Of a DNA stretch of 37,355 nucleotides, positions 1 through 37,355 are shown one piece after another. The notes under the pieces are model-generated. The model worked only from the letters and a program-made list of their open reading frames with translations. It searched no databases and was not told where the DNA came from. The position numbers and the translations under genes were made by a program. Source of the stretch: Acidobacteriota bacterium (lineage in GTDB: Bacteria > Acidobacteriota > Terriglobia > Bryobacterales > JACQDG01). Within the stretch, counting starts at the first letter, position 1. Every line of letters begins with the position of its first letter. The stretch spans positions 1 through 37,355 of the forward strand of contig JACQDG010000224.1 in NCBI GenBank assembly GCA_016201185.1, in the 5' to 3' direction.

Positions 1-125
1 CGGGGCAGATCGTGCTTTCCAGTGTGGGCTTCGTCAAGGCTGACCTGGAAGAGGCGGCGCGTTGGCTGGGCGTTGCGAACCTGTTCCACCGCGACGAAAA
101 GATCGAAGCTTTTCGCGCCGGTTGA
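1..125 (+). CDS. C-terminal end of an unidentified gene (truncated by window start)
   Basis: An open frame enters from the left edge (first full codon at base 3) and stops with TGA at 123-125. It encodes about 40 residues that begin near QIVLSSVGFVKADLEEAARW and end in EAFRAG. The tail is amphipathic and Glu/Ala-rich, like the closing helices of a globular cytosolic enzyme. It is too short for me to name a family. A small hairpin follows the stop and could end its transcript. The frame is supported by its continuity to the edge and by coding-like codon use. Identity is unknown. Confidence 0.5.
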   Translation, partial: GQIVLSSVGFVKADLEEAARWLGVANLFHRDEKIEAFRAG

Positions 126-138
126 GGGTCCAAGAACT

Positions 139-157
139 AAACTCCGGTCGGAGTTTT
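139..157 (+). terminator. Hairpin AAACTCC-GGTC-GGAGTTTT between two genes
   Basis: A perfect 7-bp stem (AAACTCC / GGAGTTT) closes a GGTC loop and is followed by one more T. It lies just after the stop of the partial gene and 7 bases before the ATG of the small basic protein. It resembles a weak intrinsic terminator. However, its 3' arm contains GGAG, the only plausible Shine-Dalgarno for the ATG at 164, so it could instead sequester that ribosome-binding site. The T-tract is short, so termination is uncertain. Confidence 0.35.
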
Positions 158-163
158 GATTCC

Positions 164-334
164 ATGCCAAAGAAGCCGGCGCGGCGGCGGAACGTGTTCC
201 GGGCGGCGAAGGAAGTCCGGAAGCTGGCGCGGGAGCGAATCGGCCCGGTGCCGGCGGGCCGAACGATCCAGCCCAAGAGCCGCAAGCCCACGAAGCATCC
301 CAAGAAAGAAAAAGAAAGCTGGCTGGAAAACTAG
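164..334 (+). CDS. Small highly basic hypothetical protein (56 aa)
   Basis: The ORF-track frame starts earlier (62), but the likely start is the ATG at 164. That ATG follows a GGAG in a hairpin and gives a compact 56-residue product beginning MPKKPARRRN. It is rich in Lys/Arg with several Pro and almost no acidic residues until the tail, so it may bind nucleic acid or ribosomes. I recognise no named domain. It lies 16 bases upstream of the thymidine kinase gene in the same direction and is probably cotranscribed with it. The alternative is a spurious frame, but the start context and clean termination just before the next gene favour a real gene. Confidence 0.55.
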   Translation: MPKKPARRRNVFRAAKEVRKLARERIGPVPAGRTIQPKSRKPTKHPKKEKESWLEN

Positions 335-350
335 CGGGGACGAGGGGCGC

Positions 351-962
351 ATGAACATCGTGCAAGGACATACCGGCTGGCTGGAAGTGATCTGCGGGCC
401 GATGTTCTCCGGCAAGAGCGAGGAGCTGATGCGGCGGATGCGAAGAAGCGAGATTGCCCGGCGGCGGGTGCAGATGTTCCAGCCGGCGGTCGACCTGCGG
501 CGTTCCTCCGAGGAGGGCGTCTCCCAGGGCGGCCTGCGCACCCCGCCGCTGCTCGTCTCCTCGGCCAAGGAGATCCTGGATTTCCTGGAAGTGCGGACGG
601 AAGTGGTAGGCATTGACGATGCGCATTTCCTGGGTCCGGACCTGGTGGAGATCGCCAACCACCTGGCCGACATGGGCAAGCAAGTGATCGTGGCAGGGCT
701 TGACACCGATTACATGGGCCGGCCTTTCGAGCCGATCCCGGCGCTGCTGGCGCTGGCCGAAGAGATCACCAAGACGCTGGCCATCTGTGTGCAGTGCGGC
801 GGGCCGGCCAAGTATACCCAGCGGCTGGTGGAATCGACGGAACGGATTGTGATCGGAGCGGCCGGGCTGTATGAGGCCCGCTGCCGCCGTTGCTTCGAGC
901 CCGGTGTACCCCGCCAGCAGCAACTGGATTTTGTGAAGCCGAAGCCGGGAAAGGTGCAGTGA
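351..962 (+). CDS. tdk: Thymidine kinase-family protein (TK1-like) with altered active site
   Basis: The product is 203 aa, the usual length for bacterial type II thymidine kinase, which phosphorylates thymidine with ATP in the salvage pathway. The ORF track extends it to 156, but the ATG at 351, preceded by GAGGGG, gives the conserved N-terminus. A P-loop GPMFSGKS lies at residues 16-23. The lasso/thymidine region GLDTDYMGRPF is present. Two Cys pairs (CVQC and CRRC) fit the family's zinc site. Oddities: the family's catalytic IDEAQF motif reads IDDAHF (Asp at 90 where Glu is expected), and the TH/SHDG motif reads SQGG. Family membership is secure. Activity or substrate may have shifted. Confidence 0.85.
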   Translation: MNIVQGHTGWLEVICGPMFSGKSEELMRRMRRSEIARRRVQMFQPAVDLRRSSEEGVSQGGLRTPPLLVSSAKEILDFLEVRTEVVGIDDAHFLGPDLVEIANHLADMGKQVIVAGLDTDYMGRPFEPIPALLALAEEITKTLAICVQCGGPAKYTQRLVESTERIVIGAAGLYEARCRRCFEPGVPRQQQLDFVKPKPGKVQ

Positions 963-990
963 TGGCGCCCTTCCTGTCGGCCGGTCCCCT

Positions 991-1923
991 GTGAACGAAC
1001 AACCAACTTCCCCTGAAGAATCCGGAGAGGACAGGAACCCTGTCCCCCGCTGGCTGTCTTCATTCTTGCCTGCCTCGCCCGCCCGGTTCTTCCGCTCCCT
1101 GATCCGGCTTGTCGTTTTTTTTCTTTTTACATGGATCGCGTGGTGGCTCGTCGCCAAGATGATTACACCGCTGGTGGACATGCTGGTGGCCAGCGCCTTG
1201 TCGCTGGCTGTGGCTGTAGTCTCGATCACCGCGGTCATGATGCGCATCTACGAGCTCCAGCCTTTTTATGTGGTGGGATTCTTTTGGAATCGCGTGGCCC
1301 TGGCGCATCTGAAAATGGGGCTGGCGCTGGGGGCCGGCTCTTCCTTGTTGATAGTGCTGATCCAATGGGCCGGCGGGTGGGTCCGCTTGGAGCGCATCGG
1401 GCCGATTCCCAACGCCTGGGCGACCTTCCTTTTCGGCTTCTTCATCCTGGCGGTGGGGGCCACGGGAGAAGAGCTGCTCTTTCGAGGGTATGGTTTTCAA
1501 CACTTGATCTGCGCCTTTGGCCCCTGGTTTTCCATCCTGTTTACCTCCGGGCTGTTTGCCCTCGCGCACACGGCCAATCCTTCTTTTTCGCGCTTAAGCC
1601 TGATCAATACGGGCCTGTTCGGCCTGGTATTTGGTTATGCCTACTGGCGCACGCGGGATTTGTGGCTGCCACTCGGCATGCACTTTGCCTGGAATTTCTC
1701 TCTGACCACTATCGGCGCAACCGTCAGCGGGCTTAAAATTAAATTGACGGCAGTTTCCGTAGTTTCGGCCGGCTCGCGGCTGTGGAGCGGCGGTGATTAC
1801 GGGCCGGAGGCCAGCCTGGTGACCAGTTTTGTTCTGCTGGCGACGATGGGGCTTCTCTGGAAGCGACCCCCGGCCCGGCAGCAGCAGGGGATTGTCGCCG
1901 CCCAGTATGGAGGCCGGACATGA
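991..1923 (+). CDS. CPBP family intramembrane metalloprotease (CAAX protease-like)
   Basis: A 310-aa polytopic membrane protein starting at GTG 991. The three family motifs are visible: EELLFR (residues 160-165), FALAHT with His193, and HFAWNF with His231 and Asn235. These are the Glu/His residues expected of ABI/Rce1-type glutamic intramembrane proteases. Several hydrophobic segments (about 35-58, 66-86, 105-125, 142-156, 180-195, 205-220) fit a multi-span inner-membrane enzyme. The substrate cannot be told from sequence; bacterial homologues are linked to peptide maturation or self-immunity. It lies 28 bases after tdk and overlaps the next gene by ATGA, suggesting one operon. No clear ribosome-binding site precedes the GTG. 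Confidence 0.85.
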   Translation: MNEQPTSPEESGEDRNPVPRWLSSFLPASPARFFRSLIRLVVFFLFTWIAWWLVAKMITPLVDMLVASALSLAVAVVSITAVMMRIYELQPFYVVGFFWNRVALAHLKMGLALGAGSSLLIVLIQWAGGWVRLERIGPIPNAWATFLFGFFILAVGATGEELLFRGYGFQHLICAFGPWFSILFTSGLFALAHTANPSFSRLSLINTGLFGLVFGYAYWRTRDLWLPLGMHFAWNFSLTTIGATVSGLKIKLTAVSVVSAGSRLWSGGDYGPEASLVTSFVLLATMGLLWKRPPARQQQGIVAAQYGGRT

Positions 1924-2699
1924 GACGATCAGGAGCGTGGGTGCTCAGCGCCGGCTGGAGCTTGCTGGCTTGCGCTTCGCCTTCGCTGGCTGGCGAGAAG
2001 CTGACTTTTGCGGAGCGTACCGAGATTGTGCTGGGCCTGATGGCGGAATACGCCACGGTGAAAGTGGCCCTGCCGCGCTCGAAGAAGGCGCTGGAAGTCA
2101 CGGCCGCGGGCAAGCACGACAAGGAGAAGTGGGCCGAAGCGATGCAGCAGAACGGCCCGGCCGGCCGCGTCGGCGACCTGGTGCAGATTACCAAAGTGGG
2201 GATCGAAGGCGACCGGCTGCTGTTCGAGATCAACTACGGCATGAAAGGCCGGCGGCGATGGTGGCATAACGTGGAGGTGGGCACCAGCACCAGCGGCCGG
2301 ATGGCGCCCATCGCCCAGGATCAGAACAGCAACGCTCCGAGCGGCACCATGCTGGCATTGGTGTTCGACAAGCAGCTCCCGCCCCTCAAGGCCGCCGAGA
2401 TCAAGAAAATGCTCCAGCCCATTCTGGATTTCGAGAAGCACTCCGCCACGGAACTTTACACCGATACGCTGCCGAAAGAGTTTCAGGAGGCCATCAAGGC
2501 CAAGAAGGTTTTGGTCGGCATGGACCGGGAGATGGTCCTGCTGGCCAAGGGCCGCCCGGAAAACAAGCTGCGGGAGACCAAGGACGGCGTGGAGACGGAA
2601 GACTGGATTTTCGGCAAGCCCCCGGGCACTATCACCTTCGTGACCTTCGAGGGCGATAAGGTGATCCGAGTGAAGGATATGTACGCAGGAGCGCAATAG
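1920..2699 (+). CDS. Secreted hypothetical protein with BamE/SmpA-like C-terminal region
   Basis: A 259-aa protein whose ATG overlaps the stop of the CPBP gene (ATGA), so the two are translationally coupled. The N-terminus is a signal peptide (about residues 1-24, ending CASPSLAGE); the Cys within it leaves a lipoprotein reading open, but no clean lipobox follows. The body is Lys/Glu-rich. The C-terminal part (about 195-255: VLVGMDREMVLLAKGRP ... FVTFEGDKVIRV) has the pattern of a small BamE/SmpA-like fold, an early helix followed by strands. I do not recognise a named family for the whole. Export across the inner membrane is likely; the function is unknown. Confidence 0.75.
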   Translation: MRRSGAWVLSAGWSLLACASPSLAGEKLTFAERTEIVLGLMAEYATVKVALPRSKKALEVTAAGKHDKEKWAEAMQQNGPAGRVGDLVQITKVGIEGDRLLFEINYGMKGRRRWWHNVEVGTSTSGRMAPIAQDQNSNAPSGTMLALVFDKQLPPLKAAEIKKMLQPILDFEKHSATELYTDTLPKEFQEAIKAKKVLVGMDREMVLLAKGRPENKLRETKDGVETEDWIFGKPPGTITFVTFEGDKVIRVKDMYAGAQ

Positions 2700-2743
2700 G
2701 CCTCGGCTCCTGGCTTCCAACTTCTCAATCTAATGGAGGAACG

Positions 2744-3754
2744 ATGGCAGCAGTAAAGGTAGGCATCAACGGTTTCGGCCGGATCGGGCGCAATATTTAC
2801 CGGGCCGCGATCGACGCGGACGACGTCAACATCGTGGCCGTCAATGATATTACTGATACTAAGACCCTGGCCCATTTGCTCAAGTACGACTCGGTGCTGG
2901 GCAGCCTGTCGGCGCAAGTCAAGGCGACCGACAACTGCATCCACGTGGACGGCAATTATTTCCAGGTTACGGCGCAGAAGGACCCTGCGCAGATCGACTG
3001 GACCTCGCTGGAGGCCCAGATCGTGGTCGAGTCCACCGGCCGGTTCACCAAGGCCGAGGAGGCACGCAAGCACCTGCGCGGGTCGGTGAAGAAGGTGATC
3101 ATCTCGGCGCCGGCCACCGGGGAGGACCTGACCATAGTGCTGGGGGTCAACGACGACCGCTACGAGCCCGCCAGGCACTCTATTCTGTCTAACGCTTCCT
3201 GCACCACCAACTGCCTGGCGCCGGTGGCCAAAGTGCTGAACGACAGCTTCGGCATCACCAAGGGTGCCATGACCACCATTCACAGCTACACTAACGACCA
3301 GGTCATCCTCGACTTTCCGCATAAAGACCTGCGGCGGGCCCGGGCCGCGGCGCTGAATATGATCCCCACCAAGACCGGGGCGGCCAGCGCCATCGGCCTG
3401 GTGATTCCGGAACTCAAGGGCAAGCTGGACGGCTACGCCATGCGCGTGCCGACTCCCAACGTTTCCGTGGTGGACCTAGTGGCAGTGTTGAGCCGGGACG
3501 TCACGGCCGAGGAGATCAACGCCAAGCTGCGCGCTGCCGCCGAAGGGCCCCTGAAGGGCATTCTGGGGTACACCGAGGACCCCGTCGTTTCAAGCGACTT
3601 CATGCACGATCCGCGCAGCTCGATTGTGGATGCCACCATGACCCGCGTACTTGGCGGCAACCTGGTGAAGGTGCTGGCCTGGTACGACAACGAGTGGGGC
3701 TTTTCCTGCCGGGTCGTCGACCTGATTCGCTTGCTCGAGAAGCGGGGGCTGTGA
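2744..3754 (+). CDS. gap: Glyceraldehyde-3-phosphate dehydrogenase, type I
   Basis: A 336-aa full-length GAPDH, which oxidises glyceraldehyde-3-phosphate to 1,3-bisphosphoglycerate in glycolysis. The start is ATG 2744 with a good GGAGGA site just upstream. It has the Rossmann motif [10 protein letters not shown] (8-17), Asp35 of the NAD-binding VND motif, the catalytic SNASCTTNC with Cys153, His180 in the HSYT motif, and the C-terminal WYDNEWG. Asp35 favours NAD over NADP, a family rule not tested here. It is followed immediately by pgk (stop and start overlap by one base), the classic gap-pgk operon. The strong ribosome-binding site fits a highly expressed gene. Confidence 0.98.
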
Positions 3755-4923
3755 TGCCCCTTTCCCTTCGCGAGCTGGATCTCCGCGGCAAGCGTACCTT
3801 CATGCGGGTGGACTTCAATGTTCCGCTCGATCCCACGGGAAGCCAAATCACCAGCGACACGCGGATCAAGGCCTCTCTGCCCAGCATTCGGTATGCCCTG
3901 GAGAATGGAGCGGCGCTGACCCTGGCCTCTCACCTGGGCCGTCCCAAGGGCAAACCTAATCCAGTGATGAGCCTGAAGCCGGTGGCGGCGCGGCTTTCCG
4001 AACTGCTCGGCCGGCCCGTGACGATGGCGCCGGATTGTGTCGGTCCGGCGGTGCCGCCGGCGGCTCCGGGCGAGGTGGTCCTGCTCGAAAACCTTCGCTT
4101 CCACGCCGGGGAAGAAAGGAACGACGGGGAGTTTTCCCGGCAGCTCGCTTCCCTGTGCGACGTCTATGTCAACGATGCTTTCGGCTCGGCCCATCGGGCG
4201 CATGCCTCCACAGTGGGCATGGTGGAGTTCGTGCCCGTGGCCGCTGCCGGATTCCTGATGGAACAGGAGCTGAAGTATCTTTCCATGGCGGTCAGCTATC
4301 CTGTGCGGCCCTATGTCGGCATCCTGGGTGGCGCCAAAGTTTCCGACAAGATCGAGGTGATTACCAACCTGTTGAAGATTGTGGATCGTCTTTTGATCGG
4401 CGGCGCTATGGCTTACACGTTTCTGAAGTCTCTGGGATTCGGTGTCGGCCGGTCGCTGGTCGAGGATGACAAGCTAGGCTTGGCCAAACAGTTGCTCAAA
4501 GGGGCCTCCGACAAGCTACGGCTGCCACACGATCACGTGGTGGCCGCCGAATTGAAGGCCGACGCGGAGTGGGAGGTTGTGGATGGGGTCAATACTCCGA
4601 TCCCGAACGGCTGGATGGGCGTGGATATCGGCCCGCAGACCGTGGCTGCTTACGCTGAGGAAATCTCCAGCGCGAAAATGATTGTCTGGAACGGACCGAT
4701 GGGCGTCTTCGAGATCCCGCCATTTGCCAGGGGTACCATCGAGCTGGCCCAGGCTGTGGCCGCTTCCGGGGCTACGAGCATCGTCGGCGGCGGTGATTCG
4801 GAAAAAGCCATCAAGACGGCCGGTGTGGCCGACAAGATTACCCACATTTCCACCGGCGGAGGCGCCTCGCTGGAGTATCTCTCCGGCCGCACCCTACCAG
4901 GCGTGGCGGCGCTGGAAAAATAG
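3754..4923 (+). CDS. pgk: Phosphoglycerate kinase
   Basis: A 389-aa enzyme of normal family length that transfers phosphate from 1,3-bisphosphoglycerate to ADP. The ORF track begins inside gap; the ATG at 3754 overlaps the gap TGA by one base and gives the expected N-terminus. Motifs in order: [68 protein letters not shown] and [11 protein letters not shown]. These cover both substrate-binding lobes and the nucleotide site. Translation is probably coupled to gap. No separate promoter is seen. There is no obvious terminator in the 77 bases before the toxin-antitoxin pair. Confidence 0.98.
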
Positions 4924-4939
4924 ACTCTTGCAGCGCGTT

Positions 4940-4961
4940 CTGATCCCACACTGATCCCACA
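4940..4961 (+). repeat. Perfect tandem duplication of an 11-bp unit (CTGATCCCACA x2)
   Basis: CTGATCCCACA occurs twice head to tail between the pgk stop and the antitoxin start. The 11-bp period is close to one helical turn, so the two copies would face the same side of the DNA. It may be an activator or repressor site for the toxin-antitoxin promoter, or a small duplication left by insertion of that module. No protein is identified for it. Confidence 0.45.
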
Positions 4962-4984
4962 GAGAGTGTCTTTGTGCTATCATT

Positions 4985-5002
4985 ATGCTAACATGTTGGC
5001 AT
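4985..5002 (+). promoter_or_regulatory. Palindromic operator overlapping the antitoxin start codon
   Basis: ATGCTAACATGTTGGCAT is an 18-bp inverted repeat with a single mismatched pair, centred on CATG. Its last two bases are the first two of the antitoxin ATG. Ribbon-helix-helix antitoxins such as FitA/VapB bind short palindromes over their own promoters, alone or with the toxin. The position fits autorepression. There is no room for a Shine-Dalgarno between this site and the ATG. A possible -10 (TATCAT, 4978-4983) would start transcription almost at the start codon. Confidence 0.6.
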
Positions 5003-5237
5003 GCCTGAAGTGTTAGTCAGGGACTTGGACCCTTTGGTCATCCGGCGGCTGAAGACGCTGGCGCGAGAGCACCAGCGTTCACTGCAGGCCGAGCTGAAAA
5101 CCGTTCTGGAACGTGAGGCCGAGTCTGCGGTCTCGATGGCGGAGTTTCGTAAGGAAGCGGCCCGCCTCCGTCGGCGGCTGGCCGGCCGCAGGCACACCGA
5201 CAGCGCCACATTGCAGGCGGCCGGCCGCCGGCGATGA
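5001..5237 (+). CDS. FitA/VapB-like ribbon-helix-helix antitoxin
   Basis: A 78-aa protein. The first 45 residues have the FitA-type pattern: a short strand (PEVLVRDLD) followed by helices (PLVIRRLKTLAREHQRSLQAEL) typical of a ribbon-helix-helix DNA-binding domain. The C-terminal half is Arg-rich and would wrap and inhibit the toxin. It overlaps the PIN-domain toxin gene by four bases (ATGA), the normal arrangement. A palindrome covering its start codon is its likely operator. No ribosome-binding site is visible, so translation may be from a nearly leaderless transcript. The pair sits as an islet between pgk and an oppositely oriented metabolic operon, consistent with acquisition. Confidence 0.85.
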   Translation: MPEVLVRDLDPLVIRRLKTLAREHQRSLQAELKTVLEREAESAVSMAEFRKEAARLRRRLAGRRHTDSATLQAAGRRR

Positions 5238-5656
5238 CGCGGTACGTCGTCGATGCAAGCGTCGTCGTGAAGTGGTTCGTGCCGGAGATCCATTCGGAAG
5301 CAGCCCTTCAATTCACAGTGTCCGAGTGCGAATTACTGGCTCCGGACTTCCTGCTGACGGAAGTGGGCAATATCCTTTGGAAGAAGATCCGCCGCGCCGA
5401 GCTTACAAGAAATGAAGGACGAGAAGTATTGCGGGTCCTTCGTCGTGCTCCGCTACAGATTCACCCCTCCGAACTCCTGCTCCAGCCGGCGTTTGAAATC
5501 GCGTGCAGCACTGGCCGCAGCGTTTACGACAGCCTTTACCTTGGGCTCGCTGTCCTCAGGCGCTGCCGGGCAGTGACAGCCGACCGGCGACTCTACAACG
5601 CTCTTCAAGGCAGCCCTTTCACCGCCAACGTTCACTGGATTCAAGAGGGGCCGTAA
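5234..5656 (+). CDS. vapC: VapC-like PIN-domain toxin ribonuclease
   Basis: A 140-aa single PIN domain. The acidic Mg-binding residues are all present: Asp7 (VDASVVVKW), Glu43 (LLTEVGN), Asp99 (SVYDSLYLGLA) and Asp117 (TADRRLYN). Such toxins cut specific tRNAs or other RNAs when the antitoxin is lost. The gene is coupled to the antitoxin by ATGA. Length and motifs indicate an intact toxin. The RNA target cannot be inferred. The gene ends 20 bases before the convergent glycosyltransferase. Confidence 0.93.
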   Translation: MTRYVVDASVVVKWFVPEIHSEAALQFTVSECELLAPDFLLTEVGNILWKKIRRAELTRNEGREVLRVLRRAPLQIHPSELLLQPAFEIACSTGRSVYDSLYLGLAVLRRCRAVTADRRLYNALQGSPFTANVHWIQEGP

Positions 5657-5676
5657 AGGAGTGAACCGGCCCTCCG

Positions 5677-6384
5677 CTACTTCCTTCGCAGGGGCTTGAA
5701 GCGGTACTTCAGGATGCACCACAGCGCCCGGAAACCGTCGCGGAGGCCAATCTTTTTGCCTTCCTCGTAGGTGCGGCCGTGGTAGGCGATGCCGACCTCG
5801 TAGATGCGGGCCCGGGAGCGAGCCAGCTTGCAGGTGATCTCAGGTTCGAAGCCGAAGCGATCTTCCTCGAGTACGATCGACTGGATCAGTTCCCGCCGGA
5901 AAACTTTGTAACAGGTTTCCATATCGGTTAGATTCAGGTCGGTGGCCATATTGGACAGCAGGGTCAGCAGCTTGTTGCCCAGTGAGTGCCAGAAATACAG
6001 CACCCGGTGTTCCTGGGTGCCGACGAAGCGGGAGCCGTAAACGGCGTCGGCCTGGCCGCGCTCGAGCGGCTCGATCAGTTTGTAGAAATCTTCCGGGTCG
6101 TATTCCAGGTCGGCGTCCTGCACGATAACGTAATCGCCCCGGGCCTGTGCGAAGCCCGTCCGCAGAGCCTTGCCCTTTCCCATGTTGTGCCGCTGGAGGA
6201 TGACCTTCACGCTGGAGTTTTGCCGCTCGATCTCGGCGAGGCGCTCCCGGGTGCCGTCCGTCGAGCCGTCATCAACGACAATGATCTCCTTGGAAATGTC
6301 GACTCGCTCGACGCGGTTGATAATCTCGGCGATCGTTTCGCGCTCGTTGTAGACCGGGATCACTACCGAGAGCTTGAGGTTCAT
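5677..6384 (-). CDS. Family 2 glycosyltransferase, polyprenyl/dolichyl-phosphate mannosyltransferase-like
   Basis: A 235-aa GT-A fold enzyme. It has the N-terminal [12 protein letters not shown] strand-loop, the nucleotide-binding [10 protein letters not shown] (about 37-45) and the metal-binding QDADLEYDP (89-97), followed by the acceptor-side region with [12 protein letters not shown]. It resembles synthases that transfer a sugar from a nucleotide donor to polyprenyl phosphate on the cytosolic membrane face. There is no C-terminal membrane span, so it probably sits peripherally at the membrane. It is the last gene of the - strand operon RNase PH - RdgB - GT2, nine bases after rdgB. The donor sugar is unknown. 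Confidence 0.92.
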
Positions 6385-6393
6385 AGATCGAGC

Positions 6394-7017
6394 TCAGCCG
6401 CAAGGTGTCAGTATACCGCCCTGGATTTCACCGCCGTGCTTTCGGAGCCACTCGAGCATGGCGCGGAAGGCCTGACCCCGGTGACTATGGAGAAACTTTT
6501 CTTCCGGGTCGAGCTCGGCAAACGTGCGACCGAGCGGTGGAAAGTAAAACAGCGGGTCGTAGCCGAAGCCGCCCGCGCCCCGCGGAGCATCGATGATGTT
6601 GCCCTCGGCCTGGCCGCGGAAGGTGGCTAACAGGCGCCCGGGTAAAGCGAGAGCAACAACACAGACGAAGCGGGCGCGCGGGCAGGAAGGGAAGGCGCCC
6701 GAAACGCGGCGCAAGTTTTCAATCAGCAGAGCGCGGTTCTGCTCGTCGGTCGCGAGCGGGCCAGCGTAGCGCGCGGAGCGAATGCCGGGCTCGCCCCCTA
6801 GCGCGTCCACTTCCAGGCCGGAATCATCCGCAAACAGCAAAGCATTTACGTGGCGGGCGTAGCACAGCGCCTTTTGAATGGCGTTTTCTTCGAAGCTGCG
6901 GCCGGTCTCCGGGCAATCGAACGGCCCGGTCGCCGCGATCTGCAATTCGGGCGGCGCGGCCAGGCGGAATTCAGCCAGCTTGCCCGGATTAGCCGTGGTG
7001 CAACAGAGCGTAAGCAT
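6394..7017 (-). CDS. rdgB: Non-canonical purine NTP pyrophosphatase (RdgB/HAM1, XTP/dITP)
   Basis: A 207-aa housecleaning enzyme that hydrolyses ITP, dITP and XTP to the monophosphates so that deaminated purines do not enter nucleic acids. It has the N-terminal TTANPGKLAEF, the metal-binding FADDSGLEVDALGGEPG with RSARYAG, the GFGYDPLFY motif, and the closing SHRGQA. Length is normal. Its ATG overlaps the RNase PH stop by one base (TAATG), so the two are coupled, a common gene pair in bacteria. The C-terminal tail after the conserved region is about 25 residues. Confidence 0.95.
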   Translation of the reverse strand: MLTLCCTTANPGKLAEFRLAAPPELQIAATGPFDCPETGRSFEENAIQKALCYARHVNALLFADDSGLEVDALGGEPGIRSARYAGPLATDEQNRALLIENLRRVSGAFPSCPRARFVCVVALALPGRLLATFRGQAEGNIIDAPRGAGGFGYDPLFYFPPLGRTFAELDPEEKFLHSHRGQAFRAMLEWLRKHGGEIQGGILTPCG

Positions 7018-7733
7018 TACCAGGAAGCGATGCGGCGCTGGGCGGCGATCAGTTCCTGGATGCCGGTGGCGGCCAGGGCCAGCATTTCCTGCAACTGCTG
7101 CTGATTGAACAGGGCATGCTCGGCCGTCGCCTGGACCTCGACGAAACGCCCGCCGCCGGTCATCACCACGTTCATATCGACCCCGGCCCGGGCGTCCTCT
7201 TCGTAGCAGAGATCCAGCATCGGCACTCCGTCCAGGATCCCCACGCTGATGGCGGCCAGGTAGTCAGTGAGAGGCATGCGGGAAATAAGCTTCCCCTTGA
7301 TCATTTGCTTCAGGGCAAGGGCCAGGGCCACAAAGGCGCCGGTGATGGAGGCCGTCCGGGTGCCGCCGTCGGCCTGTAGAACGTCGCAATCGATGGTCAA
7401 GGTTCGCTCCCCCAACACGGCGAGGTCGGTCACGGCGCGCAAGGAGCGGCCGATGAGCCGCTGGATCTCGTGGGTGCGGCCGGAGATTTTGCCGCGCACC
7501 GCTTCGCGCGGAGTGCGGGTGAGGGTGGAGCGTGGCAGCATGGAGTACTCTGCGGTCACCCACCCCTGGCCGCTGCCGCGCAGGAAAGCGGGCACGGCGT
7601 CTTCCACCGTGGCGGTCACGACGACTCTCGTGTTGCCCATCTCAATGAGAGCGGAGCCCTCGGCAGTAAGGAGGTACTGCGGCGTGATCCGCACGGGGCG
7701 GCATTGGGTCGGCAGCCGTTGATCGATTCGCAT
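7017..7733 (-). CDS. rph: Ribonuclease PH
   Basis: A 238-aa phosphorolytic 3'-5' exoribonuclease that trims tRNA and other structured RNA 3' ends, releasing nucleoside diphosphates. The sequence spans the whole family: [14 protein letters not shown] at the N-terminus, the RNA-binding [10 protein letters not shown] stretch with PREAVRGK, the catalytic core [18 protein letters not shown], and the C-terminal metal-binding [17 protein letters not shown]. The start is ATG 7733; the bases before it (TAGCCTCCC) lack a standard ribosome-binding site. rdgB follows with a one-base overlap. A small membrane-protein gene lies 25 bases upstream in the same direction. Confidence 0.97.
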
Positions 7734-7758
7734 GGGAGGCTAAACGCCGAAGGGAAGC

Positions 7759-7896
7759 TCAACCGGGCTTCAAGACCGCGTAGAAAAGCAACATGACCAG
7801 CGCCATCGCCAACACCAGCCAGAAAATGCAGCCGATCTGCCGGGCGCGGCTCGTCGCGGTCTTCTTACGGCCCCGAGCCGGCCTCCACTTGGGCAT
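7759..7896 (-). CDS. Small single-span membrane protein (45 aa), not in the ORF track
   Basis: Reading the - strand from the ATG at 7896 gives a 45-aa frame to TGA at 7759. It has a basic N-terminal half (MPKWRPARGRKKTATSRARQ) followed by one hydrophobic span of about 20 residues (IGCIFWLVLAMALVMLLFYAV) and a short KPG end. Basic-in, one-helix topology is typical of genuine small membrane proteins. It sits 25 bases upstream of rph in the same direction and may be the first gene of that operon. The function is unknown. Evidence is composition and position only; a conserved family could not be checked. Confidence 0.5.
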   Translation of the reverse strand: MPKWRPARGRKKTATSRARQIGCIFWLVLAMALVMLLFYAVLKPG

Positions 7897-7963
7897 TCAC
7901 CAAATCGTAGCACTTGAGGGGCAGCCGGTGGGCCAAACCTTGCCGTGGTACAACAGGAGCATT

Positions 7964-8674
7964 GTGGCTGCGAAGACCCTGGAGCGAATTGAGAGCGAGT
8001 GGAACCGGCTTTCCGTGATTCGCATTGGAAAAACGGTCGAGCTGCGAAGCACACTGGGCGTCTTCAGCGTCTATCGGCCGGACCGCGTTCTAACCGGTTT
8101 CGCCTGGGATAGCCTGAGCCTGGCTCCTTCTTTGCTGTCCTCGCCGCCCCGGCGAATCCTGCTGCTGGGAATGGGCGGTGGGACGGTGGTTCATCAATGC
8201 CGCGCCTTTTACCACGAGGCGCGGATCGACGCGGTCGAAATCGACGCTACGGTGATCCGGCTGGCCCGAAAATACTTTCATCTGCCGCGCGCCCAGGTGA
8301 GGGCGGTCCGGGCCGATGCGTTGCAGTTTGTCAGAGAGGCCTCGGGCCCCTATGACGCCATCCTGGATGACGTCTGGCCGGAGCAGGGAAGCGCAGCCAA
8401 GCCGCTGTTTGCGGCGCCGGACTACCTGGCCGGGGTTTGCCGGTTATTGGCCCGCGATGGGGTGTATGCGGCGAATTTGTGGGGCGTCGGCGGGCGGGCT
8501 TCGGAAATCCCCCGGGCTGGGAGAATGTTGCGCCCTTTGTTCCGCCGGATGGTATTATTAGTGCCGCCAGAAGGGCCGACCCGGGCCTTGGCGGCCATGA
8601 AAGGCCGAGAAGCGCCCCCGCCGGAGGCCCGCCGCCGGCTTCGCGGGATGGGCCTGCGCGTGAAGATGCTCTGA
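7964..8674 (+). CDS. Spermidine-synthase-like SAM-dependent methyltransferase
   Basis: The ORF track starts at 7793, but that upstream part lies over the divergent small gene and has no family features. GTG 7964, with AGGAG five bases upstream, gives a 236-aa protein. It has a Rossmann core: the nucleotide loop ILLLGMGGGTVV, the acidic ribose contact DAVEID, RADALQF, and YDAILDDVW in the place of the polyamine-synthase catalytic motif. The usual N-terminal polyamine-binding beta domain is abbreviated. The reaction is therefore more likely transfer of methyl or another SAM-derived group than true spermidine synthesis. The next gene follows after 20 bases in the same direction. Confidence 0.75.
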   Translation: MAAKTLERIESEWNRLSVIRIGKTVELRSTLGVFSVYRPDRVLTGFAWDSLSLAPSLLSSPPRRILLLGMGGGTVVHQCRAFYHEARIDAVEIDATVIRLARKYFHLPRAQVRAVRADALQFVREASGPYDAILDDVWPEQGSAAKPLFAAPDYLAGVCRLLARDGVYAANLWGVGGRASEIPRAGRMLRPLFRRMVLLVPPEGPTRALAAMKGREAPPPEARRRLRGMGLRVKML

Positions 8675-8694
8675 GCGGATGCCGGGGAGACGGA

Positions 8695-9609
8695 ATGCTT
8701 GGTCCTGCTGATCTGGAATTGATTCGCGAGTGCGGCTACTGCACGCTCCACGAACCGCGCACCGTCTCGATGTGCCAGGGTGAGCCGTTTTTGCGCGACG
8801 GCATTTTACGCTTTTTTGACGGCCGGAAGCTGTTGGTTTGCGGCTATTCGCTCGAGCCGGCTTCAGGCGGGATGAGCCGTTCAGTCGAGGCGCTGGTTCG
8901 ACACTGCTTGGCGTCCGATCCCGTCGAGGTCCTGGCCTACTGCGGTCCGGAGGAGGTCGCGCTGCGGCGCCTCTGCCCGTCCAAATTCCGCCGAATATTC
9001 TTCGAGCCGGCCACCCCGGCCCATGCGGAGATGGTCCTCGATTGCCACGAGGAGCCGAAGTCGTCCCGATTGCGGCAGTGGCTGCGGTCGGCCCAGAACG
9101 CGGCTTTCCAGGTCCGTGAGGTGCCGCTGTCAACTTTTCCGCTGGGCGTGGCGCATCTCCGGCTGATCGAGCGTTTTTTTAGCTCCCGGGAAAGTACGCC
9201 TGTTCTGTTAGACATGGCCTTTCTGTTGGGGCCGCTGGCCTTCATGCCTCATGTGCGGTGGTTCGAGGCTTACCGGGAAGGCGCATTGTGCGGGCTTGCG
9301 GCGGTGGTCGACGCCTTCCGCGATATGGACCTGGCTCTTTTTCTGGCCACGGATCCCGCAGCGGCCGGAGCCAGCGACAGCCTGTATGCCGCCATGCGCG
9401 ACTCGACTCGCTCACGCCGCAAGCGGTACTTGAACTTGGGGCCCAGCCCCTCGGCGGGCCATTATTCCTTCAAGGAAAAGTGGGGAGCGAAGCCGCTGGT
9501 TCCTTCTTATTACTACTGCGAGTGGGGGGCGGGGGAGTTGGCGCTCGGGGACTATAACAGTTGGCCGTCGCGCCTGGCGCAGTACGGCTTCCGCCCGGCA
9601 GTGACCTAA
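8695..9609 (+). CDS. FemAB/GNAT-like acyltransferase-fold protein
   Basis: The start chosen is ATG 8695, preceded by GGGGAGA; the track's 8437 start lies inside the previous gene. The 304-aa product has a C-terminal half with FemAB/GNAT-like features: an RWFEAY-GALCG beta-hairpin around 190-210, then NLGPSPSAGHYSFKEKWGAK, which matches the substrate/CoA-site loop and following helix seen in FemAB-like and DUF2156-type transferases. The N-terminal half (to about 180) is less recognisable. Such proteins transfer aminoacyl or acyl groups to lipids, peptidoglycan or small molecules. The substrate is unknown. Pairing with a SAM-dependent enzyme suggests a two-step modification, which is an inference. 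Confidence 0.6.
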   Translation: MLGPADLELIRECGYCTLHEPRTVSMCQGEPFLRDGILRFFDGRKLLVCGYSLEPASGGMSRSVEALVRHCLASDPVEVLAYCGPEEVALRRLCPSKFRRIFFEPATPAHAEMVLDCHEEPKSSRLRQWLRSAQNAAFQVREVPLSTFPLGVAHLRLIERFFSSRESTPVLLDMAFLLGPLAFMPHVRWFEAYREGALCGLAAVVDAFRDMDLALFLATDPAAAGASDSLYAAMRDSTRSRRKRYLNLGPSPSAGHYSFKEKWGAKPLVPSYYYCEWGAGELALGDYNSWPSRLAQYGFRPAVT

Positions 9610-9624
9610 ATCAGGAAACCGCTC

Positions 9625-12600
9625 TTATTTCTCTTTGCTCAGCCGCCGGAAATAATCAGCGACCGCCTTGCGGTACTCTTCCGGGACAGGCTGCTGGGCG
9701 CCTGCGCGGACTTGTGCGCCCTGCTTCTCGTCCAGCTTACGCCGCAGCAAGAGCTCCAGTTGCTCGGCTTCCAGGAGCAGCTTCTGCGCCTCGCGATCGA
9801 GGAGAAGCGGATTGCCGCCAGGGCCGGTCGGCAGAATGCCTACTCTGCCTATTTCACGGCGCAACTCTTCTAAATCACGGGCTAGCGCGGGATCGTTGCG
9901 CAAGGCGCGCTCGATCTGCGATAACTCGCCCTGGCCTTCGCGGTAGACGCGCGCGGGGTCGATTGGAATCGGCGGGACGCGGCCCGGGATGGTCGGCTGC
10001 CAGTCGCCTCGGTTAGAGTAGTCTCTCCCGGCTCTGGCATCGTTTCCTCCGCCCCGCTGCGCGCCCGGAGCGGCCTGCTGGCTCTCCCCGCCAGGCTGGC
10101 CGCCCTGCTGCTCACCCGGCTGCTGGCCTTGCTGGCCGCCACCCTGTTGCCGGGCGCGCTGGGCCGCCTGGGCCTGCTCCAGTTGCCGGCGAAGCTGCTC
10201 CACGCGGCTCAGGGCCCGCTCCAGGTTCTGGTCACCGCCTTGCTGCTCGGCCTGGGCCAGGCGCCGGGTCTCTTTCAGCCCGTCCCGAAGCTGGTTGAAC
10301 CCCTGGGTCACAGCCTCCTCGCGCTGCGCGGCGTAAAGGCCCATGCCTCGCTTCAGCATGTCGGCGCCCCAGCGCAGGCGCGGGCCAAGATCGGCCTCCC
10401 GCATGTTGCTCACCGTTTCGCGAAGCCGGCGGGAAGCGTTCGGCTGGGTGGGGGCTAAGCGCCGGGCGGTCTCCGCCATGCGGCTTTCCATGGAATCGAG
10501 CTGCGACAGCATCTGCTCCTTTTCGCGGGCCATGGCCTGGACCTGCTCGCGCGAGAGGCCCTGTGCGACGAGCGGCCGGCCCGTAATCGGATCGCTGGCG
10601 CCTGGGTTGGCTCTCTGGGTCTCGAGCGCCTGCCGCATCGCTTCCTGGAGCTTGTTGGCCATGGCCTGCTGCCGCTCGGCCATGTCGTTGGCGCGCTTCT
10701 CCAAGTCTTCCATCTCATCCGAGGCGCGCTGCCGACGCTCGCCCGAAAGTAAATCCTCGGCCTCCCGCATTCTCTCCTGCGCCCGTCTCTGTGCTTCGGC
10801 GCCGCCCCCGCTCTGCGCCTGCTGCGGGCTGCCGCTGCTGGCTGCCTGCATGTCGCGGGCGGCTTGTTGCAGCCGGTCCAGAGCCCGCCGGAGATTGGAA
10901 GCGCTCTGGCCTCCCTGTTGCCCGCTCTGGCCGGCTTGCTGCTGTTGCTGCATCTGTTGCAGGCGGCGCGCCAGGTCCTCGGCTTCGCGACGCAGCATCT
11001 CCTGCTGCCAGCGCTGGTCGAACGTGGGCAGTTGCTGGCGGCGCTGCTGCTCGGCGAGCTGCTCCTGGCGGCGGGCCAACTGGCGGAGCTTTTCCAGCGC
11101 TTCGTCCAGCTCCCGGTCGCGCTCCTGCGCGGAAGCTTGGCGGCCGGTCTCGTACTGGTTCTTGGCGGTGTCGAGCTCGAGGTCGAACATCTCGGCCAGA
11201 TCGCGGCCCATGTTGCCGCCGCCCCCGCCCATGTTGCCGAAGGCCACCTGGATGTCGCGGAAAATGGCTTCGGCCCGCAGCAGGTGCTGTAGCGCCTTCT
11301 GTTCCGGCGGAAGGGCATCGGTCCATTTCTGCTGCCCCAGCTTGTCAGACGCCGGCCCCATGGCCTCCGCCGCCTTCTCCATGTTGTCGCCAAACGCTTT
11401 GAAGTCGTCGCTCGCGGTCACCAGCTCCCGTCGCTTCATCCGCTCGGCAAGCGTGCGCGCCTGGTCACGCAGCTTCGACTGCAGGCCGGAGAGCGTCTTG
11501 GCGTGCTCGGCGGCCTTGAGCCTGTCGAGCGAGCGTTCCCGGGCCAGGTTCCAGGTGGCGGCGACGATCTCTTTTTGCCGGCGCGAAATCTGCGCGCTCT
11601 CGTCGTCCCCCCCTTCGCCGCCGCCGCCGCCCGTCTGTTGGGCCTGGCGGTACTCCCGCTCGAAAGGTTGTACCTCGATAAAGTACATATCGGTCTTCGA
11701 CTCGACCTTGGCGTCCCGCGCCACGGCGTAATAAGAGACCACGTCGCCCGGGACCAGCGAGAAATTCTCCAGCGGGAAGGTGTGGGAAGCCGCGCCCTGC
11801 TTTCGCCCGCCGGGGACGAGCGGCACGGTCTTTTCCGGCCCGCCGTTGATCGAGTAACGGAGCTCGAAGCCCTTTAGCCCGAAATCGTCCTCCGCTTCGA
11901 GCTGCGCCGTCACTTCCTCGATCGAGGTGGCCCGATAGTCCCGGCCGGGCCGGGAGAGGCGGACGGTGGGCTCGCGGTCCGGGATGGCCTCGATGAAGAA
12001 ATCATCGGTCAGGCGGACCATCTCGCCGTTATACAGAGCGGCGACGTAATACTGGCCGTCCTTTTCCACGGTCAGGCGGCCGTGGCTCCAGGTGCTCTCG
12101 CCGCTCTGGGTATTACTGAGAGGAATATTCACCTTGCCGTCCAGCCGCAGCACGCCCGCGGGCAAAGGGCGGTCGGTTTCCACCTCGACCTCCACCTCGG
12201 TCGAGGCTACTGCCCGCACGTCTCCTCCGGGCTCCTCGGTGTTTACTGCCAGGCCGGTCCAGGAGGGGTAGTGGTAGGTGAGCCGCAGTTTCTTTACATG
12301 GGGCATTTCCACCACGCGCACTTTGTATTCGGGGCTCTTCACGCCGCCGGCGGCGATGTAATAGCGGAGCGACTCTTCGACCCCGGCAAAGACGAACTCG
12401 AAGCCGGAATCGTCCAGCCGGCGCTGCATAGGCGCCTCTTCCCATTTGGCGCCGCTTGCAAACTTGGCGAACAGGCGGGCGGTCGGAGAGTAAAAACCAA
12501 TGGTCCGGGCGCTGATCAGCAGGTCCGCCTTGCGCCGGATCGTGACCGAGCCGGGCTCGACCACGATCTGGTACAGATTCGAGACGGACGGGCGCAGCCA

Positions 12601-13170
12601 TCCGGCCCACAGCCGCGCCGTCCCGTAACCGAGGTAGCCTGGCCCCGCCACCCCGAGCCAGATGATCACAGCAATAGCAGCCAGGCCCAAACCGGCAAAG
12701 GTCCAGATGGGGCCTGAGGAGGCAACCTCGGTCGGAGGCGCTTCAGCCGCGAGCTTAAGAGTGTCCTCGGCCAGCAGCGCCAGGATGGGGTTTGCACGAT
12801 CGTGCTTCTGGTCGGGCTTGTCCTGGCCGGCCTTGTTTTGATCCACCCAAGTCTGGATGCGCTGCTCGAAGGCGGGGAAGCGCCGCTCCAGCCGCCGGAC
12901 CCAGGGACTGCTTCCACCGGGCCGGCGCATGGCAAGCAACGGCCGCACCAGCACGGCCGCCACAATGGCCGCCAGCGCCCCGAACAGCGCCAGCCGCCCG
13001 AAAATCACACTCCAAGAGGCGAAGGCGAATCGATTCGTGAATAAGACGCACAGCAGGGTGAGAACCAGAGCCGCCGCCCCTGCGACTGCCAGCCCGCGGC
13101 TGGCCACGGTCATCTGCGCCCTCCGCTTCACTTCGCGAAGGTACTGCTCCAGAGCGAGGAAGGGATTCAT
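9625..13170 (-). CDS. Large DUF4175-type membrane protein with Gln-rich coiled coil
   Basis: The true start is ATG 13170 (the track's 13359 lies inside the BatA gene). It overlaps the BatA stop by ATGA and gives 1181 aa. Three hydrophobic spans lie near residues 24-46, 54-78 and 150-172. A beta-rich periplasmic region follows (about 180-510). A long helical region (about 530-1060) is very rich in Gln, Arg, Glu and Ala with several Gly/Gln tracts. The conserved end is PEEYRKAVADYFRRLSKE. This organisation matches DUF4175 proteins found beside MoxR/BatA genes in Acidobacteria and Bacteroidota. A role as envelope scaffold or stress partner of the ATPase is inference. It is the last gene of the cluster. 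Confidence 0.8.
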   Translation of the reverse strand: MNPFLALEQYLREVKRRAQMTVASRGLAVAGAAALVLTLLCVLFTNRFAFASWSVIFGRLALFGALAAIVAAVLVRPLLAMRRPGGSSPWVRRLERRFPAFEQRIQTWVDQNKAGQDKPDQKHDRANPILALLAEDTLKLAAEAPPTEVASSGPIWTFAGLGLAAIAVIIWLGVAGPGYLGYGTARLWAGWLRPSVSNLYQIVVEPGSVTIRRKADLLISARTIGFYSPTARLFAKFASGAKWEEAPMQRRLDDSGFEFVFAGVEESLRYYIAAGGVKSPEYKVRVVEMPHVKKLRLTYHYPSWTGLAVNTEEPGGDVRAVASTEVEVEVETDRPLPAGVLRLDGKVNIPLSNTQSGESTWSHGRLTVEKDGQYYVAALYNGEMVRLTDDFFIEAIPDREPTVRLSRPGRDYRATSIEEVTAQLEAEDDFGLKGFELRYSINGGPEKTVPLVPGGRKQGAASHTFPLENFSLVPGDVVSYYAVARDAKVESKTDMYFIEVQPFEREYRQAQQTGGGGGEGGDDESAQISRRQKEIVAATWNLARERSLDRLKAAEHAKTLSGLQSKLRDQARTLAERMKRRELVTASDDFKAFGDNMEKAAEAMGPASDKLGQQKWTDALPPEQKALQHLLRAEAIFRDIQVAFGNMGGGGGNMGRDLAEMFDLELDTAKNQYETGRQASAQERDRELDEALEKLRQLARRQEQLAEQQRRQQLPTFDQRWQQEMLRREAEDLARRLQQMQQQQQAGQSGQQGGQSASNLRRALDRLQQAARDMQAASSGSPQQAQSGGGAEAQRRAQERMREAEDLLSGERRQRASDEMEDLEKRANDMAERQQAMANKLQEAMRQALETQRANPGASDPITGRPLVAQGLSREQVQAMAREKEQMLSQLDSMESRMAETARRLAPTQPNASRRLRETVSNMREADLGPRLRWGADMLKRGMGLYAAQREEAVTQGFNQLRDGLKETRRLAQAEQQGGDQNLERALSRVEQLRRQLEQAQAAQRARQQGGGQQGQQPGEQQGGQPGGESQQAAPGAQRGGGNDARAGRDYSNRGDWQPTIPGRVPPIPIDPARVYREGQGELSQIERALRNDPALARDLEELRREIGRVGILPTGPGGNPLLLDREAQKLLLEAEQLELLLRRKLDEKQGAQVRAGAQQPVPEEYRKAVADYFRRLSKEK

Positions 13171-15209
13171 TCCGACTGCGCCTCTCGCCGCAGACCCAGA
13201 TGCAGGTTGCCCAGCAGCGATTCTATCACCGCTGCGGCCAGGGCTACCAGCATTACCGCCCGCCAGATGTCCTCTGGAGCACTTTGTGGGGCGCCCTTGG
13301 ATCCGGCGGGCGAAGCTGGATTGGGTGAAGTCGGCTCTGTCCGGCCGGTCGCCTTCCACAGCGCCAAGACATCCTCGTCGATCGGGCGCAGGTCGCTCTC
13401 CCGCGGGTCGGGATTGGCCGCTACCAGCTCCGTCTGGCCGGCGCGGCGAATCTCGTAAAAACCTGTACTGGTAAGAGTCATCTCACGGCTGGAAACGGCT
13501 TCTGCCAGGGTCAGGGCGCGGTGGCCGGAAGGGTCAATGACCTCAACCGTGGCCCGCGGGTCCCGCCGCTTGTGCAGCTCGAGGATAGAATCGACCGTTG
13601 CCTGCGTCGTCGTCTCTTCCACGCCGGACAGATAGCGGGCCGATTCGGCCACGAAGGGCACAAACAGCGGATGAATCGGCAGGTCGTTCCAGATGTTGTC
13701 GAGCGGGGAGGCCAGCGCCAGCAACCGCCCGGCGCCGAGCGCTTCTTCGATGAGCAGCGGCGAGCCGTCCGAAAGCCGTGCCAGCACCTTTTCGGCCGGC
13801 GTGTCCCAGCGCGCGTAGCGGAAAAACTTCACGCCCTCGAATCGTTTGGCCCCGCGCAGGGCCGGGTGGCTCGAGTCCATCTCGGCGACCTGCTGGAAGC
13901 GTTCCTTCTCGCGGCCCGTGTACTGAGCGTCGGCCACGCGCAGGCCGAGCACCGGCGCTGCGCCCTCCAGGGTTATGGACGGCCCGATCACCAGCAGGGC
14001 CGCGCCGCCGGCTTCGATGAACGCCTTCAGCCTCTTCTCGAACAAGGCCGGCAAGCGGGGAACGTCGGAGATGACGACGAATGCGAAGCGCTCGAGAGCC
14101 AGCGAGCCGGCGTCGGCCGGCGTGGCCGCCTGCAACATGAACATGGATTGCGCGGAGGACTCCAGGGCCGTGCGGTAGTAGAGCATCTCCCGTGCCCGCC
14201 CGCTCTGGTGGAGAAACAGGATCGGCAATGGGTCGGCGCGCTCGAAGGAAAGCAGACGCACGTCGTCGCCCGGCAGCGGATCGGCCGAATCGATGCGAAC
14301 CTCGCCGCGGCTGTGGCCGTGCGGGACCTCGAAATCCGCAAACTCCACCGTGGTCCGGCCGGACTCAGGCACGTCGGCGTTCTTCGAGGCCACCTGCCGG
14401 CCGTTGATGGCGAGCGTAACCCGGCGCGTGGTGGCCGGAGTGTCGAAGCCGGCCACGGTGACCTCGATCCGCGGCCGGGCTTTTTCATACAGGTGAAAGT
14501 CGCCCTTCACGCTTTCCACACACCAGTTGCGACCGACGCCCGTGGCGACGTTGTGTACCTCGAGCGACGCGTTCGTGGGCAGGCTGAGGTCGGCGAAGCG
14601 CCCCGGCATGGCGGATTGCTGGAAATCGGAGATCACGTGCACATTTGCGAGCGGCGCCGACTCCGGGCCGGCGCCTTGCGTCAGCGCACGCAGAGATTGG
14701 CCCAGCTCGCCATAGGAGTTGCGGGACCAGGTCGGCTCGAGCCCCTCGATGGCGCTTCGCAGCGCGGCGCGATCGCTCGAGGGCGCGTTCATCACGCGAA
14801 CGCCCGGCCCGAAACCAATTACCTGGGCCCGGTCGCCGGATCGCAGCCCGTCCACCAGCGCCAGCGCCTCGGCCTTCGCCTGCCTCCATCGTTCGCCGTA
14901 CCGCATGCTGAACGAGGTATCGATCGCTACCAGGCGGTTGCGGAATCCTCCGGACGAGCCGGTTACCGGGCGATAGAACGCGGGCCGGGCAAACGCCAGC
15001 GCCAGCAATGCCAGCAGCGCCAGCCGCGCCGCCAGCAGCAGCAGGTATCGCAGGCGGCGCTGGCGGATGGAGCGCTCCGTGCGGCGCTCAAAGAACATCA
15101 GCGAGCTGAACGGCACGCGCACGGGGTTCTGGCGCTCCAGCAGGTGCAGCCACAGCGGCAGCCCCAGCGCCACCAAACCCGCCAGGAACCAGGGCGCGAG
15201 AAGCGTCAT
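13167..15209 (-). CDS. BatA-like membrane protein with von Willebrand A domain
   Basis: A 680-aa protein. It begins with the BatA-type N-terminus: a span at 1-22, the conserved LERQNPVRVPFSSLMFF, and a second span around 55-75. A vWA domain follows with an intact MIDAS start DTSFS (Asp97, Ser99, Ser101). The C-terminal half has a GATase-like Rossmann region (FVVISDVPRLPALF, about 365-460) and a final membrane span near residue 655. MIDAS domains bind Mg and protein partners; BatA proteins work with MoxR ATPases and DUF58 proteins in envelope stress and maturation. It is coupled to DUF4175 by ATGA. Its normal partner DUF58 is separated from it here by two opposed genes. Confidence 0.85.
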   Translation of the reverse strand: MTLLAPWFLAGLVALGLPLWLHLLERQNPVRVPFSSLMFFERRTERSIRQRRLRYLLLLAARLALLALLALAFARPAFYRPVTGSSGGFRNRLVAIDTSFSMRYGERWRQAKAEALALVDGLRSGDRAQVIGFGPGVRVMNAPSSDRAALRSAIEGLEPTWSRNSYGELGQSLRALTQGAGPESAPLANVHVISDFQQSAMPGRFADLSLPTNASLEVHNVATGVGRNWCVESVKGDFHLYEKARPRIEVTVAGFDTPATTRRVTLAINGRQVASKNADVPESGRTTVEFADFEVPHGHSRGEVRIDSADPLPGDDVRLLSFERADPLPILFLHQSGRAREMLYYRTALESSAQSMFMLQAATPADAGSLALERFAFVVISDVPRLPALFEKRLKAFIEAGGAALLVIGPSITLEGAAPVLGLRVADAQYTGREKERFQQVAEMDSSHPALRGAKRFEGVKFFRYARWDTPAEKVLARLSDGSPLLIEEALGAGRLLALASPLDNIWNDLPIHPLFVPFVAESARYLSGVEETTTQATVDSILELHKRRDPRATVEVIDPSGHRALTLAEAVSSREMTLTSTGFYEIRRAGQTELVAANPDPRESDLRPIDEDVLALWKATGRTEPTSPNPASPAGSKGAPQSAPEDIWRAVMLVALAAAVIESLLGNLHLGLRREAQSE

Positions 15210-15260
15210 TCGCTACCAGTATACAGCCAGGGTCTGATAGGATATCTGGGAGAGAAGGCC

Positions 15261-15827
15261 ATGGCTACCCAGACGCTCGTTACCTTCGACCAGTTCATGG
15301 ATTTGCCGGAGCAAGAGGGGGTGGATCGTGAACTGGACGAAGGCAGAGTCATTGAAATGCCCCATCCAAGCTTTTTGCATGGCGCCATTCAAGGCAGAGT
15401 GTTTCATTTCTTTACGGTTTATCTGGAACGAACCGGGGCCGACTTCCACGCCTCGCTGAACACGGGATTTCGTCTCGGGCCTGAAACCGTCCGAGCTCCG
15501 GACGTCTGCCTGGTTCGCAGGTCGTCTTACGCGGCGATGGAAGCGGTGAAAGGCGCCCTGCTGGGCTTTCCTGACCTTGCCGTGGAGATAGTATCCCCGA
15601 GCGATACGGCTGCCGACATGGACCGCAAGATCGAACAATATCTCCGCGCCGGGGCTGCCGCCGTGTGGGTCTTCTACCCGGAGACCCGGCACGTCATGAT
15701 TCGCCGGCGTTCGGGAGAAACACGCATAGTGACATCCGGGCAGACCCTGGAAGAGCCTGAGCTGCTTCCCGGCTTGAGCATCCTGGTAGATCACGTCTTT
15801 TCAGGAATTGAGGAATTGAAAAAGTAA
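15261..15827 (+). CDS. Uma2 family (DUF820) restriction-endonuclease-fold protein
   Basis: The real gene is the last 188 codons of a long artefactual track ORF. It starts at ATG 15261 with GAGAGAAGG upstream. Family motifs: RELDEGRVIEMP (23-34), HGAIQGRVFHF, APDVCLV with Asp81, DLAVEIVSPSD with Glu109, and DRKIEQYLRAGAAAVWVFYP. These place the Asp/Glu of a PD-(D/E)XK core as in Uma2 proteins, which are frequent and mobile in Cyanobacteria, Chloroflexi, Planctomycetes and Acidobacteria. Biochemical roles of the family are poorly known. It is transcribed against the surrounding MoxR/BatA cluster and together with the M28 gene, so it is probably part of an inserted islet. Confidence 0.88.
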   Translation: MATQTLVTFDQFMDLPEQEGVDRELDEGRVIEMPHPSFLHGAIQGRVFHFFTVYLERTGADFHASLNTGFRLGPETVRAPDVCLVRRSSYAAMEAVKGALLGFPDLAVEIVSPSDTAADMDRKIEQYLRAGAAAVWVFYPETRHVMIRRRSGETRIVTSGQTLEEPELLPGLSILVDHVFSGIEELKK

Positions 15828-15863
15828 AGTAGAGGTTGGCCTTCACATAGGAGCTTCCATATC

Positions 15864-15892
15864 TTAGTTGGCAACGCCGACGCCCTTATAGA
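15864..15892 (+). promoter_or_regulatory. Possible sigma-70-type promoter for the M28 peptidase
   Basis: TTAGTT (15864-15869) and TATAGA (15887-15892) are separated by 17 bases in the 99-base gap between Uma2 and the peptidase. Each matches four of six consensus positions. The predicted transcript would have a leader of about 25-30 bases containing the AGGGAGG ribosome-binding site. The match is modest and is supported mainly by position. Confidence 0.3.
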
Positions 15893-15926
15893 TGGAAATT
15901 CTGGTTCCGGCCAGGGAGGCACTGCC

Positions 15927-17582
15927 ATGAAGGCTCTGTGTACATTAATCTGGCTGTTGGGCTCTGCCCCGGTTTTCGCCCAACAGCTAAACCCAGCCGA
16001 CCGTTCCGCGGCTGAGGCCGCCATCAAAACGATCCGGGCGCAGGCCATCCGTGCGCACATGCGTTTTCTCTCCGACAGCCTGCTGGAAGGCCGCGCTCCC
16101 GGCACGCGCGGCTACGACATCGCAGCGCAATACGTAGCCACTCAAATGGAAGCCATGGGTCTGCGGCCCGCCGGAGTCAACGGAACATGGTTCCAGCCCG
16201 TTCCGCTGCGAAAAGCGGTGAATGATGCTTCCCGGAGCTCGTATGTGCTGGTGGGGGACGGCAAGGAACAAAAGCTTGCCGATACTGCGGATTACGTGTT
16301 CGGCGGTGACCTACTGCGTGCCGAGAGCAGCGTCGAGGCCCCGCTCGTCTTCGTTGGCTTTGGTGCGACCGCGCCCGAGATGAACTACGATGATTACGCC
16401 GGCGCGAACGTACGCAACAAGATAGTCGTCCTGATTCAAGGCGCCCCACCAAGATTCCCCTCCACAGTACGCGCCTACTATTCCAGTAGGGTGGTCAAAG
16501 AGCAGAATGCAGTGGCTCATGGGGCTGCGGGCACGACCACAATCCTTTTGCCGGAAGATCAGAAGCGTGTCCGCTGGGATTGGATAGTCCCTCAGATCAA
16601 GGCTGGCCAAGTGCAATGGCTCGACGCCGCGCGTACGCCTCACGATGTGTTCCCCGAATTGCGCGTCGGAGCGCTCTTCAGCCAGCACGGAGCGGAGATG
16701 CTATTCGCTGGCGCGCCCAAGACACTGGACCAGGCTTTTGCAGCGGCGCGCGCCAACCAGCCGCAGGCTTTCCCCCTGGCGTCGAGCGCGCGAATCCACA
16801 GGGTGAGCACCCACACGGAATTTGAGAGTCCGAACATTATCGCTAAGCTTGAGGGCTCCGATCCTGCGCTTCGCGATCAGTACGTGGTGTATACGGCCCA
16901 TGTGGATCATCTCGGCCTGTGTCCGCCCGTCGAAGGGGACAAGGTGTGCCATGGCGCCTGGGACAATGCGTCCGGGACCGCTAGCCTGCTGGAAATCGCG
17001 CGAGCATTCACCAGCTTGCCACGGTCGCCCCGCCGCTCCGTGCTCTTCGTATTCGTCACAGGCGAAGAGATGGGCCTACTGGGTTCTGACTACTTCGCTC
17101 ATTTCCCCGCTGTGTTGATCGAGAACATAATCGCCAATCTCAACATAGATGGGTCTCCTAGCATGCTCACTTCGAGTAAGTATCTTACTGCCTATGGTGG
17201 TGAGCACTCCAGCCTGGGTAAAAATGCCGAATCGGCCGCCCAACAAGTCGGTTACAAGATCAGTCCCGATCTTATGCCTGAGGAGGTCTTGTTCATTCGG
17301 AGCGATCAGTATTCTTTTGTCCTTCAGGGTGTGCCCTCCCTCTTTATTATTGACGGTGCCGACGGCCTGGATGTGGGGCGGAAGTGGCTGACAACCAAAT
17401 ACCACACTCCTCTCGACAACGTGAACCAGCCTCTCGACTACGAATCAGGTGCGCGGGGGGCTCGAATGAATTTTCTGGTGGGATACGAAGTCGCCCAGCA
17501 GGACCAGCCTCCCGCCTGGAATGAGGGAGACTTTTTCGGCTCGAAGTTCGGGCGTGGCCGCGCAGCGAACACGAGAAAATGA
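15927..17582 (+). CDS. Secreted M28-family zinc aminopeptidase with PA insert
   Basis: A 551-aa exported peptidase. The signal peptide ends at about residue 19 (APVFAQQ). A PA-like insert (about 110-290) precedes and interrupts the catalytic domain. The zinc and catalytic residues are complete: His325 in HVDHLG, Asp346 in WDNASG, the Glu380-Glu381 pair in TGEEMG, Asp408 in NLNIDG, and His493 in KYHTPLDN. It should remove N-terminal residues from peptides outside the cytoplasm. The start is ATG 15927 with GGGAGG upstream. Codon use is visibly more A/T-rich at third positions than in its neighbours. With Uma2 it lies antiparallel inside a - strand cluster, which suggests later insertion. Confidence 0.93.
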   Translation: MKALCTLIWLLGSAPVFAQQLNPADRSAAEAAIKTIRAQAIRAHMRFLSDSLLEGRAPGTRGYDIAAQYVATQMEAMGLRPAGVNGTWFQPVPLRKAVNDASRSSYVLVGDGKEQKLADTADYVFGGDLLRAESSVEAPLVFVGFGATAPEMNYDDYAGANVRNKIVVLIQGAPPRFPSTVRAYYSSRVVKEQNAVAHGAAGTTTILLPEDQKRVRWDWIVPQIKAGQVQWLDAARTPHDVFPELRVGALFSQHGAEMLFAGAPKTLDQAFAAARANQPQAFPLASSARIHRVSTHTEFESPNIIAKLEGSDPALRDQYVVYTAHVDHLGLCPPVEGDKVCHGAWDNASGTASLLEIARAFTSLPRSPRRSVLFVFVTGEEMGLLGSDYFAHFPAVLIENIIANLNIDGSPSMLTSSKYLTAYGGEHSSLGKNAESAAQQVGYKISPDLMPEEVLFIRSDQYSFVLQGVPSLFIIDGADGLDVGRKWLTTKYHTPLDNVNQPLDYESGARGARMNFLVGYEVAQQDQPPAWNEGDFFGSKFGRGRAANTRK

Positions 17583-17657
17583 CAGCAGTCTTGTCTTTTG
17601 GGCGCATACTAAACAAAACGCTGCGCCTGACCGGGGCCGCCATTTCGGGTTTGCCAT

Positions 17658-18311
17658 TCACATCCTCTTCTGCCGGAACAGCAGGTACTCCTTCAGCGCT
17701 GTGTCCAGGGGCCTGGAAGTATCTAGCAACAGATAATCGGCCCCGGCGCCCCGGGCTTCCGCCTGCAATTTCTGGATGTGGGACTGGATCAGGCGGCGGT
17801 ATTCCTGGCGGGCGTACTCCGGGGCCACCTCCATGCGCTCGCCGGTTTCCATGTCCTCGAGCAGGGCGGCATCGCTCAGTTGCGGGACCAGCTCCGCCGG
17901 GTCCAGAACGTGGACCAGGATGATGTCGTTGCCCACCGCGTCGTGCTGGTGAAGCGCCAGGTAGGCGAGCGAGGCGGCCAGGTAGCGGGCGAACTCGATC
18001 TTGCTCACGCCGCTCGAGCGATAGCCCATGGAGGCGCTGGAATCAAACAAGAGAACCAACTGGGTGTTCGTTTCGCCCAGGTAGCGTTTCAAGTAGGTCC
18101 GCTCGGTGCGGGCGAAGACGTTCCAGTCGACGAAGCGCGGATCGTCGCCCGGGACGTAGGGGCGATACTCGGCGAATTCCTGGCTGAAGCCGAAGTACGG
18201 CGAGCGGTGCAGGCCGGCCACGAAGCCCTCCACCACGGTGCGAGCCACGAGCTCGATGGTCGAGATGCGGCTCAGCACCTGCGGGTCGAGAAGGCGTTGG
18301 GGGGCGGCCAT
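17658..18311 (-). CDS. DUF58 protein with apparent in-frame internal deletion of the vWA-like domain
   Basis: A 217-aa member of a family usually near 290-300 aa. The N-terminal half is normal: the FSQEFAEYRPYVPGDDPRFVDW signature (about 42-63) and the MIDAS-like DSSASM (90-95). The C-terminal end is also normal (VHVLDPAEL, then the tail ending LFRQKRM). Between them the family's HQxDAVGL...F strand should be followed by about 80 residues before the xGND-type strand. Here AVG at 125-127 runs directly into NDIILVHVLD. The frame is intact, so this is a clean loss of central strands and helices. The protein may be unfolded, may keep a scaffold role, or the gap may be an assembly collapse. It lies 20 bases after MoxR. 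Confidence 0.8.
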   Translation of the reverse strand: MAAPQRLLDPQVLSRISTIELVARTVVEGFVAGLHRSPYFGFSQEFAEYRPYVPGDDPRFVDWNVFARTERTYLKRYLGETNTQLVLLFDSSASMGYRSSGVSKIEFARYLAASLAYLALHQHDAVGNDIILVHVLDPAELVPQLSDAALLEDMETGERMEVAPEYARQEYRRLIQSHIQKLQAEARGAGADYLLLDTSRPLDTALKEYLLFRQKRM

Positions 18312-18331
18312 GGCCGTGGCTCCGTTGACGC

Positions 18332-19357
<1,026 letters not shown>

Positions 19358-19365
19358 GGGTAGGT

Positions 19366-21549
19366 TTAACGATTGATTTCCAACAGCAGTTTCTGGGCCG
19401 GTCGATAGCCGGGAGCGGCTTCCAGCGCCTCCAGCAGGTGTTCGCGGGTCTTCTCGCGGTCCTGTAACTGGTAATAGGCACGGGCCAGGTTGTAGTGGGC
19501 CCCTGCCGGATCGATCGGCTTCAGCGCCAGCAGGGATTCGAGCTCGCGCACCGCCCGCTGCGCCTGTTTTTCCTCCAGCAGCAGATCGCCCAGCCGGGCC
19601 AGCAATTCTTCGTCCCCGGGGAAGATCCACAGCAATTGCCCCAGCACATGGATGGCGTCGTCTCGGCGCCCCAGTTCGCTGTCCAGCGCGGCGAGTTTCT
19701 TCAGCGCCCGCGGGCTGCGGCCCCCGGCGACCCGGTAGCGCTCCTGCTCCCGGGCCGCACCCTCCTTGTCGCCGGCGGCCAGCATCGCCTCGGCCAGGAT
19801 CTCGTAAGCGTTGCCCGGCTCGACGTAGTCGGGGTACAGGTCCCGGGCGCGGCGGGCCGGCTCCATCACTTCGGCAAACTTTTTCTCCCGCGCCAGCCGG
19901 ACCACGTTCTCCATCAGCTTGCGCCACTCCGGCTCAAAGGAGGTTACCACCTTTTCCGTGCGGGCGCGCAGGAACTCGGCGAATTCCTTGTCGAACTCGG
20001 CGGCCTTCAGGCCCAGCGCCTGCTCGAACACTTCTTCGGTGCCACGCCCTGCGCTGTAAGCGTCGAGCATGGCCAGCAACTTAGGAAAGCCCCACTTCGA
20101 AGCCACCAACTCGCAAATGGCCCCGGCCTGGAAGTAAGAGACGGGGACCTGCGCGGGGTAGGTGGGCCGCACGAAACCGCGGTCCAGCTCCGCCACGGGC
20201 AGCAGCTTCTTGTTCTTGATGGCCAGAATCACGTCGGGGGTCATGCGATCGCCCCATCCTTCGCCGGCCAGCGTTTCCTCGTAGACCGACAGGCCTTCGC
20301 TCAGCCAGCGCGGCGCTTTGTGGTGCGTTCGTTCCAGAACGAATACGTGGCAAAGCTCGTGCCACAGCGTGCTCCCCCAGTGGAAGCTGCCGGGCGGCCG
20401 CGCCGAAGGGCTATCCATCGCCACTACATAGCCGAACGTCACCCCCAGGGCCCCCAGCCCCGGCATGCCCATGGTGCGCACGGCGAAGTCCTCGTGGTCC
20501 GGGTACATCTCCAATTGCACCGGCTGCGCGGGGGTGAAGCCGTATTTCACCCGGTAGGTCTCGATGGCCTTCCCCAGCAGTTCTTCCACGTAGGGACGCA
20601 GCAGATCGGCCTCCTTCTCTTGCAGCTTGAGTACCATCCGGGGCGAGGAAAAGGTCTTGAAGCGCTTCAGGCTGTCCATCAGGCGCAGGGAGTTGACCGT
20701 GACAGCACTGTAAGGGTCGCCGCGGTAGGCGGTCTCCAGGTGCCGGCGCGCCTCGGCCTCCTCGCCCAGCCTCCACAGGTTCACGCCAAGCTGCGCGTGG
20801 GCGTCCCAGAGCTCCGGGTCGAGCGCGACGGCCTGGCGGTAAAGCCCGACCGCCTCTTTGTATCTCCTGGTGATCACGAAGAAGCGAGCCGGGATGGAAT
20901 AGACCTCGCCGTAGGTCGGGTTGTAGGCTAGCGCCTTGGTCACCCATTCGCTCGAGGAGCGGCCGGCTAAAAAATCGATGGCAGCCTTGAGAGCATAGGC
21001 CTGGAGCGGACAACCTTTGGTGGCCAAAGCGCGGTCCAGGTGCTCGACGGCTTCCTTGGGGTCTTCCTCTTCCAGGGCGAGGGAGGCCAGCAGGTCGTGC
21101 GCCTCAGTGAGGTCGGGCCTGAGTTTCAGCGCCTGATTGGCCTGCTCGACGGCGGCGCTTTCAAAACCTTCCGAGGCAACCAGGGCCAGGCCCAAGTGGG
21201 CTTCGGCGCTTTGCGGGTCGATTCCGAGCGCCTCCTGAAACAATTTCGAGGCCTCGGCTCGGTTGTAGGTCTCGAGAAACAGCCGGCCCCAGGCGACGCG
21301 CGCCGCGGCGTCCTTGGGACGCATCGCCACCGCCGCGCGAAAGCTCTCGTTGGCCCGCTTGCGGTCGCCGAGCTTCCAGTAGGCTTCGGCCTGCCGGCGC
21401 GCATCAGCTTCCGCTTCGAGCATAGCGCGATAGCAGCGGCGGGCCTCGGCCCTGCGCCCGTGCTCCTGGTGTTCGCGGCAGGCTTCGAGCGCCGGCTCGG
21501 CAGTCAGGGGCCAGGCGAGCAGAAGCGCCAGGGGGAGAAATCTTCTCAC
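19366..21549 (-). CDS. Secreted TPR protein with embedded gluzincin metallopeptidase domain
   Basis: A 727-aa protein starting at GTG 21549, whose GTGA overlaps the upstream stop. A signal peptide (about 1-18) is followed by about seven TPR-like repeats (20-290). A peptidase-MA-like domain follows with HELCH (397-401) and the downstream third ligand Glu418 in RWLSEGLSVYEE. More TPRs complete the C-terminus (about 545-725). The HExxH plus Glu about 17 residues later is the gluzincin zinc arrangement, so it is likely an active periplasmic zinc protease with TPR arms for substrate or partner binding. It is cotranscribed with MoxR and vWA genes. Substrates are unknown. Confidence 0.85.
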   Translation of the reverse strand: MRRFLPLALLLAWPLTAEPALEACREHQEHGRRAEARRCYRAMLEAEADARRQAEAYWKLGDRKRANESFRAAVAMRPKDAAARVAWGRLFLETYNRAEASKLFQEALGIDPQSAEAHLGLALVASEGFESAAVEQANQALKLRPDLTEAHDLLASLALEEEDPKEAVEHLDRALATKGCPLQAYALKAAIDFLAGRSSSEWVTKALAYNPTYGEVYSIPARFFVITRRYKEAVGLYRQAVALDPELWDAHAQLGVNLWRLGEEAEARRHLETAYRGDPYSAVTVNSLRLMDSLKRFKTFSSPRMVLKLQEKEADLLRPYVEELLGKAIETYRVKYGFTPAQPVQLEMYPDHEDFAVRTMGMPGLGALGVTFGYVVAMDSPSARPPGSFHWGSTLWHELCHVFVLERTHHKAPRWLSEGLSVYEETLAGEGWGDRMTPDVILAIKNKKLLPVAELDRGFVRPTYPAQVPVSYFQAGAICELVASKWGFPKLLAMLDAYSAGRGTEEVFEQALGLKAAEFDKEFAEFLRARTEKVVTSFEPEWRKLMENVVRLAREKKFAEVMEPARRARDLYPDYVEPGNAYEILAEAMLAAGDKEGAAREQERYRVAGGRSPRALKKLAALDSELGRRDDAIHVLGQLLWIFPGDEELLARLGDLLLEEKQAQRAVRELESLLALKPIDPAGAHYNLARAYYQLQDREKTREHLLEALEAAPGYRPAQKLLLEINR

Positions 21550-22481
21550 GGGGTGGTTTGCTTCCCTCCAGCCGCCTCGATGGCGTCCTCGACGCGCGCC
21601 AGCTCCAGCAACAGCCGCTCCAGTTCCTTTTTGTACTGCTCGGCCGGCAGCGCGGATTTCTTGTACTTGAGGGCGTCGATCTGCTGCTCCAGGCCCTCCC
21701 GCCGGGCCAGCATCTTCCGGCGGGCCGGGTCGGTGGCCGCCACCGCTGCGCTTCCCAGCCGCGCCAGCACGAAGCTTGCGGCGAGCTTTCCTTCCAGGCG
21801 CGGATGCTCCGTGGCAAGGCGCTTCTGGTCGGCATAGAAGCGTTTCACCTTCTCCTCCGCGTACCGGAATGCCTCCAGCGCGGAAATGCTTTCGTTCTTA
21901 TCGGCGTCCGCCGCCGGGTCCCGCAGCGCTTCCACCCAGTAGCGGGCGAAGACCGTGGCGTTGCGCTCGGTGCCGGAGCGGGTGGCCGTCACCACGATCC
22001 GGTTCTCCCGCGCCAGCACTTCGGCGCACACGCCGCTGGAGCTTGTGGCGTTCACGACCAGTTGGCGGCCGGCCGGGATGCGGTCCAGCAAGCCGCGTAG
22101 CTCCTCCCCGGTCACGTCGGGGCCCGGAATGTTGAACTTGTAGGTAGTCCCGTCGAAAGTACCGTGGCCGATGAGAAAGACCGCCAGAGAATCGGCGGGA
22201 GTGGTCGCGCGGGCCAGGCTATCCAAAGCAGCCTGAATGGCCTGCTTCGTAGCCGTTTTTCCGGAGAGGGTCGTCACCCGCGCCGGATCACCGGCTGCTG
22301 AGCGGCAGATTTGCTCCAGGTCTTTGACGTAGGCCGCAAAACGCTGCTCGTAATCCGGCTCTCCTCCCAGCCCCCCCACGATCAAGAAATAGGTGGCGCC
22401 CGTCTGGGCCCGTAGGGCCGGAGCAACCAGCACAAGGAAAGCTGCCATCAACCACTTATGCTTTTGGACCTCGGTCCTCAC
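21546..22481 (-). CDS. Exported caspase-fold (C13/C14-like) protein, probable pseudoenzyme
   Basis: The start chosen is GTG 22481, which overlaps the upstream stop as GTGA and gives 311 aa; the track's ATG 22562 lies inside the upstream gene. A signal peptide (about 7-26, ending ALRAQ) precedes a caspase-like alpha/beta core. The strand LAVFLIGHGTFDG carries the catalytic-type His106. The strand where caspase-fold enzymes have Asp/Asn-Ala-Cys reads LVVNATSSSG (141-150), with Thr/Ser where the Cys should be. A following ITATRSG-like strand (VVTATRSGTERNATVFARY) completes the fold. The end is a Lys/Glu coiled coil (about 240-305). It may be a non-catalytic binding protein or use Ser/Thr. Confidence 0.7.
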   Translation of the reverse strand: MRTEVQKHKWLMAAFLVLVAPALRAQTGATYFLIVGGLGGEPDYEQRFAAYVKDLEQICRSAAGDPARVTTLSGKTATKQAIQAALDSLARATTPADSLAVFLIGHGTFDGTTYKFNIPGPDVTGEELRGLLDRIPAGRQLVVNATSSSGVCAEVLARENRIVVTATRSGTERNATVFARYWVEALRDPAADADKNESISALEAFRYAEEKVKRFYADQKRLATEHPRLEGKLAASFVLARLGSAAVAATDPARRKMLARREGLEQQIDALKYKKSALPAEQYKKELERLLLELARVEDAIEAAGGKQTTP

Positions 22482-24778
22482 ACCGCCCCCCACTTCCGGC
22501 GCAGGAGCCATTCCGCGGCCCGAATGCCCAGGATCAGCAGGAAAACAGCGGGCATATCCCACAGATCTCTTGTCTCCCGCGTCGTGATGCCCGCTGCGGA
22601 GAAGGGCAGCTCCTTGGCCAGCCGGCCCACTTCTTCCAGCTTCCAGTAGCGGCCGCCGGTCTGCTGGGCGATCTTCTGGAGCAGCTCGCGGTTCTGCTCG
22701 GGATGGAAATTTTCCGCCACGCCGTCTTCCCGATGAAACACAAGAGTCTCGCGCCCCAGTTCCTCCTCGGTGCGGTGCGCCACCACTTCCGCCCGATAGG
22801 AACCGGTCTTTTCTGCGGTGAGTTCCCCTTCGTAGATTCCTTCCTGGTCGGGCGAAGGATGGAGCTCGAGTGTCGAGGATCGGCCGTCCTCCCCGGTGAC
22901 GGTGGCCACCACGGTGGCATTGTTGGCTGGCTCGTATGTCTTGGTGCGAACCTCGGCGCGCAGTTTCACTCGCGTTTCATCGGCGTAGACGAGGCGATCG
23001 GACGTCACCGTGACCGGTCCGGGCGTCGAAGCGACCAGGCTGCGCAGCAACTGCTGCCAGAAGGTGGCGTGCGTGGTGTCCTTGTGGTCCAGGCGCATGC
23101 GCCAGCGCCAGCTTCCGCCGGTGGCGAATACCATGGTGAGGCCCCGTCCGTAATTCTCCAGCGCCAGCATGGGAATGGAACGGCTGCCGGGCAGCAGGGC
23201 GTTGACCCAGGCCACGGCGCCGGGCTTCAGGTCGCCGGTCGTTTGGTAATCGGCCAGGTCCGGCAGCTTGGCCCAGCGCGCGGCGTTCTTCTCGGGATCC
23301 TCTTCCAGCCGGCAGACCAGCGACTCCCGCCCCTGTGGGGTCAGCTCGACCTTCACCGGCTGGCGATGGAAGGTCCCGCTGCCGGGCGAGATCCGAACCG
23401 GCAAGATCTCCGCCAGCGAAGAGCTGGCCCACCCGCCGTCGCCGAAAGAGCGCCGGCCGCCCAGAAACAGCACTGCTCCACCCCGCCGGTTTACGAACTC
23501 GCGGATCAGGTCCTGTTGGGCCGGAGTGAAAAAGTTCGCTTCCACCGTGCCGATGATGAGCGCCTGGTAGTCGAACAGCTCGGCAGCGGTGGTGGGAAAA
23601 CCTTCGGCCAGGGTTTTTTCGCTTTCCACGCCCTGGCGGTAGAACTTGTTGCCTGTCGTGCGCAGTAAACTGACGAGGTGGATGCTGGGATCTTCCTCAG
23701 CCGCGCGCCGGATGAATTTGAATTCCCACCGCGGCTCTCCTTCTAGATACAAGATGCGCCGCCTGCCGGAGGGAACCTCGACCAGCCGGGTGAGCACATT
23801 ATTGCCGGTTATCTCTTCGCCCGGCAGCGGATCGACGGCAATGGTGAGGCGGCGCAGCCCTGGATCGCCCGACTGAAAAACGAGAACTTCATTCTGCACG
23901 CCCTGCCGGGCGCGTAACTCGACTTCCCGGGCCGCCAGGATCTTGCTCCCTTCCCGGATCGACAGCCGCGCCTTTTCCCCGTCGAGCCCGTGGTGGCGCA
24001 AGGTGAGCCGGGCGTTCAACCGCGAGCCGGGCAGCGCGCGCGCCGGTATCGCTACTTCAGCCAGTTCCACGTCGCGCGGGATGTCGGTGCGGCCCACGCC
24101 GACCGCGTGCACCGGGATCCGCCGCTGGCGGATCTCGGCCATCAGGGTCCGGTCCACCCCTCCGGCGTTGTCCGAGCCGTCGGAGAACAGCACTACGCCC
24201 CCCACCGGCAGCGTGCTGGTTTCCCGCAGCACTCCGGCCAGAGACTCTCCCAGCCGTGTGGCGTTTCCGCCGGCCGCCAATTGTGAGGCCCCGTCCACCC
24301 GCCCGGCGTGGGAGGAAAAGCCGTATAGTCGCACTTGGAACCGGTTCTGCAGCTCCCGCATCCAGCCGTTGGAGAGGGCCTGCTGCACCTTTTCCAGGCG
24401 CGACTGATCGCTCTCCTTGAGATTCATGCTCTTCGAGGTGTCCACCAGGACAGCGATGACGTTCTGTTGAGGCCGTAGAGCATCCACGCGCACAGCCGGT
24501 CGCCACAACAGCGCCAGCAGCAGCGCCGCTAACGCCGTCTCGAATCCCCAGATCAGAGCGCGTCGCAGCCCTGGAAGCTTCTCCCGCCGCTGCTGGATAT
24601 GCCAGCCCAGCCCTGCCGCCGCGGCGGCGATCAACCCGACCAGCCAGCCCCATCCCCAGCCGCTGAGAAAGACAAATTGCCCCTTTTCAAAAACGGCGGG
24701 CGGATACTTGAACAGGAACGAAATGGCCCGCGTCTCGCCGAAGCATTTGTTGAAAGATGGACGTATCGGAAATGACAT
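22478..24778 (-). CDS. Membrane protein with vWA and GATase-like domains
   Basis: A 766-aa protein. The region SFLFKYPPAVFEKGQFVF near the N-terminus, then spans at about 36-58 and 73-91, precede a vWA domain with intact MIDAS DTSKS (113-117). A beta-rich region and a GATase-1-like Rossmann segment follow (FDYQALIIGTVEANFF to VLFLGG, about 400-450). A C-terminal hydrophobic helix (WDMPAVFLLILGIRAAEWLL) ends the protein. It opens the MoxR cluster and is coupled to the caspase-fold gene by GTGA. The start is uncertain: ATG 24778 has no ribosome-binding site and overlaps a divergent small gene, so translation may begin later, nearer FLFKYP, from a non-ATG codon. Confidence 0.8.
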   Translation of the reverse strand: MSFPIRPSFNKCFGETRAISFLFKYPPAVFEKGQFVFLSGWGWGWLVGLIAAAAAGLGWHIQQRREKLPGLRRALIWGFETALAALLLALLWRPAVRVDALRPQQNVIAVLVDTSKSMNLKESDQSRLEKVQQALSNGWMRELQNRFQVRLYGFSSHAGRVDGASQLAAGGNATRLGESLAGVLRETSTLPVGGVVLFSDGSDNAGGVDRTLMAEIRQRRIPVHAVGVGRTDIPRDVELAEVAIPARALPGSRLNARLTLRHHGLDGEKARLSIREGSKILAAREVELRARQGVQNEVLVFQSGDPGLRRLTIAVDPLPGEEITGNNVLTRLVEVPSGRRRILYLEGEPRWEFKFIRRAAEEDPSIHLVSLLRTTGNKFYRQGVESEKTLAEGFPTTAAELFDYQALIIGTVEANFFTPAQQDLIREFVNRRGGAVLFLGGRRSFGDGGWASSSLAEILPVRISPGSGTFHRQPVKVELTPQGRESLVCRLEEDPEKNAARWAKLPDLADYQTTGDLKPGAVAWVNALLPGSRSIPMLALENYGRGLTMVFATGGSWRWRMRLDHKDTTHATFWQQLLRSLVASTPGPVTVTSDRLVYADETRVKLRAEVRTKTYEPANNATVVATVTGEDGRSSTLELHPSPDQEGIYEGELTAEKTGSYRAEVVAHRTEEELGRETLVFHREDGVAENFHPEQNRELLQKIAQQTGGRYWKLEEVGRLAKELPFSAAGITTRETRDLWDMPAVFLLILGIRAAEWLLRRKWGAV

Positions 24779-24899
24779 TGATACGGATTATTTTCTGGCC
24801 TTCGGTGAGGGCCGGTTCACCTTTGTAGGGGTTAACTATTGCCCGTTCTGCGGGCGTGCGCTGTCGCGTGGCCTTTGGAACCAGGAAAAGAAGAAGTGA
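24723..24899 (+). CDS. Small CPxCG-type protein (58 aa)
   Basis: The track starts at TTG 24708, but ATG 24723 has AGGA six bases upstream. The 58-aa product ends with a beta hairpin pattern, DYFLAFGEGRFTFVGVNYCPFCGRALSRGLW, followed by a basic tail. The single CPFCG knuckle is the kind found in half zinc ribbons, so it may bind zinc as a dimer or be structural. Its 5' end overlaps the annotated start of the divergent vWA gene by 56 bases. Either the two overlap head to head or the vWA gene starts later. No function is known. The frame is supported by composition, ribosome-binding site and the knuckle. Confidence 0.55.
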   Translation: MARVSPKHLLKDGRIGNDIDTDYFLAFGEGRFTFVGVNYCPFCGRALSRGLWNQEKKK

Positions 24900-24935
24900 T
24901 CGCGGGACGCCGCGACGTAGGCTGCGCCCGGCCAT

Positions 24936-25808
24936 CTATGGGGCGCAAGCCTCCACCATTTCCTTTAGCCGCGCCGCGCACATGCGGCTCCCTTCCTCTT
25001 TGCGGCCGCCCGGGCCGCCCCAGTGGGTCTCCAGGCTGATCGCTCCGCGATAGCCATCGCGCGCCAGCGCCTGGATCTGGCCCCTCCAATCTATGTCCCC
25101 TTCTCCCAGCGGTCCCCACGTGACGCGGTCTCCGGCGGGGTCTCGCAACCCGTCCTTCGCGTGGACGTGAATAATCCGGGAGGCGGACAGCAAGGAATAA
25201 CCGTGTGGAAACGGGGACTCGCCGGCCATATAAGCGTTTCCGGGGTCCCAGACCAGGCCTAAGCCCGGTTCGTTGAGCGCGCGCAGCAAGGGCGCCGCTT
25301 CCTCTGCGGTGGCGATGTTGCAGGCGTGCTCGTTTTCCAGCCCGATGCGCAGGCCGTAGCCGGCGGCCCGATCCACCGCCCTGGCCAGAGACTCGACGAT
25401 ACGGCCGAACAGCCGCTGCGGCTCCACGCTCCGCCAAAAGCTGAAGACGCGCACCAGCCCGGCCCCCAGCGCCGCCGCCACCTCGAGGGATCGCTCCAGG
25501 ATGCGCGCCTGATCGGCAAACGCGTGGGCCGAGTGGAACGCGTCCTGCTCAAAGCGATGGTCGATCGCTCCCCCTTCGGGATGCGTGCATTTGAACACCG
25601 GCGAGGCGATGGAGAGGATCCGCAGGCCGGCTTGGTCGGCGGCGCGGCGCAGGCGGGCGGTCTCGTCATCGCTCATGTCCGCGATGTTCTTATCCCACGC
25701 CGTGCGCACCTCCAGGCCCGCGAAGCCCAGTTCGACGGCAATTGCTGCCGCGCGTTCGAAGTCCTGGCAGAATTCGTCGGTGATAAGAGCCAGAGGAAAG
25801 CGTCCCAT
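24936..25808 (-). CDS. Sugar phosphate isomerase/epimerase-like TIM barrel (AP endonuclease 2 fold)
   Basis: A 290-aa protein starting at ATG 25808. It follows the xylose-isomerase-like barrel pattern with the usual metal ligands: Glu158 in RIGLENEH, Asp188 in LVWDPGN, His216 in IIHVHAKD, and Glu250 in ISLETHW, plus the GEGDIDW motif at 236-242. Such proteins isomerise or epimerise sugars or cyclitols such as inosose or tagatose-type substrates using a divalent metal. No signal peptide is seen, so it is cytosolic. It is a single gene between the small CPxCG gene (convergent) and the sigma-54 activator (same strand, 51-base gap). The exact substrate is not determinable. Confidence 0.85.
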   Translation of the reverse strand: MGRFPLALITDEFCQDFERAAAIAVELGFAGLEVRTAWDKNIADMSDDETARLRRAADQAGLRILSIASPVFKCTHPEGGAIDHRFEQDAFHSAHAFADQARILERSLEVAAALGAGLVRVFSFWRSVEPQRLFGRIVESLARAVDRAAGYGLRIGLENEHACNIATAEEAAPLLRALNEPGLGLVWDPGNAYMAGESPFPHGYSLLSASRIIHVHAKDGLRDPAGDRVTWGPLGEGDIDWRGQIQALARDGYRGAISLETHWGGPGGRKEEGSRMCAARLKEMVEACAP

Positions 25809-25859
25809 GGGGCAGACAGATCATGATACCAGCGGGGAGGACGGCCTTCTAAGCCGCGT

Positions 25860-27281
25860 TTATCTGTGTTCCTCTGCGGTTCCCGATTCCTGCCGGATTT
25901 TTTTCAGTTTTTCCAGGAGGGTGGTGCGCTTCAGGCGAAGGATCTGCGCTGCCTGGCTGCGGTTGCCCTGCGTGTGCTCGAGCACCCGCAGGATCAGGTC
26001 CTTCTCAAACTCGTTCATCATCCCCTTGAAGTCCAGTTCCGGGCCGGAACGGGGAGCCGGCCCCGAGAGACCGGGCAGGCCGCGGGACGGCGGGAAGTCG
26101 GCCAACGCCACTTCGCTCTGGTCCTGGCTTCGGATGACGGCGATCTCCACCGCGTGCTCCAGTTCCCGGATGTTGCCCGGCCACGGGCGGGCCATCAGAT
26201 CGGCCTCCGCTGAGTGGGGCAGCCGCTTGGCGGGCAGGTTGTCCCGCCGGCAGAATTTCTCGAGAAAATGCGCAATGAAAAGGGAGATATCCTCCCGCCG
26301 CTCCCGCAGCGGCGGCAAGTGAATGGGGAACACGTTGATGCGGTAAAAAAGATCTTCGCGGAAGCGCCCCTCGGCTACTCGTTTCCACAGATCGACATTC
26401 GTGGCGGCGATCACCCGGACGTCCAGCTTGATGCTCTCCACCCCGCCCACGCGGTGGATCTCCCGTTCTTGCAGCACACGCAGCAGCTTCGGCTGCAACT
26501 CCAGGGGCAGATCCCCGATCTCGTCGAGAAAGATGGTGCTGCGGTGGGCCTGCTCGAAACGGCCCATGCGGGCCTGGTGAGCGTCGGTGAAGGCGCCGCG
26601 AACGTGCCCGAAAAACTCATCTTCGAGCAGCGTCGCCGGGATGCCGCCGCAGTTGACTGAAATCATGCGGAGCTTGCGCCGGTGAGAAAGCAAGTGGATA
26701 GCCTGGGAGATGCGCTCCTTTCCCGTGCCGGTCTCGCCGCTGATAAGCACGGTGGTGTTCTTGGGCGCCACCAGCCGCACCTGCGCCAGCACGCGCTGGA
26801 TGGCAGGGCTCGAGCCGATGATCAAGTCCTGGGGCAGTTGCGGCAAGGGCTGGTCCGGCGCCGGTTCGGCAGGGCCGCCCTGCTCGAGCGCGCGCTCGAT
26901 TTCCCCCAGCAGCCCTTCGGCTCGCACCGGCTGGGAGAGGAAATGGGCTCCGGCGCGCTTCAGGATTTCCACTGCCCGGCCCCAGCGCTCGGGGGAATTC
27001 AGAATGAATAGGGGGGCGGGCCGGTCGCCGTTTTGATCCGGCCGCAGCAGGCCCAGGAAAGCCTGCACCGGGTCCTCGAGGTCCTCGGATCCAAGGTCGG
27101 CTATGACCAGGTCCGGCGACGAGGTGACTAGTTCTTGAAAGGCCTCCTCGAGGGCCGGGGCGCGAAGGATGCGAAATCCCCTAGCCTCCAACTGAGTGTG
27201 CAGATCATCCTGTTGAGGACCAGCCGGACCTACCAACAGTATCTGGTACTGGCCTGTTTGATTCGAAGTGGCGGGAAACAT
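25860..27281 (-). CDS. Sigma-54 dependent transcriptional activator with degenerate receiver domain
   Basis: ATG 27281 gives 473 aa; the track's 27503 start adds an unconserved leader. Residues 11-132 form a receiver-like fold that lacks the paired acidic residues after the first strand (LLVGPAGP) and has Gln for the conserved Lys (LSQP), though Asp62 is in the phosphosite position. The AAA+ domain has Walker A GETGTGKE (182-189), a GAFTDA loop (219-224) in place of GAFTGA, Walker B IFLDEIGDL (240-248) and the REDLFYRINVF region. A Fis-type helix-turn-helix ends it (GNRSQAAQILRLKRTTLLEKL). The arrangement recalls FleQ-type regulators. It should drive sigma-54 promoters; control is probably not by simple phosphorylation. 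Confidence 0.93.
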   Translation of the reverse strand: MFPATSNQTGQYQILLVGPAGPQQDDLHTQLEARGFRILRAPALEEAFQELVTSSPDLVIADLGSEDLEDPVQAFLGLLRPDQNGDRPAPLFILNSPERWGRAVEILKRAGAHFLSQPVRAEGLLGEIERALEQGGPAEPAPDQPLPQLPQDLIIGSSPAIQRVLAQVRLVAPKNTTVLISGETGTGKERISQAIHLLSHRRKLRMISVNCGGIPATLLEDEFFGHVRGAFTDAHQARMGRFEQAHRSTIFLDEIGDLPLELQPKLLRVLQEREIHRVGGVESIKLDVRVIAATNVDLWKRVAEGRFREDLFYRINVFPIHLPPLRERREDISLFIAHFLEKFCRRDNLPAKRLPHSAEADLMARPWPGNIRELEHAVEIAVIRSQDQSEVALADFPPSRGLPGLSGPAPRSGPELDFKGMMNEFEKDLILRVLEHTQGNRSQAAQILRLKRTTLLEKLKKIRQESGTAEEHR

Positions 27282-27813
27282 TATCGTAGCCAGCTCCGAC
27301 TTTTCGTTCGGACATGACGGAGAATGCACGCCTTTCGCCAAAATTTCGACGTTTTCTTCACAAAAGAAAAGAAACCACTTGGAAACACCAGCGGAGAAGC
27401 TTCGGCGACGTGTTTCCCGAATTGGAACGCGAAGAGCGGGACGTGCGTTCCAGAATGGAACCGCATTCCCCATTTTGTAACTTCGCCCGGTCGGCAATAA
27501 CACGGGAATGCTAGTCCCGGGTCGCTAGGCCGGACGCTTCGAAAGACATAGATATTCCGGCACTTTGCGTCAATTCTTCGACAGGCTGGGCCGTTTTGCC
27601 TTTTCGATCAGCCTGAAAACAAAAGGGTCTATTTCCCTGTCCGAGCTGGTCAGTGTCGTGCAAGCAGAGCGTGGCGTCGGGTTGAAACTAAGCCAGGCCC
27701 GGCGAAGGCTTACGGGTCTCGGGCAAAAGCGACGGCCCGCCGCACCATCACCCGTTTGGCGAGCACGAAAGAAAGCGGCTGAGAAATCTCGAGCGGAGGC
27801 AGAGAAACCAGTC
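27282..27813 (+). other. 532-bp intergenic region between divergent regulators
   Basis: This is the largest gap in the window, between the sigma-54 activator and the sigma factor, which point away from each other. It is more A/T-rich than the surroundings, especially at 27330-27380. It holds a TTTTCTT-CACAA-AAGAAAA hairpin (27352-27370) and a group of GGAAC/GTTCC inverted repeats. No clear -24/-12 element was found: CCGGCAC-TTTGC near 27557 has the wrong spacing. The open frame from TTG 27565 into the sigma gene is not convincing as coding. The region must carry the promoters of both regulators. Confidence 0.7.
27424..27461 (+). promoter_or_regulatory. Overlapping GGAAC/GTTCC inverted repeats (possible operator)
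   Basis: GGAACGC (27424-27430) pairs with GCGTTCC (27445-27451) across 14 bases. The same GTTCC pairs again with GGAAC across AGAAT (27447-27461). Three half-sites in alternating orientation, with a related GCATTCC just after, suggest a dimer or multimer protein site between the two regulator genes. The bound factor is unknown; the neighbouring Fis-type activator is one candidate. Confidence 0.35.
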
Positions 27814-28605
27814 ATGTCTTGCACAGGCCTTGCAGTGAGAACGGCTCCCACCGGGAGCCTGAATCGAGAACAGCGGGACGCCATTGTGATAGATCACCTG
27901 CCATTGGTGAAAGCTATCGCCGGGCGGGTCCGGGAGAATCTTCCGGTGCAGGTGGAACTGGACGACCTGGTGCACGCCGGGATTCTGGGTCTCTTTGATG
28001 CGGTTCAGAAATACGATCCCACCAAGCGCGTGGCGTTTCACCTGTATGCCAAGCACCGCATCCGCGGGGCCATCCTGGACAGCCTGCGGCAACTGGACTG
28101 GGCCTCGCGCGATTTGCGCAAGCGCTACAAGCGGATCGAAGCCATGACTCAGAAGCTGAGTTACAAGCTGGGCCGGCCTCCCCATGAGACCGAGCTGGCC
28201 CGGGAAATGGGCGTCAGCCTGGCGCGCTGGCGAAAAATGGTTTGGGAGCTGCACTCCGCCGGGCTGGGCCCGGGTCAGAGCCACCTGGGTAGCCAGACCA
28301 GCGACGGTCTGGACCGCTTCTCCGGCCCGGATTCGCCGCGCAGCATGGAAGACCTGCCGGATCGGGCCTGTGCTCGGAAGCAATTGCGCCAGGTTCTGGC
28401 GGCGGTCCTCGAGAGTCTACCGCCCCGCTACCAGCGCGTGGTCGCCCTCTATTACACCCACGGCTCGACCATGAAGCAGATCGGGGCCGAGCTGGGGGTG
28501 AATGAAAGCCGGGTATCGCAAATACACAAGGGGGCGCTGGAGAAACTCAACGCCGCCCTGCGCAACCGGGGCATTCAGACCCCCGGCATCTTTGTGGACG
28601 GCTGA
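27814..28605 (+). CDS. FliA/WhiG-type RNA polymerase sigma factor (sigma-28 family)
   Basis: The track starts at TTG 27565, but family similarity begins after ATG 27814, which has GGAGG about 14 bases upstream and gives 263 aa. Region 2 (about 21-95) has DHLPLVKAIAGRV, DLVHAGILGLFDAVQKYD and AKHRIRGAILDSLRQLDWASR. Region 3 covers about 100-160. Region 4 (about 200-252) has LPPRYQRVVALYY and the helix-turn-helix STMKQIGAELGVNESRVSQIHK. The order matches flagellar/sporulation-type group 3 sigma factors. No flagellar gene lies in this window and the gene stands alone, divergent from a FleQ-like activator. It may direct motility genes elsewhere or another regulon. Confidence 0.93.
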   Translation: MSCTGLAVRTAPTGSLNREQRDAIVIDHLPLVKAIAGRVRENLPVQVELDDLVHAGILGLFDAVQKYDPTKRVAFHLYAKHRIRGAILDSLRQLDWASRDLRKRYKRIEAMTQKLSYKLGRPPHETELAREMGVSLARWRKMVWELHSAGLGPGQSHLGSQTSDGLDRFSGPDSPRSMEDLPDRACARKQLRQVLAAVLESLPPRYQRVVALYYTHGSTMKQIGAELGVNESRVSQIHKGALEKLNAALRNRGIQTPGIFVDG

Positions 28606-28622
28606 CCCCGGTTGGAACCGCG

Positions 28623-30206
28623 CTAGGCTCTGGCTTCCATTCGCCGCCACTTTGCGAGCAGCGCCTGCAACCGCAGATAGGCCTCCTTCGTCCTCAGGTC
28701 TTCGTGCAGAAGCCCGCCGTGCGGGATGAAAGCGGGGTCGACAACGTCCCACCACCCGATGGCGTCGATATACGGCTTACTGTACACGAGCGTATAAAAC
28801 TGCTCGATCCAGTCGGCCTGCGCCGTCTCACTCCAGTGCTCCCCATGCCACGGAAAGCGGACCCCGTGCGGCCACGCGGTGGGAACTTCGACCGAGGAAG
28901 AGGGCAGGCCGAGCTCGGTGATGTGGATCCGCTTGGCAAAGCCCTGAAACGTCTCGATGGACCGTTCAAATTCGAGCAGGTCCCGTCCCAGGTAGTAGTA
29001 CTGCAAACCGATCGCCTCAAACTCCGTCCCCGCGTCCTTCACCATTTGCAAATAGTCATAGACGCTCTGCTCGCCGATTTTTGGCGACCGCGCCATGTAT
29101 TCGCACCAGGTGCAGCAGTTGTTGACGATGCGAAAACAGGTGGGATCGGCTTCCCGCGCCGCCCGGAGCGCCCCCGCCGTCAAATCGATCATGTGTTCCT
29201 TCGTGAACCCTAGCACGTTCTTGTGGTGCAGCTCGTTGACGACGTCCCAGATGTGGATGCTGCCTCGAAACCGGGCGATCGAGCGGCGAATGTGCGTCAG
29301 GCAGACGGCCTTCGCCTGCTCGTAGGTCCTGCCTCTCAGCCACTGCGGCGTGGTGCCGGGATAGAGAAAGATCAGTGGGTGCCCTTTCCGCACGATGGAG
29401 GTCCCGTCGAGCCAGCTCAGGATTTTTTCCACGACGCCATAATCAGGCTTTCCCTCGACACCTTCGACCCCGCGCAGGTAGAAAGGAAGAGTGGCGTAAT
29501 TGAATAGCCCTGCAAACCGCTCGGCATACGGTTTTCCCAGTGCAGGGAAGCCGAACGCATTGGCCCCGAACAGGAAGCCGGGCCGCGCCCCGTGACGGGC
29601 GATGAGCTGCTCGGCCCGCCCGATAACGATCATCTCCCCGGCCCACAGTGATTCGCGCAGGGATTCGATCGACCAGCGGGCCGCTGCCCGCTGGTCGGGC
29701 CTGGCAGCCGTGGCCTTCTTCAACAGCGCCTCGGCCTGCTCCGTCCGGCGCAGCGCAGCGGCGGAGATCTCTATGCCGGAACGCCGGCATTCCTCCGCGA
29801 GCCGGCGCACCGTCGCCAGCCGATCGGCGGCGAACTCGAAGTTGAGAAAGAGCGGCTCCGGTTTGGCGAAAGACTCCGGTGTGTAGCCGCTGCCCCGGTT
29901 GTCGGCGTACACGTACATGTGGCCGAATCCCGGCACCAACAGTGGCGTCGAGATGCGAAACGGCCTTGCGGCAGGCTCAAAAACGACTTCTCCAGGGCTG
30001 AATTGCGGCTCGATCGGGAAGGGACGCAGCAAAAAGTCGCAAATGTGAAAACGGTCCAGCTCTTTCGCCGCAACCGGCTTGCCCTGGTAATCGAGGATCC
30101 GGCAGCGGGCCTGGACGGGTTCCGGAACCGCAACCTGGCCGCCGAGCACGGAAGCGGCGGCGAGCCTCCCGACAAATTCGCGGCGCGTGCTCCCACAGGC
30201 TCTCAT
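28623..30206 (-). CDS. Exported GH10-like glycoside hydrolase (endo-xylanase family)
   Basis: A 527-aa protein with a Tat-type leader (TRREFVGRLAAASVLGG). An N-terminal beta domain (about 35-130) and a helical linker precede a GH10-like barrel. The acid/base Glu325 is in IWDVVNE, and the nucleophile Glu431 is in HITELGLP, followed by the WGWWD-like end strand (DAIGWWDVVDP). Both catalytic Glu residues are present, so retaining hydrolysis of a beta-1,4-linked glycan is likely. The long N-terminal part and the divergent barrel start differ from a plain xylanase, so the substrate may not be xylan. It is the last of three co-directional genes with gaps of 2 and 12 bases. Confidence 0.85.
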   Translation of the reverse strand: MRACGSTRREFVGRLAAASVLGGQVAVPEPVQARCRILDYQGKPVAAKELDRFHICDFLLRPFPIEPQFSPGEVVFEPAARPFRISTPLLVPGFGHMYVYADNRGSGYTPESFAKPEPLFLNFEFAADRLATVRRLAEECRRSGIEISAAALRRTEQAEALLKKATAARPDQRAAARWSIESLRESLWAGEMIVIGRAEQLIARHGARPGFLFGANAFGFPALGKPYAERFAGLFNYATLPFYLRGVEGVEGKPDYGVVEKILSWLDGTSIVRKGHPLIFLYPGTTPQWLRGRTYEQAKAVCLTHIRRSIARFRGSIHIWDVVNELHHKNVLGFTKEHMIDLTAGALRAAREADPTCFRIVNNCCTWCEYMARSPKIGEQSVYDYLQMVKDAGTEFEAIGLQYYYLGRDLLEFERSIETFQGFAKRIHITELGLPSSSVEVPTAWPHGVRFPWHGEHWSETAQADWIEQFYTLVYSKPYIDAIGWWDVVDPAFIPHGGLLHEDLRTKEAYLRLQALLAKWRRMEARA

Positions 30207-30218
30207 GGTCTCCTCATA

Positions 30219-31424
30219 CTAAAAAGACAGCCGGTAGACGTGCGCCCCGAAAGGCTCGAAGCTGTCACGCCAGGCGCCATCTTTAAGGCCGGGCGTTCGC
30301 GACTCGAATAGCGCCTGGCAGCGCCGGAACGCGTCGAGTCCGGAGAACGTCACTTCCACGGGGTTGGGGTCGGCGTTGACTGCCATCAGGATGACGCCGT
30401 GTTCACCGGGCTTGGCGATCCACTCGATGCCCCGGTCCAGGCTATGGCCGACATCGTGATACGTAAGCCCCAGCTTCAACGGCGCCTTTCGCGCCGCCAG
30501 CTCGGTTTTGAGTTCCCGCAACTCGCCGGCCACCGCTCGCACGTCCTCCCACAGGGGCGCGTCGGGCGGGTTGGAATAAAGACCCCAGTAGAGCAGGCCG
30601 TTTAACCCGTGGGCGATCGCCTGGTAGGTCATGAAGCGCATCTGGGAACGGGTGGGATAGAGAATCATCTTCGGGTCGCGGTCCTTTTCGCGCAGGTTTT
30701 CCCAGGCGAAAGCCTGCAGCACGAGGAAGACGGCGCGCGAGGCGCCCGCCACCCGCCGCATCTTGTCGGCGTACTGGCCGACCTGGCTGACAAAGGTGTT
30801 GAGAAAGTCTCCCTGCCGGCCATCAGGCCACAGAGCGTACATCTCGCGAATCCCCGGCGGCGCCACGGGGTAAATGTCGGTGGCCACAATATCGGCCCCC
30901 GGGTTATATCGCTCGAGCGTGCTTTCGAGGTTCGTGGGCGCGTGGTTCAGATAGAGCAGGTGAGCCGGATCGAGGCTCTTGACGAAGCTATAGGTAGCTA
31001 TAATATCTTCTGGCGGCACGCGGGGTTCGGTCTTCTTCCAGATGTAGGACGGTTCGTCCTCCGTTTCCCACAACAGAAGAGCCGGCTCGTTCCGGAAGGC
31101 GGTCACAATCTTCCGGATTCTCTCTTCATCCGCGCTGCGCTTTTTTGGCGAAAGGGAGCCTAGGCCCACCCAGGCGTGCAAGTTGTGCGCCGCGGCCTGG
31201 GCAAAGTCCTCCGCCTTGGCCTGCACGTTGACCAGGTTGAAGCCGGCTTCCTTCGCCTCTTTCCAGGGACTGGCGGTGCGAGGCAACTGATAAAGCCCCA
31301 GAATGAACTCCCGCCGGCCGTCCATGGTGATCATGCCGTCAGAGTCCATCCCGATCTGGCGTACCCCGGCGGGCGCCGCGAGCAAAGGCAGCGGGATGGC
31401 CTTCAGGAATGTCCGCCGGTCCAT
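30219..31424 (-). CDS. Tat-exported TIM-barrel glycosidase-like protein
   Basis: ATG 31424 gives 401 aa and a clean Tat leader (MDRRTFLKAIPLPLLAAPAG); the track's 31502 start is in the upstream gene. The barrel has an LLLWETEDEPSYIW motif (about 116-130) like the acid/base strand of clan GH-A enzymes, then VATDIYPV and a late strand with GLLYWGLYSNPP. A C-terminal beta domain (from about 325) resembles the sugar-binding sandwich of these enzymes. I cannot assign a GH family. It lies two bases after the GATase-barrel gene and twelve before the GH10 gene, so a shared role in glycan breakdown outside the cytoplasm is likely. Confidence 0.7.
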   Translation of the reverse strand: MDRRTFLKAIPLPLLAAPAGVRQIGMDSDGMITMDGRREFILGLYQLPRTASPWKEAKEAGFNLVNVQAKAEDFAQAAAHNLHAWVGLGSLSPKKRSADEERIRKIVTAFRNEPALLLWETEDEPSYIWKKTEPRVPPEDIIATYSFVKSLDPAHLLYLNHAPTNLESTLERYNPGADIVATDIYPVAPPGIREMYALWPDGRQGDFLNTFVSQVGQYADKMRRVAGASRAVFLVLQAFAWENLREKDRDPKMILYPTRSQMRFMTYQAIAHGLNGLLYWGLYSNPPDAPLWEDVRAVAGELRELKTELAARKAPLKLGLTYHDVGHSLDRGIEWIAKPGEHGVILMAVNADPNPVEVTFSGLDAFRRCQALFESRTPGLKDGAWRDSFEPFGAHVYRLSF

Positions 31425-31426
31425 GG

Positions 31427-33547
31427 TCAGCGGGACTCCTTTTTTGCCTGCGCCCGGTCGTATTCGTCGATCAGCCGGCTGCCTTGTTCGAGCGCCCGCC
31501 ACGCTTCCTCTTGTGTGCCTTGTGGAATCTCGATGCTCTTGTTTCCCTTGGCGTCATCGACCAGCCAGTCATAACGGTTGAGCCAATACCCATCATGGAA
31601 GCGACGGCCGGCCATCATCGCGTCCTTCCACTGGGGGATGGGGTAAAGCCCGAGCATCAGCGCCGAGGCATTCAGCATATGCTGGCCGCGCAGCCAGAAG
31701 CGGTCCACGTCGGCCGCCGACAACGCCTGGAAGCTCATCCAAATCATAGGCATGTCCGGGGTGCTCAGGCCGCGGATCAGCCCGCGGTAGAACCAGCTAT
31801 ACGGCAGCCCGGCATGGTAGGCGCCGAAGAGGAAGTTTGGATTGATGGCCCGCACCCGCTGCCGGATCAAGCGGCCAAGCTTTTCGCTTTCTTGCTCCAG
31901 AAGCAAGTAATAGGTTTCGAGCAGGCTGCGATCTCGCAGCCAGGGATAGCGCTGTTCGTAAGAAAGCCGGGCCGCCTCCTCCAGCACCTGGCCATCCAGG
32001 TGGCCCCGGGCGGATCGCAGGAAGGCCTGAAAGGCGGCGTCCTCAAAGCCGATGGCCTCCGGATAAAAAATGATCGGCTCCCAGCCATACATTTCAAAGT
32101 CGATCGTGGCGCCCTTGACAGAAGGATGCGCCCGGCTGAAGCGGGCGACCTCCTCGAGCGAGGGAATCACGATCTCGTTCCACAGCCGGAGATCGAGCGG
32201 GGAGAGAATCTCCAGCACGCGGCCGTCGACGCCCCGGCACCGCTCGTACCGGTCCCGGTCGAAGGCCCCGCCGGGGTAGTTGTAGCCGATGGTCCAGCCG
32301 ACGCTCGATCCATCGAGCTCTTTGGCGAACGTCTCCCAGGCGTGGCGCAGGGCGGCGCGCTGCTCGGCTGAGTATTTGCTCGACACGAAGCGATCCGGCC
32401 ATCCGACTCCCCAGATGTAGTTCAGCCCGGCCTTCTTGAAGCCTGCCGCCAGGCGCTTCAGCCAGTCGTCGTCCCGGTTGGTGTCCCCCCAAGCGGCGCG
32501 GAGGCCGTGATCGAGGTACTGGCCGTAAAGATCCCGGCGGATGGTTGCCCGGTATTGCGCCCGGTAACTTTCGCGGTTCTCGGGCACGCGCTCGATCGCC
32601 CCACCCGGCGGCACGGAGATTAGGCCGCTTTCCGCCGGTGGCGCGGCCGGGAGAGAATGTTCCGCCTGCTCGTCAAAGGCCGCGTCTATGTGAGCCGGCC
32701 CGCTCCAACGAGCCTTGCCGCGCGCCAGGCTCGCCATTTCCGAAAGAATGTTCTGAATGAACCGGTCGCTCGACGGCGCCCAGTCCAGAACATTTGTCGG
32801 CTGCACGCCCACCCGCCCGTTGAAACCGCCGATGTTCAGGTTGAAGCGCTCCGTCACCAGCACGTACCCCTTGCCGTATTGGGCCATGGCCACAACGGGG
32901 AAGGCGCCAGACCCAGGCATGTCAGGAACCCGGGGCCGCCCCAGGCCTACGATGGCAAAGGCCGTCGGCGAAGTTCGCGCCAGTACCAGCGCTGGCGGCC
33001 TTGCTTCGAGAATGGTCGAGCGGTCGAGCACCAGGTTCTGATCCACACCTTGAGCCGCAAATGTGCCGCTCGCCGGCCGGAAATAGCATTGTGGATACAT
33101 GGCCGAAAGATACCGCCCGGAATCATCGTCGGCGATCGCGGGCTTGACCTGAATGCCCGAGCCGAGCGCCGCGAGCAGCCGGTTGTAAGGCCGCAACTGG
33201 TTAAAGGCTTCCGGATCGCCCGGCACGCCAAGGATGAGCAGCCCGCCCCTGGCCACATAAGAAACCACGGCGGGAATCTCAACTTCCGGCAGTTGCAGAC
33301 TGGAGCCGATGCCGCCCGCCGAAGAGAGCAGCACCAGCATGTGGTATCGGGCCAGGTCCGCCCGCGTGAGAACAGGATAGTATTGCCGGAAGTCGACATG
33401 CATGCCGGTGGCGGCCACGCGGCGGATCACTTCGTTCGAAAAATCGGGCGGGTTCATCTCGTAGTCGATAACCAAGGCCCGTTCGTCGGCCCCAGCGCCC
33501 GCGGTGGCCAGAACCAGAAAGAGGACAAACACAGCAGAAGTTTTCAT
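31427..33547 (-). CDS. Secreted GATase-like domain fused to an unassigned barrel domain
   Basis: A 706-aa protein with a signal peptide (about 1-20). The first half (about 23-275) is a Rossmann/GATase-1-like fold: ALVIDYEMNPPDF, HMLVLLSSAGG, GGLLILGVPGD, and a glycine-rich end, as in ThuA or DUF4350-type sugar-active domains; no Cys-His-Glu triad is apparent. The second half (about 330-690) looks like a TIM barrel with YIWGVGWPDRF, GATIDFEMYGWEPI and LFGAYHAGLPYSWFY strands. I recognise no named family for it. The fusion opens a three-gene unit with a Tat barrel protein and a GH10 protein, so a glycan-active function is inferred from context. Confidence 0.7.
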   Translation of the reverse strand: MKTSAVFVLFLVLATAGAGADERALVIDYEMNPPDFSNEVIRRVAATGMHVDFRQYYPVLTRADLARYHMLVLLSSAGGIGSSLQLPEVEIPAVVSYVARGGLLILGVPGDPEAFNQLRPYNRLLAALGSGIQVKPAIADDDSGRYLSAMYPQCYFRPASGTFAAQGVDQNLVLDRSTILEARPPALVLARTSPTAFAIVGLGRPRVPDMPGSGAFPVVAMAQYGKGYVLVTERFNLNIGGFNGRVGVQPTNVLDWAPSSDRFIQNILSEMASLARGKARWSGPAHIDAAFDEQAEHSLPAAPPAESGLISVPPGGAIERVPENRESYRAQYRATIRRDLYGQYLDHGLRAAWGDTNRDDDWLKRLAAGFKKAGLNYIWGVGWPDRFVSSKYSAEQRAALRHAWETFAKELDGSSVGWTIGYNYPGGAFDRDRYERCRGVDGRVLEILSPLDLRLWNEIVIPSLEEVARFSRAHPSVKGATIDFEMYGWEPIIFYPEAIGFEDAAFQAFLRSARGHLDGQVLEEAARLSYEQRYPWLRDRSLLETYYLLLEQESEKLGRLIRQRVRAINPNFLFGAYHAGLPYSWFYRGLIRGLSTPDMPMIWMSFQALSAADVDRFWLRGQHMLNASALMLGLYPIPQWKDAMMAGRRFHDGYWLNRYDWLVDDAKGNKSIEIPQGTQEEAWRALEQGSRLIDEYDRAQAKKESR

Positions 33548-33563
33548 TGGCGTTTATTTGCGT

Positions 33564-35609
<2,046 letters not shown>

Positions 35610-35611
35610 TC

Positions 35612-36538
35612 ATGGTGCTCTATCGGCAAGGGGTCCTGATCTACAATCCGGCGGCCGGATGGCGGCGTGGGCGGCTGGAACAGCAGGTGCAGCGAGCGGT
35701 TGATGTTCTGCGGTTTCACGTGGAACGAATGGTAATCCGGCCCACTGTCGGGCCCCGTTCGGCGATCGAGCTGGCGCGGCAGGCTTCTGAGCAGGGCGCT
35801 GACCTGGTGCTGGCCTGTGGGGGAGACGGGACCATCAACGAGGTGGTGAACGGCCTGGCCCATGCTGCCGTGCCCCTGGCCGTGCTACCGGCCGGGACCG
35901 CCAACGTGCTGGCACGCGAAATTGGCTTGCCGCGCGATCCCGTGCGGGCCGCGGAAATGCTCGCTTCGCTGGCGCCCCGGCGGATCTCGTTGGGACGGGT
36001 CTCGCCGAGCGGCGCCGCCGCCCGCTACTTTCTTTTGTTGTGCGGAGCCGGCCTGGACGCCCACATCGTCTACCATCTCGACCTGCGGCGGAAAGCCCGT
36101 CTTGGTGTGCTGGCCTATTGGTGGGCCGGGCTGGCCGAGTTTGGTCGGCGGCTGGAAGTGTTCGAGGTCGAGATCGGCCCGCACCGCTACGAGTGCGCGT
36201 TTGCCCTGGCCGCCCAGTCGAGCACCTATGGAGGCAGCTTGCAGATTGCGCGCGACGCCCATCTGCTGTCAGGCGAGTTTCAGGTGGTGCTGTTTCACTC
36301 CCGCTCCACGCTGCGCTATCTTCGGTACCTGGCAGGCGTGCTGACGGGCCGCCTGGAAGGGCTGCCGGATGTGACTTTCGCGACAGCCCGCCGGCTCGAG
36401 ATGCGGGCCGCCGAAAGCGCGCGCGTGTACATTGAGGTGGATGGGGAATCAGCGGGCTGTCTTCCCGCCACTCTCGAAATCGTGCCTGGCGCTCTCACGC
36501 TGCTGATGCCGGCCGCCTACCTGCAAGCCCATGGATAA
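35612..36538 (+). CDS. Diacylglycerol kinase-family lipid kinase (DagK/YegS/LCB5-like)
   Basis: A 308-aa protein. The N-terminal catalytic domain begins GVLIYNPAAG and carries the nucleotide-binding CGGDGTINEVVNGL (GGDGT at 70-74) and LPAGTANVLAREIGLP. The C-terminal beta-sandwich domain ends EVDGESAG and LTLLMPA, as in the family. These cytosolic enzymes phosphorylate diacylglycerol, sphingoid bases or related lipids at the membrane. The lipid substrate is not determinable. The gene is divergent from ligA with 32 bases between them and shows no clear ribosome-binding site. Its end overlaps the next gene by eight bases. Confidence 0.93.
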   Translation: MVLYRQGVLIYNPAAGWRRGRLEQQVQRAVDVLRFHVERMVIRPTVGPRSAIELARQASEQGADLVLACGGDGTINEVVNGLAHAAVPLAVLPAGTANVLAREIGLPRDPVRAAEMLASLAPRRISLGRVSPSGAAARYFLLLCGAGLDAHIVYHLDLRRKARLGVLAYWWAGLAEFGRRLEVFEVEIGPHRYECAFALAAQSSTYGGSLQIARDAHLLSGEFQVVLFHSRSTLRYLRYLAGVLTGRLEGLPDVTFATARRLEMRAAESARVYIEVDGESAGCLPATLEIVPGALTLLMPAAYLQAHG

Positions 36539-37355
36539 CATCACCCACTCGCTGACCGCGGTACTACTCTCCCGTACCGGCCCGAACCGCGTGATCCCCC
36601 GCGCCACGTGGACCCTGTTTCTGGCGTCCAATGCGCCGGACATTGACTTCATCGCTTTTGCCGGCGGGCCGCTTTCTTATTTGCGCTATCACCGGGGTCT
36701 GACCCACGCCGTGGCGGGGGCACCGCTGGTGGCGGCGCTGGCGACCCTGGTGATGTGGCTGCCCGCTCTGTGGCGCAAGGAGAAATATTCCTGGGGCCGG
36801 ACATACCTGGTGGCGCTGATCGGCGTGGCGCTGCACGCGTTGATGGATTTCACTAACGTCTACGGCATCCGGCCCTGGTATCCGTTTGCGGATACATGGT
36901 ATAGCTGGGATATATCATTCCTTGTGGACGTCTGGCTTTGGGTGGCGATGCTGGCGGCGCTGGCCGCTCCGGCCCTGGGGCGGATGATCAGCGGAGAAAT
37001 CGGCGCGCCGGCGGGCAGCGGCCGCGGCTGGGCCGTGGCGGCGCTGCTGTTTGTGGCGCTCTGGTGGGGCGCCCGGGACGTGTCCCATCGCCGGGCCCTG
37101 GCCATGCTCGATTCCCACCTCTACGGCGGCGGCATCGCGGCCGGCGACGATTCCGATTCTTCCAAGGAAAGGCCCGGCGAGCCTCCCCTGCGCGTCGCCG
37201 CTTTCCCCAATCCCACCAACCCGCTCGAGTGGCGCGGGTTTGTTGAGACCGAGGCCTTCTACCAGATCCTGACCGTCAACGTCCTCCGGCCGCTCGACCC
37301 CACGCGCGGCCAAGTGGTGTACAAACCGGAGCCTTCGCCGGCTCTCGAGGCCGCC
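36531..37355 (+). CDS. Membrane-bound metal-dependent hydrolase, YdjM/DUF457-like (truncated by window end)
   Basis: An open frame from ATG 36531 runs off the right edge (275 codons seen), so it is absent from the ORF track. It begins MDNITHSLTAVLLSR, the family's His motif, followed by NAPDIDFIA, YHRGLTHAVAG and ALHALMDFTNVYG, the His/Asp set of YdjM-type membrane hydrolases. Several membrane spans lie between these motifs. A Ser/Asp-rich linker and a soluble C-terminal part (from about 200) follow, as in the longer members. It overlaps the lipid kinase gene by eight bases and is probably cotranslated with it. Homologues are linked to LexA-regulated or membrane functions, but the substrate is unknown. 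Confidence 0.85.
   Translation, partial: MDNITHSLTAVLLSRTGPNRVIPRATWTLFLASNAPDIDFIAFAGGPLSYLRYHRGLTHAVAGAPLVAALATLVMWLPALWRKEKYSWGRTYLVALIGVALHALMDFTNVYGIRPWYPFADTWYSWDISFLVDVWLWVAMLAALAAPALGRMISGEIGAPAGSGRGWAVAALLFVALWWGARDVSHRRALAMLDSHLYGGGIAAGDDSDSSKERPGEPPLRVAAFPNPTNPLEWRGFVETEAFYQILTVNVLRPLDPTRGQVVYKPEPSPALEAA

Follow-up and report, generated by a model that had tools for sequence, protein, structure and literature searches.

Proteins of the DUF58 family (PF01882) are vWA-like proteins associated with MoxR in the Bat/MoxR operon, with a usual length of 290–300 aa. A related arrangement is that of NorQ/NorD, where the vWA-domain protein NorD is likewise the partner of a MoxR AAA+ ATPase, and exchange of the Thr or the Asp of its MIDAS left the target enzyme without activity but did not prevent the co-purification of NorQ (PMC9976466). 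The vWA domain of NorD and BatB (PDB 3ibs) have the same fold as that modelled for a full-length relative of the protein described here. The latter is encoded in a stretch of 37,355 nucleotides from an Acidobacteriota genome (contig JACQDG010000224.1, hereafter the window) and shares with the DUF58 family the N-terminal PGDD...DW and DxSxS motifs, the C-terminal HVLDP...DMETG...RQKRM motifs and the place after MoxR, but it lacks 80 residues, with which three helices, the strands beta-2 to beta-4 and the Thr and Asp of the MIDAS have gone, and the model of the short protein no longer matches the NorD and BatB folds. The features of the locus are as follows:

17658..18311, minus strand: DUF58 gene with an 80-codon internal deletion, 217 aa (ORF list; Pfam DUF58 E 1.2e-27)
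17931..17933, minus strand: deletion junction at a shared GGC codon (Gly127), 3–4 bp microhomology (blastn to the nearest relative; microhomology computation)
18030..18044, minus strand: surviving first MIDAS motif DSSAS, residues 90–94 (invariant alignment columns D90, S92 and S94)
18332..19330, minus strand: MoxR AAA+ ATPase, intact, immediately upstream of DUF58 (Pfam AAA_3 E 2.4e-60; no gap against relatives)
13167..15209, minus strand: BatA/vWA protein, intact (Pfam BatA, VWA_2; synteny; no gap against relatives)
about 15270–15827, plus strand: Uma2 gene (Pfam Uma2 E 2.1e-30)
15927–17582, plus strand: M28 peptidase gene (Pfam Peptidase_M28 E 8.8e-41)

The original prediction, drawn from the letters of the window alone, was of a DUF58 protein with an intact frame that had lost about 80 residues from the middle of its domain. 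This was borne out, and the deletion is a genuine feature of the assembled sequence. The open reading frame starts with an ATG about 20 nt past the MoxR stop codon and encodes 217 aa, against 296 aa for its full-length counterpart in the nearest relative (L004; JACQDD010000217.1, Acidobacteriales MAG NC_groundwater_985), which also neighbours MoxR and shows 85% amino-acid identity over the shared residues. In blastn, the two genes aligned as two collinear blocks flanking positions 930–1169 of L004, exactly 240 nt (80 codons) being absent from the window, which correspond to residues 126–205 of the L004 protein. The junction was located at codon 127, within the interval 17928–17936 where it had been expected. 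Membership of the family is clear by score (97 bits against a gathering cut-off of 23.4), but only positions 1–80 of the 216 in the Pfam profile are covered, whereas the L004 protein covers positions 1–214.

The alignment to DUF58 relatives, which had been proposed as a check, showed that all 99 relatives with both halves of the protein carry the middle, the segment absent here measuring 80 aa in 68 of them, 81–91 aa in 30 and 97 aa in one. Global alignments with the 12 best relatives placed one gap of 80–81 aa at residue 126 in every case. The short form was not found among 61 relatives searched nor, among the matches listed, in 399 genomes of the same class, where a genuine short form should appear among the first matches, given their ordering by E-value. 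Moreover, a junction-centred query against 396 genomes of the same phylum gave no other junction-spanning match in a short frame, all the partial matches across the junction lying in frames of at least 292 aa. In the one other genome of the same family that was covered (G001), no clear orthologue of the gene was found. A short form common to a whole clade could thus be ruled out, since no relative surveyed has one.

In structural terms, the deletion opens where helix alpha-1 ends and closes where strand beta-5 begins. The elements lost are, in order, the greater part of beta-2, beta-3, a pair of helices, beta-4 and one more helix, and altogether the protein is short of three helices, three core strands out of six and two MIDAS motifs out of three. 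The N-terminal half had been regarded as holding the MIDAS, which is correct for the first motif, DSSAS, but not for the Thr and Asp motifs, since the stretch that was lost contains both T163 (nearly invariant) and D187 (invariant across the alignment, as is S186) of L004. AlphaFold modelled the full-length L004 protein as a vWA-like domain (pLDDT 82.9, pTM 0.81), with 177 PDB matches at E ≤ 0.001, including BatB (E 1.4e-9), the MDN1 MIDAS and NorD in NorQD complexes. With the reservation that AlphaFold was not designed for judging deletions, the model of the 217-aa protein (pLDDT 75.7, pTM 0.67) kept a confident C-terminal half (pLDDT about 90), showed low confidence at the junction (residues 124–127), no longer formed a strand at beta-1 (residues 84–91) and gave no PDB match at E ≤ 0.001, the best being small GTPases at E 0.53. 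The structure prediction suggested at the outset therefore predicts a shortened domain that has left the vWA fold. By analogy with NorD, the 217-aa protein should lack target binding, even were some contact with MoxR kept.

As regards selection, the comparison of the retained parts between the window and L004 gave a dN of 0.086 and a dS of 0.65 (ratio 0.13), the ratio being 0.12 for the C-terminal part of MoxR in the same pair. When the amino-acid changes were polarised with 48 outgroups, the window branch received 8 and the L004 branch 12, a further 13 being ambiguous, with no excess on the former. By a rough estimate, with a branch dS of about 0.33 and some 470 nonsynonymous sites, roughly 150 changes would be expected had the branch been fully neutral throughout, against the 8 seen, and any neutral phase was therefore short relative to the branch. 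Well-conserved positions are hit by two changes specific to the window, Y107F and F133V, the latter adjoining the junction, and they are too few to interpret. A long-standing pseudogene is unsupported by this substitution pattern. If the deletion abolished function, the lack of relaxed constraint in the substitutions would indicate that it is recent.

A minimal functional variant had also been considered, where the 217-aa protein would fold around the remaining strands and keep a MIDAS-independent role such as MoxR binding. In fact, several observations count against a loss of function: the intact frame and the purifying selection on the retained parts are equally expected of a functional short protein, the deletion boundaries fall close to the loops that connect secondary-structure elements, which would suit a tolerated deletion, the C-terminal half is modelled with confidence, and the point mutants of the NorD MIDAS still co-purified with their ATPase (PMC9976466). 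Nevertheless, the absence of the short form from the relatives, the loss of beta-1 and of every vWA match in the model, and the removal of two MIDAS motifs out of three, with the invariant Asp among the residues lost, leave this variant poorly supported, and we consider it improbable. It is even more doubtful that the protein is a stable, functional mini-DUF58 working with MoxR without a MIDAS, which would make part of the vWA domain dispensable.

The sequence at the junction offers a candidate mechanism for the loss. The repeat common to both ends of the deletion is GGC, extending to GGCA on the assumption that the ancestor, like most relatives, carried Gly at the left boundary. L004 was used as the stand-in for the ancestor, because the boundary-sequence regular expression matched it alone among the relatives, and with this proxy about 6% of random deletions of 120–400 bp within the gene have at least 3 bp of homology and about 2% at least 4 bp. 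These figures are compatible with slippage at short repeats, without proving it.

The explanation which we favour, with a probability of about 0.62, is a recent in-frame deletion that inactivated the DUF58 protein. Short direct repeats, GGC or GGCA, would have served as the ends of a single, recent, illegitimate 240-bp deletion in an otherwise ordinary MoxR-associated DUF58 (vWA-like) gene, the reading frame being kept by chance and helix alpha-1 being joined straight to strand beta-5. The product would most likely be unable to fold as a vWA domain or to bind a metal-dependent partner, and a loss-of-function allele inside an otherwise full-length MoxR-Bat operon is therefore probable. A recent, precise deletion was among the options originally put forward, and it gains support from the fact that the event is unique to this genome, in frame, flanked by short microhomology and without a long period of relaxed constraint. 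A one-off loss disabling the protein is most likely, rather than a new compact version of it. What was observed is the deletion with its length and place, the lack of it in relatives and the missing motifs; the loss of the fold is a prediction, while recency, slippage as the mechanism and loss of function are inferred. The locus illustrates cleanly how a gene can lose an internal segment in frame and would still be called DUF58 by annotation pipelines, with the metal site gone and the fold probably so. Should the short protein work, it would provide a natural test of whether the partners of MoxR need the MIDAS for ATPase binding or for target binding alone.

The source genome is a fragmented draft (3.64 Mb, 497 contigs, 64.75% complete), and an assembly collapse had been raised as a third option. 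Ordinary repeat collapse is an improbable cause, since the ends share 3–4 bp, far below what it needs. General sequence loss in the contig was not seen either: six operon partners (MoxR, BatA and the vWA/GATase-like, caspase-like, TPR and DUF4175-like proteins) showed no comparable gap against relatives. The part of this option that stood is a junction that would have arisen in assembly along a chimeric or minor-strain path lacking the 240 bases, the main allele being full length. The fragmentation of the draft, the restriction of the short form to this one genome among those searched and the lack of decay in the retained parts would all fit such a path, the main rival to the favoured explanation, but we hold it to be the less likely of the two: the gap has no equivalent in the other operon genes, the frame was kept where chance gives one in three, and a search of the genome's other contigs for the missing segment gave only a chance-level match (E 0.4), which is a weak argument at 65% completeness.

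The surrounding operon is otherwise full length. The genes of the MoxR-Bat cluster are all present on the minus strand in the order (vWA/GATase)-caspase-like-TPR-MoxR-DUF58-BatA-DUF4175, but the Uma2 and M28 peptidase genes (15270..17582, plus strand) separate DUF58 from BatA, being absent at that place in relatives. Where the flank was long enough, nearly all close relatives have BatA immediately after DUF58, and after BatA the DUF4175-like gene, all three on one strand. MoxR and BatA had been described as intact, which holds for their coding sequences, but BatA no longer stands directly after DUF58. The region downstream of DUF58 thus appears, from gene order, to have been rearranged in the window lineage. 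In L004, the gene that follows DUF58 (1464–4691) is also other than BatA: it encodes a large protein of 1075 aa, named by sequence reading as carboxypeptidase-regulatory/TonB-receptor-like, and a search for BatA in the L004 genome (2.9 Mb, probably incomplete) gave no match.

A second MoxR-DUF58 pair was observed on another contig of the window's own genome (C369, L002), where DUF58 reads through the region of the MIDAS Asp (LSDFL motif), and therefore another copy of the MoxR-DUF58 module remains in the genome. A distant, membrane-type DUF58-like protein is also encoded there, as an open frame of 400 aa on contig C430 (L003).
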